Assembly: GCF_025148125.1 (NCBI RefSeq) | Contig: NZ_CP102267.1 | Location: forward strand, 2,924,501-2,988,500 | Reading direction: 5' to 3' | Length of the DNA: 64,000 nt | DNA from: Blautia wexlerae DSM 19850 | GTDB lineage: Bacteria; Bacillota; Clostridia; Lachnospirales; Lachnospiraceae | Shown here: in pieces, positions 1 to 64,000 of the stretch | How the letters are laid out: the number at the start of each line of letters is the position of its first letter | Numbering within the stretch: position 1 is the stretch's first letter | The notes under the pieces: model-generated | Databases searched by the model: none | Seen by the model: the letters and a program-made list of their open reading frames with translations, nothing else | What the model was told of the DNA's origin: nothing | Translations under genes and position numbers: made by a program

Positions 1-109
1 GGTTTCCTTCTTTGATCAGTGCGTGTACTCTTACAGTATCACCTGTGTTGAATGCCGGTACTTCAGCTTTTAACTGAGCTGCTTCGATGTTTTTGATAAT
101 TTCGTTCAT
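1..109 (-). CDS. rplS: 50S ribosomal protein L19, N-terminal part
   Basis: Partial gene: the start codon lies at 109 and the rest runs off the left edge. The 36 visible residues begin [14 protein letters not shown] and continue with the [16 protein letters not shown] segment typical of bacterial L19, a large-subunit protein near the subunit interface. An AGGAG ribosome-binding site sits just upstream. It is preceded by its own promoter near 191-219, so it need not depend on the map gene upstream. Confidence 0.93.
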
Positions 110-190
110 TGTATTTTTCTCCTATTCTTATATGGATGTTCTTAATACATATCCTGTAACAGAGGACCATCTTTTTTCACAACAGTTGTG

Positions 191-219
191 ATTATACTAT
201 ATAGCCTGATGTATTGCAA
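191..219 (-). promoter_or_regulatory. Promoter of rplS, possibly with an L19-type leader
   Basis: On the minus strand TTGCAA (214-219) and a perfect TATAAT (191-196) are separated by 17 bases. Transcription would begin near 184 and leave a leader of about 75 bases before the rplS start. L19 leader RNAs are known upstream of rplS in Bacillota; this leader has a small TCCT/AGGA hairpin, but a match to that family cannot be decided by eye. Confidence 0.7.
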
Positions 220-236
220 TACTTTTTGCAAATTTT

Positions 237-1112
237 TTACCAGCAGATTACTTCACATCCTGTTTCCGTAACCAGAACAGTTACTTCCCACTGGGCTGAA
301 GGAAGTCCGTCCTCTGTACGGACTGTCCACTCGTCAATCTCATCCGTATAAATTTCATCGCTTCCCATATTTACCATCGGCTCTATGGTAAACATCATAC
401 CCGGAACCATCAGGACACCTGTATTCTCTTCAGAAACAAAGCTTACCCATGGATCTTCATGGAACTCAACTCCCACACCATGTCCACCGATTTCTCTGAC
501 TACAGAATATCCGTTTTCTACTGCATGTTTATGAACTGCACTTCCCATATTTCCGATCGGAGTCCATGGTTTCACCTGGGAAATACCAATCTCAACACAT
601 TCTTTTGTGACCTTGACAAGTTTTTCTTTCTCCGGACTCACTTTACCGATGCAGAACATTCTGGACGAGTCAGAATAATAACCATTATATATTGTAGATA
701 CATCAACATTGATAATATCTCCCTCTTTCAGAATCTGCTCTTCATCCGGGATTCCATGGCATACCACTTCATTTACAGAAGTACACACGCTCTTTGGAAA
801 TCCTTCGTAATTTAACGGTGCCGGGATTCCCCCATGCCGTACAGTCTCTTCATGTACCCATCTGTCAATCTCTTCAGTGGATACACCTGGTTTAATATGC
901 TCTTCCACATAATCAAGAACTGCGATATTGATTTTGCAGCTTTCTTTTATTTTCGCGATCTGTTCGGGTGTTTTGATCAGATCATGATCGATCACTGCAT
1001 ATCCTTTCTGCTTCATTATTTCCATTTTTTCATCAAATGCCTCATGGCATTTTTTATATTTTTTTCCGCTTCCACACCAGCATGGATCGTTTCTTCCAAT
1101 TTTCAAAGACAT
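237..1112 (-). CDS. map: Methionine aminopeptidase, type I, with N-terminal SEC-C motif
   Basis: Removes the initiator methionine from nascent proteins in the cytoplasm. The start is placed at ATG 1112 because an AGAGG box lies just before it; an upstream in-frame ATG at 1163 has no such site. Residues 6-23 (GRNDPCWCGSGKKYKKCH) form a SEC-C zinc motif, an extension found in many clostridial MetAPs. The dinuclear metal ligands are visible as the two Asp of NVDVSTIYNGYYSD, the His of GGHGVGVEFHEDP, the Glu of FTIEPM and the Glu of AQWEVTVLV. Length of 291 residues fits the family. Upstream of rplS and in the same direction. Confidence 0.95.
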   Translation of the reverse strand: MSLKIGRNDPCWCGSGKKYKKCHEAFDEKMEIMKQKGYAVIDHDLIKTPEQIAKIKESCKINIAVLDYVEEHIKPGVSTEEIDRWVHEETVRHGGIPAPLNYEGFPKSVCTSVNEVVCHGIPDEEQILKEGDIINVDVSTIYNGYYSDSSRMFCIGKVSPEKEKLVKVTKECVEIGISQVKPWTPIGNMGSAVHKHAVENGYSVVREIGGHGVGVEFHEDPWVSFVSEENTGVLMVPGMMFTIEPMVNMGSDEIYTDEIDEWTVRTEDGLPSAQWEVTVLVTETGCEVICW

Positions 1113-1305
1113 GATAATTCCTCTTTCTTTTTTCTTATGTAGGGTACAGCGCATCATCACCATTACAGGAAACTGTGTACTGTTTTATCATACCACATTT
1201 TCTCTCGGAAATGTGAACTGTTATTGGTAAAATTACTCGTTATCTTTCGTGAATTGTAAGATAAAGCATCTGCATCAAAGCATTTTTCAAACACACTCCG
1301 GAATT

Positions 1306-1341
1306 GAAAAATCCGGCAGTTTAATTGCTACCGGATTTTTC
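1306..1341 (-). terminator. Terminator overlapping the stop codon of the OmpA/MotB-like gene
   Basis: Perfect 10-bp arms AAAAATCCGG (1307-1316) and CCGGATTTTT (1331-1340) flank a loop that contains the stop codon at 1321-1323. T-runs lie on both strands, so it could work in both directions. Confidence 0.8.
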
Positions 1342-2253
1342 AGAATCAGAAGTCTTATCTGTATTCATAATCTGATTAAGTTCATTTATCATCTCATCAT
1401 CTTTCAGACGAAACTTTACTTCCACTCGTCTGGATGCATCCTTATCTACATTCCCATCGGAATCCAGAACCGGATTGGCTGAACCATGACCATTTACGGT
1501 CAGATAATTCTGAAGTTCTGAAACCTCATCAGAACTCAGGAAGTTCTCCCTGATTTCCGTCAGATACTGTGCAACTGCGAGAGAACGTTTCTGAGAAAGC
1601 TCCAGATTATAATCATAGTCTCCGTCTGTGTCTGTATAACCGTCAATGATGATCTCAGCCAGATACTTCTTATAATCTTTCTGAAGAAGCACCTTACAGT
1701 AAATCGGAAGGATATCTGCAAGTTCCTGTTTGCCCTCATCTGTCAGTTCTGACTTATCATAGTCAAATAATACATTTGCATTGAGGGTAAGAGCACCTGT
1801 CTGAGCATCAATATCAACACTTACATTGTTTTTGGAAAACTCCTTCTGCAATGCTTCAATAACATCTGCCTTGACACCGATGATATTATCAATTTTCTTC
1901 TGCTGTGTGGCAAGAAGAGATGTTTTTTCATCAAGGCTGGCCTGCTGTTCCTTTAACTGTGCTGCCAGTTCTGCAAGAAGCTTTTTCTGCTTGTCAAGCT
2001 GTTCATCCTGGGAACTCAGCTTGCTGTTTTTCTCGTCCAGCTCACTCTGCTGTGCCAGAATTTCCGCTGTATACTGCTCCTGAAGAGCTATCTTGTCATC
2101 TCTCTCCTTAATACTCTCATTATAACTTTTCTGAGCCTGAAAAAGAGTCACACACATAATCAGTATAAAAAGGAGCAGAACACCGGCCATCATATCAGAA
2201 TAAGACCGCCAGACATTAAATCCGCCCTCTTCTGATTTCTTTCTTTTGCGCAT
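1321..2253 (-). CDS. OmpA/MotB-family stator subunit (ZorB-like)
   Basis: 310 residues. A short basic N-terminus is followed by one membrane helix (about residues 21-41) preceded by the SYSDMMAG motif. Its Asp20 sits where MotB/ZorB carry the proton-binding aspartate. Residues 42-130 are a long charged coiled coil, and residues 155-295 an OmpA-type peptidoglycan-binding domain (DGYTDTDGDYDYNLELSQKR; ASRRVEVKF). The gene starts 16 bases after the MotA-like gene ends, so the two should form one proton-driven complex. A flagellar MotB is unlikely because no flagellar genes are near. Job unknown; could be envelope-related or a defence motor. Confidence 0.85.
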   Translation of the reverse strand: MRKRKKSEEGGFNVWRSYSDMMAGVLLLFILIMCVTLFQAQKSYNESIKERDDKIALQEQYTAEILAQQSELDEKNSKLSSQDEQLDKQKKLLAELAAQLKEQQASLDEKTSLLATQQKKIDNIIGVKADVIEALQKEFSKNNVSVDIDAQTGALTLNANVLFDYDKSELTDEGKQELADILPIYCKVLLQKDYKKYLAEIIIDGYTDTDGDYDYNLELSQKRSLAVAQYLTEIRENFLSSDEVSELQNYLTVNGHGSANPVLDSDGNVDKDASRRVEVKFRLKDDEMINELNQIMNTDKTSDSEKSGSN

Positions 2254-2268
2254 ATTTCTCTCCTTTTC

Positions 2269-3909
2269 TTATTTGAATAAGCTGAATTTACCTTTCTGGT
2301 TTTTGGAAATATTCTTCATATTTTTGTTCATCTCCTCCAGAAGTGCTTCCTGACGCTCGCTCTGTTCCTCCAGAAGTTTGCGTACTTCCTCCACAGATTC
2401 TTTCTGTGCCGCACTCTGAGCTGATTTTCCGCCTGAGAGATAAATATTGTTGTCTTCTTTCTGAACAGAAATATCTGCAAAGAGTCTGCGTACCTCTTCC
2501 ATTGTCTCGTAAGTCATCTTCTGATAAGATACAAAGTCTTTCATCTTTACATCCAACTGTTCTACCAGTTTACGGTTAGCCTCAAGCACATCTTTTCCTG
2601 CCTGATTTGCAGCCGAAACCTTTTCCATTCCCTGCGCGGCAGCTTCCACATATTTCTGCATTGTCTGATTGCAGGCAACCCAGAATTTGGCAGAAGATTT
2701 CTCGGATTCATGCAGATAATCCGCAATGCGCTGATAATCCTGCTGCTGAAGCTTCTGGATTTCCTGATTATCCTGTGTGATTCTTGTTGCCGTAGACATA
2801 TAACGGCCCTGAACCTGTCCCAGTTCATTTACAAGGTCTTTCATAGCTTCGCTCTGTTTTGCATATGAGGTATTCAGCTGATTACTCATCGTCTGATAGA
2901 GCCTTGTAGTATAATCAATATTTTCTTTCTGCGCTTCCTTCAGCTGTACAAGAGCTTCATTGAAATCTGTGAACTGCATTTTAAATGAACCGTTCATCTC
3001 CCGCAAAAAAGTACGCAGGATATCCTGAACCACATCCTCCTGACATTTTGTTACAGATTCTGTCAGAATCTCCAGAGATTCTGTCATCTTCTGGAAAGTA
3101 GGATTGATTGCTTTCTCAAAACTCTCTGCCATCTGTGAGGTAAGCTGCTCTGCCATCTGTTTCATGGCTTTTGTCTGAACCTTCTGACTTGCAAGCATCA
3201 GGTTTCTTGACTCGCTCTCAGCCGCCGGAAGTACATAAAGATGAAATCTCTCCAGAAATCCCTGAAGCTTCGCATCCATTCCGGAATAAACGCTTTTCAT
3301 TCCGGAACTGTAGATCAGTGCAAATGCAATTCCATAGATAGAAGTAAGGAATGCTACTTTGATACCATCTACCAGGGCAGATACAGAGGTAGTCATTGTC
3401 TCATAGCTGGATGGCTCAAAACTCTTAAGCCCCCATACCAGACCAATAAAAGTACCAAGAATACCAAGGCTGGTAAAAATATCCGGTGCCATTTCCAGAA
3501 TCTTCTTATGTACATGAAGATCAATCTCGTCCTCATTTATGTAATCTTCAACATCTCCGATTCCTTCCTGGTTTTTCTCCATGGCATCTACAAAGCTGTC
3601 CATTCTGTCATCCAGATATTTATGTTCAAACATCCCCTTCAGGCAGGAAAGATCTTCGCTTTTGGCTTTTCCGGGTATTTTGAATATACTGGAAAGCTCC
3701 TGCGTTCCTCTTGCAAGAGCCTCTCCAATGCTGTCTACCCGAAACATACCGCCAAACAGTCCGGCCAGATAGATCACAGCCATAACAGCGAGGAATGCAA
3801 AGTTATAAATCATCGTGCCTGATGAACCATTCCCGGTCAGCAGCGTCATGGCAACACATCCGCCAAGCACCACCAGAAAAAGAACCGTATTCATAATTTT
3901 TTTGCCCAT
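2269..3909 (-). CDS. MotA/TolQ/ExbB-family channel with long cytoplasmic tail (ZorA-like)
   Basis: 546 residues. Two N-terminal membrane helices (about 6-25 and 33-53), a cytoplasmic segment, then the MotA-type helix pair (about 143-165 and 185-203, SLGILGTFIGLVWG and AFLTSIYGIAFALIY). Residues 215-540 form a long helical, Gln/Glu/Lys-rich tail with methyl-accepting-like heptads. A tail of this kind is characteristic of ZorA rather than MotA or ExbB. It precedes the OmpA-like subunit in one operon. No ZorC, ZorD or ZorE homologue is adjacent, so this is a two-gene unit. Start supported by AGGAGG upstream. Confidence 0.85.
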   Translation of the reverse strand: MGKKIMNTVLFLVVLGGCVAMTLLTGNGSSGTMIYNFAFLAVMAVIYLAGLFGGMFRVDSIGEALARGTQELSSIFKIPGKAKSEDLSCLKGMFEHKYLDDRMDSFVDAMEKNQEGIGDVEDYINEDEIDLHVHKKILEMAPDIFTSLGILGTFIGLVWGLKSFEPSSYETMTTSVSALVDGIKVAFLTSIYGIAFALIYSSGMKSVYSGMDAKLQGFLERFHLYVLPAAESESRNLMLASQKVQTKAMKQMAEQLTSQMAESFEKAINPTFQKMTESLEILTESVTKCQEDVVQDILRTFLREMNGSFKMQFTDFNEALVQLKEAQKENIDYTTRLYQTMSNQLNTSYAKQSEAMKDLVNELGQVQGRYMSTATRITQDNQEIQKLQQQDYQRIADYLHESEKSSAKFWVACNQTMQKYVEAAAQGMEKVSAANQAGKDVLEANRKLVEQLDVKMKDFVSYQKMTYETMEEVRRLFADISVQKEDNNIYLSGGKSAQSAAQKESVEEVRKLLEEQSERQEALLEEMNKNMKNISKNQKGKFSLFK

Positions 3910-4013
3910 AATACACCTCCTGTGATTATTTGCAGATTCTGCACAAAATTACAGACAATTTCCTTTTTCGTATATCATATCACAACGTCATATCTGTCAC
4001 AAGTAAAAATATA

Positions 4014-4267
4014 GTTACTGTTCACAGTAACGTAGCCAAAAGTTACTGTTCACTCCGTTCTCAGTAACACGCTTCGCGATGCACAGAATTTATGCTAATC
4101 GCATAAATTCGCGCGGTATATCTCGGTTTTTCTGTGACCTTCGCTCACAAAAAACACCTCGCGGGATATTACCAGTGAACAGTAACAGCCAAAATTCATT
4201 CCAGATTGCCTGCGGCAATGGAGTTTGGGCTTGTATGTCTCGGGATAGTGGTGTATAAACAGTAACA
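4014..4267. repeat. Modular palindromic repeat, copy R1 (longest)
   Basis: Fills most of the 430-base gap 3910-4339. It contains two tandem GTTACTG...CAGTAAC palindromes (4014-4067), a second module with ACACGCTTCGCGATGC and the AATTTATGC/GCATAAATT hairpin (4068-4175), and a third module GCCAAAATTCATTCC...GGCTTGTATGTCTCGGG (4188-4250) ending in AAACAGTAAC. The same modules recur at 8543, 14402, 14999, 33552, 41279 and 43123. No gene is visible in the gap. Confidence 0.8.
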
Positions 4268-4273
4268 AAATAT

Positions 4274-4323
4274 ATTAAAAGTCCGGCAGAAAAGCTGTAC
4301 TCAAAGCACAGTTTTCCACCGGA
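4274..4323 (-). terminator. Terminator after the histidine phosphatase gene
   Basis: Long hairpin: TCCGG/CCGGA outer stem with an inner AAAAGCTGT/ACAGTTTT stem, followed on the minus strand by CTTTTAATATA. Lies just past the stop codon at 4340. Confidence 0.7.
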
Positions 4324-4339
4324 TTATTTTACAGAATTG

Positions 4340-4954
4340 TTATATTTCAGAATAAACTTTATCTTCTTCCAGAAATCTGGCTTTTCCATCTTTCACTTCA
4401 AGTAGATTGATACTGCAGTTTGGAGGCACACATCCATGCCAGAAATGTTCCGGATCCTGATAAACATTCTGAAGCAGTGCACGAACTGCACATCCATGAG
4501 AAGAAACAAGAATTGTTTTGTCTGCCAGAGCAGGATCTGTCGTTTTCTCCACCCAGAATTCTCTGGTGCGTTTCAGGATATCAGAAATGTTTTCGCCGTT
4601 TTGAGGACGTTCAAATTTCTGTGGCTCTTCAAAGAAAATTTCCATTTCATGGCTGATGATCTTCCCTTGTTCATCCTTAAACCGGCTTCCTTCAAGAACT
4701 CCGAAATCAATTTCCTGGATTCTTTTATCCTCAATAACAGGAATCTGCCTGTTTCCCAGCACATAATGTGCTGTCTGTCTCGCTCTTGCCAGAGGACTGG
4801 TAAAACAGATATCAAACGGAACATCTTTTAATGCTTCTCCTGTTCTTTTCGCCAGTTCAATTCCTTCCGGTGCAAGGGGAATATCCATTGCCCCCTGCAC
4901 TTTTTTCAGTTTATTCCACTGAGTTATCCCATGTCTTAATACATAAATCAGCAT
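4340..4954 (-). CDS. Histidine phosphatase family protein (phosphoglycerate-mutase-like)
   Basis: 204 residues with the RHG signature at residues 7-9 (LRHGITQWN), a second Arg in RARQTA, an acid-base Glu in EIDFGVLEG, and the second catalytic His in SSHGCAVRALL. This places it in the branch-2/cobC-like phosphatases acting on small phosphoesters in the cytosol; the substrate cannot be told. Its ATG overlaps the pheT stop by one base (TAATG), so it is translationally coupled to pheT and shares the T-box-controlled transcript. Confidence 0.85.
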   Translation of the reverse strand: MLIYVLRHGITQWNKLKKVQGAMDIPLAPEGIELAKRTGEALKDVPFDICFTSPLARARQTAHYVLGNRQIPVIEDKRIQEIDFGVLEGSRFKDEQGKIISHEMEIFFEEPQKFERPQNGENISDILKRTREFWVEKTTDPALADKTILVSSHGCAVRALLQNVYQDPEHFWHGCVPPNCSINLLEVKDGKARFLEEDKVYSEI

Positions 4955-7371
4955 TAACTTCTCAACTCGATTCCAAGGTCTGTCAGACCATTCAGGATTT
5001 TCTTCATTGCAGCTGTAATCTCGCTCTCTTCCAGAGTCTTGTCATGGTGACGGAATACCAGAGAATAAGCCATGGATTTATATCCTCCTTTAATCTGGTT
5101 TCCTTCATAAATGTCAAATAACTGATAACTCTCCAGAATCTTTCCACCTCTCTGAGTCAGAATATGTTCAATCTGTCCTGCAAGAACGGTTTTCGGAACG
5201 ACCATACTTAAATCGCGGGTTACTGCAGGATATTTTGCAATTCCTGTGTATTTATGGTTGAAGCTTGCAAATTCAAGAACCGTAAGGATATCAATCACTG
5301 CCACATATGCCTTATCACCGATTCCATAAGTATCTGCAACCAGAGGATGAACCTCTCCCAGATAGCCCACAACCTTGCCATCATAAACCATATTTGCCTG
5401 TCTTCCGGGATGAAGGTAAGTTTTTCCGCTGTTTGGATCATAATCTACTTTATCTCTCATTCCTACTTTCTCAAAGAACTCTTCACATACACCTTTCATG
5501 TCAAAGAAATCGCCGTTTCCATACATACCAAGTGTAAAGTGCATACGCTCATCCGGAAGTTCTGTAAGAGGAAGTGCATTCGGACGATATACATTACCAA
5601 GTTCATAGAGACGTACATCTTTATTTCTTCTGTTATAGTTCGTAGCCAGAGAACTGAGCATACCGTTTAAAGTAGTTGTTCTCATGACACTGTAGTCTTC
5701 TCCCAGAGGATTGCTGATCACGATTCCCTGACGGAGCTTACTGTCAACCGGAAGTCTTAATTTGTCAAATATCTTCGGACTTTCGAAAGAATAGGTCATT
5801 CCTTCAGAGAAACCACAATATTCCGCAATATCACGTGCCACTGCTTCAATACGAAGTTTAAACGGAAGCTTACCTGTTGTAGCTTCACCTGTAGGCAGAG
5901 TAGTCGGAATCTTATCATATCCGAAAAATCTTGCAACTTCTTCTGCAACATCAGCTACATAATGGATATCCTGACGGAAAGTAGGAGCTACGATCTCATT
6001 TGTTTTTTCGTCATAGGTCAGTTCTACTTTTGCCAGATAAGCAAGCATTTCTTCCGGTGTCAGGTCAGTTCCAAGAAGAGCATTAATCTTCTCCGGTTTG
6101 AAAGGAACTCTGGATGGTTCTCTTACTTCATTGCAGATATCTACCATTCCACCTACGACTTCACCTGCCCCAAGTTCCTCCATCAGCTGGCATGCTCTGT
6201 CGATAGCTGCCTGCGCATTGTTCGGGTCAAGACCTTTTTCGAATTTACCGGAAGCATCTGTTCTCAGACCGATTCTCTTGGAAGAAAGGCGGATATTTGT
6301 TCCATCAAAACATGCAGCCTCGAAAAGAACGGTTTTTACATCGTCTGTGATCATAGAATTCTCTCCACCCATGATACCGGCAATACCAACTGCTTTCTCA
6401 CCGTCACAAATCATCAGTACCTGATCATCCATGGTACGTTCCTGTCCATCCAGCGTTACAAATTTCTCATCATTCTCTGCACGACGTACAACGATTTCTT
6501 TTCCTGCAATCCTGTCCAGATCATATGCGTGCATTGGCTGACCAAATTCTTCCATTACATAGTTTGTAATATCTACCAGATTATTGATCGGACGGATTCC
6601 ATTGGAAGCCAGACATCTCTGCATCCATTTCGGAGATGGTCCGATCTTAACATTCTTTACGACTCTTGCGCAGTAACGTGGACAAAGTTTCGGATCTTCT
6701 ACTGTTACTTTTACATAGTCAGAAGCTTTTTCATCATTTCCCTTACACTCTACAACAGGAGGACAGAATTTCTCATTAAACGTAGCTGCCGCTTCTCTTG
6801 CAATTCCCAGTACGCCGTAGCAGTCAACACGATTGGATGTGATTTCATATTCAAAGACAACATCATCCAGGCCCAGTGCCTTGATCGCACTCTCGCCTAC
6901 AACAGCGTCTTCAGGGAAAATATAGATTCCGTATTCCGGTGCTTCCGGATACATTTCTCTTGTGCTTCCCAGCTCTTCGATGGAACACATCATACCATAG
7001 GAATCGATTCCGCGAAGTTTTCCTTTTTTGATTTCAATTCCACCCGGTGTTTTCTTTCCGTCATGTCCACCGGCAACACGTCCGCCGTCAAGAACAACAG
7101 GAACCTTATCTCCCTCTTTTACATTAGGAGCGCCTGTAACAATCTGTACAGTCTCTGTTCCGATATTCACCCGGCAGATGATCAGTTTATCTGCATCCGG
7201 ATGTTTCTCAATTTTTTCAATCTGACCGATCACGATCTTATCCAGATCTGCGTCCAGTTTTTCAAAGCCTTCCACTTTTGTTCCTGTCAGTGTCATGGCA
7301 TCTGTATATTCCTGTGCTGTCACATCAAGATCCGGCACATACATTTTAATCCAAGATAATGAAGTATTCAT
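4954..7371 (-). CDS. pheT: Phenylalanine--tRNA ligase beta subunit
   Basis: 805 residues, full length. An N-terminal tRNA-binding (EMAP-like) domain at about 40-150 (KIVIGQIEKIEKHPDADKL), B3/B4 editing domain, B5 domain and a C-terminal ferredoxin-fold anticodon-binding domain (about 710-805, KYTGIAKYPAVTRDLS). With PheS it forms the alpha2-beta2 enzyme that charges tRNA-Phe. Follows pheS by about 100 bases and overlaps the next gene, giving a pheS-pheT-phosphatase operon. Confidence 0.97.
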   Translation of the reverse strand: MNTSLSWIKMYVPDLDVTAQEYTDAMTLTGTKVEGFEKLDADLDKIVIGQIEKIEKHPDADKLIICRVNIGTETVQIVTGAPNVKEGDKVPVVLDGGRVAGGHDGKKTPGGIEIKKGKLRGIDSYGMMCSIEELGSTREMYPEAPEYGIYIFPEDAVVGESAIKALGLDDVVFEYEITSNRVDCYGVLGIAREAAATFNEKFCPPVVECKGNDEKASDYVKVTVEDPKLCPRYCARVVKNVKIGPSPKWMQRCLASNGIRPINNLVDITNYVMEEFGQPMHAYDLDRIAGKEIVVRRAENDEKFVTLDGQERTMDDQVLMICDGEKAVGIAGIMGGENSMITDDVKTVLFEAACFDGTNIRLSSKRIGLRTDASGKFEKGLDPNNAQAAIDRACQLMEELGAGEVVGGMVDICNEVREPSRVPFKPEKINALLGTDLTPEEMLAYLAKVELTYDEKTNEIVAPTFRQDIHYVADVAEEVARFFGYDKIPTTLPTGEATTGKLPFKLRIEAVARDIAEYCGFSEGMTYSFESPKIFDKLRLPVDSKLRQGIVISNPLGEDYSVMRTTTLNGMLSSLATNYNRRNKDVRLYELGNVYRPNALPLTELPDERMHFTLGMYGNGDFFDMKGVCEEFFEKVGMRDKVDYDPNSGKTYLHPGRQANMVYDGKVVGYLGEVHPLVADTYGIGDKAYVAVIDILTVLEFASFNHKYTGIAKYPAVTRDLSMVVPKTVLAGQIEHILTQRGGKILESYQLFDIYEGNQIKGGYKSMAYSLVFRHHDKTLEESEITAAMKKILNGLTDLGIELRS

Positions 7372-7475
7372 TTTGTTAATCCTCTTTCTATATTATAGCT
7401 CAGACTTATAGCAGCTTTCCCGGACAGAAATTTCCTCTTGGCTGCATAGCTCTGTTATTTCAGACAGTCATTTCA

Positions 7476-8501
7476 TCAGAACTGTTTCAGGAAACGGATA
7501 TCATTCTCATAGAGCAGTCTCATGTCATCAATCTCATATTTCAGAAGTGCAATACGTTCAAGACCTACGCCAAATGCGAATCCTGTGTATTCTTCCGGAT
7601 CAATTCCGCACATGCTTAATACATTCGGATGAACCATACCGCAGCCAAGGATTTCAATCCAGCCGGAACCTTTACAGAAACGGCAGCCTTTACCACCACA
7701 CTTGAAACAGGATACATCCACCTCTGCGCTTGGCTCTGTGAACGGGAAGTGATGTGGTCTGAACTTAGTTTTTGTCTCAGGTCCGAATAATTCCTGTGCA
7801 AACTCCTGCAAAGTTCCCTTAAGATCTGCAAAAGTGATGTTCTTGTCAATAACAAGACCTTCGATCTGATGGAAAGAAGGAGAATGTGTTGCATCTACTT
7901 CATCTGAACGGAATACACGACCAGGTGCGATCATACGAATCGGCAGCTTTCCTTTCTCCATAGTACGTGCCTGAACCGGTGAAGTCTGGGAACGAAGAAG
8001 GATAGAATCGTTGATAAAGAAAGTATCCTGTTCATCACGTGCCGGATGATTTTCCGGAATATTCAGTTTAGTAAAGTTGTAATCCGCATACTCTACCTCC
8101 GGTCCCTCTACTACTTCATAACCCATACCAATAAAGATACGCTCTACTTCTTCCAGGGCGATGGTGTTCGGGTGACGGTGACCGATTTTAGCTTTCTTTG
8201 CAGGTAAAGTCACATCAATCACTTCCTGTTTCATCTTCTCTTCACGTGCTGCTTCTTCCAGTTTCTGTTTAGATTCATCAAGAAGTGCTTCTATCTTGCT
8301 TCTTGTTTCGTTTACAAGCTGTCCAACCTTCGGGCGCTCTTCCGGTGCAACATCTTTCATACTCTTTAAAATTGCAGTCAATTCACCTTTTTTACCAAGG
8401 TATGCCACACGTACTTCGTTCAGTTTTTCCAGACCTTCGGATTTACTGATCCGTTTTCCGGCTGCTTCAGCCAGTTCCTGAAGTCTTTCTTTCATATCCA
8501 T
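7476..8501 (-). CDS. pheS: Phenylalanine--tRNA ligase alpha subunit
   Basis: 341 residues. N-terminal coiled-coil arm (1-90), then the class II catalytic core: motif 2 ([19 protein letters not shown]), the FAQELFG segment and motif 3 ([16 protein letters not shown]). Catalyses Phe-AMP formation together with PheT. Start supported by AAAGGAGAAAGAGAAC before the ATG. A T-box leader precedes it, so expression should rise when uncharged tRNA-Phe accumulates. Confidence 0.97.
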
Positions 8502-8542
8502 GTTCTCTTTCTCCTTTATGTCATAATGTCAGAGAAGAAAAA

Positions 8543-8576
8543 TCGTTACTGAGAACAGAATGAACAGTAACGTAAA
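8543..8576. repeat. Modular palindromic repeat, copy R2, inside the pheS leader
   Basis: CGTTACTGAGAAC...GAATGAACAGTAACG: inverted arms CGTTACTG/CAGTAACG. It lies between the T-box terminator and the pheS ribosome-binding site, so it would be part of the read-through mRNA. Confidence 0.7.
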
Positions 8577-8659
8577 ATCTGACTCTGACTTGATAGCCAC
8601 AAATCGCTCCGTTGCAAAAGCAGTTCTCGCAATTCATGTTATAATAGCAGAATTGGCAA

Positions 8660-8928
8660 ACAAAAAACTCCGTCCCACTAAAGGGACGGAGCAAAATATC
8701 CGCGGTACCACCCTGCTTCCTGCATTTTCTACAGGCTCTCGGTCTGCTTAACGCGCAGTAACGTCATTTCCTACTCAGTAAATACTGTCATTCAGAAATG
8801 CGGCTCCGGTGGGAAATTCAGGAAATATCTGAACCTGAGGCAGCTTCCAGCCGATGGCTTCCTCTCTCTGACGGAAAATAAATCCCTGTAAACACCTTCT
8901 AAGCTTTTCATGATTATCAACACTAGTA
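8660..8928 (-). promoter_or_regulatory. T-box riboswitch (tRNA-Phe) of pheST
   Basis: On the minus strand the T-box sequence AGGGTGGTACCGCGG occurs at 8700-8714, followed by a terminator with 9-bp arms CTCCGTCCC/GGGACGGAG (8683-8691 and 8668-8676) and a T-run (8662-8667). Upstream lie the stem I elements AGAGAGAGGAAG and GGCTGGAAGCTG. A GAATTTCCC segment fits a specifier loop with the Phe codon TTC at 8813-8815, by analogy with other pheS T-boxes. Uncharged tRNA-Phe should stabilise the antiterminator and allow pheST transcription. The gap 8502-8969 holds this leader, its promoter and repeat R2. Confidence 0.93.
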
Positions 8929-8957
8929 ATCATGCCACAGACGTCAAAATCTGTCAA
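8929..8957 (-). promoter_or_regulatory. Promoter of the pheST T-box transcript
   Basis: TTGACA (8952-8957) and CATGAT (8929-8934) are spaced by 17 bases on the minus strand. It lies in the 40 bases after the flavoprotein gene upstream and just before the T-box stem I. The -10 box is weak (4 of 6). Confidence 0.6.
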
Positions 8958-8969
8958 GTACCATTTACA

Positions 8970-10364
8970 TTATTTATTTTTAAGATATTCATCGATACCT
9001 TTGGCACCAGCTTTACCTGCACCCATGGCAAGGATAACAGTAGCTGCACCTGTAACAGCATCACCGCCGGCATATACACCATCTTTAGATGTCTTACCTG
9101 TTTCTTCTTCAGCAATGATACATCTTCTCTTATTGACTTCAAGACCTTTTGTTGTAGAAGAGATAAGAGGGTTCGGGGAAGTACCAAGAGACATGATAAC
9201 TGTATCTACATCCATGTCATATTCAGATCCCGGAATTTCAACCGGACGACGTCTTCCGGAAGCATCCGGCTCACCAAGTTCCATCTTGACAACCTTCATA
9301 CCTTTTACATGACCGTTCTCATCTACAAGGATTTCCTTCGGGTTAGTAAGAAGATCAAAGATGATTCCCTCTTCTTTTGCGTGATGAACTTCCTCTGCTC
9401 GTGCAGGAAGCTCTGCTTCACTTCTTCTGTATACGATATGTACTTCAGCACCAAGTCTTAAAGCTGTTCTGGCAGCATCCATAGCAACATTACCACCGCC
9501 TACAACTGCTACTTTCTTTCCTGCTGCGATCGGTGTATCATAAGAATCATCAAAAGCTTTCATCAGGTTGCTTCTTGTAAGATATTCGTTGGCAGAGAAT
9601 ACACCGCTTGCATTCTCACCCGGGATACCCATGAACATTGGAAGTCCGGCACCTGATCCGATAAATACAGCTTCAAATCCTTCGTCCTCGATCAGCTGAT
9701 CGATTGTTGTGGATTTACCGATAACAACATTAGTCTCGAATTTAACACCTAATTCTTTAACTTTTTCAATTTCTTTCTTAACAACTTTCTGTTTCGGAAG
9801 ACGGAACTCCGGAATACCGTAAACAAGAACACCTCCAAGTTCATGAAGAGCTTCAAATACAGTTACATCATAACCAGCTTTTGCAAGATCACCTGCACAG
9901 GTAAGTCCGGAAGGACCGGAACCGATCACTGCAACTTTATGTCCGTTCTTAACTTCTGCTCCAACAGGTTTGATATCATGTTCCAGAGCATAATCAGCAA
10001 CAAATCTCTCCAGCTTACCGATAGAAACAGCTTCACCTTTGACTCCGCGGATACATTTACCCTCACACTGGGATTCCTGAGGACATACACGTCCACAGAT
10101 AGCCGGAAGTGCGGAGGATAATCCGATCACTTTGTATGCTTCTTCGATCTTTCCCTCTTTAATCTCTTCAATAAATCCAGGAATATTAATGGATACAGGA
10201 CAGCCTTCCACACATTTCGGTTTCTTACAGCCTAAGCATCTCTGTGCTTCTTCCATTGCTTCTTCCTGATTGTATCCAAGACAAACTTCTTCAAAGTTTG
10301 TTGCACGCACCTTTGGATCCTGTTCTCTTACAGGAACTTTCTTTAACATCTTTGCATCTGCCAT
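8970..10364 (-). CDS. gltA: NADPH-dependent glutamate synthase small-subunit family / NfnB-type flavoprotein
   Basis: 464 residues. N-terminal Cys cluster for [4Fe-4S] centres (RCLGCKKPKCVEGCP, about 42-56; GRVCPQESQCEGKC), an FAD fold (GSGPSGLTCAGDLAKAG, near 149), an NAD(P) fold (GGGNVAMDAARTALRLGAE, near 290) and a C-terminal FAD-contacting segment (GDAVTGAATVILAMGAGKAG). Such proteins are annotated as homotetrameric GltA, but the tight pairing with a 2Fe-2S/FAD partner immediately upstream is the NfnAB arrangement. NfnAB couples NADH and reduced ferredoxin to NADP+ reduction by electron bifurcation. Start codon overlaps the partner's stop (TAATG); ribosome-binding site GGAGGTG. Confidence 0.88.
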   Translation of the reverse strand: MADAKMLKKVPVREQDPKVRATNFEEVCLGYNQEEAMEEAQRCLGCKKPKCVEGCPVSINIPGFIEEIKEGKIEEAYKVIGLSSALPAICGRVCPQESQCEGKCIRGVKGEAVSIGKLERFVADYALEHDIKPVGAEVKNGHKVAVIGSGPSGLTCAGDLAKAGYDVTVFEALHELGGVLVYGIPEFRLPKQKVVKKEIEKVKELGVKFETNVVIGKSTTIDQLIEDEGFEAVFIGSGAGLPMFMGIPGENASGVFSANEYLTRSNLMKAFDDSYDTPIAAGKKVAVVGGGNVAMDAARTALRLGAEVHIVYRRSEAELPARAEEVHHAKEEGIIFDLLTNPKEILVDENGHVKGMKVVKMELGEPDASGRRRPVEIPGSEYDMDVDTVIMSLGTSPNPLISSTTKGLEVNKRRCIIAEEETGKTSKDGVYAGGDAVTGAATVILAMGAGKAGAKGIDEYLKNK

Positions 10365-11251
10365 TACTTGTCACCTCCACAATGTCCACATCCGCCATGA
10401 TGGGTATCACCTTCCTGAAGTTTCAGTAATGCACGTCCCTCTTCAGTCTTATACATCTGGCTTCTCTTCATAGCCTGGTCGAAATCAACGAGATGTCCGT
10501 CGAATTCCGGTCCGTCTACACATGCAAACTTAATCTCATCGCCAACCTGAAGACGGCATGCGCCACACATACCTGTTCCGTCAACCATGATCGGGTTCAT
10601 GCTGACAATTGTATGAATGCCAAGCTTCTTGGTAAGAAGACAGACAAATTTCATCATGATCATCGGTCCGATCGCTACACAGACATCGTAATGTTTGCCT
10701 TCATTTGTTACCAGATCCTCAAGAGTCTTGGTAACCATACCTGCACGGCCATAGGAACCGTCATCTGTAGTAACATAAAGATTGGAAACTTCTCCCAGTT
10801 CTTTCTCAAGGATAACCATATCCTTAGTTTTTGCACCAAGAATAACATCTGCTGTGATTCCATGTTCATGGAGCCATTTTACCTGTGGGTAAACAGGGGC
10901 TGTACCAACCCCGCCGGCAACAAATACCATTTTCTTTTTCTTTAATTCTTCGATATCTTCCTCAACAAATTCAGAAGGACATCCAAGAGGTCCTACGAAA
11001 TCGCGGAATGCATCTCCTGCTTTTAATTCTGCCATCTTGATGGTAGATACACCAATCTCCTGGAATACGATTGTGATCGTACCTTCTTCACGATCATAAT
11101 CACAGATAGTAAGAGGGATTCTCTCACCCTTCTCATCTAACTTAACGATAATAAATTGTCCTGGCTGACAATGGCTTGCAACACGCGGTGCGTGTACAAC
11201 CATAAGATGGATCTTAGCTGCCAGTGTTTCAGCTTTTAAAATCTTATACAT
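10364..11251 (-). CDS. NfnA / sulfide dehydrogenase-like FAD/NAD-binding subunit
   Basis: 295 residues from ATG 11251, chosen because AGGAGGAAAACC lies directly before it. Ferredoxin-reductase-like FAD domain (RIPLTICDYD, about 44-53), NAD-binding domain (VFVAGGVGTAPVYPQVKWL), then a DHODB-type [2Fe-2S] cluster segment (GTGMCGACRLQ...FACVDGPEFDG). It ends in an unusual Cys/His-rich tail, GGCGHCGGDK. Partner of the downstream NfnB-like flavoprotein. A role with dihydroorotate dehydrogenase is less likely because pyr genes are absent. Confidence 0.88.
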   Translation of the reverse strand: MYKILKAETLAAKIHLMVVHAPRVASHCQPGQFIIVKLDEKGERIPLTICDYDREEGTITIVFQEIGVSTIKMAELKAGDAFRDFVGPLGCPSEFVEEDIEELKKKKMVFVAGGVGTAPVYPQVKWLHEHGITADVILGAKTKDMVILEKELGEVSNLYVTTDDGSYGRAGMVTKTLEDLVTNEGKHYDVCVAIGPMIMMKFVCLLTKKLGIHTIVSMNPIMVDGTGMCGACRLQVGDEIKFACVDGPEFDGHLVDFDQAMKRSQMYKTEEGRALLKLQEGDTHHGGCGHCGGDK

Positions 11252-11351
11252 GGTTTTCCTCCTCGCAAATAATAAACCTCTATTAATAATACGCCAAAAT
11301 CTGACATATGGCAAGGGTTGATTTGTAGCATATATAAGATTTTTTTCACTT

Positions 11352-12104
11352 TTAACACTCTTTTTCTATCATTTCATATAATTTTGCCAACGCTTCCTTA
11401 ATACCGCCAACCTCATCGATCAGCCCTTCTTTTACCGCCTCTTTTCCTTCCAGCATGGTTCCTACATCTTTTACCAGCTGAGAAGTATCAAGCATCAGCT
11501 CTTCCAGACGTTTCTGAGATGCTCTGGAGTGTTCGGAAATAAATGTAGTGATACGGTCCTGAATTTTCTCCATATTCCGGTAAGTCTGAGCCACTCCGAT
11601 AAACATACCATTGGAACGTACCGGATGGATCACCATCGTAGCACTTGGTACTGCGAAAGAATAGTCCGCAGATACGGCCATCGGAACTCCGATAGAATGT
11701 CCGCCGCCCAGAACCAGTGACACTGTTGGTATACTTAATGAGGCAATCATCTCTGCAATGGCAAGCCCAGCCTCCACATCTCCTCCCACTGTGTTTAAAA
11801 GGATCAGCAATCCTTCTATTTCTTCATCATCCTCAATGATGGCAAGCTTTGGAAGTACATGCTCATATTTTGTAGTTTTGGAATGGGAGGGTGCAGACTC
11901 ATGACCTTCCACCTCACCAATGATGGTCAGAAGCTCTACCTTGTGTTTTCGGGAATTGCTGTTTAAAACCACCTGTCCCATATCTTTGATCTGCTCATTG
12001 GTACTTTCCTGAACTTTATTTTCTGACTCCTGTGTCTCACAGTTTTGCAGCTTCATCCCTGTTTCAGACTCTTCTCTTTTTTCTCCATATCTGTTTTCAG
12101 ACAT
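11352..12104 (-). CDS. ClpP-family serine protease, TepA-like
   Basis: 250 residues. After a 50-residue Glu/Gln/Ser-rich, low-complexity N-terminus comes a ClpP/crotonase fold. The putative nucleophile Ser lies in GGGHSIGVPMA and the His in TMVIHPVRS. Members of this family (TepA, sporulation-type ClpP-like) are cytoplasmic or membrane-associated peptidases without an obligate Clp ATPase partner. The start at 12104 is fixed by GGAGG seven bases upstream; this site lies inside a perfect hairpin at 12108-12136. Confidence 0.82.
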   Translation of the reverse strand: MSENRYGEKREESETGMKLQNCETQESENKVQESTNEQIKDMGQVVLNSNSRKHKVELLTIIGEVEGHESAPSHSKTTKYEHVLPKLAIIEDDEEIEGLLILLNTVGGDVEAGLAIAEMIASLSIPTVSLVLGGGHSIGVPMAVSADYSFAVPSATMVIHPVRSNGMFIGVAQTYRNMEKIQDRITTFISEHSRASQKRLEELMLDTSQLVKDVGTMLEGKEAVKEGLIDEVGGIKEALAKLYEMIEKEC

Positions 12105-12107
12105 AAA

Positions 12108-12136
12108 AATACCTCCATTTTCTCTATGGAGGTATT
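12108..12136 (-). promoter_or_regulatory. Hairpin holding the ribosome-binding site of the ClpP-like gene; possible yebC terminator
   Basis: Perfect 11-bp arms AATACCTCCAT/ATGGAGGTATT with a 7-base loop. The minus-strand GGAGG of the downstream gene is in the 3' arm, followed by TTTTTATG. It may act as an intrinsic terminator after yebC, a translational lock, or both. Confidence 0.65.
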
Positions 12137-12214
12137 ATGTGTGTTTCTTTTATAAACTATACATGTCCGACAGCAATAACCCAAAACAGGCAGTCTCAAT
12201 ATACCTGCGGTATT

Positions 12215-12946
12215 TTACTGCTCATCCCAGTTTGTCCAGTAATCTGTGACATCATCGTCATCATCCAGAAGATCCAGAGTTCTCTGAAGATCCTTGAGTG
12301 CCTGCTCATCTGTAAGCTCCACATAAGTCTGAGGAATCATGGCAACCTGTGCTTCTGCAATAGGCAGACCTGCTTTTTCCAGAGCTTCGCGAACTGCACT
12401 GAAATCATCCGGAGCAGTGAGAATCTCATAACTGTCCTCTTCCTCGCTGAAGTCCTCAGCACCGGCATCCAGAGCAAGCATCATAATCTCGTCTGCATCC
12501 ATCTCACACTCTTCTTTGTCAATAATGATCTGACCTTTCTGATCAAACATATAGGATACACATCCCTGAGTTCCGATGCTTCCGTTACCCTTTGTAAATG
12601 CATTACGTACATTACCTGCTGTACGGTTCTTGTTGTCTGTCAGAGTCTCAACAATGATAGCAACACCGTTCGGACCATATCCTTCATATACAGCTTTCTC
12701 GTAGTTATCTGCAGAATCAGCACCTGCTGCTTTTTTGATACCACGTTCAATTGTATCGTTTGGCATGTTGTTTGCTTTCGCTTTGGCAATTACATCACGA
12801 AGTTTGCTGTTATTATTCGGATCCGGACCGCCTGCTTTGACAGCCATAACCAGCTCACGTCCGATTACTGTAAAAATCTTACCTTTTTTTGCATCGTTTT
12901 TCTCTTTCTTATGCTTAATGTTTGCAAATTTTGAATGTCCTGACAT
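12215..12946 (-). CDS. yebC: YebC/PmpR family protein
   Basis: 243 residues beginning [21 protein letters not shown], the family's hallmark N-terminus. The TERGIKKA and [14 protein letters not shown] segments follow. YebC-type proteins were named as transcription regulators, and some members help ribosomes through proline-rich stretches; the sequence does not separate these roles. Good AAAAGGAG site. Same direction as the ClpP-like gene downstream. Confidence 0.94.
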
Positions 12947-12987
12947 CTTTCTTTCTCCTTTTGTTAATTATTTTTATCTGCTGCTGT

Positions 12988-14301
12988 TTATACAGCAACA
13001 TTATTATCCCGCTCCACCTTAACCTTGCCAATGGTTTTATTACCAATAGACAAGATCGTAAAGCAGTATCCAATCGCTTTTATGCTTGTATCAACATCCT
13101 TATCTGTAGGAATATGTCCCAGAATATTGGTCAGATAACCGTTCAGTGTTTCAAACTCTGTATCCCCAAAATCTGCATCCAACTCTTCTTCCACATCCTC
13201 CAGATAAGCAAGCCCGTCAATGATCAGACTGTTATCTTTCTGTGCGCGGATCGTAATTTCATCCTCATCATATTCATCCAGAATATCTCCGACAATCTCC
13301 TCCAGAATATCCTCCATGGTAACGATCCCGGCTGTCTGGCCATATTCATCCACAACAATTGCCATATGGATCTTTCTGGCCTGCATAGTATGAAAAAGAT
13401 CTCCAATCCCCCTTGTTTCAGGAATCAGGGATGCCTGGCGGATAATTCCGGGCAGTTCCTTCAACGGTTTGAACTTCGCCCAGGGATTCTGTGTCATAAA
13501 CTTAAGCGCATCTTTATAATGGACAATTCCTTTGATATTGTCAATATTCTCCTCATATACCGGATAACGGGAATTCCCCTCTTCCAGCATAGTGTCAATC
13601 ATGTTCTTGAGCAATATCTCCTCGTCAAAGGCCACCACATTCTTTCTGTGAGTCATGATATCATGGGCTTCTGTCTCATTAAAAGATATGATATTCTGGA
13701 TCATTTCCGCCTCATTCTCCTGGATGACGCCCTGTTCATGAGCTTCATCTACAATGGAAATGATTTCCTCTTCTGTGACAGACTTTTCTGTACGGTTTAT
13801 CTCCACACCAAAAGGCACTGCTGCCAGTCTGGCGATCCAGGTGACAAATACAGTAAAAGGCTTTAACAGATTCAGCCAGAAATGTACCAGGTTCAGATAC
13901 TTATATGCATAAGCTTCAGGATGATAAGTACCAACCCGCCGAAAAGCCAGAATACCGATTGCAGCAAGAAAAATCACGCACAATGCCATTACCAGGATCA
14001 GTGCAGGCACATGCTTTATGTATGGATAAAATGCATCCACAGCATATGGGACCAGAAAAGTACCAAAACAAATACCACATGCCATTACGATCAGCGGAAT
14101 TACATTGACAAACTGCGCCGGTTTGTCGATCAGAGTCATCAGCATCTGTGCTTTTTTATCGCCTTCCTCTGCTTTCTTCTGTGTATCATTCTCACTTATG
14201 TTTCTCAGCGCTGCGGCAAACCCGTAAAAGATTCCATTCAGCCACAACAGTAACAGTAAAACAAATAAGCCCCAGAGGGGCATACTACTGCCATCTTCCA
14301 T
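12988..14301 (-). CDS. CNNM/CorC-type membrane protein with CBS pair
   Basis: 437 residues from ATG 14301, preceded by AAGGAGGAG; the in-frame ATG further up lacks a site. Four hydrophobic segments in the first 150 residues, then a CBS-domain pair (about 195-320; THRKNVVAF, RYPVYEENIDNIKGIVHYKD, VVDEYGQTAGIVTMEDILEEIVGDI) and a CorC/HlyC C-terminal domain (ELDADFGDTEFETLNGYL). The family includes magnesium/cobalt efflux factors, often annotated as hemolysins. The four-helix region is a divergent DUF21. Confidence 0.85.
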   Translation of the reverse strand: MEDGSSMPLWGLFVLLLLLWLNGIFYGFAAALRNISENDTQKKAEEGDKKAQMLMTLIDKPAQFVNVIPLIVMACGICFGTFLVPYAVDAFYPYIKHVPALILVMALCVIFLAAIGILAFRRVGTYHPEAYAYKYLNLVHFWLNLLKPFTVFVTWIARLAAVPFGVEINRTEKSVTEEEIISIVDEAHEQGVIQENEAEMIQNIISFNETEAHDIMTHRKNVVAFDEEILLKNMIDTMLEEGNSRYPVYEENIDNIKGIVHYKDALKFMTQNPWAKFKPLKELPGIIRQASLIPETRGIGDLFHTMQARKIHMAIVVDEYGQTAGIVTMEDILEEIVGDILDEYDEDEITIRAQKDNSLIIDGLAYLEDVEEELDADFGDTEFETLNGYLTNILGHIPTDKDVDTSIKAIGYCFTILSIGNKTIGKVKVERDNNVAV

Positions 14302-14401
14302 TATATTATTCAGTCTCCTCCTTATTGAATATGCGTAATTACTGGTAAAATATATCACTTTCTCCATTAATCGTCAAGATACTGACCGGACAGAGATACC
14401 A

Positions 14402-14470
14402 AAAATTACTGTTCATTTATTGTTCACGCACTACTATCCGAGACATGCAAGCCAAAAAATCGCAATACCG
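14402..14470. repeat. Modular palindromic repeat, degenerate copy R3
   Basis: ATTACTGTTCATTTATTGTTCACGC, then CACTACTATCCGAGACATGCAAGCCAAAA. This matches the reverse of the third module in copy R1, with the central hairpin mostly lost. Confidence 0.55.
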
Positions 14471-14501
14471 GATCAGATGATATATCCCTTAAAAAGTAAA
14501 A

Positions 14502-14849
14502 TCAGAACGTAAGCTCCAGACTGATCTCAAGTGCATGATTCACCTTATCCAGCATCGCATCATCCAGATGACAGACTTTATCTTTTAATCTTCTTTTATC
14601 TATAGTACGAAGCTGTTCCAGCAAAATCACAGAATCTTTTTCAATCCCATAGAGTTCCGCATTGATCTCAATATGTGTAGGAAGCTTAGCCTTGTTCATT
14701 TTTGATGTAATAGCAGCACAGATCACTGTAGGGCTGTGCCGGTTACCTACGTTATTCTGAATGATCAGAACCGGCCGGATTCCACCCTGTTCACTCCCCA
14801 CTACAGGGCGAAGATCAGCATAAAATATATCCCCTCTTTTAATTACCAC
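14502..14849 (-). CDS. mazF: MazF/EndoA-type mRNA interferase
   Basis: 115 residues. GTG 14849 is preferred as start because GGAG lies eight bases upstream and the product then begins [13 protein letters not shown] like its relatives. PemK/MazF fold with RPVLIIQNN and HIEIN motifs. The family cleaves mRNA at short specific sequences. It follows alr, the usual Bacillota position, but no mazE-like antitoxin is found in the 185 bases between them; that stretch holds repeat R4. Confidence 0.9.
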
Positions 14850-14998
14850 ACAATTCACACTCCGATTCTTTCCGGTTTCAATTTACAACATTGCCATAAG
14901 AAGAAACCTTGTTATCAGCCGGATATTTCCTGTCCGGTTAAGATAAAGTATTTCCACCTTTTTCTTGTGTATACATGCGTGGTATATAAAAATCAGTT

Positions 14999-15032
14999 AT
15001 CGCTCACTTCGTCTCTATTCAGCAAACAGTAA
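14999..15032. repeat. Modular palindromic repeat, partial copy R4
   Basis: ATCGCTCACTTCGTCTC, then ATTCAGCAAACAGTAACA, abutting the alr stop codon. It shows only one arm of the palindrome. Confidence 0.45.
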
Positions 15033-15034
15033 CA

Positions 15035-16180
15035 TTATATTTCTTTCCCGTTTTTAATATAGACTCTCGGCACACGCGGGCTGATATCACAGGCAAACTC
15101 ATAGGAAAATCTGCCACAGAGATCACCAATCTCCTCAATACCGATAAACTCATCCCCGTCTCTGCCGATCAGTGTTACCTCATCGCCCTTCTTCACATCA
15201 CCAATCTCAGTCACATCTACCATAAACTGGTCCATACAGACTCTGCCAAGGATCGGAGCCTTTTGTCCATGTATCAGAACCCAGCCTTTATTGGAAAGCT
15301 GCCTGGAATAGCCGTCTGCATAGCCCACCGGAACAGTTGCCACACGAAGCTTCCTGTCAGCCACATAAGTACCGCCGTAGCTGATCGCTGCTCCGGCAGG
15401 AACGTCCTTCACATAAGTCACATGACTCTTAAGTTCCATAACCGGCTCAAGCTTTACAATATCTCTCTCCACCTCAGAAGAAGGATAAATTCCATAAATT
15501 GTGATTCCGGCACGGACAATATTCAGATTTGCTTCCGGCATACGTATGATGCCCGCACTGTTAGAACAGTGATGCAGAGGAATTTCCACTCCTGCCTCTT
15601 CTACGCGTCTTGAAAAATCCAGATACCGCTCCAATTGTACCATAGCCGGACTTCTGTCATACTCATCTGCTCTTGCAAAATGAGTAAACATACCCTCAAT
15701 CTCAAGATTTGGAAGTTCTGAAATTTTTTTAATTTCCTCTACATTTTCCTGTGCATCCGCAAAACCGATCCTGGTCATTCCTGTGTCCAGAGCAATATGA
15801 ATATGTACAGTTTTTTTCTGCAGAACCGCTTCGTCTGAAAGTTTCCTTGCCTCCTCATATTCGCACACTGCAGGACGGATCTCATAACGGACAAGTTCCG
15901 GAAAATATTCATCAAAAACAATTCCAAGGATCAGGATTGGTTTTGTAATCCCGGCTTCTCGCAGATGAATCGCTTCTTCCGCAGTTGCAGCCGCAAATCC
16001 CCAGATATAATCATAATCCTCAATGAGATGTGCAACCGGCACCGCGCCATGTCCATAAGCGTCAGCCTTTATGACTGCGATCATCTTTGTCTCTTCTGCA
16101 ATATTTTTTCTCATTTCCCGGAAATTATGTTCTACTGCATCCAGTGAAATGACTGCTTTTACTCTGCTATCTTTCTTCAT
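15035..16180 (-). CDS. alr: Alanine racemase
   Basis: 381 residues. The PLP lysine is in MIAVIKADAYGHGA (about 33-46), and the C-terminal barrel carries YADGYSRQLS and RVCMDQFMVDVT. Makes D-alanine for peptidoglycan. Lies between nnr and mazF, an order common in Bacillota. Start supported by GAGGAAAA upstream. Confidence 0.96.
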   Translation of the reverse strand: MKKDSRVKAVISLDAVEHNFREMRKNIAEETKMIAVIKADAYGHGAVPVAHLIEDYDYIWGFAAATAEEAIHLREAGITKPILILGIVFDEYFPELVRYEIRPAVCEYEEARKLSDEAVLQKKTVHIHIALDTGMTRIGFADAQENVEEIKKISELPNLEIEGMFTHFARADEYDRSPAMVQLERYLDFSRRVEEAGVEIPLHHCSNSAGIIRMPEANLNIVRAGITIYGIYPSSEVERDIVKLEPVMELKSHVTYVKDVPAGAAISYGGTYVADRKLRVATVPVGYADGYSRQLSNKGWVLIHGQKAPILGRVCMDQFMVDVTEIGDVKKGDEVTLIGRDGDEFIGIEEIGDLCGRFSYEFACDISPRVPRVYIKNGKEI

Positions 16181-16257
16181 AATAATTTTCCTCTGTTATT
16201 TTTTCATGTTAATATCTGCAAATTGTTTCACAGATTTACTGCCTCAAAATGAATATT

Positions 16258-17757
16258 CTATCTTAGTATTTCCGGCAGAAAACAGATGATATCTCCTGCG
16301 GTCATCCCTCGCTGCCCTACTGTTTCAGCAGCCAGATCACCTGCCAGCCCATGCACATATACACCAAGTGCAGCCAGCATAACAGGAGAAAATTTCTTTT
16401 CTGCTGCCAGGTACATACACTGTATACCGGCAAGCACACCACTTAACACATCTCCACTTCCCGCTGTAGCCATTCCTGCATTACCCGAAATGTTCAAATA
16501 CATATCTCCAAAAGCATCTGCCACCACAGTACAGGCATCCTTCAGAACGCAAACCGCTCCAGACTCCTTTGCATAATCAGCTGCAGTCTGTGCCAGACAA
16601 TCCTGGATCTTACCGATTTCTTTTCCGCACAGACGACTCATCTCACCAATATGAGGTGTCAGGATCACATGTTCCCCGATAAAACACTTCCAGTTGTCAT
16701 GGACTGACAGAAGATTCAGGCCATCTGCATCCAGAATTACTGTTTTTTTACACTCAGCTGCCTTCGCCAGGAACCACTGAGCTCTTTCCCTGCTCTGCGC
16801 TCCAGTTCCAAGACCCGGTCCTATCACAAGCACATCACACCAGTCAAGCATTGCCTGGTTTTTTTTCTCATCAAAATCACAGGTGATCATGGCTTCCGGC
16901 AACAGTGTCTGCAACGGAATCCTGTTGGCCTCCACGGTCTGAATTCTCACCATTCCCGCAGAGCTTTTCAGAGCAGCTGCTGCACTCAGATATGCAGCTC
17001 CGCACATTCCTTCGCTGCCAGCTATAAGAAGAACCTTACCGAAGGTTCCTTTATTTCCATAGGGAACTCTCTCCGGAAGCATTTTCAAATCTTCACGTTC
17101 CAGATGATGCATACAGATTTTCTTTCCGGGTATGGAATAGATTCCGATATCCGTAACAACGATCTCACCGCCATACATGCGTCCGGGATAAAAACACAGC
17201 CCTCTTTTGCGAAAAGCAAAGGTAACCGTAAGATCTGCCCGGAATGCAATCCCCTTCTCAAATCCGGTATCTGAGTCAATCCCGGATGGAATATCCACAG
17301 CTACTTTATACGCAGATGCCCGGTTCATTGTACTGATAAGCTCTGCATATTTTCCCTCTACAGGTCTGCTCAGTCCAACCCCAAAGATGGCATCTACTAT
17401 AGTAGTATATTCATCCAGATCCAGGTTATGCACCCGGGGCACCTGATAATATTCTGCTGTTTTAAGCTGTCCGGCAGTTTCAGCAGTCATTTTCTCTTCC
17501 TTACCCGCAATATAATACCAGGTTCTGACTCCTCTCAACTGAAGCAGTCTGGCAATCGCCAATCCGTCTCCGCCATTGTTGCCGGTTCCGCAGACCACAA
17601 GGATTTTCTCTTTTTCTTTATTCTTTAATCTCTGTACAATCTCCTCAACCGTCTTTAATGCCGCCCTCTCCATAAGTACCGGAGACGATATCCCGGCTTT
17701 CTGAATCGTATTATGATCCAGTTCTTTCATCTCAACAGCAGTTACAATCTCTCTCAT
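16258..17757 (-). CDS. nnr: Bifunctional NAD(P)H-hydrate epimerase / ADP-dependent dehydratase
   Basis: 499 residues and two domains: YjeF-type epimerase (about 1-215; VVCGTGNNGGDGLAIARLL, FGVGLSRPVEGKY) and the ribokinase-like dehydratase (about 225-499; LIAGSEGMCGAAYLSA, ending in NAGMATAGSGDVLSGVLAGI). It repairs hydrated NADH and NADPH. AGGAGGTGAACAG precedes the ATG. Same direction as rex upstream and alr downstream. Confidence 0.95.
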   Translation of the reverse strand: MREIVTAVEMKELDHNTIQKAGISSPVLMERAALKTVEEIVQRLKNKEKEKILVVCGTGNNGGDGLAIARLLQLRGVRTWYYIAGKEEKMTAETAGQLKTAEYYQVPRVHNLDLDEYTTIVDAIFGVGLSRPVEGKYAELISTMNRASAYKVAVDIPSGIDSDTGFEKGIAFRADLTVTFAFRKRGLCFYPGRMYGGEIVVTDIGIYSIPGKKICMHHLEREDLKMLPERVPYGNKGTFGKVLLIAGSEGMCGAAYLSAAAALKSSAGMVRIQTVEANRIPLQTLLPEAMITCDFDEKKNQAMLDWCDVLVIGPGLGTGAQSRERAQWFLAKAAECKKTVILDADGLNLLSVHDNWKCFIGEHVILTPHIGEMSRLCGKEIGKIQDCLAQTAADYAKESGAVCVLKDACTVVADAFGDMYLNISGNAGMATAGSGDVLSGVLAGIQCMYLAAEKKFSPVMLAALGVYVHGLAGDLAAETVGQRGMTAGDIICFLPEILR

Positions 17758-17799
17758 CTGTTCACCTCCTGTTTACAATAACACATTTACATACAAGAG

Positions 17800-17827
17800 A
17801 AAAGCTGTGATCAGATGACCACAGCCT
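17800..17827 (-). terminator. Terminator after rex
   Basis: GCTGTG/CACAGC stem followed on the minus strand by TTTTCTCTT, 20-47 bases after the rex stop. Confidence 0.7.
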
Positions 17828-17846
17828 TGTGTTTCACAGTTATCCC

Positions 17847-18494
17847 TTACATACCTTCATGTTCCTTTCTGTACTCACTCAGGTTATAGGACAAAGTCAT
17901 AAGACTCTCTGAAAGATGTACGTTCTCTACCATTACATCCTCCGGGGCATCCAGATCAATATGTGCAAAATTCCAGATTGCCTTAATTCCATTATCAATT
18001 AAAATCTTTGCCATCTCTTTGGCTTTGTTTTTAGGAAGAGTCAGGATCGCGATCTCAACCTCATTCTCCTTCAGAAACAAAGGAAGATCGCTCAACATCT
18101 GAATCTCAATTCCACGAACTGCAATCCCCTCAAGTACAGGATTGACGTCAAAAATACCAACCAGCTTAAATCCGCGCTTTTCAAAATCCACATAATTGGC
18201 CAATGCCTGTCCCAGATTACCGGCACCCAGAATAATCATCGGATGTACAGTATCCAGCCCAAGGATCTTACCGATTTCTGTATACAAATAGCGTACATTA
18301 TAGCCGTAACCCTGCTGACCAAAACCACCGAAATTATTTAAGTCCTGACGAATCTGGGAAGCCGTCACATGCATCTTCTTGCTAAGATCATTTGAAGATA
18401 TACGCTCTACATTCTCCTCCATCAATTCACCGAGGTAGCGGTAGTACCGCGGCAGACGCTTGATTACCGCTTTCGAAATTTCCTTAGCTTCCAC
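17847..18494 (-). CDS. rex: Redox-sensing transcriptional repressor Rex
   Basis: 215 residues. Winged-helix DNA-binding domain (about 1-80; RLPRYYRYLGEL, ASQIRQDLNNFGGFGQQGYGYNV) and a Rossmann NAD(H) domain (GAGNLGQALANY). Senses the NADH/NAD+ ratio and represses fermentation and respiration genes. GTG start with GGAGG upstream. Divergent from the ABC-F gene across 260 bases. Confidence 0.95.
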   Translation of the reverse strand: MEAKEISKAVIKRLPRYYRYLGELMEENVERISSNDLSKKMHVTASQIRQDLNNFGGFGQQGYGYNVRYLYTEIGKILGLDTVHPMIILGAGNLGQALANYVDFEKRGFKLVGIFDVNPVLEGIAVRGIEIQMLSDLPLFLKENEVEIAILTLPKNKAKEMAKILIDNGIKAIWNFAHIDLDAPEDVMVENVHLSESLMTLSYNLSEYRKEHEGM

Positions 18495-18754
18495 AAATTT
18501 TCCCTCCTTAGCTTATCTATGTCAATTATACCCAGATGTTATTTTATTGTCAAATTAAATTTGTACTTTTTGACCAAATATTTCTGTATTTTTTTATCAA
18601 TTTCATTCTGAAAAATTCCCCGGAATATCATATTTTCTTCCATGCATCCATCCGGTGCTTTCTTTTCTCTGGACAAAATCTCTTAAAATGCTTTCAAAAA
18701 CAGGCATTTTCGATTATAATAGTACGCGGACAAATTACAAACGGAGGAATTCCT

Positions 18755-20665
18755 ATGATTTTATCATGTCAGAATATCTGTAAATCCTTTGGCGAAAAAA
18801 TCATTCTCAAGGATGCCAGTTTCCATATAGAAGACCGCGAAAAGGCAGCTCTCATCGGCAATAACGGTGCAGGCAAGACGACTCTGCTGCGAATCATTAT
18901 GCATGAGCTCTCCCCGGATTCAGGAAACGTGGTACTTGCCAAAGATAAAAATATCGGCTACCTTGCCCAGTATCAGGACATTCATGGCCATCATACCATT
19001 TACGAAGAACTGATTTCCACCAAACAGCACATTATTGATATGGAGAACCGTCTGCGCTCTCTGGAACAGGAAATGAAAACCACCACCGGAGATGCTCTGG
19101 ACAGCCTGATGAATACTTACACAAGACTGAGTCACCAGTTTGAACTGGAAAATGGTTACGCTTACAAAAGTGAGATCATGGGTGTATTAAAAGGTCTTGG
19201 TTTCACAGAAGAAGATTTCGAACGCCAGATAGAAACTCTTTCAGGCGGCCAGAAAACCCGCGTAGCTCTGGGTAAACTGCTTCTTGCCAGCCCTGACATT
19301 CTTCTTCTGGATGAGCCTACCAACCATCTGGATATGGAGAGTATTTCCTGGCTGGAAACCTATCTTCTGAATTACCCGGGTGCTGTATTTATCGTATCCC
19401 ACGACCGTTACTTTCTTGACAAAGTCGTAACAAAAGTTGTGGAAATCGAAGCAGGAAATATGCGTATGTACAGTGGCAACTATTCTGCCTATGCCCTGAA
19501 AAAAGCCCAGCTGCGTGACGCCCAGTACAAAGCCTACCTGAACCAGCAGCGGGATATCAAACATCAGGAAGCAGTCATTGCCAAGCTGAAATCCTTTAAC
19601 CGCGAGAAATCCATCAAACGTGCGGAAAGCCGCGAGAAAATGCTGGATAAAGTCCAGCGCATTGATAAACCACAGGAGATTCAGAATCAGATGCGCATTT
19701 CCCTGGAACCAAGATTTGTCAGCGGAAATGATGTCCTTACTGTGGAAAGTCTTTCCAAATCTTTTCCCGGACAGACACTTTTCAGTGACATCTCCTTTGA
19801 GATCAAACGTGGAGAACGTGTAGCCCTGATTGGCAATAACGGCACAGGCAAAACCACCATGTTAAAGATCATCAATGGGCTGATTGATGCAGACAGCGGC
19901 AGATTTACTCTTGGTTCCAAGGTACAGATTGGCTACTATGACCAGGAACACCATGTTCTTCATATGGAGAAAACTATTTTTGAGGAAATCTCAGATGCTT
20001 ATCCCACACTTACGGAAACAGAAATTCGAAATATGCTGGCAGCATTCCTTTTCACAGGGGATGATGTATTCAAACTGATCTCCGCTCTGTCCGGCGGAGA
20101 AAGAGGTCGTGTTTCCCTCGCCAAGCTGATGCTGTCCGAAGCAAACTTTCTGATCCTCGATGAGCCCACCAACCATCTGGATATCGCTTCAAAAGAGATT
20201 CTTGAAGAGGCATTGAACAGTTACACTGGAACAGTATTCTATGTTTCCCACGACCGTTACTTCATCAACCAGACAGCTACCCGGATCCTGGATCTGACCA
20301 ATCAGGCAATTGTAAATTATATCGGAGATTACGACTATTATCTGGAGAAAAAAGAAGAGCTGACGGAAAAATATGCTCCGGCTGCCGCTCAGGCTGTGAC
20401 AGAAGCAAAGCAGGCTTCTGATAACAAGCTTTCCTGGCAACAGCAGAAAGAAGAACAGGCCCGCCAGCGAAAACGAGAGAATGAACTAAAAAAAGTAGAA
20501 GCCCGCATTGAAGAACTTGAAACCAGAGATAAAGAGATCGACGAAACCATGATTCTCCCGGATATCTGCACAAATGTGGCAGAATGTGCGAAACTCAGCA
20601 AAGAGAAAGCCGCCATTACCGAAGAATTAGAAGGATTATATGAAAAATGGGAAGAACTTGCATAA
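18755..20665 (+). CDS. ABC-F family ATPase, YdiF-like
   Basis: 636 residues from ATG 18755, fixed by ACGGAGGAATTCCT. Two ABC domains (Walker A GNNGAGKTTLL and GNNGTGKTTML; signatures LSGGQKTRVAL and LSGGERGRVSL), a linker of about 80 residues and a C-terminal coiled coil (about 560-636, QQKEEQARQRKRENELKK). No membrane part: ABC-F proteins act on the ribosome. In Bacillus subtilis ydiF also neighbours rex, which supports YdiF orthology. A role in antibiotic resistance cannot be inferred. Confidence 0.9.
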   Translation: MILSCQNICKSFGEKIILKDASFHIEDREKAALIGNNGAGKTTLLRIIMHELSPDSGNVVLAKDKNIGYLAQYQDIHGHHTIYEELISTKQHIIDMENRLRSLEQEMKTTTGDALDSLMNTYTRLSHQFELENGYAYKSEIMGVLKGLGFTEEDFERQIETLSGGQKTRVALGKLLLASPDILLLDEPTNHLDMESISWLETYLLNYPGAVFIVSHDRYFLDKVVTKVVEIEAGNMRMYSGNYSAYALKKAQLRDAQYKAYLNQQRDIKHQEAVIAKLKSFNREKSIKRAESREKMLDKVQRIDKPQEIQNQMRISLEPRFVSGNDVLTVESLSKSFPGQTLFSDISFEIKRGERVALIGNNGTGKTTMLKIINGLIDADSGRFTLGSKVQIGYYDQEHHVLHMEKTIFEEISDAYPTLTETEIRNMLAAFLFTGDDVFKLISALSGGERGRVSLAKLMLSEANFLILDEPTNHLDIASKEILEEALNSYTGTVFYVSHDRYFINQTATRILDLTNQAIVNYIGDYDYYLEKKEELTEKYAPAAAQAVTEAKQASDNKLSWQQQKEEQARQRKRENELKKVEARIEELETRDKEIDETMILPDICTNVAECAKLSKEKAAITEELEGLYEKWEELA

Positions 20666-20684
20666 TGCAGGTTCTTCCCATTTT
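20646..20684. terminator. Bidirectional terminator across the ABC-F stop codon
   Basis: Arms AATGGGAAGAACTTGCAT (20646-20663) and ATGCAGGTTCTTCCCATT (20665-20682) pair at 17 of 18 positions plus one G-U. The TAA stop is at the tip. T-runs flank it on both strands, so it can end ABC-F transcription and back up icd, which runs toward it. Confidence 0.8.
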
Positions 20685-20781
20685 CGCAGTTTATAACTTT
20701 TTACAGGTTTCTCCGCTGCAGTGTGATCCTGCCCGGAGAACTTTATAATGTTATAGAAACATTACCGGATAATTTCTGAAA

Positions 20782-21990
20782 TTATAAAATTTCATCCAGT
20801 CTCTCTCTGATGGCAAGGATGAAATCTTTGCTGTTCAGTACTGTCACATCCTCAAGAGAAGTGATCAGCGCAAGGTCTTTTGTCATCTTACCGCTTTCAA
20901 TCGTCTCCAGAGTCGCCTTCTCCAGTTTATCAGCAAATTCCATCAATTCTTTATTGCCGTCCAGCTCACCTCTTTTTCTCAGAGCTCCAGTCCATGCAAA
21001 AATAGTTGCTACAGAGTTAGTAGATGTCTCCTCACCTTTCAGATAGCGATAATAATGTCTCTGTACAGTTCCATGAGCAGCTTCATATTCGTAATATCCC
21101 TGTGGAGATACCAGTACAGATGTCATCATAGCCAGAGAACCAAATGCTGAAGAAACCATATCGCTCATAACATCTCCATCATAGTTCTTGCAGGCCCAGA
21201 TAAATCCGCCTTCAGCCTTCATGACACGAGCTACGATATCATCGATCAGGCTGTAGAAATATTCAATGCCTGCTGCTTCGAATTTCTCCTTAAACTCATC
21301 TTCATAAATAGTTGCAAAGATTTCCTTAAAACGTCCGTCATAAATCTTGGAGATCGTATCCTTGCCGCCAAGCCACAGGTTCTGTTTTGTATCCAGTGCA
21401 TAATTAAAACAGCATCTTGCAAAACTTGTGATAGAATCATCCAGATTGTGCATACCCTGAAGCACACCCGGTCCCTCATAATGATGGATCAGCTCTTTTC
21501 TCTGCTGTCCGTCTGCACCTTCAAATACCAGATAAGCATCTCCGGGACCGTCAATATACATCTCTGTGTTCTTATACACATCACCATAGGCATGACGTGC
21601 GATGGTGATCGGTTTCTTCCAGTTCTTAACACATGGTTCAATACCCTTCACTACGATTGGGGCACGAAAAACAGTTCCGTCGAGAATTGCACGAATCGTT
21701 CCGTTAGGACTCTTGTACATTTTCTTTAAGGTATACTCTTCCATTCTTGCCTTATTAGGAGTGATAGTTGCACATTTCACTGCTACGCCGTACTTCTTTG
21801 TAGCCTCTGCTGCATCAACAGTTACCTGATCATCCGTTTCATTTCTGTATTCCAGACCAAGGTCATAATACTCAGTGTTCAAATCAATATACGGAAGAAG
21901 AAGTTCATCTTTGATTATTTTCCAGAGAATTCTGGTCATCTCATCTCCATCCATCTCCACAAGTGGTGTCTGCATCTGAATTTTTTTCAT
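20782..21990 (-). CDS. icd: NADP-dependent isocitrate dehydrogenase
   Basis: 402 residues of the eukaryote-like/type II homodimeric class: begins [19 protein letters not shown], with [15 protein letters not shown], the substrate-binding [19 protein letters not shown] and the C-terminal [15 protein letters not shown]. Converts isocitrate to 2-oxoglutarate with NADPH, feeding glutamate synthesis. AGGAGGATTAAC precedes the ATG. Confidence 0.96.
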
Positions 21991-22105
21991 GTTAATCCTC
22001 CTCTTTGGCTCTCATCCAGTTAACTATCATGATAGCCGAAAACAGACCGTTCGTCAATGCTTTTATACACTAAAGCAATATTTTGCCAAATAAAATGATT
22101 ACTGA

Positions 22106-22951
22106 TCACAGTTCCATAAAGCGTTCCAGATCCAGTTCTCCCCATCCCTGCTGATTCTTTGGCAATCCCATATCCCTGGCACTTTCTTTCAATTTCATCT
22201 TGATCTGAACATTAGTCAGCTCCGGATTCTTCTCAAGCATCAATGCTGCTGCCCCTGCAACCAGAGGTGTAGACATAGAAGTACCACTCTTCACTCCATA
22301 TCCGTTATCTGCTCCCGGTGCACAGGCAAGAACATGATTCCCGGGTGCAACCAGATCCGGTTTACAAACACACTCAAATGTAGGTCCCCTGCCTGATATG
22401 GCAGTCCGTCCTGTAAGCAGATCGCTGGAGCCTACTGTGATAATCTTCCGGCTGCTTCCCGGTGCTGTCACACTTCCTGCCTTCGGTCCCTGATTTCCTG
22501 CCGCAGCCACTACCACCAGACCTGCATCCCAAAGTTGTTCCACACCTGCGATCAGAACTCTGTGATCTTCTGCTCTCCTACAGGTTGTTCCCACCGAGAT
22601 ATTCACTACACGTATCCCATAATATCTCTTATTCTCCAGGATCCAGCGAAAAGCCTGTAAAACATCTTCTTTCCTGCCATTTCCCGTTCTGTCGAGCACC
22701 TTCAGAACTATCAGGCTACACCCGGGGGCAATTCCTCTGATCCGTCCTTCCGAAGCCCTTCCGTCACCGCCAATGATCCCACATACATGGGTTCCATGAG
22801 AATTATCATCATAAGGTCTGATACGATGTCCGATGAAATCTTGAAACGCAAGTATTCTCCCTGTAAAATCTATATGAGGAAAAATCCCGGTATCCAGAAC
22901 ACACACACCCACGTGCTTTCCTGTATATCCGGAATCATCTGAATTCTTCAT
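22106..22951 (-). CDS. Subtilisin-like serine peptidase (S8), cytoplasmic type
   Basis: 281 residues. Catalytic triad visible: Asp20 (VLDTG), His52 (SHGTHVCG) and Ser225 (GTSMSTP), with the oxyanion Asn153 (AAGN). No signal peptide and almost no propeptide, so it resembles intracellular subtilisins. Monocistronic, with 310 bases upstream (22952-23261) in which no further gene or clear promoter pair could be found. Confidence 0.9.
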   Translation of the reverse strand: MKNSDDSGYTGKHVGVCVLDTGIFPHIDFTGRILAFQDFIGHRIRPYDDNSHGTHVCGIIGGDGRASEGRIRGIAPGCSLIVLKVLDRTGNGRKEDVLQAFRWILENKRYYGIRVVNISVGTTCRRAEDHRVLIAGVEQLWDAGLVVVAAAGNQGPKAGSVTAPGSSRKIITVGSSDLLTGRTAISGRGPTFECVCKPDLVAPGNHVLACAPGADNGYGVKSGTSMSTPLVAGAAALMLEKNPELTNVQIKMKLKESARDMGLPKNQQGWGELDLERFMEL

Positions 22952-23261
22952 AAAAAATCCTCCGAATCATCTGGATAATGAAATCTTACCGCAACTGTTC
23001 ATCAGGTCGCTACAAAGACAATGAACATTTGCGTCTTACTTTAAATTATTCGGAAGATTATATTTTTGTGTCCGACAGTTTCTCCTGTCATATCTCCGTT
23101 TTTCTGTAAATAAAATGTATAAAGCTTCCATGATATGCAGATACTTCTGATATGCAAAACAACAGGCATATACAGAATCTGTTACAGAAATCCCGAAAAT
23201 ATCCTTATAGCAATTTCATAAAATAACTGTAACCATCTGCATAATATTAAGGAGACAAATT

Positions 23262-23429
23262 ATGACTGCATTATTATTGATACTGGTATTTTTACTCTTT
23301 CAGACCTTCGTCCTGCTCTGCTGTGTAGCTGCCGGAAATGACGCTGCCTCCCAGGAAATCTCCGATCAGGAACAAATGGAATTTATCCGGGAATGGAAAA
23401 AAATACATTGCAGCAGCCCTCAAAAATAA
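23262..23429 (+). CDS. Small single-pass membrane protein, unknown function
   Basis: 55 residues. AAGGAGACAAATT precedes the ATG. Residues 2-24 form one hydrophobic helix (TALLLILVFLLFQTFVLLCC), followed by an acidic then basic tail ending HCSSPQK. The last codons and stop lie within the hairpin that terminates rsmJ from the other strand. No family recognised. It is coding-like because of the ribosome-binding site and membrane helix, but short. Confidence 0.5.
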   Translation: MTALLLILVFLLFQTFVLLCCVAAGNDAASQEISDQEQMEFIREWKKIHCSSPQK

Positions 23430-23444
23430 AGGGCTGCTGCAATG
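23406..23444 (-). terminator. Terminator after rsmJ
   Basis: Perfect 15-bp arms CATTGCAGCAGCCCT (23406-23420) and AGGGCTGCTGCAATG (23430-23444), then TATTTTTTTCC on the minus strand. The stop codon of the convergent small ORF lies in the loop. Confidence 0.85.
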
Positions 23445-23458
23445 TGCTGATAAACCTT

Positions 23459-24190
23459 CTACATCACATAACAGTCATATCGTATTGCTTTTCCTTTTAA
23501 TATATAAGAAGGCTCTCTTCCATCAAGACAGACGCTCTTAAGAGGACGTTTTACGATAATTCTGGAAGGTCCGGCTTTGATAGCTGCATCAAAAAGATCT
23601 TTTTCCTCAGAACATGGAGGTTCAAGTTTCTGGATCAGCTGAAGTTTTTTATTTATCAGACCGGATTTCTGTCTCTTCGGGAACATGGGATCAAGATAGA
23701 TCACATCTACCGGATCCATAAGTTTCTCCATACATGACACACTGTCACCCTCCACCAGTTTCATTCTGGAAGCAATGTCTTTTAATACGGGATGCTTTCT
23801 GGCACGCCGGAGCGCATCCTTCAAAAGTGCGGCGATCACCGGATTCTGTTCGTATAATGTCACCTCATAGCCATATGCTGCAAGAAGGAAACCATCCTCC
23901 CCCATACCTGCAGTGGCATCAATTGCTTTCAGATGTTCTCCCTCTGTTTTGACCGCACGTACCAGCATTTCATGGGAAAGTCTTCCGTTTGTGACTCTGT
24001 GCAGCATTCCTTCAAAATCTCCCTGATATGTCAGGCCATAACCGGTAAGTGATACGCCCCGGGAGTCAAACATTACTGTCAGATGTTCTCCCGGTTTGTC
24101 CATAATCGGAACATTGTTCTTTCTGGCAAAAGATTCTGCCATTTCTCTTTGCCCGCCCTTACCCAGGCAGACTGTTATCTTATCATTCAT
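23459..24190 (-). CDS. rsmJ: 16S rRNA methyltransferase RsmJ-like (DUF548)
   Basis: 243 residues. A short N-terminal part, then a SAM-binding domain with DATAGMGEDGFLLAAYGYEV, EQNPVIAALLKDAL and the diagnostic VIYLDPMFPKRQKSGLINKK. RsmJ methylates G1516 (N2) of 16S rRNA in E. coli; function by family. It follows the PPK2 gene by 20 bases and probably shares its transcript. Confidence 0.85.
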   Translation of the reverse strand: MNDKITVCLGKGGQREMAESFARKNNVPIMDKPGEHLTVMFDSRGVSLTGYGLTYQGDFEGMLHRVTNGRLSHEMLVRAVKTEGEHLKAIDATAGMGEDGFLLAAYGYEVTLYEQNPVIAALLKDALRRARKHPVLKDIASRMKLVEGDSVSCMEKLMDPVDVIYLDPMFPKRQKSGLINKKLQLIQKLEPPCSEEKDLFDAAIKAGPSRIIVKRPLKSVCLDGREPSYILKGKAIRYDCYVM

Positions 24191-24210
24191 TTACACATTT
24201 CCCGCAAAAT

Positions 24211-25689
24211 TTAATTTTCTTTTAATGCTTTTTCTATTTCAGAGATCACAATTCTGAGTGCTTTGATACGGGCATATTTCTTGTCAACAGATTCCAGTAC
24301 ATGCCATGGTGCAAAGGAAGTGTTTGTCTTCTGAAGCATCTCATTTACGGCCACTTCATAGGCATCCCATTTCTCTCTGTTTCTCCAGTCCTCATCTGTG
24401 ATCTTCCATTGTTTCTCCGGATTATTCTGTCTCTCCTGAAAACGCTCCAGCTGTGTATCCTTATCGATCTGTACCCAGAATTTAATAATGACTGCACCCC
24501 AGTCTTTAAGTTCTTTCTCAAACTCATTCATTTCGTTGTAGGCACGTTTCCAGTCATTTTCACTGCAAAATCCCTCCAGACGTTCTACCATAACTCTGCC
24601 ATACCAGGTTCTGTCAAAAATAGCGATATGCCCATTTTTCGGAAGTCTTGTCCAGAAACGCCATAAATAATGTCTGGCCTTCTCATGTGGTTCCGGACTT
24701 GCAATTGGATGTACTTCATAGCCCCGGGGATCCAGAGCTTCTGTAATACGTTTGATGTTACCTCCTTTGCCTGCCGCATCCCAGCCTTCATACGTGATGA
24801 TCACAGGAATACGTCTCCTGTACAGTTTATTATGGAGTTCCCCCAGTTTACTCTGGAGCTGTTTCAGTTCTCCCCTGTACTCCTCGTCATCCATTGTTTT
24901 ATCTCTCAGATCAATATCCGACAGACGGGGAATCTGCTCCAGAGGGAATACATTCTGCAAAATCGGAACGGAATGTGCCTGATTCTGCATGGCAACTTCA
25001 ATATTGCTTACCATAGTCTCCAGCACCTGAAGTTCCGCCCATTTTCTGTCACTGGCATCTATGATGTACCATGGTGCAGAGGAAACATTCGTGTCAGACA
25101 GATACTGAGAAAATATTTTTGCACATTTTTTGTAATGTTCATTCTGCCATTTATCAAAGTCTGACACACGCCATCTGGTGTCTTTATGATCCAGAAGTAA
25201 TTTTTCACGCCGCTTCTGTTCATCCCTGTCAATCTGCATAAAGAATTTCAGCACCAGATAACCATTATCTGTAAGCTGTCGCTCAAAACGGCGGATGCTG
25301 TCAATCCGCTGTGTATAACCTTCGCCTTCAATCTCGCCCGACAGACAGTCTTTACAAGTCTGCTCCATCCAGCCGGAATCCAGAAATGTAAATTTTCCGG
25401 CTTCCGGAATCTGTTTAAAATAACGATACAGAAATGGATATCTCAGTTCTTCTGCTGTGGGAGCTGACATAGTGGCAACCTTAAAGAAACGCGGATCAAT
25501 ATTCTTAATGACTTTTCCGATCGTACTTCCCTTGCCGGAAGATCCCCAGCCTTCAAAGAGTACGATTACCGGGATCTTATGTTCCTTGATTTTCATCTGA
25601 AAATCATAGAGCTGACTTCTTGCTGTCTGCAGACGGATTTTGATTTCCTCTTTTTCCGGCATATGTGCCGGAGTCCATGTTGTAAGCAT
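24211..25689 (-). CDS. pap: Two-domain PPK2: polyphosphate:AMP phosphotransferase
   Basis: 492 residues with two PPK2 modules: Walker A GWGSSGKGS at 47-55 and GWDAAGKGG near 300-310, each followed by a lid arginine region and a DRTWYGR or DSGWM motif. Tandem-domain (class II) PPK2 enzymes phosphorylate AMP to ADP with polyphosphate. The C-terminal module keeps the canonical DRTWYGRV; the N-terminal one is diverged. Upstream are a hairpin leader and a promoter block shared with two other genes. Confidence 0.88.
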   Translation of the reverse strand: MLTTWTPAHMPEKEEIKIRLQTARSQLYDFQMKIKEHKIPVIVLFEGWGSSGKGSTIGKVIKNIDPRFFKVATMSAPTAEELRYPFLYRYFKQIPEAGKFTFLDSGWMEQTCKDCLSGEIEGEGYTQRIDSIRRFERQLTDNGYLVLKFFMQIDRDEQKRREKLLLDHKDTRWRVSDFDKWQNEHYKKCAKIFSQYLSDTNVSSAPWYIIDASDRKWAELQVLETMVSNIEVAMQNQAHSVPILQNVFPLEQIPRLSDIDLRDKTMDDEEYRGELKQLQSKLGELHNKLYRRRIPVIITYEGWDAAGKGGNIKRITEALDPRGYEVHPIASPEPHEKARHYLWRFWTRLPKNGHIAIFDRTWYGRVMVERLEGFCSENDWKRAYNEMNEFEKELKDWGAVIIKFWVQIDKDTQLERFQERQNNPEKQWKITDEDWRNREKWDAYEVAVNEMLQKTNTSFAPWHVLESVDKKYARIKALRIVISEIEKALKEN

Positions 25690-25718
25690 AACATTGATCC
25701 TCCTTTTATTTTTCTTCG

Positions 25719-25763
25719 TAACTGTTCAATACTCTCACAATCAGAGACTGTTGAATAGTTACC
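25719..25763. repeat. Leader hairpin, distant repeat relative
   Basis: GTAACTGTTCAATA and TGTTGAATAGTTAC pair with two mismatches across a 17-base loop, in the 5' leader of the PPK2 gene. It recalls the GTTACTGTTCA arm of the dispersed repeats but is not the same sequence. Confidence 0.45.
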
Positions 25764-25801
25764 CTTTTCATTAATAGAATATCTCAAATTCAACTGAAAT
25801 A

Positions 25802-25830
25802 ATCATAACATGAAATCTGTTTATCGTAAA
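25802..25830 (-). promoter_or_regulatory. Shared promoter/operator block, PPK2 copy
   Basis: Minus strand TTTACG (25825-25830), 17-base spacer containing ATTTCATG, then TATGAT (25802-25807). The flanks (GC before, TATTT after) and the spacer match the blocks at 49876 and 51915, so more than the -35/-10 boxes is conserved. Confidence 0.6.
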
Positions 25831-25869
25831 GCAGGTGTATGATATCACTACTGAATTGTTTTAACTGCA

Positions 25870-26199
25870 TTATTTTATGGGATTACTATGGATTTTTTCT
25901 AAAGCCACAATATTTTCAGAATATTCTTCCCAGGTGAGATTTCGTTTGATCCTGGCCGGACTGCCCATTACCAGAGAACCATCCGGTATCACAGTATTCT
26001 TGGTAACCAGGCTTCCTGCACCTATAATACAGTCCTTTGCCAGGCAGATCCGGAAAGATTTGCCCGCCCCCAGCTGATGAGCATTACAAAATTCCTGTCT
26101 GGTAAAAGACAGCTTCTTCTTTTTATAATAAAAATGATCATATCGGATTTCAGAATTTCCGTAATCCTTTCTCAGGCCGTTATCAAAAGCAGCATTCAA
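25870..26199 (-). pseudogene. Chimeric gene shard: transglutaminase piece fused to carbonic-anhydrase piece
   Basis: The first 35 codons match the transglutaminase-like protein of this window around residues 198-245, with about 30 residues deleted so that IRYD joins HFYYK. Codons 55-95 match the C-terminal half of the gamma carbonic anhydrase at 35070 (KDCIIGAGSLVTKNTVIPDG, then GSPARIKRNLTWEE). The transglutaminase similarity (YYHL) continues upstream of the first ATG. No ribosome-binding site. It is read as recombination debris, not a functional gene. Confidence 0.75.
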
Positions 26200-26232
26200 A
26201 TGATAATAAGGTAATCATCCGTATCTGTTTTC

Positions 26233-26889
26233 TCACAGTTTATCATCTCTTTGCGTCAATCCATATTTTTTTAAATCCACCGTTCCATTGACAACCTCAA
26301 TTCCATCTGCTTCCAGTAGCTTTTTCTGTACATCTTTACCGCCGAAGGCAAAAGCCCCTGACAGTTCTCCTCTGAAATTCACTACCCGATAACAGGGAAT
26401 ATGCCCCGGATCCGGATTCTTATGGAGGGCATTCCCTACCGCTCTCGACATTCTCGGATTCCCTGCCATTTCGGCAACCTGACCATAAGTTGCAACGCAT
26501 CCTTTCGGAATTTGCTTCACTGCCTCATAAATCTTCTTTGTCGGGCTGTATGTTACGAGATCATAGCTTTCGGATATCATTCTTTTAATATCTTTATCCG
26601 GTACCGTCCCATTTAGAATAATGGTATTCCAATGTTCCTTATTCTGATGATAACCAGCCTGTACAGATTCATAGGCACTTCGCCAAAAATCACGCCACTC
26701 CGGATCTGCTTTTACATTCAGATTAACATAACCGTTTCGTTCATAGATCCATAAAAAAATTTTTTTGTTTTCCCTCGCTCTTACCACTTGCCAGTTCTGA
26801 TCACGGAAAGGTCTTTCCGTATATGTATTCTGAAATGATAAACCGAATTCCAACGCTGCTTCTCGTGTAATCATGCAATTTTGATTCAT
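26233..26889 (-). CDS. YjbR/MmcQ-like domain fused to MGMT-like alkyltransferase domain
   Basis: 218 residues. Residues 8-115 resemble the MmcQ/YjbR DNA-binding fold (WRDFWRSAYESV, HWNTIILNGTVPDKDIKRMI). Residues 116-210 are an O6-alkylguanine-DNA alkyltransferase domain (IYEAVKQIPKGCVATYGQVAEMAG; SRAVGNALHKNP). The acceptor Cys166 is kept, but the usual PCHRV reads PCYRVV, so the His next to the nucleophile is Tyr167. Either an active repair protein with altered chemistry or an alkyltransferase-like DNA damage binder. Confidence 0.82.
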   Translation of the reverse strand: MNQNCMITREAALEFGLSFQNTYTERPFRDQNWQVVRARENKKIFLWIYERNGYVNLNVKADPEWRDFWRSAYESVQAGYHQNKEHWNTIILNGTVPDKDIKRMISESYDLVTYSPTKKIYEAVKQIPKGCVATYGQVAEMAGNPRMSRAVGNALHKNPDPGHIPCYRVVNFRGELSGAFAFGGKDVQKKLLEADGIEVVNGTVDLKKYGLTQRDDKL

Positions 26890-26900
26890 TTATTTCACCC

Positions 26901-27053
26901 TTATTCCCTGAAATTATTTCTGACATCTTCATAATCTCTTGGAAGTCCCTCAAACAAAATTATTGCCTTATCATACTGTTCCTCTTCCATACATGATATA
27001 GCTTTCCTATACTGTTCCTGCTTCCTGATTTCTTTTAATTCCCTGTCCCACAT
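26901..27053 (-). pseudogene. 3' fragment of a TPR-like protein
   Basis: Fifty codons from an internal ATG, open for another 14 codons upstream until a TAG. The peptide has the pattern YRKAISCMEEEQYDKAIILF followed by EGLPRDYEDVRNN. That is the repeat type of many Lachnospiraceae tetratricopeptide proteins. Upstream sequence is lost. It ends ten bases before the YjbR-MGMT gene start. Confidence 0.5.
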
Positions 27054-27133
27054 CTCGGCTGTTTTCTCACTCTGATCACATTCTTTTAAAAAGCTCTATC
27101 CTCACACGGAAAAAGTTAAGCTGTTTATTACAT

Positions 27134-28156
27134 CTATTTTTCCCCTTCATTCGCTTCCTCTATTGTCACACTCTCCTGTACCTGCATATCCGTATACTGA
27201 ACACGAATAACTGCCTGCGGCCAGTTTATGCTGACCATTGCTGTTTTGTCTTTCTCATCTCCTGCTTTCCGGATAAGCTCCAGCAATTCCTTCAATACTT
27301 CCTTTGTCAGATAACCGCCTCTCCAGTGAAAAATAAGTACCCTGCCTTTCTTCGCCGCCTGCAAAGAACGTTTATACACATCCTCTTTCTTAGTAAAAGA
27401 AAGCTTCTTCTCCTTATAGTAAAAGTGCTCATGATCACCGCAGTGAGGCGCCGGCGCAATAAGAGGCTCATGATCCCTGAAAATCTGTGAATCATCCAGA
27501 TTGAAATAATCATAGCGGATTTCAGAAGTTTCACGATCTTTTCCCAGGGTATTATCAAAGGTCGCATCCAGATGATAATATGTACCTCCTATTTTTACAA
27601 TATTCCATGTGTGGCGATACTTAATTCCCTTCTCAGGATTATTTCCACAGATTGCAATCACACACCAGACTCCCAGTGCATCTAACAAAACCTTTACTGC
27701 TTTTGCAATTCCCTCACAAACACCAACGCCTTGCCCCAACGGTCCGATAATTTCATGGGAATATGATTTTTTCAGTTTATCATAGCGGATATTTTCACAG
27801 ATAAAATCATGCACATACTTCTCTTTCTCCCATTCAGACAGCTTCTGAGCCGGGCGAATCAGCTTCTCAACTCTGGCAGTCATAGCCTTTTGATGTTCGC
27901 AAATCTTCTTTTTATCAAAAAGATACTCTGGAATAAAAATCAGATTCGGAGAGTCTTTATAATACCGGTATTTATAACTGCTCACCCAAAATATCTCCGG
28001 ATGATCCAGACGCATCTGAAAAAATACATTATAAAGTTCTTCTCCCTCTAATGCCGGAATCTGAAATTCATCCGCCAGGTTTTTCACACCGCTAAGAATG
28101 CTGTGATATGCAGCCTGCTGCGCCTTATTCATATGGTTGTAATAATATTGCTCCAT
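27134..28156 (-). CDS. Transglutaminase-like domain protein, copy A
   Basis: 340 residues. Transglutaminase-core triad Cys147 (GVGVCEGIAKAV), His182 (RHTWNIVKI) and Asp197 (YHLDATFD). No signal peptide or membrane segment, so probably a cytoplasmic peptidase or peptide-modifying enzyme; substrate unknown. The same protein is encoded again at 41640, identical except for one extra C-terminal residue there, though at least nine third-position differences separate the genes. Paired with a 97-codon gene directly upstream. Confidence 0.8.
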   Translation of the reverse strand: MEQYYYNHMNKAQQAAYHSILSGVKNLADEFQIPALEGEELYNVFFQMRLDHPEIFWVSSYKYRYYKDSPNLIFIPEYLFDKKKICEHQKAMTARVEKLIRPAQKLSEWEKEKYVHDFICENIRYDKLKKSYSHEIIGPLGQGVGVCEGIAKAVKVLLDALGVWCVIAICGNNPEKGIKYRHTWNIVKIGGTYYHLDATFDNTLGKDRETSEIRYDYFNLDDSQIFRDHEPLIAPAPHCGDHEHFYYKEKKLSFTKKEDVYKRSLQAAKKGRVLIFHWRGGYLTKEVLKELLELIRKAGDEKDKTAMVSINWPQAVIRVQYTDMQVQESVTIEEANEGEK

Positions 28157-28627
28157 TGTTATCTTATCTCCAAGTTCTTCGTCACTTATAATCCCTTCCG
28201 GTACATTTCACTGATCACTGCCTGCGCATGTTCAGATTCCTTTTTCTCTATTATCTGCGCCCGATCACTTAAAATCGCCAGCATCTCATCTACCAGATCT
28301 TCGATTTTAGGATTTGTATACCGATATAAATAACCCAGCATTCTGGTTGCAGTATAATCTGTATTCATATTTTTATATGCAATCTCAGCACAAAGCTCCT
28401 TCGGATAGCCCTTGCTGAGCAAAACCCTGTATAGTTCTTCTGTTCTTTCTGATGCCATGTTTTTTGCCTTTCTTATCATGTTTCTGTGTCACCAGCCATC
28501 TGATTTACTTCATCAAAAATCATATGATATAGCTATGTTTTTTCTCATAGTAACATACTTCAACTGATATTCGCAATCAGAACATGGAGCTTATTTGATA
28601 TGGAAAAAAGATTGTGTTACTGTTCAA
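27142..28627. repeat. 1.49-kb direct repeat, copy A
   Basis: Matches 41651-43136 with a constant offset of 14,509 bases and only scattered substitutions plus small indels near the right end. It contains the transglutaminase gene and the small gene upstream. The right end is the GTTACTGTTCA repeat arm in both copies; here the IS66-type element follows at once. Confidence 0.9.
28186..28458 (-). CDS. Hypothetical protein, cassette partner, copy A
   Basis: 90 residues from ATG 28458 (AAAGG eight bases upstream; the ATG at 28479 has no site). Soluble, helical, Glu/Lys-rich; begins MASERTEELYRVLLSKGYP and contains TRMLGYLYRYTNPKIEDLVD. No family recognised. It precedes the transglutaminase gene by 29 bases in both copies, so the two likely work together. 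Confidence 0.65.
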   Translation of the reverse strand: MASERTEELYRVLLSKGYPKELCAEIAYKNMNTDYTATRMLGYLYRYTNPKIEDLVDEMLAILSDRAQIIEKKESEHAQAVISEMYRKGL

Positions 28628-28643
28628 GGGCTAACTGGACTTA

Positions 28644-28692
28644 AGAAAACCGATGGTGTAAACTGAAAAACAGTTAAAGCCATCGGTTTTCT
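28644..28692 (-). terminator. Hairpin at the end of tnpC
   Basis: Perfect 13-bp arms AGAAAACCGATGG (28644-28656) and CCATCGGTTTTCT (28680-28692), with an inner AACTG/CAGTT stem. Directly after the transposase stop; T-rich on both outer sides. Confidence 0.75.
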
Positions 28693-30366
28693 TTATCCAA
28701 ATATCCTGGACACTCTGTCAAATATATTTTCTGGTTCTTCTAAGCGCATCAAAACAAGCATGCTCATGCATTGGCAGAGGTAATCGATGCTCTCGAAACT
28801 TCTGAATGTCACGGCCTGCGCCTGTTTCCGCTTATAATTCCTTAGAAGCCTTTCTGCTTCATTATTAGTGGCAGGTACCCGGAGATCATGCAGGAACAGC
28901 AGATGGTTCTGCATATATTTCTCTATTCTCAGAAATAAATTATACCCGTCTCTATAGTAATCGTTTGCCGGAACATTTTCATATTCCTTCCGGGCGGTCT
29001 CCAGTATCTTACGGTATCTTTCTTCGAATTCAGAGACCTTACAGGGATCCAGTTCCTCAGACGGCTGTAATCCATTCCGGAAATGGATCATTTCCTGTAC
29101 CAGTGAATGCATATCTTTATTCCAGGTACGGTCCGGCTCATTATCCATGCTACCTTTCAGATAGCGCAGCACATGGGCAAGGCATTCCTGATGATCCGTT
29201 CCATAATTATAAAAGGTCCGGTCATGATCGTGTACAAGGATCCCCTGGTAATCTTCAGTGACCGTGTCCTTTACCCCTTCATGCCCTTTTTTCTCACGGG
29301 CAAAATACAGGGCTTTTCCGTCCGGCGTTGCGCAGACATATATCTGGCAGCCCTTTCCGTTTTCCCTGCCATTTGTACAGTCTGTATGCATGACAGGGGA
29401 AAGCAGCATATCTGCATAAGCAGCCCTGCGCTCAGCTTCCGTTTTTAAGGCAAACTCCCTGCTGAGTCTGCTCACCATTCCTTTTGAGATATTCAGTTTT
29501 CCACCGGTCAGGCCTGACAGAAACTGTCTGCTCTTATCGATCGATGTACAGCAGTCATTGTTAAGAAGAAACAGAAATGCCCGGATGCTGCCGTCATAAT
29601 TCACATCATCAATGACTCCGGCCGGAAATGGAGCATGAACGCGTTCTCCCGTCTGACTGCTATAATAAACATCTGCATGATATTCTGTTACATCCAGGAG
29701 CATGCGGATGCCTACCCGTTGTTTTATGATCGTTTTTGATGTCTTTTTAAAAGAATTGTCTTCCAGGACTATTTCCGGAGGCGGGAGAAGGATTGCCGGC
29801 CGGGTCGGCTCCTGTTTTTTGCGGCAGTGTCCCTTATGGCCTGGCTGGCCTCCGGGTTTCCTTCCGGTCTTTTCCCTGCTGTTCGTGATCTTTTTCTTCC
29901 GGAGTGTTTTGGAAGAAGGGATAGAAGAATTTTCATAATCACGGTTTATCTGTGCACGGAGTTTCAGATTTTTTCCCTGTTCTTCTTCCAGCCTGACTGC
30001 TGTTTCATAAAACTGGTGCTGGAGTTCTTTTACCTTATCCAGTGCATCATCCCTCTGTTTTTCTGCTTTCAGGGCGCGCTTTTCCATCTCCTGGAGCTCC
30101 TGTTTCGTTTTCTTCTGCATTTTTTCAAACTCCAGAAGCATATCTTCCAGTACCTGGAACCAGTAATTACGGACACGTATCGTTTCCTTATGGGCATCCG
30201 CCGCTTCTTTCTGCAGTTCCAGGATCCTGGATCCATATTACCTGCATTCCTTCTGATGAAGCTCTTTCAGCCGGACATATCTTTCTCCGGATTCCAGTTC
30301 TTTATTTCTGGTCTGTGCAGCTTTCAGGCGGCACAGGAGTGTAATACGGTCATAAGCATCAGGCAT
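28693..30366 (-). pseudogene. tnpC: IS66 transposase TnpC with premature stop
   Basis: Reading from ATG 30366 (MPDAYDRITLLCRLKAAQ) the frame meets an ochre codon at 30238-30240, then stays open to 28693 in the same frame. The remaining 483 codons cover the helical leader, an SSIPSSKTLRKKK linker, the TGRKPGGQPGHKGH zinc-finger-like segment and the DDE core (MHTDCTNGREN, ILVHDHDRTFYNYG, PATNNEAERLLRNYKRKQ). Restart at an internal ATG (30141) would give a protein lacking about 75 residues. Confidence 0.8.
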
Positions 30367-30394
30367 ACTTTTTCCCCCGGCATAGTTTTATCTG

Positions 30395-30559
30395 TCAGAC
30401 GCCGCTGATAATATCTGTGATCTTTGAAATATGGTCTTCCAGAAATTCGATCATTTCTTTCTGCTTCTGGATAAACTCTTCCTGGATCTCAATCTGCTTG
30501 AGATAACCGTCAAGAAGTTCATCACGTTTTCTAAGTTCTTCTCTTAAATCAATGTTCAT
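30395..30559 (-). CDS. Small coiled-coil protein of the IS66-type element
   Basis: 54 residues from ATG 30559 (GAGAGGACGGCTT upstream). Begins MNIDLREELRKRDELLDGYL and is one amphipathic coiled coil. It precedes tnpC by 29 bases. Small accessory ORFs in this place are typical of clostridial IS66 relatives; function unknown. Confidence 0.6.
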   Translation of the reverse strand: MNIDLREELRKRDELLDGYLKQIEIQEEFIQKQKEMIEFLEDHISKITDIISGV

Positions 30560-30639
30560 AAGCCGTCCTCTCTTTCCTGACAAAAGTATAGCAGAAACAC
30601 AGGAAAAAAGCGAACTGCCGGAAACTTATCATATGTTCT

Positions 30640-30923
30640 CCGCCTTCTAAGAACGTGGCAGTTTTATACTCACTGAGTTTTGCTGTTTCATTTGCAAATT
30701 GAATACCCACTTTTGAGGCATCAATCCCCAGAACCTTATGTGTAGAAATATCTCCGGTTCCGCATCCAAAATCCAGGACATTTGTTGTTTTTTCCGCAAA
30801 TAGTTTTAAAGCTTCATCAAACATGGTTTCCACTTTCAAATCTAACTTTCTTAAATCTACAGGTGTACATTCTTTAAAAACCTGATTCCACATTTCTATT
30901 TCCTGTTCATATGCTTTATTCAA
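30640..30923 (-). pseudogene. Class I SAM methyltransferase, 3' end lost to the insertion element
   Basis: About 95 codons: MNKAYEQEIEMWNQVF, motif I NVLDFGCGTGDIS, then VLGIDASKVGIQFANETAKL and ATFLEGGEHM, after which the frame enters insertion-element DNA. The spacing between GDIS and VLGIDAS is about ten residues shorter than usual, suggesting an internal deletion too. Not functional. Confidence 0.7.
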
Positions 30924-31049
30924 GACTTCGTCATCTCCTCATTACTTAATTCCTTTTTTCAAAAAAGAAACTGCTCCAGATATTTTTTTCACAGACCTGC
31001 TCATTTCATCTACAGCAATCCTGCTAGTACATCGTTTTCGAAACACGCT

Positions 31050-32084
31050 CTAACACTCTACCGCTACTTTGATCACACCATCTCTCTTATTTTCAAAAAG
31101 TTCATATGCTTCTTCGATTCTGCTAAGCGGATAGGTATGTGTGATAAGTGGTTCTGTATTAATCTTACCTTCTGCGATCAGTTTCAGGGTTTCCTCACAA
31201 TCACATCCATCCACTCCACCTGTTTTGAATGTGAGATTTTTTCCATACATATCCGGAAGTGGCAGTACCTGAGCCTTATCATAAAGTGCAACCACTGTCA
31301 CAGTTGCATTTGGTCTTGCACATTCCCATGCCAGACGAAATGTAGATTCCGCTCCCGCAACCTCAAGAACTACATCAGCTCCACCGTGATCACTATGGTC
31401 CTGGACAAAATCAAAGCATTCCTCCGGCGAGACAGTAAGAACCTCCGGATAATGTTCATTAATAAAATGAATTCTGTTTTCATCTTTTTCACACATAATA
31501 ATACACTTTGGATTTTTCAGCATAACACTTAGCAAAGTGCAAATCCCTGTAGGACCAGCTCCAATAATCAGCACAATATCCTCCTCTGTGATCTCAGAAA
31601 TACGTGCAGCCCAATAGCCAGTGGCAAGAACATCTCCTACCAGCAAAGCCTGTCTGTCAGTAACTCCTTCCGGAATTTTGTTCAGTCCCTGGTCAGCAAA
31701 CGGAACTCTTACATATTCTGCCTGACCACCATCTATACGACAGCCAAGAGCCCATCCGCCATTCTCATCTGTACAGTTATTTACATAACCTTTTTTACAG
31801 AAAAAACATTCACCACAAAAGGTTTCTACATTTACAGTCACACGATCCCCTGGTTTTACATGAGTTACAGCACTTCCAACTGATTCAACAATACCTACCA
31901 TCTCATGTCCCACAGTTATACCAGGAACTGCACGGGGAACACTTCCGTGTTTAATGTGCAGATCACTTGAGCAGATACTTGCAAGCGTTACCTTTACAAC
32001 TGCATCTCGTTCATGCGTAAGTACTGGTTTTGGTTTTTCCATTAATTCAAATTTTCCCTTTGAAACATATGTATAAGTCTGCAT
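31050..32084 (-). CDS. Zinc-dependent alcohol dehydrogenase family protein
   Basis: 344 residues of the medium-chain dehydrogenase family. Catalytic zinc ligands in ASICSSDLHIKHG and GHEMVGIVESVGS; structural zinc cysteines CGECFFCKKGYVNNC (about 92-106); NAD fold IIGAGPTGICTLLSV. Acts on a secondary alcohol or aldehyde; substrate not predictable. The microcompartment genes 1.5 kb away make an aldehyde/alcohol role tempting but unproven. Confidence 0.88.
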   Translation of the reverse strand: MQTYTYVSKGKFELMEKPKPVLTHERDAVVKVTLASICSSDLHIKHGSVPRAVPGITVGHEMVGIVESVGSAVTHVKPGDRVTVNVETFCGECFFCKKGYVNNCTDENGGWALGCRIDGGQAEYVRVPFADQGLNKIPEGVTDRQALLVGDVLATGYWAARISEITEEDIVLIIGAGPTGICTLLSVMLKNPKCIIMCEKDENRIHFINEHYPEVLTVSPEECFDFVQDHSDHGGADVVLEVAGAESTFRLAWECARPNATVTVVALYDKAQVLPLPDMYGKNLTFKTGGVDGCDCEETLKLIAEGKINTEPLITHTYPLSRIEEAYELFENKRDGVIKVAVEC

Positions 32085-32108
32085 TATTTTATCCCATCAC
32101 TTTCCGGA

Positions 32109-32513
32109 TTATTTTATCAGATGATCCTTCATAAATTTTAATGTTTTGTCTGCCTTTAGCCAAACTGCTTCCTGTTCTTCATGGGTAACAAAGATCAATG
32201 TCTTTCCCTCGGTCTTTTTTAAAATATAATCAATTGTTTCTGTGCATACCAGTCTTATATTGGAAGCAGCACTCAGATTTTCGCACAGGCGATCTTCCTG
32301 AAATACTGCACTGATCTTCCTGTCACTTATCACTTCTATTTTTCCCTTATCCGGAATATCCAGCCCCAGAAGAAGCCGTATCAGTGTAGTTTTTCCACAT
32401 CCGGATCTTCCTCTTATACAAGTGGTTTTCCCTTCTGGAAAAACGCAACACAAATCTCTCAGTATCTGCTGCTCTCCGTATGCTTTACTGACATGATCTA
32501 CCTTTATATCCAT
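32109..32513 (-). pseudogene. ABC transporter ATPase (SsuB/TauB-like) with internal deletion
   Basis: From ATG 32513 (GGTGGAG upstream) 134 codons. Walker A GRSGCGKTTLIRLLLG and the Q-loop AVFQEDRL are present, and the tail has the H-loop IFVTHEEQEAVW. Between NIRLVC and TIDYILKK the signature motif and Walker B, about 70 residues, are missing in frame. It cannot hydrolyse ATP normally. Adjacent to its permease gene. Confidence 0.75.
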
Positions 32514-32584
32514 ATCTTTTCTCCACCTGTAACAAACCTCACAAATAACGCATTTAAGAAAATTACCATAAATCAAAATCTCCG

Positions 32585-33307
32585 TTATTTATGTTCTATC
32601 ATATAAACTACTCTGCTTACAATTCCAAGAAAACACTTTTCAAATACAAAACTTATCACAATAATCACAATCGTCCATGCAAAAAGATCAGGAGTATTCA
32701 GATATATTTTTGCATTATACAGTTTCTCACCAATAGAACCTGAGGGTACTCCGATAACCTCTGCTGCCACTCCTGCTTTCCAGCACATCCCAAGTGAAAG
32801 CCTGCATGCAGAGAGAAAATAAGGTAGTACCTGCGATACATAAATATATCTGATCTTTCTTCCGGGATTCACCTGAAATACTTTTGCCATTTCCAGTATC
32901 TTACTGTCAGTCTGCCGTATTCCCTCAAGGATATTCGTATATATCACAGGCAGAACCATAAGAAAAGAAATAAAAACTGACAGATTTCTGGACGGTATCC
33001 ATATCAGGCACAAAATGATAAAAGACGCCACAGGTGTAGATTTGACCACCGCAATTACAGGTGCTATCAGGATTTCCACTGTTTTTGACCAATATGCCAA
33101 CACTGCCAGAAAGATTCCCAAAAACATAGCCAAAAGAAATCCTGTCACAATACGCACAAAACTAAATCCAACAGACTGCCAGAAATTCCCGGTAAAACTC
33201 AGTTCAAAAAGCTTTCGGACAACAGAAACAGGAGATGCTAGAAGAATCTCCTGTCCCAGATACATACTTGCAAACTGCCAGATTGTAATCCAGAAAAACA
33301 CTGCCAC
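32585..33307 (-). CDS. ABC transporter permease, SsuC/TauC-like
   Basis: 240 residues from GTG 33307 with about six membrane helices and the EAA-like loop (EMAKVFQVNPGRKIRYIYVSQV). Family members import sulfonates, nitrate or pyrimidine precursors. Upstream codons IKKGCYTGIRI look like the usual N-terminus, but the codon where ATG is expected reads ATA after a stop. The true start may thus be mutated. The ATPase is broken and no substrate-binding protein is present, so the system looks decayed. Confidence 0.75.
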   Translation of the reverse strand: MAVFFWITIWQFASMYLGQEILLASPVSVVRKLFELSFTGNFWQSVGFSFVRIVTGFLLAMFLGIFLAVLAYWSKTVEILIAPVIAVVKSTPVASFIILCLIWIPSRNLSVFISFLMVLPVIYTNILEGIRQTDSKILEMAKVFQVNPGRKIRYIYVSQVLPYFLSACRLSLGMCWKAGVAAEVIGVPSGSIGEKLYNAKIYLNTPDLFAWTIVIIVISFVFEKCFLGIVSRVVYMIEHK

Positions 33308-33364
33308 TATGCGGATTCCTGTATAGCATCCTTTCTTTATTTAAGAATTCAAGAAGTATTTAAG

Positions 33365-33407
33365 TTCATTAAATATTTTATCACACAATGAAAAAATATT
33401 TAATGAA
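33365..33407. repeat. Perfect 15-bp inverted repeat between divergent genes
   Basis: TTCATTAAATATTTT (33365-33379) and AAAATATTTAATGAA (33393-33407), 13 bases apart. It sits in the 324-base gap between the ABC permease and eutJ, next to T-rich DNA. May be an operator or a mobile-element relic; nothing else but repeat R5 is seen in the gap. Confidence 0.6.
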
Positions 33408-33551
33408 AACTTTGATATTTACCAATAATTTTTCTATTCTTTTCATAACCTGACGGCATATTTTGTTGCTTTTCCATACTGATTATTCTATAATATATAA
33501 TATCTGTTTGCAATTTTTTGTTGTTTTTTCTGAAACAGCAAAAATCGAAAA

Positions 33552-33583
33552 ACATGTTGCTGAGAACGGAATGAGCAGTAACA
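33552..33583. repeat. Modular palindromic repeat, copy R5
   Basis: TGTTGCTGAGAACGGAATG, then AGCAGTAACA, the short palindrome module, 50 bases before the eutJ start. Confidence 0.6.
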
Positions 33584-33631
33584 ATGTCAAACGATCTCAT
33601 CTATAAAATAAAATATCAGGAGTATACAGAT

Positions 33632-34468
33632 ATGGAATTGAAAAACAGAACTTTATCAAATTTCGCCGATCTTGTTCAAACCGGTGAATGCAAAAAATTC
33701 AAAGGCCGCCTGAAGGTAGGTGTGGATTTGGGTACAGCTAATACAGTTCTGGCAGTTGTAGACACTACCAACCGTCCGATTGCTGGCATATCCGCTCCCT
33801 CCCAGGCTATCAGAGACGGCGTGATCGTCAATTATTATGAATCTGTTCAGCTTGTTACACGGCTGAAGGCTGAACTTGAAGAAAAACTGAAAACTGAACT
33901 TCCTTACGCTGCAGCTGCAATCCCACCCGGAGTTTCCGAAGGAAGTTCAAAAAGTATTCAATATGTGCTGGAGGGTGCAGGTTTTGAGGTTTCCAATATC
34001 GTAGACGAACCCACCGCTGCAGCTGCTGTACTTAAGATTTCAGACGGCGCTGTAGTGGATGTAGGTGGAGGCACTACAGGAATCAGTATTCTCAAAAACG
34101 GCAAAGTAATCTACACAGACGATGAAGCTACCGGCGGCAGTCACATGACCATGACTGTAGCAGGGCACTATAACATCCCATACGAAGAAGCTGAAATTTT
34201 AAAAACAGATCGTTCAAAAGAAGCTGAAATTTTCCCTGTAATCAAAGCAACGGTAGAAAAAATGGCCACGATCACTCAGAAATTTCTCACAGGCTACCAG
34301 GTACCCGCTGTATATGTTGTAGGCGGTTCCGCAAGTTTTGAAGATTTCACAGGCGTATTTGAAAAAAAGCTTGGGCTACCTGTTTATCGTCCGGTACATC
34401 CTCTGCTGGTAACCCCACTGGGTATCGCTTATCACTGTGATCTTCCACCAGTCACACACAAAAAATAA
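33632..34468 (+). CDS. eutJ: EutJ-like Hsp70-family protein
   Basis: 278 residues from ATG 33632 (CAGGAGTATACAGAT upstream; the earlier ATG at 33584 overlaps repeat R5). Actin/Hsp70 ATPase motifs: VGVDLGTANTVLAVVD (phosphate 1), VDVGGGTTGISIL (phosphate 2), DEPTAAAAVL, VVGGSASFEDF (adenosine). EutJ is a putative chaperone of ethanolamine-type microcompartments. No other eut enzyme is in the window, but two BMC shell genes are 1.5 kb away. Confidence 0.88.
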   Translation: MELKNRTLSNFADLVQTGECKKFKGRLKVGVDLGTANTVLAVVDTTNRPIAGISAPSQAIRDGVIVNYYESVQLVTRLKAELEEKLKTELPYAAAAIPPGVSEGSSKSIQYVLEGAGFEVSNIVDEPTAAAAVLKISDGAVVDVGGGTTGISILKNGKVIYTDDEATGGSHMTMTVAGHYNIPYEEAEILKTDRSKEAEIFPVIKATVEKMATITQKFLTGYQVPAVYVVGGSASFEDFTGVFEKKLGLPVYRPVHPLLVTPLGIAYHCDLPPVTHKK

Positions 34469-34510
34469 TCAAAACTTTTCATAAAATACTATATAAGGGG
34501 GTATTATACC

Positions 34511-34999
34511 ATGAGAGAACTAAAAGCAACAAAAATCAATGCTGCAGATTTTGCACCATTTGGTACATTTTTCAGCATGACAGAGCCAGAAGGCTATCCA
34601 TTACATGGTGAAATACATAAATTTTATCCAGACCGTATTTCCGGTACCTGTATGGGATCCATTGGTTTTTCACCTATTGCAGTACATAAAGATGAACGCA
34701 TCGTTAAAGCTGCTGAATATCACACAACTACCTGGGAAGGAATTGTTGCACTGGATGATGACATGATCATACATGTAGCACCGGCTTCTGCAGGCGCACC
34801 TGTTCCGGAACTTACCAGAGCATTCATAGTTCCAAAAGGAACTATGGTGAAGATCAATACTGCTATCTGGCATTTATGTCCTCTTCCTTTAAACAATGAA
34901 GTACTCCATGCCATGATCATTCTTCCGGAATGCACTTATGCAAATGACTGCACAGTAGTAGATTTTGAAGAAAAAGACTGGTTTAAGATTACTGTCTGA
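34511..34999 (+). CDS. Ureidoglycolate lyase (AllA)-like cupin protein
   Basis: 162 residues; GGGGGTATTATACC before the ATG. The pattern ISGTCMGSIGFSPIA...TRAFIVPKGTMVKINTAIWH and the closing NDCTVVDF resembles AllA, which splits ureidoglycolate into glyoxylate and urea. Co-directional with eutJ, 42 bases after it, so probably one operon. No other allantoin genes are visible, hence another small-molecule lyase or a sensor-like cupin is possible. Confidence 0.7.
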   Translation: MRELKATKINAADFAPFGTFFSMTEPEGYPLHGEIHKFYPDRISGTCMGSIGFSPIAVHKDERIVKAAEYHTTTWEGIVALDDDMIIHVAPASAGAPVPELTRAFIVPKGTMVKINTAIWHLCPLPLNNEVLHAMIILPECTYANDCTVVDFEEKDWFKITV

Positions 35000-35006
35000 T
35001 ATACAT

Positions 35007-35060
35007 AAATATCCCCGGAACTCCACTGTTTTTACATAAAGTTCCTGGGATATTTTTATT
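35007..35060 (+). terminator. Terminator after the AllA-like gene
   Basis: AAATATCCCCGGAACT and AGTTCCTGGGATATTT pair at 15 of 16 positions, followed by a T-run. Lies between convergent genes. Confidence 0.8.
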
Positions 35061-35069
35061 GTCTGATTT

Positions 35070-35573
35070 TTACAATACACCCTGCTTCTGCATTTCGGCA
35101 GACACAGAAACATACTCTTTACTGTTTTCAAGATTTCCCAGCTTTTCTTCCCATGTAAGGTTTCGTTTAATCTTTGCAGGACTTCCCATCACCAGAGAAC
35201 CGTCCGGTATCACTGTATTCTTTGTCACAAGACTTCCTGCTCCTATGATACAATCCTTACCTATTCTGGCACCATCAAGAACAACCGCTCCCATTCCGAT
35301 CAATGTACGGTCACCGATCATACATCCATGAAGCACTGCATTATGTCCAACTGTCACATTATTCCCAATATGTACCGGCATATTACGGCTTACATGAATC
35401 GTACAGTTTTCCTGAACATTAGATTCCTCACCAATCACGATCGGAGCATCATCGCCACGTATCACAGCATAATGAAGAACACAACTGTCACGCCCGATAG
35501 TTACATCTCCAATAACCACTGACTGCCTTGCAATTTTTGCATCTTCTGATATTTTTACACTCTTATAATCCAT
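35070..35573 (-). CDS. Gamma carbonic anhydrase family protein
   Basis: 167 residues of left-handed beta-helix hexapeptide repeats (VIGDVTIGRDSCVLHYAVIRGD, then IGNNVTVGHNAVLHGCMIG). The three zinc His positions are plausible in TIHVS, VGHNAVLH. A C-terminal helix follows. Probably a cytosolic hydratase or acetyltransferase-like protein; carbonic anhydrases of this class accompany some microcompartments. A diverged fragment of a relative is fused into the shard at 25870. Confidence 0.86.
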   Translation of the reverse strand: MDYKSVKISEDAKIARQSVVIGDVTIGRDSCVLHYAVIRGDDAPIVIGEESNVQENCTIHVSRNMPVHIGNNVTVGHNAVLHGCMIGDRTLIGMGAVVLDGARIGKDCIIGAGSLVTKNTVIPDGSLVMGSPAKIKRNLTWEEKLGNLENSKEYVSVSAEMQKQGVL

Positions 35574-35666
35574 CTTCCGAAATACCTGCCTTCTTGATTT
35601 AATACTACCTTCACATCATTTTCAATACCCTGACACTTCTTTACTGCAGAATCTTTATACATATTC

Positions 35667-35711
35667 CAAAAAGACTTTCTGCATTTCATTTACTGATTTA
35701 CAGAAAGTCCT
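35667..35711 (-). terminator. Terminator after the BMC genes
   Basis: AAGACTTTCTG/CAGAAAGTCCT hairpin with a CTTTTTGG tail on the minus strand, just after the second shell gene. Confidence 0.7.
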
Positions 35712-35719
35712 CTTAGCTA

Positions 35720-36007
35720 TTATTTATGGTGTTTTTCTTCCTCTTCTTTCACCAGTCTTGATGTTTCTTCAGACGGTGCTGAGATTACAGCTGCTGCTAT
35801 AATTTCACAGGGCGGGTTTCCCTTTACAGCATCTACTGCTGCCTTTACTGCTGCTATATCGCCACTTAAGAATATAGTTGCGTGACCTCCGCACTTGGTA
35901 TGCCAGGTACGGAATTCCACATCTGATGTTTTCAGCATCTGGTCAAGGACAACTACTGCATTACAGCTTCCCACAACCTCTACTAATCCTAATGCTCCAT
36001 ATGACAT
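35720..36007 (-). CDS. Bacterial microcompartment shell protein (BMC-H), second gene
   Basis: 95 residues starting MSYGALGLVEVVG. The start is set at 36007 because AGGAGG lies ten bases before it; the ATG at 36028 would place that site inside the coding region. Single BMC domain (VEFRTWHTKCGGHATIFLSG; AAVKAAVDAV) and a charged His-rich tail EEEEKHHK. Forms hexameric shell tiles. Twenty-four bases after the first shell gene. Confidence 0.88.
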   Translation of the reverse strand: MSYGALGLVEVVGSCNAVVVLDQMLKTSDVEFRTWHTKCGGHATIFLSGDIAAVKAAVDAVKGNPPCEIIAAAVISAPSEETSRLVKEEEEKHHK

Positions 36008-36031
36008 CTTCTCATTTCCTCCTGACATGTT

Positions 36032-36331
36032 CTATTTGTTAATGGTCATCTTAAGTGCCACTTCAGTATCTGCGGAAGGTGATGCGATCACTGTGTGAGA
36101 AACAATCTTGCCAAGGGGTTTGGCTGTCTCTAAGGCCACTTCCATTGCTGCATTCACATCAGAAACACTGCCGCGTATTTTTACACATGCTCCGCTTTTC
36201 AGTCGGTTTCGTTCGACGCTTTGAATCGTTACGTTTGCAGCCTTGGATGCTGCATCGAGAGCGACAAAGCAAGCTACCAGGTTATCCAGTTCAAATGCCC
36301 CAACTGCCATGCCATCATAGTTTTTTGCCAT
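36032..36331 (-). CDS. Bacterial microcompartment shell protein (BMC-H), first gene
   Basis: 99 residues, single BMC domain: GMAVGAFELDNLVACFVALD, NVTIQSVERNRLKSGACVKIRG, IVSHTVIASPS. TAAGGAGG precedes the ATG. Transcribed from the promoter at 36387-36415 through a leader hairpin. No pentameric vertex protein or signature enzyme is present, so these tiles must join a shell encoded elsewhere or serve an unknown role. Confidence 0.9.
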   Translation of the reverse strand: MAKNYDGMAVGAFELDNLVACFVALDAASKAANVTIQSVERNRLKSGACVKIRGSVSDVNAAMEVALETAKPLGKIVSHTVIASPSADTEVALKMTINK

Positions 36332-36386
36332 TTTATCCTCCTTACGAGACGGGAAAATGGTTCTCCCGACTGCTGTCTTTTATACT

Positions 36387-36415
36387 AGTATACCTTGTTT
36401 TCATTATAATCACAA
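36387..36415 (-). promoter_or_regulatory. Promoter of the BMC gene pair
   Basis: TTGTGA (36410-36415), 17 bases, TATACT (36387-36392) on the minus strand. The leader contains a CGGGA/TCCCG hairpin near 36349-36370. The rest of the 386-base gap (36332-36717) shows no recognisable gene. Confidence 0.65.
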
Positions 36416-36717
36416 GCTATTTTCTACTGAAATCTCACAAAAATTCACATAATGCCACACAATACCACATCATCTTCAAGAGTTTATCTGTTGGATTGTT
36501 TATTTTTCACTATTTTCATAAATCTTCTCTCTTACAACCATTCACAGGCTTCTATGCAGAACATATACTAATATGGAGAACAACAATCTGCTGTTGTCAG
36601 GTTTTAATCGTCATGCATCAAATGACCCGGAATTATCCGGTACCTCCTGCTGTAACATTTGATGCTGTAGGGTCAGACGGATATTTGCAATTGAAGCAGA
36701 GGACTTACTTGATTCAG

Positions 36718-38223
36718 TTAAATTTTTTCTAAATCTGCAATATTTTCAGGATATTCCATATCTGAATATAATTTCAGCTGTAACTGTAATATTCTGTTAT
36801 ATTCATCACAGCCCGGTTCTAAAACTCTTCTTTGTTCATACAGTTTATGATCTTCCTCACTCATTTTCACATCAAAGCTTTCCTGAGTATGGAACTGGAT
36901 TTCAATACGATAGTTGCGTGAGTTTTTAAACTTTGCATTTACGCCATTATACGGAAAGCTGTCATTGACCCAATAATTTTTCAATGAATATATCTTCCAG
37001 TTTTTCTCATACAGAGCATCTGTCACAGATCGTATCTGTTCAACATATTCTTTCGGTTCCAGTATCACTGTATAACGAATAACATCCGCTATTGAATCAA
37101 AAAAAGACTTCTCTACTCTCTGATAAAGCTTATTATATAAGGACTTCGGTGATTTTACTCTATACTCTAATCCCGCAAGTACTGCTTTATTTATTTTTGC
37201 AAAGTCCATAAGAAATTTGGTGATCTCAAACTCTGTAGACAGATAATCCGCATAAAATACTCTTTCTTCAAAAGAAAGTTTATGAAAAAATTCAATATCC
37301 TCTTCTGTCCATGATTCTTCAATTTCTTTATTAAGATAGATCTTCTCTGAATTTTCAGCAGACAGAACACACTTGAGCTCTATCGAATCAATGCAAAAAA
37401 GACTGGTATTGTCACCCGACTCATGAGTAAGACTTCTGAGAATCTTATTAAAATTATTGATAATTATATTGACTTTTCTTTCAATCAGTGCATATGCTGA
37501 ATCCGATCCACCTGCTTCTATCACAAGTTTACCATCTTTAACAGAAATGCTTCTTACGACATTTCTTTCAACAAATCCAACAATCTCTTCAGAATTATAT
37601 TTATCAAAATCCTCATAATCCAGATCAGGATTTATATTTTTCAATTCTGCAAGCTGATTTCCAACCACAAGAACTGCTGCCAGATCCTTCAATCTGACAG
37701 TATTTTTATTGTCTAATACCAAAATTTCTTCCAGCTGATTTATATCATCGCTGTTTCCGCCAATAAAATACAGCATACTGGTTATGGCATATTTATGTTT
37801 CTCTGACGGAAATTCAAATATATCTCCATATTCTTCTATCAGACACGCACTGAACAAAACATGATATTTGCTCATGATCTGCAGGAATGTAAGCGATTGA
37901 GTCTGCTTTTGAATTCCCAGTCTGTTTATATATCTGTTCATGATTTCCTGATTTAAACCAAATCCGGTATGCGCAAACAGGGCTGCCAGCAAAAGACAGT
38001 AACACTCATCTTCATTCAAGCCTTCCAGTTTCTTTCTGTCCATTATTAAATCGCAAAATTCTGCAATATCTATAAAATGCATAATAGAATAATCAGAAAT
38101 ATTGGGATATATCTTTTTATATTTTTCCAGCATTCTCTGGACAACTGTACAGTTGTCCCTGTAATTCTCATATAATTTTTTTGATTTTTTAAGTAAATTT
38201 TCCGAACACTTGTTAACTATCAT
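36718..38223 (-). CDS. Degenerate HD-like domain fused to RelA/SpoT-type nucleotidyltransferase domain
   Basis: 501 residues. The N-terminal 200 residues are helical with an HD-like pattern: His49 (SIMHFIDIAEF), then LLLAALFAHTGFG at 78-89 where HD is expected but HT is found. Residues 350-465 match the RelA/SpoT synthetase fold: YRVKSPKSLYNKLY, ADVIRYTVIL, YNGVNAKF, IEIQFHTQESFDVK and DHKLYEQRR. The EIQFHT form is the variant seen in phage and toxin-like relatives rather than housekeeping Rel. May pyrophosphorylate a nucleotide or tRNA. Monocistronic; GGAAGGATC precedes the start. Confidence 0.72.
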   Translation of the reverse strand: MIVNKCSENLLKKSKKLYENYRDNCTVVQRMLEKYKKIYPNISDYSIMHFIDIAEFCDLIMDRKKLEGLNEDECYCLLLAALFAHTGFGLNQEIMNRYINRLGIQKQTQSLTFLQIMSKYHVLFSACLIEEYGDIFEFPSEKHKYAITSMLYFIGGNSDDINQLEEILVLDNKNTVRLKDLAAVLVVGNQLAELKNINPDLDYEDFDKYNSEEIVGFVERNVVRSISVKDGKLVIEAGGSDSAYALIERKVNIIINNFNKILRSLTHESGDNTSLFCIDSIELKCVLSAENSEKIYLNKEIEESWTEEDIEFFHKLSFEERVFYADYLSTEFEITKFLMDFAKINKAVLAGLEYRVKSPKSLYNKLYQRVEKSFFDSIADVIRYTVILEPKEYVEQIRSVTDALYEKNWKIYSLKNYWVNDSFPYNGVNAKFKNSRNYRIEIQFHTQESFDVKMSEEDHKLYEQRRVLEPGCDEYNRILQLQLKLYSDMEYPENIADLEKI

Positions 38224-38272
38224 TTGAATGATCCTTCCTCAATTTGCACTGCTTATTTCTACTATTATACTC

Positions 38273-38305
38273 AAAAACAGCAGCCTTGTATATAGCTGCT
38301 GTTTC
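38273..38305 (-). terminator. Terminator after the P-type ATPase gene
   Basis: AAACAGCAGC/GCTGCTGTTT stem, followed by TTTTTGAG on the minus strand. Confidence 0.75.
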
Positions 38306-38384
38306 CAAAACTTCAGTAAAATTACATTTTCGCCCTTACCATAAAAAGCCAAAAGCTTCCGATGCATACCTGAGGAAAGACTCA

Positions 38385-41006
38385 CTATCTTTCCCCTCTT
38401 TTTCTTAATTTCATGCGTATCCATTTAAGCATCTGAATAATCGGAAGGCTGGCAAACGCATACAGATATACGCATCCAAGCTGCATCAGGTTCAACGTCT
38501 CCACTTTAAACAGAAAATGAAGTCCAGGAACCGTCAGTACTGCTGTAATAAGTACTGACCCAAGTGCAAATGCTCCCTGAAGCCATTTATTATTAAAGAA
38601 ACGTTTTGTAAAGATAACCGGATGATCCGATTTGCAGTTAAATCCATGAAACAAACGTGCCAGGCAAAGTGTTCCGAAAGCGTAGGTACTTCCCAGCAAT
38701 GCACCATTCTGGTAATATCCTGTCAAAAATCCAATCATTGTCATCACACCGATCACAAAACCTTCCAGCCCGATCTTACCAAGAAAATCTTTTGTCAGTA
38801 TTGACTCGTCTGCAGATCTTGGTTTCTCATTCATCACCTCACTGCTATGAGGCTCCACACCCAGTGCGATTGCCGGAAGGCTGTCTGTCAAAAGATTGAT
38901 AAACAGCAGATGCACCGGTGCAAAGGGAACCGGAAGTCCTGCAAGCGATGCACAAAGAACTGCCAGAATCGCGCCAAAGTTTCCTGACAAAAGAAACTGG
39001 ATCGCATACTTGATATTCTGATATAAATTTCGCCCATTTTCCACTGCTTTTACAATTGTTGCAAAATTATCATCTGTAAGTACCATTGCTGCGGCATCCT
39101 TTGCAACCTCGGTTCCAGTCACTCCCATTGCGACACCAATGTCTGCCTGCTTCAATGCCGGAGCATCATTCACACCGTCTCCGGTCATTGCCACGATCAT
39201 CCCTTTCTCCTGCCATGCACGGACGATACGGATCTTGTGCTCAGGTGACACTCTTGCATACACAGAAATATTCGGAACAAATTCCCTCAGCTGCTCATCA
39301 CTCATATTTTCAATATCAGCACCCTCGCATGCCTCCGACAGATCATGTAAGATTCCAATTCTCTTTGCAATTGCCGCTGCTGTGATCTTATGATCTCCCG
39401 TTATCATGACCGGTCTGATTCCCGCTTTTATACATTCTGCAACTGCAGCCTTTGATTCTTCCCTGGGCGGATCCATCATAGCAATCAGGCCAAGAAATAC
39501 CAGATGTTTCTCATCTTCCATCGTCAATATATGATTCTCCGGAATTTCACGATAAGTAAACGCCAGTACCCGTAACCCTTCCATCGAAAAATCCTGATTC
39601 TGCATCTGGATCTTTTCTTTATCTGCTTCTGTAATTTCCCGGACTCCATCCTTTGTCCAAATCCTCTCTGTCAGTTCCAGAAGCCTGTCAACAGCACCTT
39701 TTACAATCATCCTGTTCTCGCCATCGATTCTGTGAAGTGTTGACATCATCTTACGGTCACTATCAAAAGGAAGCTCTCCTTCTCTTGGATAAAGATTTCT
39801 TACATCGGCAGCCTCTATTCCGCATCTGCTGCCCAGATTGATCAATGCCGTTTCCGTCGGATCTCCGATCTCCACTCCATTTTCATTTGTTGAATCATTA
39901 CATAAAATACTGTAATCCAAAAGACATCTCTGTGCCGGATCTGCTGCATCAATTGCAGCTGCTGAAATCCTTTTTCCATCAATATAATAATCTTCTACTG
40001 TCATTTTGTTCTGTGTGAGCGTTCCTGTCTTATCCGAACAGATAACAGATACACTCCCAAGGCCTTCCACAGCCTGAAGCTTACGAATGATTGCGTGCTC
40101 CTTTGCCATCTTCTGTGTTCCAAAAGAAAGAACGATTGTCACAATAGAGCTTAACGCTTCCGGGATTGCTGCAACTGCAAGCGCTACTGCAAACATAAAT
40201 GCACTGCTGATCTTCTCACCACGAAATACATTGATTGCAAACAGAATTCCGCAAAATATCAGTATCAGAATCGAAAGCTTTTTCCCAAAATCATCCAGAT
40301 TTGCCTGAAGTGGCGTTTGTTTTTCAGAAGTCGATTTCAGAAGTCCCGCAATCTTTCCAACCTCTGTCTGCATACCTACATCTGTTACAACTGCTTTGCC
40401 ACGCCCATATGTAACAAAGCTTCCGGAAAACAGCATATTTGTCCGATCGCCAAGTGGTGCTTCTGCCAAAATAGTGTCCATGCTCTTTTCAACCGCAAGA
40501 CTTTCACCGGTAAGAGCACTTTCATCCACCTTAAGACTTGCATTTTCAATCAGTCTTCCATCTGCCGGAATCATATCACCTGCTTCAAGCAGAATCACAT
40601 CCCCCACAACCAGTTCTCTTGCAGGGAGCTGGACAGCCACACCATCACGCAATACTTTTGCTTCCGGTCCGGAAAGCTTCTTTAAACTCTGCAAAGACTG
40701 CTCAGCCTTTACTGTCTGTACGGTTCCCAAAATCGCATTAATCGTAATAACGATCACGATAACCGCTGCGCTTTCCACATCTCCAAGCATACCGGATATC
40801 ACTGCCGATGCAATTAATATCAGCACCAGAAAATCCTTATACTGTTCAAAGAAAATCTGTAAAATACTTTTTTTCTTTCCTTCTGCAAGCTCATTCCATC
40901 CACAGTTCTCTCTGGATCTTTCAACCTGTTCACTGGTAAGCCCTGATTCCCTGCTTTCCACGTGATCCAGAACTTCTTCTACTGTTTGTTGATAGATTTC
41001 CTTCAT
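38385..41006 (-). CDS. Cation-translocating P-type ATPase (PMCA/CaxP-like)
   Basis: 873 residues, P2-type. TGES at 167-170, IPEAL at 281-285 (the usual PEGL is PEAL), phosphorylation site DKTGT with Asp325, MTGDGVNDAPALK hinge, ten predicted membrane helices. Such pumps export Ca2+ and, in some Bacillota, Mn2+. The yybP-ykoY riboswitch in its leader argues for induction by Mn2+ and thus a role in manganese/calcium balance, as for the riboswitch-controlled pump of streptococci. Confidence 0.92.
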   Translation of the reverse strand: MKEIYQQTVEEVLDHVESRESGLTSEQVERSRENCGWNELAEGKKKSILQIFFEQYKDFLVLILIASAVISGMLGDVESAAVIVIVITINAILGTVQTVKAEQSLQSLKKLSGPEAKVLRDGVAVQLPARELVVGDVILLEAGDMIPADGRLIENASLKVDESALTGESLAVEKSMDTILAEAPLGDRTNMLFSGSFVTYGRGKAVVTDVGMQTEVGKIAGLLKSTSEKQTPLQANLDDFGKKLSILILIFCGILFAINVFRGEKISSAFMFAVALAVAAIPEALSSIVTIVLSFGTQKMAKEHAIIRKLQAVEGLGSVSVICSDKTGTLTQNKMTVEDYYIDGKRISAAAIDAADPAQRCLLDYSILCNDSTNENGVEIGDPTETALINLGSRCGIEAADVRNLYPREGELPFDSDRKMMSTLHRIDGENRMIVKGAVDRLLELTERIWTKDGVREITEADKEKIQMQNQDFSMEGLRVLAFTYREIPENHILTMEDEKHLVFLGLIAMMDPPREESKAAVAECIKAGIRPVMITGDHKITAAAIAKRIGILHDLSEACEGADIENMSDEQLREFVPNISVYARVSPEHKIRIVRAWQEKGMIVAMTGDGVNDAPALKQADIGVAMGVTGTEVAKDAAAMVLTDDNFATIVKAVENGRNLYQNIKYAIQFLLSGNFGAILAVLCASLAGLPVPFAPVHLLFINLLTDSLPAIALGVEPHSSEVMNEKPRSADESILTKDFLGKIGLEGFVIGVMTMIGFLTGYYQNGALLGSTYAFGTLCLARLFHGFNCKSDHPVIFTKRFFNNKWLQGAFALGSVLITAVLTVPGLHFLFKVETLNLMQLGCVYLYAFASLPIIQMLKWIRMKLRKRGER

Positions 41007-41082
41007 TACCTTTGCCTCCTTTTTTGCAAATATTCACCAACTGTAATTTTTTATGCAATGAAGGATTTTTAATAAAATGATA

Positions 41083-41216
41083 TAAAAAAGAAACCCTTAT
41101 TGCATAACAAAAAATGCAATAAAAGTCTCACCATTTCCTTGCAGCGCCGGATGTCTCCACCGTACTGACGACACTGCAAACGCAGATTTTCAAACGTAGG
41201 TTACTCCCCTTTATTG
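41083..41216 (-). promoter_or_regulatory. yybP-ykoY manganese riboswitch with terminator
   Basis: Minus strand from 41216: AAAGGGGAGTAACCTACG, then CAGTGTCGTCAGTACGGTG and a closing AAATGGTGAGACTTTT. These are the conserved L1/L3 parts of the yybP-ykoY class, known to bind Mn2+. A terminator hairpin TTATTGCAT/ATGCAATAA (41097-41122) with a TTTCTTTTTT tail follows, 75 bases before the ATPase ribosome-binding site. Mn2+ should favour read-through. The rest of the 41007-41639 gap is repeat R6. Confidence 0.9.
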
Positions 41217-41278
41217 AATCTAATACTATAACAAAATCAATACCTCTGTCAAGATATTTTGTAAATCATCGGGCAAAA

Positions 41279-41470
41279 AGTTACTGTTTACTCCATTCTC
41301 AGCAACACGCTTCGCGATGCAGGAAATATGAACCTCCTTGTGCAAAGCCCAAGGAGTATCGTTTGCTTCGCAAACTTAATTTATGCTAGCCGCATAAATT
41401 CGCGCGGTATGTCTCGGGTTTTCTGTGAGCAGCCAACGCATTACTTCCAAGAAAATTGCCTACGATCAGG
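41279..41470. repeat. Modular palindromic repeat, copy R6
   Basis: GTTACTGTTTACTCC...TCTCAGCAAC, then ACACGCTTCGCGATGC and, after an extra CCTCCTTGTG/GCCCAAGGAG and GTTTGC/GCAAAC hairpin insert, AATTTATGCTAGCCGCATAAATT and GCGCGGTATGTCTCGGG. It has the same first and second modules as R1 but a different internal insert. Confidence 0.75.
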
Positions 41471-41639
41471 GAATCTGCTGTATTATACAACTGCTGAAAC
41501 AGATTTCCGAGAAACAGTGGAATGGCAAAAAAAGATAATCTTTCCAGAGATACTTCCCTCTGTCATTCTTGAATCCTTTTTCATAATTTTTGATACCTTC
41601 CCGTTTTTTCTTTATTTTATCACAAAAAAGCCAACTATC

Positions 41640-42665
41640 TTACTCCTTTTCCCCCTCATTCGCTTCCTCTATTGTCACACTCTCCTGTACCTGCATATCC
41701 GTATACTGAACACGAATAACTGCCTGCGGCCAGTTTATGCTGACCATTGCTGTTTTGTCTTTCTCATCTCCTGCTTTCCGGATAAGTTCCAGCAATTCCT
41801 TCAGTACTTCCTTTGTCAGATAGCCGCCTCTCCAGTGAAAAATAAGTACCCTGCCTTTCTTCGCCGCCTGCAAAGAACGTTTATACACATCCTCTTTCTT
41901 AGTAAAAGAAAGCTTCTTCTCCTTATAGTAAAAGTGCTCATGATCACCGCAGTGAGGCGCCGGCGCAATAAGAGGCTCATGATCCCTGAAAATCTGTGAA
42001 TCATCCAGATTGAAATAATCATAGCGGATTTCAGAAGTTTCACGATCTTTTCCCAGGGTATTATCAAAGGTCGCATCCAGATGATAATATGTACCTCCTA
42101 TTTTTACAATATTCCATGTGTGGCGATACTTAATTCCCTTCTCAGGATTATTTCCACAGATTGCAATCACACACCAGACTCCCAGTGCATCTAACAAAAC
42201 CTTTACTGCTTTTGCAATTCCCTCACAAACACCAACTCCTTGCCCCAACGGTCCGATAATTTCATGGGAATATGATTTTTTCAGTTTGTCATAGCGGATA
42301 TTTTCACAGATAAAATCATGTACATACTTCTCTTTCTCCCACTCAGACAGCTTCTGAGCCGGACGAATCAGCTTCTCAACTCTGGCAGTCATAGCCTTTT
42401 GATGTTCGCAAATCTTCTTTTTATCAAAAAGATACTCCGGAATAAAAATCAGATTCGGAGAGTCTTTATAATACCGGTATTTATAACTGCTCACCCAAAA
42501 TATCTCCGGATGATCCAGACGCATCTGAAAAAATACATTATAAAGTTCTTCTCCCTCTAATGCCGGAATCTGAAATTCATCCGCCAGGTTTTTCACACCG
42601 CTAAGAATGCTGTGATATGCAGCCTGCTGCGCCTTATTCATATGGTTGTAATAATATTGCTCCAT
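41640..42665 (-). CDS. Transglutaminase-like domain protein, copy B
   Basis: 341 residues, the same protein as at 27134 plus one extra C-terminal Glu caused by a different 3' junction. Triad Cys147, His182, Asp197 kept. The nucleotide changes relative to copy A that I could find are silent, which implies both copies are under selection or have been homogenised. Lies downstream of copy B of the 90-residue partner gene. Confidence 0.8.
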   Translation of the reverse strand: MEQYYYNHMNKAQQAAYHSILSGVKNLADEFQIPALEGEELYNVFFQMRLDHPEIFWVSSYKYRYYKDSPNLIFIPEYLFDKKKICEHQKAMTARVEKLIRPAQKLSEWEKEKYVHDFICENIRYDKLKKSYSHEIIGPLGQGVGVCEGIAKAVKVLLDALGVWCVIAICGNNPEKGIKYRHTWNIVKIGGTYYHLDATFDNTLGKDRETSEIRYDYFNLDDSQIFRDHEPLIAPAPHCGDHEHFYYKEKKLSFTKKEDVYKRSLQAAKKGRVLIFHWRGGYLTKEVLKELLELIRKAGDEKDKTAMVSINWPQAVIRVQYTDMQVQESVTIEEANEGEKE

Positions 42666-43136
42666 TGTTATCTTATCTCCAAGTTCTTCGTCACTTATAA
42701 TCCCTTCCGGTACATTTCACTGATCACTGCCTGCGCATGTTCAGATTCCTTTTTCTCTATTATCTGCGCCCGATCACTTAAAATCGCCAGCATCTCATCT
42801 ACCAGATCTTCGATTTTAGGATTTGTATACCGATATAAATAACCCAGCATTCTGGTTGCAGTATAATCTGTATTCATATTTTTATATGCAATCTCAGCAC
42901 AAAGCTCCTTCGGATAGCCCTTGCTGAGCAAAACCCTGTATAGTTCTTCTGTTCTTTCTGATGCCATGTTTTTTGCCTTTCTTATCATGTTTCTGTGTCA
43001 CCAGCCATCTGATTTACTTCATCAAAAATCATATGATATAGCTATGTTTTTTCTCATAGTAACATACTTCAACTGATATTCGCAATCAGAATATGGAGCT
43101 TATTTGATATGGAAAAAGATTGTTAGTTACTGTTCA
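41651..43136. repeat. 1.49-kb direct repeat, copy B
   Basis: Second copy of the cassette (see 27142-28627). Here its right end runs into an intact repeat R7, and its left flank is close to R6, so repeats border it on both sides. Confidence 0.9.
42695..42967 (-). CDS. Hypothetical protein, cassette partner, copy B
   Basis: 90 residues, sequence identical to the copy at 28186. The start is ATG 42967 for the same reason (AAAGG). No recognised domain; coupled by position to the transglutaminase gene. A TATGTT/AACATA hairpin lies about 75 bases upstream. Confidence 0.65.
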   Translation of the reverse strand: MASERTEELYRVLLSKGYPKELCAEIAYKNMNTDYTATRMLGYLYRYTNPKIEDLVDEMLAILSDRAQIIEKKESEHAQAVISEMYRKGL

Positions 43137-43285
43137 CACATCACTATCCCGAGACATACAAGCCAAAATTCCATTGCCGCAGGCAATCTGGAATGAATTT
43201 TGGCTACGTTACTGTGAACGGAGTGAACAGTAACGATTGTTACAAGGCACTGAGTAAACAGTAACACAGTAACTCCAAGACTTAC
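43123..43285. repeat. Modular palindromic repeat, copy R7
   Basis: In inverted orientation relative to R1: GTTACTGTTCACACATC, ACTATCCCGAGACATACAAG, a hairpin CCAAAATTCCATTGCC/GGCAATCTGGAATG..TTTTGG, then GTTACTGTGAACGGAGTG, AACAGTAAC and AAACAGTAACACAGTAAC. It has the clearest module-B hairpin of all copies. The 42968-43471 gap holds this, an operator palindrome and the MATE leader. Confidence 0.8.
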
Positions 43286-43338
43286 AAGGTTATCAACGTG
43301 ACAGTAGAATGTGCGCAATAACTATGTTATACTGATAA

Positions 43339-43357
43339 TATCTAAATGCTTTAGATA
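43339..43357. promoter_or_regulatory. Perfect palindrome upstream of the MATE gene, likely operator
   Basis: TATCTAAATGCTTTAGATA: 8-bp arms around TGC, 115 bases before the MATE start and just after TTATACTGATAAT, a possible -10 region. It fits a MarR- or TetR-type operator; no regulator gene is adjacent. Confidence 0.5.
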
Positions 43358-43471
43358 ACAAGCAATCAATAGAGTGTGTTTGAAAAATGCTTTCTGTAAA
43401 ATGTGCGTCACAATTTGTTGGTACACTCGTTACTATCTGAAGCATTCAATCCACATTCTCAGGAGGAAAAA

Positions 43472-44812
43472 ATGTCGAAAAAAGAAATAAGTTTTACAGA
43501 AGGACCTGTGTTCCAATCTTTGCTTCGGTTTGCCATTCCCGTGCTTGGAGCATTGATCCTGCAGGCTGCGTATGGCGCAGTTGATTTGCTGATTGTTGGA
43601 AAATTCGGAAATGCCTCGAGTATTTCCGCAGTAGGAACAGGAAGTTCCTTTATGCAGATGGCTACTTTTATCATTACAAGTCTTGCAATGGGCTCCACCG
43701 TAATAATCGGGCATCACATCGGAGAACAAAAACCAAAAGAAGCAGGAAATGCGGTCGGAACTACGATCATTCTTTTTCTGATCATTGCTGTCATCATGAC
43801 ATTTGTACTGGAATTTGCCGCCGGAGGAATTGCGCATCTTTTACAGGCACCGGCTGAATCCTTTGACAAAACAATTCTTTATATCAGAATCTGTTCTGCC
43901 GGTATCGTTATTATCATTGCATACAATGTAATCAGCGGTGTGCTGCGAGGTGTGGGAAATGCAAACCTTCCACTTCTATTCGTAGGAATTGCCTGTGTCA
44001 TAAATATTCTGGGAGATTTGCTTCTGGTTGGAGTATTTCACATGGATGTTGCGGGTGCCGCCATTGCCACTGTATTTGCACAGTTTGTCTCTGTCGTCTG
44101 TTCTGTCGTTGTATTAAGAAAGCAGGATATGCCTATAGAATTTTCCAGAGAACAATGTCGGATTTATAAAGAAGAGCTTGGAAAAATATTAAACGTAGGT
44201 ATACCGATCGCACTTCAGGAGACAACGGTTCAGATTTCATTTCTTGTCGTAAATTCTGTTATCAATCAGATGGGTCTGATGCCATCTGCCGGATATGGAA
44301 TTGCACAGAAAATCGTTTCCTTTATTATGCTGGTTCCGTCCTCTATCATGCAGAGTGTATCAGCATTTGTTGCGCAGAATATCGGTGCCGGAAAGAAAAG
44401 CCGGGCATGGAAGGGTTTTTACACTGCAATTATTACCGGATGTTCCGTTGGAATCATCATCTTTATGGTAGGATTCTTCGGAGGCGGAGTATTATCCTCT
44501 TTCTTTACCAATGATTCCGAGGTAATCGCGCAGAGCGCCGCTTACCTGAAAGGTTTCTCTGCCGACTGTATACTGACTTGTGTACTTTTCAGCAGTATCG
44601 GATATTTTAATGGCTGTGGAAAAAGTATTCCTGTTATGATCCAGGGAATCACTTCCGCATTCTGCATCCGAATTCCGGTATCTATCATTATGTCGAGATT
44701 ACCGGAAACATCTCTGACTTATGTTGGAATGGCGACACCTATCACAACTGTATATGGAATTATCTTTTTTGTAATCTGTTTCCGGCTGTTAAATAAAAAC
44801 TCAGCCAAATAA
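43472..44812 (+). CDS. MATE family efflux transporter
   Basis: 446 residues from ATG 43472 (CAGGAGGAAAAA). Twelve predicted membrane helices in two MatE halves; typical LGALILQAAYGAVDLLIVGKFG and SVSAFVAQNIGAGKKSRAWKGF segments. Exports organic cations or drugs with Na+ or H+. Preceded by an operator-like palindrome and followed by a strong terminator, so it is monocistronic. Confidence 0.92.
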   Translation: MSKKEISFTEGPVFQSLLRFAIPVLGALILQAAYGAVDLLIVGKFGNASSISAVGTGSSFMQMATFIITSLAMGSTVIIGHHIGEQKPKEAGNAVGTTIILFLIIAVIMTFVLEFAAGGIAHLLQAPAESFDKTILYIRICSAGIVIIIAYNVISGVLRGVGNANLPLLFVGIACVINILGDLLLVGVFHMDVAGAAIATVFAQFVSVVCSVVVLRKQDMPIEFSREQCRIYKEELGKILNVGIPIALQETTVQISFLVVNSVINQMGLMPSAGYGIAQKIVSFIMLVPSSIMQSVSAFVAQNIGAGKKSRAWKGFYTAIITGCSVGIIIFMVGFFGGGVLSSFFTNDSEVIAQSAAYLKGFSADCILTCVLFSSIGYFNGCGKSIPVMIQGITSAFCIRIPVSIIMSRLPETSLTYVGMATPITTVYGIIFFVICFRLLNKNSAK

Positions 44813-44815
44813 TAA

Positions 44816-44875
44816 AAATGGTTTCCTGTTATCAGTTCTCTTAGTAGAGATGCTGATAACAGAAAACCATTTCCA
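44816..44875 (+). terminator. Terminator after the MATE gene
   Basis: AAATGGTTTCCTGTTATCAG pairs with CTGATAACAGAAAACCATTT across a 15-base loop, with TTCC after it. Confidence 0.75.
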
Positions 44876-44887
44876 TTATTTGATTAT

Positions 44888-44938
44888 CCTCCGATACATG
44901 AATCGCATAGAAAATTTCATTAAGATACGAATCACGTA
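44888..44938. pseudogene. Shard of the inositol-phosphatase gene
   Basis: CGATACATGAATCGCAT joined to AGAAAATTTCATTAAGATACG matches two pieces of the gene at 47418 (around 47733 and 47785) with about 40 bases deleted between them. The stop codon and last two codons of the hydrolase gene fall in it. Confidence 0.6.
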
Positions 44939-45954
44939 CAACTGTCAGATACCATGCCTGAATCCATAAACTTCATAATCTTATCTAAATACATTTCCAT
45001 CGTCCTGTCATCGCTGCGGTAGGTCTCATGTCTGGTTCCCGGCAGGTAAACATATTCGCAGGAAGTAATTCCTCTATGATTAATTTTCTCTGCAAATTTT
45101 CTCAATGCGTTTACAGATACAAAATCATCTCTTTCTGCCTGAAATAGCAAAACAGGTGCTGTCAGTTTCTTCCATCCACAATATTTTATGTACCAACTCA
45201 TTTTTACAGACGCCAGAAGCCACCCATAAGAAGCTGCACTAACCTGGAATTTTTTATTCTCTTTACGCATCTCATTATATTTTTCGAATCTTGGTCTGGA
45301 AGTACATCCACTGGTTTCGAAAGTCTCACTACCATCATAAGGCTTCTGACCAGCCACATAGTCTTCCTCCCTTCCCAAAAGGCACTTCGTCTGTGCAATA
45401 GCAATCACCAATGGCCAGGGAACATTTCCGGTGAGCGGGCGGAGCATAGGAGAATTCAATATAATCTTCTGAAACAGTTGCGGCTCCCATGCAGCTGCAA
45501 TTGTGCCAATCGCCCCACCCATAGAATGTGCAAAAAGAACTAACGGCAGTTCAGGATATGTTTTTTTAATTACATGGCATATTTTCAAAAAATCTCTCAC
45601 ATATCGCTTCCAGGTATCTATATGTACAAGAGATGGATCTGCTGTCAGGCAATAACTTTGTCCATGTCCCATATGTTCCGGCATATACACATGATATCCA
45701 GCCTTCAGAAAATAATAAATCATCTCTTCATATTTCGGCGCTGCTTCTGTAAAGCCATGACTGATTATAATCACGCCTTTCGGCTTCTCTGCCAGGTAGC
45801 GCTGTACATGAATTTTCCCCACTATCCCCGTGTCTTTTCGATGCAGATGATCCTCTGCACCAGAAATGTACCCCTCCTGACGGTGCGTTGCAAGATATGG
45901 TTCTATTTCATCATTCATTTTATACAAATATTCATTCTCATGTATTATTTCCAT
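44932..45954 (-). CDS. Alpha/beta hydrolase, monoglyceride-lipase-like
   Basis: 340 residues. Nucleophile Ser in LFAHSMGGAIGT (about 146), acid in QAERDDFVS, His in PGTRHETYR; the lid region is rich in aromatic residues. Family members cleave lysophospholipids or monoacylglycerols at the membrane surface. AGGAG upstream. The C-terminal SDSCT tail comes from the duplicated shard beneath it. Confidence 0.87.
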   Translation of the reverse strand: MEIIHENEYLYKMNDEIEPYLATHRQEGYISGAEDHLHRKDTGIVGKIHVQRYLAEKPKGVIIISHGFTEAAPKYEEMIYYFLKAGYHVYMPEHMGHGQSYCLTADPSLVHIDTWKRYVRDFLKICHVIKKTYPELPLVLFAHSMGGAIGTIAAAWEPQLFQKIILNSPMLRPLTGNVPWPLVIAIAQTKCLLGREEDYVAGQKPYDGSETFETSGCTSRPRFEKYNEMRKENKKFQVSAASYGWLLASVKMSWYIKYCGWKKLTAPVLLFQAERDDFVSVNALRKFAEKINHRGITSCEYVYLPGTRHETYRSDDRTMEMYLDKIMKFMDSGMVSDSCT

Positions 45955-46033
45955 TATATGTACTCCTGTTGCTTTTTCATAATTCTGTTGCTATCTGCTT
46001 TTCACCATTCGATACATACCTGTATTATAATCT

Positions 46034-47392
46034 TCACTGGTGCCTGTTAATAATCCCATTAATCTTTTTCTCATTATAAAATACCAGTATAATTCCGCCT
46101 ATACAACAGAATACTGCTGCCCCAAAAGCAGCAACTCTATAACCAGTTCCCTCTGCTGCCCCTATCGTCGAGACTGCTGTAAATATCAACATAGAAATAC
46201 TCTGCCCAAGTTTAAACGCAAATGTTCTCGCCGCATAAAACATTCCTTCACGATTGCTTCCTGATGTAATCGAGTCGCTCTGCGAAATATCTGCCACAAC
46301 AGCCTGCGGAAGAATTCCGAAAATCGCCATAGGAAGAGCCGCCACGACTGTCAGGATCAGTCCCTGCACCGATGCCGGAATAAAACTCATTTTTCCCATA
46401 AATCCGGTATAAAAATAAGCAAGGCTAAATACTGCAAATGCAAACAAGATCATCTTTTTCTTTCCAAGTTTAGGAGTAAGCTTATTTACCGGAATATAAA
46501 ATACAAGAGACAACGCTGTCATTCCCACAAAATACAAAGTTGTCATTGTTTCCGGAAGTTTCAAAAGACTGGTGACAAAAAATGGAAGACCTGTCTGAAA
46601 CATGGTAAGTGCAATCCAGTAGAAAATATCAGATGCCACAAACTTGCGAAATTCTCCATTCTTAAAAGTAGCTGCAAGAGATCCAAAAGCTGACTCTTTT
46701 GCAGGAACCGTATCTACATAGTCTTTTTCACGGATACAAAATACCGGCACAAGCATACAGATAAACGCTATAGCCGCCATCAAAGTAAAGGTCATACGGA
46801 TAGCACCAACTCTGCCAAAAGCAGGAATAAACATCCCCCATATCGTAGGTGCCAGATACGCCACTGCAGTTCCGGCAATAAATGTAAAGGAAATGACTGT
46901 GGAAATATTAAGTCTTTCCTGCTGGGTATGTCCAAGTTCCGGAATCAGCGCATTATATGGTGTACAGTACGCAGTAATGGAAAGATAGTACGCCAGAATC
47001 ATAATCAGCAAAAACACTCCATTGATCCAGCTGTTTTTATTAACCGGTGACCAGAAAACCAGTACTGTAGAAAGCGCCAGCGGTAAAGATGCCCATTTCA
47101 GGAACGGAATTCTTCGCCCATTCTTTGACGTACATCTGTCAGATAAAGAGGCGATCATTGGATCTGTAAAAGCATCAAAAATCCTTCCGAAAGCTGTAAT
47201 TCCGCCAATAATAGTAAATATGCCAAAGACCACCAGCCCCTGTGGAATGAACACTGTCTGTCCCTGACTGATGGCTGTCTTATCCGGCTGATAAAAATAT
47301 ACAAGCCAGTTAGAAATAATCCCGGACAACATCGCCCATCCAAACTGTCCGGCTGCAAACTGCCATATTTTCCCTGTTGTTAACTTTTTCAC
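46034..47392 (-). CDS. GPH-family (glycoside-pentoside-hexuronide) symporter
   Basis: 452 residues from GTG 47392, selected because TGGAGGTGCACG precedes it and the product then begins MKKLTTGKIWQFAAGQFGWAM. Twelve membrane helices; MelB/XynB-like loop FDAFTDPMIASLSDRC and RIPFLKWASLP. Imports sugars with Na+ or H+. Downstream of the inositol-phosphatase gene by 25 bases, so co-transcribed with it; a link with phosphorylated sugar metabolism is inferred. Confidence 0.87.
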   Translation of the reverse strand: MKKLTTGKIWQFAAGQFGWAMLSGIISNWLVYFYQPDKTAISQGQTVFIPQGLVVFGIFTIIGGITAFGRIFDAFTDPMIASLSDRCTSKNGRRIPFLKWASLPLALSTVLVFWSPVNKNSWINGVFLLIMILAYYLSITAYCTPYNALIPELGHTQQERLNISTVISFTFIAGTAVAYLAPTIWGMFIPAFGRVGAIRMTFTLMAAIAFICMLVPVFCIREKDYVDTVPAKESAFGSLAATFKNGEFRKFVASDIFYWIALTMFQTGLPFFVTSLLKLPETMTTLYFVGMTALSLVFYIPVNKLTPKLGKKKMILFAFAVFSLAYFYTGFMGKMSFIPASVQGLILTVVAALPMAIFGILPQAVVADISQSDSITSGSNREGMFYAARTFAFKLGQSISMLIFTAVSTIGAAEGTGYRVAAFGAAVFCCIGGIILVFYNEKKINGIINRHQ

Positions 47393-47417
47393 CGTGCACC
47401 TCCAGATTTCAGAACTA

Positions 47418-48179
47418 CTACTTATTTCTTGCAAGAATCGAACTCTTTTCCAAGCATGGAAGTTCTTCTCCTTCAACAGTCGTCACAATTCCGCCTGCTT
47501 CTTCAACAATAAGTGCACCTGCCGCAAAATCCCATGGAGATAAAATAAGCTCGAAATAAATTTCCGCTCTTCCTGATGCTATGGCACATAAATCAAGTGC
47601 TGCAGATCCGCTTCGTCGGATATCAAGGCATTTTTGAAAATATTCGTAAGCTAATTCAAAGGATGCCTTCGCAAGCTCCGTATTATACGGTGATGAACCA
47701 AACAAAACAATGCTGTTTGCCAGATCATCCTTCGATACATGAATCGCATTTCCATTCATATATGCACCCTCACCGGAAATCGCATAGAAAGTTTCATTAA
47801 GATACGGATTATGCACGACTCCCATATATCTCTTTCCATTTCGAATCAATCCAATAGATACACAGCTCATATGATAATCTTTAATAAAATTGGTAGTTCC
47901 ATCAATCGGATCCACCACAAAAATATATTCTGCATTTCTGTTAATCTGGCAATCCTCTTCTTCCCCCCAAAACTCCGCTTCCGGAAGAATCTCAGACAAC
48001 TTTTTTTCTAGCATTTCCTGAATTTTGCAATCATACTTCGTAACAAAATTTGCTTTTCCTGCCTTATCCTTAATGCCAAAATTCGCCCTGTCCGCCTGAA
48101 GCATAACCTGTCCGCATTCTTTTGCCGCTTCAATTATTTCATTTAATATCGTATGTGGAGTTTTCTCCTTTAGTTCCAT
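47418..48179 (-). CDS. Inositol monophosphatase family protein
   Basis: 253 residues from ATG 48179 (GAGAGGTG upstream; GTG 48191 is an alternative). Metal and phosphate motifs WGEEEDCQ, DPIDGTTNFIKD and SPWDFAAGALIVEEAGG. Hydrolyses inositol-1-phosphate or related phosphates (3'-phosphoadenosine phosphate, fructose bisphosphate) with Mg2+. Upstream of the GPH symporter. Confidence 0.88.
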   Translation of the reverse strand: MELKEKTPHTILNEIIEAAKECGQVMLQADRANFGIKDKAGKANFVTKYDCKIQEMLEKKLSEILPEAEFWGEEEDCQINRNAEYIFVVDPIDGTTNFIKDYHMSCVSIGLIRNGKRYMGVVHNPYLNETFYAISGEGAYMNGNAIHVSKDDLANSIVLFGSSPYNTELAKASFELAYEYFQKCLDIRRSGSAALDLCAIASGRAEIYFELILSPWDFAAGALIVEEAGGIVTTVEGEELPCLEKSSILARNK

Positions 48180-48228
48180 ATTATCTGTCACCTCTCAATA
48201 GAAAATGGTTTCCGTTTTATCAATACTT

Positions 48229-49818
48229 TTATAATTTCTCATACTTTTCAATCAGACACTGATGTTCTTTTGTCTTCTTGTCATAGTTTATCTCAACCAG
48301 CAAAATATCTCCGGTATAATCCAGAACTGAATCCGGATATTGTTTTTCCTTAATCTGCTGTAATGCTGTCTTGACATTCTTATTCCATTTAAGTTCTACG
48401 ACAAGCGCCGGATAACTGGAAACGTATTCTGGTTTTGGAATAAATACAAAGTCTGCAAACCCACGTCCTGTCGGCAGTTCACGAACTGGTTTAAAATAAT
48501 ATTCCATTGAACTCAGATATGCAATTGCAAGTACACTGCTCAAAGAATTCTCATTATTATACTGAATATTCGAAACATACTCTGTATGGATTTTCTCAAT
48601 TCCCTCTTCAACTGCTTCTTCATCCATGTCCAGCGTAGCCTCCAGTAAATGTTCTGATTCCTGCTGAAAAGTAATCATCTCATTCCATTTTCTGCTTTCA
48701 ACCGCCATTGTCAATTCCTGCCGGATTTCTTCATTTGGAACAAATGCAGTTCTTCTATTCTGGTTATATCCCAAATAACCAAGATGGATCAAATACGTAA
48801 GTACATCATCTTTGCTTTGTATATTCACCGTATCATTTTTGAAAGCAGCTGTATTCACTTTAATCGAAGCACCGGAAAGTATTTCAATTATAGCGTTTTT
48901 CAAACCATCATAATTCATATTGATAAAAGGAACAATTGCTTCATAAGAAGCAGTCTCAGACCAGTAACTTCTAAACCTGCCCCGCACACAAACACTTACT
49001 ACTGCTTTAGGATTATATACCTGATAGTCCTCCAGCAAATAACCATCATACCAATATTTTACTTTCTCAAAATCTCTGTGATATCTTTCGCAAAGATCCT
49101 TCACTTCAGCTTCTGTAAATCCAATATATGGCGCCATCACTCCTGCATCAAGCATTGTAAACTCATCAAAATTATTTAATGCAGACTGCGTTTTTTCTTT
49201 CTTTATCGGCAAAATACCTGTAAGATACACCAACTGAATATATTTTGTCGGTTCCGTTCCCTTGAACATCGCCCGCAAAAAATTAATGTACTTTTCCTGT
49301 ACTTTTTTATTTGCCGCTTCATCTCTGATCAGAACATCCCACTCATCAATAATTATAATAAATTTCTGTCCAACAATATTTTTAATACGCGAAAGACTTT
49401 CCGACAAACTTATCTCTTCTTCAGGCAGAACACCAGGGTAAATCTCTCTCAATTCAGCCTGTACGGATTTCGTAATAAACGCTACAACATTATCCACATT
49501 ATCACAATTTGCCAGAAACCACTGAATATCAAGATGAATCACATCATACTTATTAAGATGCGTCTTAAAATCGGATTCCCTGCTTATATCCAGCCCTGAA
49601 AACATTTCTTCGGAATTACAGCCTTTACTATAATAAGCGGCCAGCATATTTGCAGCATATGATTTTCCAAACCTGCGTGGTCTGCAGTTACAGATATAAG
49701 CTTCTGTTGTATTAAGTACGCTGTTTGTATATTCCAACAATCCGGTTTTATCCACATATATCGGAGAATTCAGTGCCACCTGAAATGCACTGTTATCAGG
49801 ATTTACAAATCTACCCAT
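48229..49818 (-). CDS. AAA-like ATPase with C-terminal PD-(D/E)XK nuclease-like domain (DUF1703 type)
   Basis: 529 residues. N-terminal AAA_ATPase-like region: VDKTGLLEYTN, PRRFGKSYAANML (Walker-A-like), IIIIDEWDVLI (Walker B). C-terminal about 120 residues carry the nuclease-like core GRGFADFVFIP...YPALVVELKWNKN. A large family in gut Firmicutes and Bacteroidetes with unproven function, perhaps defence or mobile-element related. Leader block at 49835-49908 is nearly duplicated ahead of 51368. Confidence 0.85.
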   Translation of the reverse strand: MGRFVNPDNSAFQVALNSPIYVDKTGLLEYTNSVLNTTEAYICNCRPRRFGKSYAANMLAAYYSKGCNSEEMFSGLDISRESDFKTHLNKYDVIHLDIQWFLANCDNVDNVVAFITKSVQAELREIYPGVLPEEEISLSESLSRIKNIVGQKFIIIIDEWDVLIRDEAANKKVQEKYINFLRAMFKGTEPTKYIQLVYLTGILPIKKEKTQSALNNFDEFTMLDAGVMAPYIGFTEAEVKDLCERYHRDFEKVKYWYDGYLLEDYQVYNPKAVVSVCVRGRFRSYWSETASYEAIVPFINMNYDGLKNAIIEILSGASIKVNTAAFKNDTVNIQSKDDVLTYLIHLGYLGYNQNRRTAFVPNEEIRQELTMAVESRKWNEMITFQQESEHLLEATLDMDEEAVEEGIEKIHTEYVSNIQYNNENSLSSVLAIAYLSSMEYYFKPVRELPTGRGFADFVFIPKPEYVSSYPALVVELKWNKNVKTALQQIKEKQYPDSVLDYTGDILLVEINYDKKTKEHQCLIEKYEKL

Positions 49819-49875
49819 TCCTTACACCCCACAATCAAAAAACAGCTTCACGTTATCAAAATTTTTAATAAAATA

Positions 49876-49904
49876 ATGATAGCATGAAACTATTTTAACG
49901 TAAA
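49876..49904 (-). promoter_or_regulatory. Shared promoter/operator block, AAA-ATPase copy
   Basis: TTTACG (49899-49904), 17-base spacer with GTTTCATGC, TATCAT (49876-49881). The surrounding 70 bases form an AGCTTCACGTTA/TAACGTAAAGCT inverted repeat. Confidence 0.65.
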
Positions 49905-49969
49905 GCTGAAAAAAACTGTTATATATCCAGACACCCGGGCTATATCGGAATTCTATAAAATAATCTCAA

Positions 49970-50773
49970 TTATTTTGCGTAAATAGAACCAACAATCTTT
50001 CCCCGTAATGTACACGGCAGAATTTTACATAAGAATCTCAGAATCTTATACTTCACACCCGCCACACAAATTGGTGCGCAGTTCTTTTTCTGTGCAATTC
50101 GCGCAATATATGTACCAATAATCTCCGGCGACATCCCACTTAGTTCATCTTTCTCCATCTGACTGACACCGTGTGAAATACGGCCACCGTATTCATCATC
50201 ACCCAAAACTATCTTTTGTCTGGCCTGGGTAAAACCGGTATGAATATCTCCAAGTTCTACTGCTGTTACCCTGACACCATAAGGACTTACTTCATTATCA
50301 AGCGCGCAGGAATAAGAAGACACTGCTGCTTTACTGGCTGAATAAAACGCCTGAAACGGAATGTGTGCCACCGCTGCCACAGAACTGATATTGACAATAT
50401 GCCCTCTGTGCTGTCTGCGCATAGAAGGAAGAACAGCTCTGCTTACATTGACAGTTCCGAAAAAATTTACATCAAATTGTGCTTTCGCCTGTTTTAACTC
50501 TGTAAATTCCACCGCCCCGGAAATACCAAAACCTGCGCAGTTTACAAGAATCTCGATACTTCCTCTTTCCAAAAGGATCTGCCCAACGGCTTCCTGCACG
50601 GAAGCCTCATCTGTCACATCTACGCACATATGCTTCACGCCTTCTACCGGAACATCCCGGCGACTGAACTCATAGACTATATAGCCAGCCTTACTCAATG
50701 CTGCTACAGTACATCGTCCGATTCCGGAACTTCCGCCAGTGACAAGAGCTGTTCTTTTCTGTTTTGATTCCAT
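49970..50773 (-). CDS. SDR family NAD(P)-dependent oxidoreductase
   Basis: 267 residues. Cofactor motif TGGSSGIGRCT (12-22), NCAG, catalytic Ser in VNISSVAAVA and YSASKAAVSSY (Tyr/Lys). Classical short-chain dehydrogenase with a C-terminal hydrophobic segment; substrate unknown. Downstream of the PAS protein and a 31-codon ORF, apparently one transcript. Confidence 0.9.
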   Translation of the reverse strand: MESKQKRTALVTGGSSGIGRCTVAALSKAGYIVYEFSRRDVPVEGVKHMCVDVTDEASVQEAVGQILLERGSIEILVNCAGFGISGAVEFTELKQAKAQFDVNFFGTVNVSRAVLPSMRRQHRGHIVNISSVAAVAHIPFQAFYSASKAAVSSYSCALDNEVSPYGVRVTAVELGDIHTGFTQARQKIVLGDDEYGGRISHGVSQMEKDELSGMSPEIIGTYIARIAQKKNCAPICVAGVKYKILRFLCKILPCTLRGKIVGSIYAK

Positions 50774-50781
50774 ATTGTTAC

Positions 50782-50877
50782 TTACCTCATTCCATTTTTT
50801 CTTCTTACCACACGGGTGAGTTTCTGTCGTATTTCCTCATTCTTGAATAACTGCCTGCACCATTCGTCCTGTGCCAT
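50782..50877 (-). CDS. Possible 31-residue peptide between PAS and SDR genes
   Basis: ATG 50877 four bases after the PAS stop (TGATGTTATG), product MAQDEWCRQLFKNEEIRQKL plus a basic tail VVRRKNGMR; ends eight bases before the SDR start. Could be a coupled small protein, or only the leftover end of a longer PAS gene. Weak ribosome-binding site. Confidence 0.3.
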   Translation of the reverse strand: MAQDEWCRQLFKNEEIRQKLTRVVRRKNGMR

Positions 50878-50881
50878 AACA

Positions 50882-51247
50882 TCACCACAAATCATATTGT
50901 TTCATAGTTTCTGCGTTTCGATATTCATGTTTTTCATAATATCCTATCAGTCTTCCCTCTTCTCTGAGTGCCACCATATAAACATCTTTATTTTGCTTCT
51001 CATTATGGAAAGTATAGACAAGGTTATGGCTCTCATCTGCCGCAAACCAGTCCACTACCTTCTGTATTTTATCCCTGGATTCCTGATTATGACAATCTAA
51101 CAGGCTTCTTCCAATAAGTTTATCACCGCCTCGCTTCGCATAGCTGTTAACAGCTGCCGGATTCATGTAGATAATCTCATGCTTAAGGTTGCATATAACA
51201 ATCGAAGCCCTGTCCTGGTCAACAATACTCTTATAAAAACTAATCAT
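50882..51247 (-). CDS. PAS-domain protein
   Basis: 121 residues, a single PAS fold: SIVICNLKHEIIYMNPAAV, LIGRSLLDCHNQES, YMVALREEGRLIGYYEKHE. No output domain attached. It may sense a small ligand or redox state and act through a partner; the co-transcribed SDR is the only candidate here. Confidence 0.85.
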   Translation of the reverse strand: MISFYKSIVDQDRASIVICNLKHEIIYMNPAAVNSYAKRGGDKLIGRSLLDCHNQESRDKIQKVVDWFAADESHNLVYTFHNEKQNKDVYMVALREEGRLIGYYEKHEYRNAETMKQYDLW

Positions 51248-51367
51248 ATATTTTTTTATGTCCTTTCATTTTTTTCTTTCGTCTAATAGTTTACTATCCA
51301 CATCAAATATCTTTAAATATCCGTTGGCATACATACGGACACCATCAATGGTATTTATAATAAATTA

Positions 51368-51865
51368 TTACAAAATTTTCGAAACAAAATAATCTGCCTC
51401 AATAATATGCCTTACATTCTTCTCCCTGGAGTCAACAATACTCACACGTCCATTCTCCGCTGTCAAAGTCACACTGGAACCATCATTCCGATAAACAGTC
51501 ATATGTTCCACTGGGCGTTCCAATGTCTCTATTGGATCCTTCATCTTTTTTAATCGCCGATACTCATATTCTGGAATAAAAAATTCAAGTTTTGAAATAG
51601 CTCTTTTTTTCTTTAATGGTGTTTTTCTTAATGAACCATTTTTATTCATAAAACGATCCGCAAATTCAACATTTTCCGTCATTTTATCAATTACATCCGA
51701 AATCCCTTCAATCTGCTCAATCGGTCTTTCCTGTAATACTCCTGTTATAATTTTCTTATAGTCCTCTTTTGAAATTTCTACTGACAGCTCATTTCTTCGT
51801 CTGTCATAAGTTTCCCCTGATTCATAAGTAATTTTATAGCAATAGTTAAAGTTCAAATCTTCCAT
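51368..51865 (-). CDS. Hypothetical protein, leader shared with the AAA-ATPase gene
   Basis: 165 residues from ATG 51865 (MEDLNFNYCYKITYESGETY); an alternative ATG at 51889 would lie inside the shared leader. Soluble, mixed fold with two basic stretches (KTPLKKKRA, YRRLKKMKD). No family recognised. The upstream 70 bases are about 85% the same as those before the gene at 48229. Confidence 0.6.
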   Translation of the reverse strand: MEDLNFNYCYKITYESGETYDRRRNELSVEISKEDYKKIITGVLQERPIEQIEGISDVIDKMTENVEFADRFMNKNGSLRKTPLKKKRAISKLEFFIPEYEYRRLKKMKDPIETLERPVEHMTVYRNDGSSVTLTAENGRVSIVDSREKNVRHIIEADYFVSKIL

Positions 51866-51914
51866 GCCTCCAATCAAAAATAGCTTCATGCCATCAAAAT
51901 TTTTAACTAAAATA

Positions 51915-51943
51915 ATGATAGCATGAAACCATTTTAGCGTAAA
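51915..51943 (-). promoter_or_regulatory. Shared promoter/operator block, third copy
   Basis: TTTACG-like box (51938-51943), 17-base spacer with GTTTCATGC, TATCAT (51915-51920). It overlaps the 3' end of the broken AAA gene next door. Confidence 0.65.
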
Positions 51944-52250
51944 GCAACATTCTCCATAAAGAATTCAATAATTTTTTCAGCCAATTTATTATGAATACTA
52001 TTGCCAAATTCATCAATGATCAGCATTCCGACATTTTCTATTACCCTAATCAGATGAGGCAGCAAATCGGCAAATACCTGGTTTCCCTGCGATTCGCCCT
52101 TGTTGCCATAGAGCAATTCCACTTCTTCGTTTCAGGATTAATCCTTAATAACTGACAACTTCTAATATTAATATATTTATGAAAGAATTCTTCCAACAAT
52201 TCAAGCGATCCACAATATTCAAACTCTATTGCGCTAAACTCCAATGTCAC
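51934..52250 (-). pseudogene. Broken AAA-family ATPase (AAA_15/OLD-like)
   Basis: Two overlapping frames encode consecutive pieces: FSAIEFEYCGSLELLEEFFHK plus LLRINPETKKW in one, then KGESQGNQVFADLLPHLIRV and GMLIIDEFGNSIHNKLAEKI (Walker B and D-loop) in another. The relative shift marks a frameshift, and the 5' part with Walker A is missing. Relatives occur in abortive-infection and other defence genes. Confidence 0.65.
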
Positions 52251-52382
52251 ATTACATTTATAGACTTTTCATCAACTTTTTACTAATTCATTATTTTATT
52301 TATCGGTTAGTTAGATGGTCAAACCCTCAGTATACTCTTTTACGATATTTTATCACTTAAATTATATTGTATCCGACTAGAA

Positions 52383-52919
52383 TCATATTCCAAATTCTGT
52401 CTTTAATTCGGAAATAATATCATATGGAAAACACTCTGCACATCCCTCATCCTCCATCAAAACAGAAATGATTTCCCTGGCCAGCTGAATTCCCTTGGGG
52501 CTGTGGATATTAGCATTAATTTTTACAGCATTTTTTAAATCTCTTGCCACCCATACCTGATCATATATTTTCAGTTGGGCAATAATTTTTCCTGTTTCAA
52601 CGCAGAAATCAGATTCATTCATATCATCAGGGCTTCCCATGACTCTGTATATTTGGTGCAACCTGTGTAAAATCTGATTTGCATTCAGATCCAAAGGCAC
52701 ATAAATTCTGACATTATCATCCGGAAGAATTCCGCCATTGGCACGGGTCTCTCCGGTAAGGGCTTTCTGATATTGTTTTCTGGTTTCATAATACGATGCT
52801 GTATCCGCTATTGTAAGGTCATTAATATAAAGAACCTTCTCCGGGATTGGGTGAATATCTAAATCATGATGCATATTGGTTTCCTCACTTCCAAATATAA
52901 TTTTCACGTGCTTTGACAT
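52383..52919 (-). CDS. Hypothetical protein
   Basis: 178 residues; GAGAGGTCC before the ATG. Soluble and acidic. Segments VRIYVPLDLNANQILHRLHQ, DFCVETGKIIAQLKIYDQVW and the Cys-containing tail EDEGCAECFPYDII suggest a folded domain, but no family is recognised. It stands alone between the broken AAA gene and the unidentified block at 53040-53340. Confidence 0.65.
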   Translation of the reverse strand: MSKHVKIIFGSEETNMHHDLDIHPIPEKVLYINDLTIADTASYYETRKQYQKALTGETRANGGILPDDNVRIYVPLDLNANQILHRLHQIYRVMGSPDDMNESDFCVETGKIIAQLKIYDQVWVARDLKNAVKINANIHSPKGIQLAREIISVLMEDEGCAECFPYDIISELKTEFGI

Positions 52920-53401
52920 GGACCTCTCATAGAGTACCCTATACTCTGTTTTCTTCCATTTCTTTAATTTGCGCTTTCTCTAATTCTTTCCAAAAATTAC
53001 GACTTTTCATTTACACACTCTGAAAAGAAAATACAGGTTCTCTCCAGTTGACATATAGTCCCTGTCTGACATGAATAGTTTCAACAACACCGCAGAGGCA
53101 TGTAAAATCTCACCATAACGATAAGTGCATATATTGTCTTCCACCCTGACCACGGTGTCGACCCTCTGATACTTTGGGATTTCGGTGCTCTATAGCTATC
53201 CCTGCTATCTTGCTGTCTACGCTTAGCCTACGCGTTACCGCAACAGACTCAAGACTCGCTTCAAATGCTCTGGTTAGCAGCTTATTTGATGGGGCCTCCA
53301 CCCACCGGACTATATACCCTTTGCTGGACGCATGATCAGACCCTCAGTATATTATCCAATTGATTTTGCGTCATAAAATCAATCAGCTATGTAAACCTTA
53401 T
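52920..53401. other. Unidentified structured-looking block with flanking short repeats
   Basis: No convincing gene. 53040-53340 is richer in GC than its surroundings, with stretches such as GGTGGAGGCCCCATCAAA and GCGGTAACGCGTAGGC that look RNA-like. ACCCTCAGTATA occurs here (53341) and again at 52325, with 16 of 19 bases shared around it, so the 1-kb interval with the 52383 gene is bracketed by a direct repeat. It may be an intron or mobile-element relic; unproven. Confidence 0.4.
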
Positions 53402-54871
53402 TTACAGCGAAAATATATCTTTAATTTTTTTAAGCAATCCTTCTCTAAGCTCACCATATGTAGTAAATCTTAATTGGTCATGCATTGAAAGATTAGATCC
53501 TATTTCATCTGATGCTAATGTACCTTCTCTATTTTGATAAATTAATAAAACTTTTTTTCCTTTCCCTTGGGCATAACCAATTTCATGGTGCACATTTTTA
53601 TTCCCATATGACAAGTCTGCAATAAGTAAATCACAGCTATTGATACCATCAATAATCCTTTTGCTAATCACATCTGAATACCCATCTTTATGCTCATCCA
53701 CTTTTATAATATCAATTTCAACATTATAATCTCTCGCTACTATTTCTTTAACATCCTTTACTTGATTATATGTATCCTCTGTTTTTTTATTAAACCACAT
53801 AGACATAAATACTTTTTTAGGCGAGTTATCATATATTTTATCATAAATATTGATAACATCACAAATATGAATATCAGAAATTTGAGTAAGATTATTTTTC
53901 TTTACCCATTTTAGAAATTCATTTGCTTTGCGTTCGTCTAATAGTTTATAATATGAAAAAGCACCGATTACCGCTAGATTATTTGGAACTTCAATTAAAG
54001 CCGCATCTTTTAAAGCACCATTTATTTCTTTGAGTGCTGTTTCTACCAAACACATACCTTCTTCATCTTCTTTTATAAGTTTATTGTCAAACAATAATTT
54101 TAATACTTCTACAAAATATGTAAATTTATTATCTGCTATAAACAATTTCAAAAAAGGATAATCTGATAACTCAATATGCTTTATTATTTGTCTGGTCCAA
54201 AAATAATTTTCACCAAAAGAGGGATCCCCTAAAAGGGTATCATCGTCAAAAGCCTGTTCACTTTCAATAATAACTTTTAAGTTTTGCTCCATTTTTAAAG
54301 GTATCTGCTTTGTATTAATGTTGTAAAATAAAGCTCTACAAAACTTGTCCGTTTCTTCTGCATCTCTGAATAATAAAAGGCAAAATGGAATGCGCTTATG
54401 AGCATAAGTAGAATATTCATTTACTGCACTTAAACGATGATTACCATCAATCCTCAAAAATTCTTTTCCAACTAGGGAATCCTTGTCAAACTGCATGATA
54501 ACTGTTTGCGTAACATCAAAAGCTAAATCATTGTTTTCTTTTTTGACGGCATTACGCTTAATAACATATTTAATATTATTAATTTTAATTTTCAATGATT
54601 TACTTTCAGCACGGACAGTCTCTCTTAAAGTATTTATTTTATCCTTGTCCATTTCTGTGCCACACATATTTGCCCCAAGAATCACTTCAGGAAAAAATGT
54701 AAATCTACCATCAGACAAAAAATTCTCCATTTCTCCACGATGATCGTCAATTAAATCTCTCTGAATTTTCTCATCTGCTTTTGAAATCTCAGATAATTGC
54801 AACATAGATGCAAATCCACGAACGCACAAAAAATTATCCATGGTATAGTCTATAATACCAGTAAGTCTCAT
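53402..54871 (-). CDS. DGQHR/DndB-like domain fused to deoxyribosyltransferase/TIR-like domain
   Basis: 489 residues. The N-terminal 320 residues carry a DGQHR-type core: EFLRIDGNHRLSAVNEY (DGNHR 142-146), IPFCLLLFRD, FYNINTKQIPL. Residues 352-489 begin KKVFMSMWF and contain RIIDGINSCDLLIADLSYGN and HHEIGYAQGKGKKVLLIYQ, the pattern of nucleoside 2-deoxyribosyltransferase/TIR-like effectors. Its ATG overlaps the specificity-subunit stop by four bases (ATGA), so it is translationally coupled to the R-M operon. AT-rich codons like the rest of that operon. Likely a defence component. Confidence 0.75.
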   Translation of the reverse strand: MRLTGIIDYTMDNFLCVRGFASMLQLSEISKADEKIQRDLIDDHRGEMENFLSDGRFTFFPEVILGANMCGTEMDKDKINTLRETVRAESKSLKIKINNIKYVIKRNAVKKENNDLAFDVTQTVIMQFDKDSLVGKEFLRIDGNHRLSAVNEYSTYAHKRIPFCLLLFRDAEETDKFCRALFYNINTKQIPLKMEQNLKVIIESEQAFDDDTLLGDPSFGENYFWTRQIIKHIELSDYPFLKLFIADNKFTYFVEVLKLLFDNKLIKEDEEGMCLVETALKEINGALKDAALIEVPNNLAVIGAFSYYKLLDERKANEFLKWVKKNNLTQISDIHICDVINIYDKIYDNSPKKVFMSMWFNKKTEDTYNQVKDVKEIVARDYNVEIDIIKVDEHKDGYSDVISKRIIDGINSCDLLIADLSYGNKNVHHEIGYAQGKGKKVLLIYQNREGTLASDEIGSNLSMHDQLRFTTYGELREGLLKKIKDIFSL

Positions 54872-56241
54872 AATTCACCACCTAATAAAATTTGCTTAAT
54901 CTTCAGTAACCCATTTTCAATAGATTTTACCGATTGTTGTTTCAATTTTGTGGCATTATCCTTAATATCATCTAGATGCCGCACAATACTATTTTGCTTT
55001 TCTCTGGTAATGTTTGGAACGAGCAACGATTTTATTATTGGAATAGTAATATTTTCTTGCACTGCTCCTATCTTATTCCGTTCAAAATACATCTTACCTA
55101 TGCTGCTATTTATAAAATATGCTACAAATTTTTCATTAATATCAGAAAGTGAAAACCTAATCATGAATGATCCAAATGCAAATCCATCATGTGCCTCATC
55201 TACCATACTGCATACTCCTATTGTTCCACTACGACTAATCAGAATATCTCCTTTTTGAACTCGACTTGAAGATATTTTTTTTTCCATTTTAATTGGTAGA
55301 TACACGATTTCCTCACTATTGATTTCATTTTCTTTCAAATCCGTAATCCGCAAGAAAGGTATCCCTTCATTTGTATAACAATTCTCAACAGAAGCACCAT
55401 ATGAAATGCTTGTGATAAAATTCCCCAATTTGATAAATCTATTATTATAGGTATTTGCCTCAAAATCTCTATAATGAGTTTGATAATAAAATGGATCAAA
55501 TCTTTTTTCAGTCAACTCATTTGAATCGACATAAAATATTCTATTTTTTAGCGTAATATTTTTTGCTGGAGATAAATCAAAACTAAGTTCTTGTAATAGG
55601 TACTCATCCATGCTATTAAGCAAAATTTTAGCTTCTTTTTCCTTATTCACCTTTTCTGTATACGCCTTTTCCATTATAGAAACAATCAATTTTTGCTTAT
55701 CCATATCTGGAACAATTATAGGCAATTTACTTAATTGTTTTAAATTAATATTTTTTTGCGCAGCTTGCGGAGCAAGCTTTTCAATATAATCACGTATAAA
55801 TCTTATATATACATTCAAATACTCTAATGATATAGAATCATCCTTAGACGTGAGTGCTACAAGGCTATCTGGAAAACACGCAGGATAGTCAAGGATAGCA
55901 GTGTATCCAATATTAGCAGCAATAGTAATGACCACCACTTTTTCGTCAAAAAGCCTGCTTGTTGAAAGTCCTAACTCATTCAATGTTTGAGTAAACTCTA
56001 TCATCTCATTGCTTGAGCTTGCCTTTACTATATTGCCAGTTTGTATAAAGGGATAAATTCCATTATAATATCGTGGATCATTCCTAGGTCTATGGCCAAA
56101 ACGTCCACGTTGCATTTTTACTTTTTTCTTAAATGTGCTGACTAAGTGAGCAGATTTAGAAATTATATTTTTTTCAAGCAATATTATGTTCAGATAAAAT
56201 GCCGGATCTAACCGCTCGTCAATCTCACCCCAAGTTTTCAA
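54868..56241 (-). CDS. hsdS: Restriction-modification specificity subunit (HsdS-like)
   Basis: 457 residues with two target-recognition half-domains (about 30-200 and 250-430), each followed by a conserved helix (KLIVSIMEKAYTEKVNKEKE; KQNSIVRHLDDIKDNATKL). TRD motifs YPFIQTGNI and IPFLRITDLKENE. The only usable start is TTG 56241, without a clear ribosome-binding site. The frame is open upstream into the end of the methylase gene at a T7 run, so a frameshift fusion is possible. Determines the DNA site recognised. Confidence 0.88.
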   Translation of the reverse strand: MKTWGEIDERLDPAFYLNIILLEKNIISKSAHLVSTFKKKVKMQRGRFGHRPRNDPRYYNGIYPFIQTGNIVKASSSNEMIEFTQTLNELGLSTSRLFDEKVVVITIAANIGYTAILDYPACFPDSLVALTSKDDSISLEYLNVYIRFIRDYIEKLAPQAAQKNINLKQLSKLPIIVPDMDKQKLIVSIMEKAYTEKVNKEKEAKILLNSMDEYLLQELSFDLSPAKNITLKNRIFYVDSNELTEKRFDPFYYQTHYRDFEANTYNNRFIKLGNFITSISYGASVENCYTNEGIPFLRITDLKENEINSEEIVYLPIKMEKKISSSRVQKGDILISRSGTIGVCSMVDEAHDGFAFGSFMIRFSLSDINEKFVAYFINSSIGKMYFERNKIGAVQENITIPIIKSLLVPNITREKQNSIVRHLDDIKDNATKLKQQSVKSIENGLLKIKQILLGGEL

Positions 56242-56270
56242 AAAAACAATGTTTTCATCAAAATTGGGGC

Positions 56271-58478
56271 TTATTGAAAAAAACGGTCGTTCCCTTCTTC
56301 TATTGCTTTGATAAATTTTACTAGCTCTTCCGAAATAGCAGGCAATTCATTTCCTTTCGTTTCTTTGCCTGTAGCGTCATAGCCTATATCTTCTGCAATT
56401 GCCATGAAAATTGGATAGTCATTTAATATACGTTTGTATTGTTCTAAATACATATCTGAGAGAGTTTCTTTTGTAAACTCAATTTGTTCATCATACTCTT
56501 CGGTAATTACTTGCTTTTTATTTTTTAATATTTCAACTTCCGATTTGTTTTGTTTCTTTTCTGCCTGCTTAATTTGCTTATTTATCTTAGAAATTTCACC
56601 TTTCTTTTTCTTCAAAAGTTCAAACAATCTAATCCCATCCTCAGAATTAGAAATTAAATTGTTTTGTATATTGTTTCTTAAATCAATACGAGTTTGTTTT
56701 TCTGATGCTGAAAATTTTTTTAAAAACATTACAGAACTTTTTACACCTGCACCATTAGCAGAAAAAGCAGTTTGAGGCATAGAAATTATGGCGACAATTC
56801 TAAATGTATCGCTAATATAATCCCGTACATATTGCATGCTTGAATTAGTCAGTACGCCATCAGGCACAACTATAGCCAAATACCCACCTTCGACAAGATA
56901 TTTTTCTGCTTGCTCAATAAATAAAACCTCCGTACTTTGACTAGGTCTTTCAGAAACTTTGCTATTTGGATTAAGCCAATCAACGTCTTTAATTCCCATC
57001 TTATACTGATGTAGATATGCCTTTTCAGTTTGCTTCACGATTGACCCAAATGGAGGATTCGTAATAATGTAGTCGAAAGAATTTTCCTTGAATCCATCAT
57101 TATTTGTTTTTAAGCGTAAATCATCTGGAGAAATAAGTCCGTCTGCAGATACAACATTCGTGTGTCCATCATCATGGATTATCATATTCATTTTGGCAGT
57201 TCTTGAGATTTGCTCATTTATCTCAATACCATACAAGTTATACTTAGCAAAATCATGCCATTGATCATGACATTCTTGGGTCTCTTTTTCACTTTCTTTT
57301 ATCTCATAAAATTCTCTTACCGCTTTCCTAACTTTATCAAGAGCATGAAGTAAAAATCCACCACTGCCACATGAAGTATCAAGGACACGCTTACTTTCAT
57401 CTATTGGTAGACTATCAACAATAAAGCTTACAATATTCCTTGGGGTAAAATATTGTCCAAAATCTCCTCTAAAAAATGATCCCATAAAAGTTTCAAAGGC
57501 TCTTCCCTTACTGTCAAGGTCGGTGTGTAGTAAATCTACACCTTCAAGATAACCTACCACAGTACGAGCTTTTGCTGCATTTAGCTTAATACCTTCTCTA
57601 AAAATTTCAGTATCATTTTTTCTTTCACCAATCGTTTTTCCCTCTTCATATAAGGATATTAATCGTTTCAAAAGGTTTTCTGTTGTTTCTCTATCTGCCT
57701 TTTCAATATCTCTTTTATCTCTACTTTTGGGTTCAACCTTAATAATTTGAAAATCATAAGGTTCACCATTTTTACGTTTTTTCTTTTCGTCAAATATTTT
57801 ACAAAAAATCAACTTATCAAGCTCATCAAAGGCTTCTGACGGATTTAATTCTCCCCCACCCCATAAGGCCTGATGTGCTTGCTTAAAACGATTCGTTAAT
57901 TCTGACTCTTCAACAGTATATAATGGAGAAAGTTTTTGTCCGTCTTCAGTAACCCCTCCATTTTTTGCAAATTTATAACTTGCTAGTCTTTCTACCTTAT
58001 ATTGCGGAATATCAGTTACACTTTCTCTACTATCTATTTCTTTATCAAAAGAATAGTATTCATCTTTGATTCCAGAAGTAACCCAAATATATTTTACAGT
58101 TCCCGCAGTAGCAAAAGCATATGCATATGCTTGGCGAACTGCCTGTTTAAACTCTTGCTCTGTTGTCTCTTCTTTTTTACACTCAACAATAATATGTGGC
58201 TTCTTACATGCACTATCATTATATACTATAATATCTGCTTCTTTGACGTCTGAGCCTACCGTTACCTTCACATATTGTTGAACCTGTTCAACAGGATAGT
58301 TATATTTTAGTACCAATTCACAAAAAGTTTCAGCCTGTATTTTTTCTTCAGGATTATTATAATTCCTAGATATATTTTGATTTATATATGTTATTGTAGA
58401 TGAATCATCACTTATTTTTATCAAGTTATTATTTTGTCCTTCTAAAATAATTTTCTTTATCGCCTCATTTGTTTTCAT
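56271..58478 (-). CDS. hsdM: N6-adenine methylase with N-terminal nuclease-like domain (RM fusion, HsdM-like)
   Basis: 735 residues. Residues 45-140 resemble the HsdR N-terminal nuclease: Asp82 (EADIIVYND), then IIVECKK with Glu99 and Lys101. The type I methylase follows: GQYFTPRNIV (341-350), motif I DTSCGSGGFL (367-376), motif IV NPPF (474-477). A coiled coil runs from about 615 to 665. A nuclease-methylase chain with a separate specificity chain recalls BcgI-like enzymes; no HsdR is present. AAGAGGAGCATTAACG precedes the ATG. Confidence 0.87.
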   Translation of the reverse strand: MKTNEAIKKIILEGQNNNLIKISDDSSTITYINQNISRNYNNPEEKIQAETFCELVLKYNYPVEQVQQYVKVTVGSDVKEADIIVYNDSACKKPHIIVECKKEETTEQEFKQAVRQAYAYAFATAGTVKYIWVTSGIKDEYYSFDKEIDSRESVTDIPQYKVERLASYKFAKNGGVTEDGQKLSPLYTVEESELTNRFKQAHQALWGGGELNPSEAFDELDKLIFCKIFDEKKKRKNGEPYDFQIIKVEPKSRDKRDIEKADRETTENLLKRLISLYEEGKTIGERKNDTEIFREGIKLNAAKARTVVGYLEGVDLLHTDLDSKGRAFETFMGSFFRGDFGQYFTPRNIVSFIVDSLPIDESKRVLDTSCGSGGFLLHALDKVRKAVREFYEIKESEKETQECHDQWHDFAKYNLYGIEINEQISRTAKMNMIIHDDGHTNVVSADGLISPDDLRLKTNNDGFKENSFDYIITNPPFGSIVKQTEKAYLHQYKMGIKDVDWLNPNSKVSERPSQSTEVLFIEQAEKYLVEGGYLAIVVPDGVLTNSSMQYVRDYISDTFRIVAIISMPQTAFSANGAGVKSSVMFLKKFSASEKQTRIDLRNNIQNNLISNSEDGIRLFELLKKKKGEISKINKQIKQAEKKQNKSEVEILKNKKQVITEEYDEQIEFTKETLSDMYLEQYKRILNDYPIFMAIAEDIGYDATGKETKGNELPAISEELVKFIKAIEEGNDRFFQ

Positions 58479-58494
58479 CGTTAATGCTCCTCTT

Positions 58495-58530
58495 TATAAT
58501 ATAATCTATAATATAATCTATAATATCGCC
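58495..58530. repeat. 12-bp tandem repeat in the R-M promoter region
   Basis: ATAATATAATCT occurs three times in a row (the last partial) directly upstream of the methylase ribosome-binding site. It offers several TATAAT-like boxes and could vary in copy number. Confidence 0.55.
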
Positions 58531-58561
58531 AAAATTACAATGAAATTATTTGTATATTCTT

Positions 58562-58713
58562 TCAGCTTACTCGTTGATTCTTTTCTAGTTTAGCCAACAT
58601 ACCAAAACCCATTCTAATAGTTTCCTTTAATTATACCTTTGTCATTTCTTTAGCAATCAGCAATTTCCATAGCTTGTTATATGCGATAGCCCTCACGTAT
58701 CTTTCTTCTGTCA
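58562..58713 (-). pseudogene. Broken XRE-type regulator upstream of the R-M operon
   Basis: The frame reads RAIAYNKLWKLLIAKEMTKV, stop, LKETIRMGFGMLAKLEKNQR, VS, stop. Apart from the in-frame TAA this matches small Cro/CI regulators of the YNKLFKLLIDKxMTK...LAKLGKNE type. The C-terminal half is gone. It may be the lost controller of the operon. Confidence 0.6.
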
Positions 58714-58931
58714 AGCCCTAATCTATTGATTTTACTGGCTTTAACGATTTTTATTTACCTCAAAAACAGATCCGGGAGTGATGGATATCGTGATATCATG
58801 TACCGAATAACTGATACATGGCTACAGTTTATAAAACCTTCCTACAGTTTGCTTTATATTAAACGATAGAAGCCAAATGCCTTAACAAATAACAGACCGC
58901 TTTTGCTATCTGTTTATTTCTCACTGACTTT

Positions 58932-59105
58932 TTACGGTTTTCTAATATTTTTTGACAATGTATCCAATCATGGCAGAAGTTTTGCAAGAAACTCTTTATT
59001 TTTGTCATCTACATGTCTAGGAATCTCCGTAAGCCAATATTCGAAATGGTCAAATGGTTTCAAATTATTTGCCTTTGCAGTTTCTGTGATACTATTAATG
59101 ATCAC
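58932..59105 (-). pseudogene. IS66 transposase C-terminal remnant
   Basis: Reads SITETAKANNLKPFDHFEYW, then LTEIPRHVDD and FLAKLLP, stop (TGA for the usual TGG), LDTLSKNIRKP. This is the end of an IS66 TnpC of a different subgroup from the one at 28693. No other part of the element remains; 58714-58931 shows no gene. Confidence 0.7.
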
Positions 59106-59182
59106 TGAACTATTGTTAATCCTCAATAACCAGTACCTTTTCAATTTATCATATTTCTGAGATAATCACTCCAACAACATTT

Positions 59183-59332
59183 TTAACATGATTTCGCGCA
59201 ATTCACTCGATTTACGCAATTCATGTTCATTTTATCCAGAAAAATCATTTCATGAATGCCTTCCATCAATGTAGACCAGTCTATTTCTTTTTTATACACA
59301 TAATTTTCTGATTCCATACGCATCTTATCCAT
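59183..59332 (-). pseudogene. Small gene fragment after the helicase gene
   Basis: 49 codons starting two bases after the helicase stop (TAGTGATG): MDKMRMESENYVYKKEIDWS, then LMEGIHEMIFLDK. It looks like the beginning of a longer gene that has been cut off; family uncertain. Confidence 0.35.
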
Positions 59333-59334
59333 CA

Positions 59335-61830
59335 CTATAAAAGTGCTTTTATCTGCTCTTTATACCGTCTCCGATAATAGTCCATCGCCCTATACTCAAT
59401 AACATCCTTCATTTGTTCCGCCAGCACTGGCTCCTTCACAATTTCTTCCATTTCATCCCTCAATGCCAACGCCGCGCCATCCTTTTTCACAAAGAATTCT
59501 TCCCCAGATTTTAACAGAAAGTGTACCGGCATTTTCATTATCTTTTGGATATGGTTCTTATCCGAAATCTTGCGATATTCTTCATATGTAATCTCTTTCT
59601 CTAAATCTTTCCAGTTTGTTCCTGTAGAGAAGAATTCTTTCCAGCTTGCCAGAAGTTCCGCCTCTGACACCTCCATTCTCACATTCCCATGGTTATAAAA
59701 AGCCATCAGTACCGGCATTTTATACACCTTGCTCATGTTGGTGTTTTCCAGCAGATTTATAAAGTCTTTTCCTATTCCCTGGCTGAGTCTTTTCTGCTCA
59801 TCTGTGAGTTCATCCAATTCTTCCAGATAATTCAAATACTTTTTAAACGGGTTCTCATTCGAATGTGTGACCGCCATCTGATACACATCATCATCCATAT
59901 AAGTAAACAAATCCATTCTGGTTGGTTGTTTGCCAAGCAATTCTTTGATCCGGAAATACTCATTTCTGATCTGTTCTTTGATTGTCAGTTGTTTCTTGTC
60001 CATTTCCGCAAACAGATCAATCAATCTCATATCAAAATCAACGAAGCATTCATCTGGATAATCCGCTTTATCTGCCGGATAATATGTTTCTTTTCCTGTT
60101 TTGTTTTTCCCTGTCAGCAAATACCTGACTCTTCCCGCTTTTTCATAATTGCCGATAAAGTCCAGAACATTGAGATATTCTTTTCCCTTATTTCTGCGCA
60201 ATCCTCTTCCAAGCTGCTGTAGAAAGACAACCGGGGATTCTGTCGGACGCAGGAACATTACCATATCGACTGATGGAATATCTACGCCTTCGTTGAACAT
60301 ATCCACTGAAAAGATAACTTTGATTTCTCCATTTTTCAGTTTCTCAATCGCTTCTGCTCTATCCATGGAAAACTCTCCATCTGCATTACTATAAACTGCT
60401 GCCGACGGAATTCCTCTTTTACCGAATTCTTTTGCCATTTCTTCTGCATGTTTTCTGGAACAGCAGAATCCTAATGCCTGCCTGGAGCCATATTTGCAGT
60501 AATATTTGTAAATCAACTCATGCCTGTAAGCATTCCCGATATAAGTTCTGTTCAGTTCTTCTTCTGCATATTTCCCCTTAACTATATGTAGCTTTGTGTA
60601 GTCAGTCTCATCATAAATTCCATAGTAATGAAACGGAACCAGCATTCCCTTATTGATTCCGTCTTTCAGTGAAATCTCATACGGCACATTATAATCGCAG
60701 ATTTCATATATATTTTTGCCATCCATTCTCTCAGGCGTTGCCGTCAGTCCAAGGAGAAACTGCGGTCTGAAATATTCTACAATTCTTCGATATTGGTCAT
60801 TGACTGCATGATGAAATTCATCAATCACCACGTAATTGAAGTAATCTGGATCGAAATATTTTTCATTTAAATATTCCGGTTTTCCAATGGTCGCTACCGA
60901 AGCAAATATAAGTGGCTTATCTGTGCACTTCTCTTCTCCCATAAAAAATCCATAGTCTTTGGAATTCCTTACATTCTGAAAAGAAACTGCTGCCTGTTTC
61001 AGAATCTCTTCCCTATGTGCAACAAACAACACTTTCTCATATTTTTTTGAATCAAAAGCAGCCAAAAATGTTTTCCCGATGCCTGTTGCAGCCTGAATGA
61101 GTGCTTTCTGTGCTCCTTCTGCTCTTGTATCTTCCAATGCGCACAATGCCTCGATCTGTGCTCCTCTTGGTTCATATAAAGGTTTTATTTTCGTATCATT
61201 TGTTTCCGACTCTGTAAAGTCATATCTGTCAAGGTCTTTTGCCACCGCCGGACGATGCCAGTTCTGGGAGTAACGTTTTAATTCTTTGTCATCAATGATA
61301 ATGGAATGATTCGCAAATAAATCTTCAAATGTACGAAAGAACTCTTTGTAGTTTTCTGGGTCTTTCTGACTGCTGAACCGATAATTCCATTCTATTCCTG
61401 AGGTCAGCGCACTTCTGGAAATATTGGAAGAACCGATATAAAGTTCACTGTGATCTGTATAATGGAAAATGTAAGACTTTGGATGAAAAGAACGTCCTTT
61501 TTCACAATAAAATCTAAGATCAACTCTGTCACCAAGTTTTCTTTTGATCAGATATAGTGCTGATGGCTGTGTAATTCCAAGGTAGTTTCCTGTCAGGATT
61601 CGGATTTTGGCTCCACGTTTTAAAGTATGTTCCAGTTCTTTCAGCAACATTCTCACTCCGGATTCCATAAGAAAAGAGACAATGATATCAACGCTTTCTG
61701 CTTTTTTCATGCTCTGTATCAGCTGATAATATAGCTGTCTTCTTTTATCCGGTCCGCCAGTCATTGCATCTGTGGAATATTCGTTTTCATACCCGATGTT
61801 TACTTTTTCTGCAGAAGTAAATTCAGCCAT
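59335..61830 (-). CDS. PLD-nuclease/superfamily 2 helicase (DUF3427 type)
   Basis: 831 residues. N-terminal phospholipase-D-like nuclease half-site HPKSY (116-120) with GSSN (133-136); SF2 helicase core with Walker A ATGIGKT (248-254), DEFHH (337-341), SVDMFNEGVDIPSVD and QQLGRGLRR; C-terminal DUF3427-like part. Cytoplasmic DNA helicase-nuclease, probably defence-related. Not HsdR: it lacks the type I nuclease layout. Its start overlaps the methyltransferase gene upstream by 31 bases, giving a coupled pair. Confidence 0.85.
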   Translation of the reverse strand: MAEFTSAEKVNIGYENEYSTDAMTGGPDKRRQLYYQLIQSMKKAESVDIIVSFLMESGVRMLLKELEHTLKRGAKIRILTGNYLGITQPSALYLIKRKLGDRVDLRFYCEKGRSFHPKSYIFHYTDHSELYIGSSNISRSALTSGIEWNYRFSSQKDPENYKEFFRTFEDLFANHSIIIDDKELKRYSQNWHRPAVAKDLDRYDFTESETNDTKIKPLYEPRGAQIEALCALEDTRAEGAQKALIQAATGIGKTFLAAFDSKKYEKVLFVAHREEILKQAAVSFQNVRNSKDYGFFMGEEKCTDKPLIFASVATIGKPEYLNEKYFDPDYFNYVVIDEFHHAVNDQYRRIVEYFRPQFLLGLTATPERMDGKNIYEICDYNVPYEISLKDGINKGMLVPFHYYGIYDETDYTKLHIVKGKYAEEELNRTYIGNAYRHELIYKYYCKYGSRQALGFCCSRKHAEEMAKEFGKRGIPSAAVYSNADGEFSMDRAEAIEKLKNGEIKVIFSVDMFNEGVDIPSVDMVMFLRPTESPVVFLQQLGRGLRRNKGKEYLNVLDFIGNYEKAGRVRYLLTGKNKTGKETYYPADKADYPDECFVDFDMRLIDLFAEMDKKQLTIKEQIRNEYFRIKELLGKQPTRMDLFTYMDDDVYQMAVTHSNENPFKKYLNYLEELDELTDEQKRLSQGIGKDFINLLENTNMSKVYKMPVLMAFYNHGNVRMEVSEAELLASWKEFFSTGTNWKDLEKEITYEEYRKISDKNHIQKIMKMPVHFLLKSGEEFFVKKDGAALALRDEMEEIVKEPVLAEQMKDVIEYRAMDYYRRRYKEQIKALL

Positions 61831-62417
61831 TTTTCCTCACCTCTTCCCGGTCGGACATCTCCTGTGATCCAATGTTCTTCTATTTTAAGGCCATGCATGT
61901 CATGTATGAAATCTTTAAATGTATCTGTCGTAAAATCGGTAAAATATCTTCCGTTCCGTTCACCTTCAAATTCTCCGTATTTGAAAGAGGTATAAATCCA
62001 TCCTTTCGATTTCAATGCTGCATACATATTTTTCAAAACTTCACGCAGTTGTTTTTTCGGCAAATGGAGAATAGATGCACAAGCCCATATGCCATCATAT
62101 TTTTCTTTTTCATCCAATTCCTGAAACAGCATCTGCCTGACTTTGATTCCCGTATATTCACTTGCAATCCGACACAATTGTTCTGAACCATCAACTGCAT
62201 CTACCTGATATCCACGACTCAGAAAGTACTTTGTATCTCTACCTGCACCGCAGCCAAAGTCAAGAATATACGCATCTGGGTTAAGTTTCTCCAGAAATTT
62301 ATCTTGCACTTCTGTAAACTTTACCGAAACAGTCCCAGAGGCAAAAGACTGCGCATTTTCGTTGTAATATTTTAATGTTTTATCTATATCTGCCATATAT
62401 TTACTACCAAATGCCAT
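61800..62417 (-). CDS. Class I SAM-dependent methyltransferase, TehB-like
   Basis: 205 residues (an ATG at 62396, MADIDKTLKYYNEN, is an equally good start). Motif I ILDFGCGAGRDTKYFLSRGY, DGSEQLCRIAS, YDGIWACASILHL. It overlaps the helicase gene by 31 bases. This pair recurs together in Bacillota genomes from memory of such annotations, suggesting a functional unit; the target of methylation is unknown. Confidence 0.85.
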   Translation of the reverse strand: MAFGSKYMADIDKTLKYYNENAQSFASGTVSVKFTEVQDKFLEKLNPDAYILDFGCGAGRDTKYFLSRGYQVDAVDGSEQLCRIASEYTGIKVRQMLFQELDEKEKYDGIWACASILHLPKKQLREVLKNMYAALKSKGWIYTSFKYGEFEGERNGRYFTDFTTDTFKDFIHDMHGLKIEEHWITGDVRPGRGEEKWLNLLLQKK

Positions 62418-62510
62418 CCAGCACTGATTTCACTCCTGTTTTATCTGCAAAATACCTGTTTTGTTTCTTATGCCTTAATTTTTCTGATAAATCTAACTTC
62501 TTTGTGACAT

Positions 62511-62539
62511 ATTATACATTTTTTTGACATAAACAGCAA
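62511..62539 (-). promoter_or_regulatory. Promoter of the methyltransferase-helicase pair
   Basis: TTGCTG (62534-62539), 17 bases, TATAAT (62511-62516) on the minus strand, about 95 bases before the coding start. The 62418-62748 gap otherwise holds only the terminator at its right side. Confidence 0.65.
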
Positions 62540-62651
62540 CAATTTTCGTCAGACATTTTTTGTTATATTCACTTATCTATAATACGCAAAAACTGTTGCA
62601 TATTTCTTTTTTGATATCTTTTCTCTTTCATCAACTTCCATATAAAAAAGA

Positions 62652-62697
62652 AAGCCAGACTGCACATAGGTTTCTTCCCCTACATACAGTCTGGTTC
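62652..62697 (-). terminator. Terminator after the HD-domain gene
   Basis: AACCAGACTGTATGTAGG pairs with CCTATGTGCAGTCTGGCT (G-U pairs allowed), followed by TTCTTTTTTAT on the minus strand. Confidence 0.8.
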
Positions 62698-62748
62698 TCT
62701 GATTCCATCATTCATTTCTGGTAATAAGTCAATAAATCAGACATTCCA

Positions 62749-63351
62749 TTACTCTTCCGCATCCATCTCTGCCTTAATCTCATCCTCGCAGTCTGCCATT
62801 GCCTGCAGTGTCATAGTGAGAAGCCTCTGCAGTTCCCAGCCGAGCTGGTCAGCGCCGCGTTCAATAACTTCTCTGGAGCATCCTGCTGCGAAGCCTTTGC
62901 TCTTGTATTTCTTCTTGAGGGATTTGAGTTCCATGTCTTTTGTGCTTTTGGATGGTCTCATAAGTGCTGCTGCCCAGATAAGTCCTGTAAGTTCGTCTGC
63001 TGCAAAGAGTACTTTTTCCATTTCGTGTTCCGGTGCTACGTCAATGGTTGCGCCACATCCTACTGTGATACCGTAGCCGTGGGATACAACTGAATGGATC
63101 ACGTCTTCGCCTACGCCTGCTTCGCGGAGCATTTCCGGAGCTTTCAGACAGTGTTCTTCCGGATATAGTTCAAAGTCGATGTCGTGGAGGAGCCCTACAA
63201 TTCCCCAGTATTCTGCATCTTCGCCATAGCCAAGTTCATTGGCATACCATTTCATTACTGCTTCTACAGTCAGGGCATGCTGAATGTGGAAGGGATCCTT
63301 GTTGTATTTCTTTAATAATGTGAATGCCTCATCTCGTGTAATTGTTTTCAT
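62749..63351 (-). CDS. HD-domain hydrolase
   Basis: 200 residues from ATG 63351 (GAGGAG ten bases upstream). HD motif GLLHDIDFELYPEEH with earlier His in FHIQHALTVEAVM and later VVSHGYGI, FAADELTG. Resembles small single-domain HDIG phosphohydrolases; substrate unknown. Followed by a strong terminator. Confidence 0.85.
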   Translation of the reverse strand: MKTITRDEAFTLLKKYNKDPFHIQHALTVEAVMKWYANELGYGEDAEYWGIVGLLHDIDFELYPEEHCLKAPEMLREAGVGEDVIHSVVSHGYGITVGCGATIDVAPEHEMEKVLFAADELTGLIWAAALMRPSKSTKDMELKSLKKKYKSKGFAAGCSREVIERGADQLGWELQRLLTMTLQAMADCEDEIKAEMDAEE

Positions 63352-63439
63352 TATTTTGTCACTCCTCATATCTGAATTGTCAGGTGGATAAAATCATCTG
63401 CTTTACTGCTTGTTTATAACTGAATAACTGCTCTGCAGT

Positions 63440-63961
63440 TTATCTGTCAATCTGGATCTGACATGCTTCCATTGCTTTCAGTGCATTCTCATGGCTTTCC
63501 GGTGTTACGCCTGCGCAGCATTTAGCGTCTACGATGATCGGAACTTCCGGGAGAGATGCTTTAACCAGAAGTGCATTGGAAATAACACAGATGTCTGTGC
63601 ATAAACCTACGAATGTGATACTTTCGATTCCCTGATCTTCATCTAACATCTGTAATTCTCCTGCCAGAGTTGTGGAACCGAAAGTTTCTTTGTCAATGGG
63701 TTCTGTTTTTCTGAGTGCATCTAATTCGCTTCTGATCTGCCATCCTTCAGTGTCACGGATGCAATGCGGTACAGGAAGATTCTTTCCTTCCTGGGTGTCG
63801 AGATAGTAAGTTTCATGGGTGTCTCTGGTAAAAAGAACAACTCCATCAAAATTTTCGATTTTCTCTTTTACACCAGGTACAATGGCAACTGCCTCTTTTG
63901 TTCCAAGAGCTCCGTCGATGAAGTCATTCTGCATGTCTACAACTACTAATACCTTCTGCAT
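63440..63961 (-). CDS. Isochorismatase/nicotinamidase-like cysteine hydrolase
   Basis: 173 residues from ATG 63961 (GGGAAGGAAAT). Triad: Asp in VVVDMQNDFIDG, Lys in PIDKETFGST, Cys in VGLCTDICVISNALL, with the cis-peptide before it. PncA-like metal ligands are suggested by TRDTHETYYLDTQEG and PHC. Probably hydrolyses nicotinamide or a related amide. Co-directional with the HD gene downstream. Confidence 0.87.
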   Translation of the reverse strand: MQKVLVVVDMQNDFIDGALGTKEAVAIVPGVKEKIENFDGVVLFTRDTHETYYLDTQEGKNLPVPHCIRDTEGWQIRSELDALRKTEPIDKETFGSTTLAGELQMLDEDQGIESITFVGLCTDICVISNALLVKASLPEVPIIVDAKCCAGVTPESHENALKAMEACQIQIDR

Positions 63962-64000
63962 ATTTCCTTCCCTTTCGTTCTTTCTGCACATTTTTTCAGA

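Follow-up and report, generated by a model that had tools for sequence, protein, structure and literature searches.

The Type IIB restriction enzymes BsaXI and BcgI join a nuclease and an N6-adenine methylase in one RM chain, work with a Type I-like specificity subunit (S) and have no HsdR. Other R-M systems are watched by effectors such as PrrC (ecoprrI) and PARIS, of which PrrC is encoded inside an R-M system (excerpt of PMC12707154). Sensor domains of the DGQQR ParB-like type are known from SspE, where the domain is coupled to ligand-dependent allostery (excerpt of PMC13251355), and from GmrSD, which has a similar DGQQR domain and targets glucosylated hmC DNA (excerpt of PMC4619093). Programmed -1 frameshifting in bacteria is exemplified by dnaX, which uses a slippery heptamer, a downstream hairpin and an upstream Shine-Dalgarno (SD)-like element (excerpt of PMC5009743). 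The locus described here has the RM chain, the S subunit and the lack of HsdR in common with BsaXI and BcgI, but its S appears to extend RM by way of a -1 frameshift, and the operon includes DT as a third gene; the sequence comparison was made with BsaXI, and "Type IIB-like" denotes a class assigned from sequence rather than from cleavage pattern.

The locus lies in a 64,000-nt stretch of Blautia wexlerae DSM 19850, hereafter the window, and consists of three open reading frames on the minus strand: RM (56271-58478, 735 aa), S (listed as 54868-56241) and DT (53402-54871, 489 aa), a DGQHR-deoxyribosyltransferase/TIR-like protein. The stop codon of S and the start codon of DT overlap in ATGA at 54868-54871 (minus strand). 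Both the overlap and the operon of nuclease-methylase, S and DGQHR-TIR/NDT-like protein had been claimed in a preliminary description, and the reading frames and Pfam domains bear them out. RM carries an N-terminal HSDR_N_2 nuclease (aa 43-158, 2.4e-15) and, in the same chain as expected of a Type IIB enzyme, an N6_Mtase domain with an NPPF motif (aa 322-607, 1.3e-35). Its best match in the PDB is RM.BsaXI (8w0p, E 4.1e-36, aa 5-594), a Type IIB enzyme, and HsdR would therefore not be needed. The nuclease residues A81, D82, D88, E99, C100 and K101 are each kept in 48-49 of the 51 RM sequences aligned; those of L070, L073 and L076 are too short or cannot be aligned in this region. That the window holds no HsdR, as stated before, is true and beside the point, since RM contains its own PD-(D/E)XK motif and resembles RM.BsaXI. 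S comprises two Methylase_S (PF01420) stretches (4.9e-27), corresponding to two target-recognition domains, and S.BsaXI matches it at 9.9e-7, ranking after two Type I S subunits.

We scanned 84,980 species genomes and found 52 DT loci. RM and S adjoin DT in 51 of them, the remaining one being clipped by a contig edge, so that the association which the preliminary description had proposed to tabulate holds almost throughout, and the outcome it had named as refuting, DT relatives standing mainly by themselves or next to unrelated genes, did not occur. The three-gene operon is thus real and conserved, and it is a rare bacterial operon whose role in defence is predicted from sequence. Two gene orders occur, RM-S-DT in 38 loci and RM-DT-S in 12 (cassette tally); the gap between S and DT is negative in 24 of 37 loci typed RM-S-DT and also in L053, whose RM was located by tblastn. 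Some loci are not independent: L024 is the contig of L036, and G301/L026 that of L045. RM-S pairs without DT also exist, and among nine RM matches of 30-35%, none of the six fetched had DT. Across the 299 genomes of the host's taxonomic family, full-length DT was found in the window's own genome only, six others matching the C-terminal domain alone. The two plasmid matches of DT were an in-frame RM-DT chain without S and a C-terminal domain alone. Scanning viral_contigs with DT as query gave no relatives. A scan with RM reached a contig of the viral collection (L108) on which RM is followed by a DT clipped by the contig end, and DT is therefore not wholly absent from that collection.

Of the 53 places compared (window included), no more than five share any one gene beyond these three. 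The upstream PLD-nuclease/helicase (PLDc/ResIII) gene at 59335-61830, considered as a fourth part, was rejected because it recurs in only three of them (the window, L034 and L045), and a Type I R-M assignment was likewise set aside, with no HsdR translocase among the recurring genes. RM matches the MADS methylase MAD2 at 297.6 bits and S the specificity protein MAD5 at 105.7 bits; these scores are far under the cut-offs of 720 and 400, and with only three recurring genes the operon was not assigned to MADS. Of 24 neighbouring genes from related loci, chosen by eye rather than at random and sent to Pfam, several were ordinary housekeeping genes or unknown.

DT has an N-terminal DGQHR/ParB-Srx-like domain (QR at 37-38, RIDGNHR at 140-146, F182xxxN186), a helical middle and a C-terminal NDT/DNPH1/TIR-like domain at about 349-489 with Glu430. 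Residues Q37, R38, D142, G143, H145, R146, F182 and N186 are kept in 52/52 DTs and make up the QR pair, DGxHR and FxxxN motifs (motif list from an excerpt of PMC4619093). The window DT scores 26.1 bits (6.3e-6) against TIGR03187 DGQHR, whose cut-off is 58.85 bits, and we did not assign it formally to the DndB/DGQHR family; its match to PF05014 Nuc_deoxyrib_tr (1.3e-5) is also under the curated cut-off. At E<=0.01, DGQHR was matched by 42 of the 47 sequences in alignment A2, PF05014 by 27 and PF14072 by one, which is not that of the window. This alignment includes the window DT and was drawn from the 52 DTs by leaving out the near-copies L039, L049 and L078 together with L076 and L077, which have no C-terminal domain. 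Foldseek returned only weak CorA-like noise for the N-terminal half. Comparison with a limited set of families gave modest structural support to a ParB/sulfiredoxin-like fold there, and the DGQHR domain proposed earlier fell short of the family cut-off. The earlier NDT/TIR-like reading of the C-terminal domain found strong support in structure comparison: DNPH1, in part as complexes with hmdUMP, and hmCMP-bound MilB have the closest folds, and SPARTA-TIR has a similar one. With this fold and a Glu at the catalytic position, DT falls within the PF05014 superfamily, and its likeness to TIR is a match of fold only.

In contrast with the SPARTA TIR-APAZ and CAP12/Pycsar TIR effectors, the DT profile matches only NDT/DNPH1/CMP-glycosidase chains in the PDB by sequence, and DT has no widely recurring partner gene beyond RM and S. 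SspE and GmrSD have in common with DT an N-terminal domain, putatively ParB/Srx-like in DT, with DGxxR, the QR pair and FxxxN, followed by a C-terminal enzyme, but the effector of DT is NDT/DNPH1/TIR-like rather than HNH, and no extra gene recurs in more than five loci. Likewise, the proposed resemblance to PrrC and PARIS, as an effector watching R-M, is drawn from gene linkage, whereas the proteins differ: DT is ParB-like plus NDT/TIR-like.

The preliminary description found support for the three-gene linkage and the domains, and overlooked the BsaXI-like RM/S pair and a frameshift cassette at their junction. On the minus strand, the 3' end of RM reads CGT TTT TTT CAA TAA, with the slippery heptamer T_TTT_TTT, an in-frame case of X_XXY_YYZ, at 56277-56283. 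A 6-nt spacer, CAATAA, containing the RM stop codon (56271-56276) separates it from a predicted stimulatory hairpin at 56227-56270 (5' arm 56265-56270, 3' arm 56227-56232), placed within the usual 5-8 nt and supported by folding and covariation; a possible further stimulator, the SD-like AAGGG, lies upstream at 56292-56296. The same arrangement of in-frame U_UUU_UUY, stop-bearing 6-nt spacer and covarying hairpin, with S in the -1 frame, was found in 32 of the 38 RM-S-DT loci as well as in the window, in none of the 12 RM-DT-S loci, and again in a second clade of distant RM-S pairs. Elsewhere within RM genes, in-frame T6[TC] occupies 19 of 34453 codon positions. A stem opens at nt 7-9 in 32/34 cassettes compared with 394/1496 background windows, and an SD-like motif stands 4-16 nt upstream in 21/34 compared with 13% of in-frame background positions. 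Covariance model R1 matched the window at 56211-56283 with 69.7 bits, the window being part of its own alignment, and did not reach the second clade; this clade was counted by a script with fixed arms because MAFFT misaligned its 5' arm, and L115 alone was tallied of the identical L115 and L116. In L098 the cassette is present and the -1 frame is open for merely 78 codons. The cassette thus has heptamer, hairpin and, in part, the SD-like element in common with dnaX, but its slip site is U_UUU_UUY, and slipping there would extend a restriction enzyme by the subunit that gives it DNA specificity. From the heptamer, the stop-bearing spacer and the hairpin with S in the -1 frame, an RM-S fusion by programmed -1 frameshifting is predicted, and we regard it as very probable that such frameshifting actually occurs. 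No report of it yielding an RM-S fusion appeared in the literature searched, which is weak evidence as few subscription journals were covered.

The start region of S bears directly on this prediction. In the RM-S-DT order, S usually has no start codon near its beginning, and the coding of S is conserved from the stop codon of RM onwards, read in the -1 frame (54868-56277, minus strand, 469 codons after the slip site); the listed TTG at 56241 is probably not the real start. It is conceivable that S is instead made by stop-start coupling, partly on non-canonical codons, with the poly-T serving as a phase-variation or transcription-slippage tract. Such coupling operates between hsdM and hsdS of EcoKI, which overlap by 1 nt (excerpt of PMC3510504), and in 7/34 cassettes the second -1 codon is ATG, GTG or TTG. 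However, no start codon stands there in the other 27/34, five cassettes have none for 25-46 codons of the -1 frame, the heptamer is T6C instead of T7 in 16/34, and heptamer, 6-nt spacer and covarying hairpin occur together in two distant clades. We therefore consider translation of S without frameshifting improbable.

The role of DT is likewise debatable. A DndB-like regulator of the R-M operon rather than a toxin, repressing or tuning it through a DGQHR domain that binds DNA or NTP and using the NDT-like domain as nucleotide sensor, would accord with DndB being an ATP-dependent negative regulator (excerpt of PMC10853773), with DGQHR being the family most widely matched by DT and with the allostery of SspE. 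Against this, the NDT-position Glu is kept in 50/52 aligned DTs and F355, N426, V427, E430 and G432 are invariant in A2, which suggests catalysis, and we judge a regulator unlikely. Catalysis could also serve to sanitise the nucleotide pool: DT would cleave hypermodified phage nucleotides as DNPH1 does hmdUMP and MilB hmCMP, so that phage DNA could not hide from R-M. Its closest folds, with their hmdUMP and hmCMP ligands, and the glucosylated hmC target of GmrSD favour this idea, to which we give a still smaller chance than to the regulator. A guard of the R-M enzyme in the manner of PrrC and PARIS appears to us about an even prospect for DT; such a guard may sense the modification or restriction state and trigger nucleotide depletion.

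The architecture, the conservation of the three genes, the cassette with its covariation, the C-terminal fold and the catalytic-position Glu are established at the level of sequence. In the mechanism that we propose, the majority of ribosomes would terminate at the end of RM and a fraction, aided by the hairpin, would slip -1 on U_UUU_UUU to yield RM-S. RM and RM-S would combine into an enzyme of the (RM)2S type, protecting the cell's own DNA by methylation while foreign DNA is cut. Translation of DT would begin at the ATGA in which S ends, and the dose of DT would therefore follow the RM-S product. Its ParB/sulfiredoxin-like DGQHR domain would bind NTP and/or DNA and monitor the R-M enzyme or the state of DNA modification. 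When a phage disables or evades R-M, the NDT/DNPH1/TIR-like domain would cleave the N-glycosidic bond of a nucleotide (NAD+ or (d)NMP), stopping infection. Taken as a whole, a self-contained Type IIB-like R-M enzyme with DT as its built-in guard is a proposal that we favour by a little. More tentatively, and with rather less confidence, -1 frameshifting may be a widespread route to RM-S in Type IIB-like enzymes, the same slip dosing a new type of guard with a ParB-like sensor and a DNPH1/TIR-like nucleotide N-glycosidase, so that a single hairpin would set how much enzyme, reader and suicide effector are made relative to one another.

If true, S genes seemingly without a start codon in RM-S operons would be frameshift products and not annotation errors. 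The annotation, cloning and testing of RM-S systems would then change, since an S gene cloned alone would miss its real start. DT would represent another protein architecture for guarding R-M besides PrrC and PARIS, one that uses the nucleotide-cleaving fold common to DNPH1 and SPARTA.

The window covers 2924501-2988500 of a 4.69 Mb genome that forms a single contig. In it, three genes lie head to tail on the minus strand, namely a nuclease-methylase (RM; 56271-58478) with HSDR_N_2 and N6_Mtase, a specificity gene (S; listed as 54868-56241) with two Methylase_S stretches, and a DGQHR-deoxyribosyltransferase/TIR-like gene (DT; 53402-54871) with weak matches to DGQHR and Nuc_deoxyrib_tr and, in PADLOC, a weak 'Effector TIR' match alone (3.2e-6). 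The 4-base S/DT overlap of the preliminary description was confirmed, ATGA being common to the S stop and the DT start. Among solved structures, RM matched RM.BsaXI best (4.1e-36 over residues 5-594), with Type I M subunits behind; for S, the best matches were Type I S chains, and S.BsaXI scored 9.9e-7. BsaXI is described as a Type IIB enzyme, (RM)2S (PMC11997821). No HsdR accompanies the operon, as had been claimed, but this is not a gap in the system, since a BsaXI-like RM carries its own nuclease motif (AD..D..ECK, conserved in 48-49 of 51 aligned RM rows) and HsdR is not expected.

The operon is A+T-rich (GC per kb 0.31-0.34 at 53000-58999, compared with 0.41-0.43 at 46-48 kb and at 63 kb), a composition in keeping with acquired DNA. 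On the same strand, a PLD-nuclease/ResIII helicase, whose best PADLOC model is a Type IV methyl-directed enzyme (343 bits), and an overlapping SAM methyltransferase (61800-62417) occupy 59335-62417 and are not conserved alongside the operon. The gap at 58478-59335 holds decayed pieces, including a likeness to an IS66 transposase C-terminal element (58971-59165, 6.9e-8). The two genes 3' of the operon (51368-51889 and 52383-52919) had no notable Pfam, PADLOC or NCBIfam match.

Full-length DT was found in one of 299 same-family genomes, the window's own, and in three more among 295 same-order genomes (G518, G537 and G301; 44%, 44% and 38% identity), each time within an RM-S-DT operon. With the alignment of these four DTs as the query, a scan of 84,980 species genomes gave 52 loci; it was keyed on two DT peptides, so that diverged DTs are missed, and neighbours played no part in selection. 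From the organism names, we take the loci to belong to Bacillota, Bacteroidota, Pseudomonadota, Spirochaetota and other phyla. The gene orders were first called as RM-S-DT (37), RM-DT-S (12), S-DT, DT alone and RM-S (one each). In the S-DT locus (L053), tblastn revealed RM upstream, which gives 38 RM-S-DT loci; in the RM-S locus (L079), DT is broken off at the contig end, and the sequence of locus L041 begins 427 bases before DT. The proposed gene association was thus borne out, both RM and S adjoining DT in 51/52 loci. When 53 places were clustered all against all, only RM, S and DT reached more than five, and RM and DT distances, compared over 44 of 50 rows with six omitted, correlated at r=0.70, the highest permuted value being 0.12.

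Conversely, six RM homologues above 40% identity were present in the 295 genomes, four of them with DT; the other two were RM and S without DT (G371) and a longer RM without DT (G511). DT was also absent alongside three RM relatives (33-35%) from 398 phylum genomes and six fetched ones (31-32%), one of which sits on a 3.3 kb contig. Because DT is nearly always with RM-S, while RM-S also occurs without DT, DT seems to depend on RM-S but not the reverse. In a Leisingera plasmid ORF (L014:7864-10107), RM residues 133-507 are joined in frame to DT residues 138-489 and S is lost, which would be either a natural fusion or what remains of an alphaproteobacterial RM-S-DT operon. On a viral-collection contig (L108:4691-7814), RM is followed by a DT broken off at the contig end (1.1e-46).

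When starts were compared, conserved S coding was found to extend upstream of the listed TTG: it begins directly 3' of the RM stop and runs in the -1 frame. An in-frame T_TTT_TT[TC] heptamer stands at 34 of 54 RM ends tested (L077, with an unrelated AAATTTC, is excluded, and L024 repeats L036), with L053 as one more, against 19 of 34453 codon positions elsewhere in RM genes. The cassette, comprising this heptamer, a 6-nt spacer holding the RM stop and a hairpin, is present in 32/38 RM-S-DT loci plus the window, in 0/12 RM-DT-S loci, and in the DT-less G371. The 0-frame stop lies two codons past the heptamer in 33/34 cassettes, the -1 frame is open for 449-488 codons past the slip site, and beyond the spacer the stem opens at nt 7-9 in 32/34 (versus 394/1496 background windows). 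An SD-like motif precedes the heptamer by 4-16 nt in 21/34 (background 13%).

In an alignment of 32 distinct rows, 99.5% of the cells of the six-pair outer stem are paired, and two-sided changes number 24, where shuffles give 8.8; the outermost pair swaps between C-G and G-C, and pairing is lost on a one-column slide. Since the Gly codon third base forming the 3' side of the outermost pair always pairs with its facing base (34/34, one G-U) and the 5'-arm Pro codon is preferentially CCC (32/34 versus 198/849 in RM genes), we infer that selection is acting on the RNA, beyond protein alone, although relatedness among the rows tempers this. A covariance model of the cassette gave five matches in the 295 genomes, every one at an RM/S junction, although four (G301 as L045) sat in its own alignment and only G537 was new; L053 and L109, outside that alignment, were also matched.

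The simplest reading of these sequences would be programmed -1 frameshifting yielding RM and RM-S. Identical products would arise from transcriptional slippage on T7, which is present in 18/34 cassettes, the other 16 having T6C. Stop-start coupling of S is possible in 7/34 cassettes, where the second -1 codon is ATG, GTG or TTG; in 5/34, the S frame has no such codon for 25-46 codons. As to frameshifting, H_HH.U_UU.Y is reported among efficient motifs in E. coli, with stimulators generally beginning 5-8 nt downstream (PMC4066793), and a review places U_UUU_UUU much below A_AAA_AAG in shift-proneness (PMC5009743). Such an M-S fusion can function, because artificial removal of the EcoKI M/S frame break reportedly gave an active fusion (PMC3510504).

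A second set, of distant RM-S pairs (25-32% RM identity) without DT in the fetched DNA, repeats this arrangement, with T6[TC], a 6-nt spacer, a GCCC...GGGC hairpin and S in -1, and most of them also have an AAGGA-like motif. Their stem pairs in 68/70 cells, where shuffles average 60.7 and reach 66 at most, and one position shows four Watson-Crick types. Among 34 further loci scanned, 11 (L115 and L116 alike; L109 is a member of the first set) carry the cassette together with a -1 ORF that runs for 303 codons or more, and the 10 plasmid loci lack it; L110 and L118 have T6G without a hairpin. RM-S with the cassette occurs, without DT in the fetched DNA, on viral-collection contigs (L112, L114-L117, L119, L120).

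Within the coverage of our search, which leaves out most subscription journals, literature on DGQHR, on ParB/TIR/deoxyribosyltransferase with R-M, on R-M/TIR/DndB and on frameshifting with R-M yielded no description of RM/S frameshifting or of the three-gene system; the available text of two bacterial frameshift surveys (PMC3711429, PMC4066793) does not name the case. An earlier sighting is possible, because the PRFect paper cites methyltransferases, with no detail in the text available, among genes known to contain frameshifts (PMC10885494).

PrrC, within a Type I locus, is triggered by phage T4 Stp inhibiting that enzyme, and the same paper names a second guard, PARIS (PMC12707154). In SspE, a DGQQR ParB-like domain is used in DNA-mark sensing, GTP hydrolysis and licensing of the effector domain (PMC13251355); DndB could limit nucleotides (PMC10853773), and an NDT domain may be a toxin-like glycosidase on DNA (PMC3710099), as their authors suggest. 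By analogy, DT would join an SspE/DndB-like sensor and an NDT glycosidase next to an R-M enzyme, and we propose that it may guard that enzyme. Of seven genes scanned between S and DT, four match Ymh, HNH, DUF4238 or 8xMP, and other operons neighbour Mrr, TIR_2, AbiEii, DUF5655 and HD-CE genes, intermixed with ordinary genes; some of these neighbours point to a defence setting. In more distant RM-S relatives on plasmids, the third gene is an ATPase that weakly resembles OLD-TOPRIM (20.5 versus 23.2 bits) or a PglW/MAD6-like kinase (L122:7105-8808; L128:6523-8397). It is as if the third place of RM-S cores took interchangeable guards.
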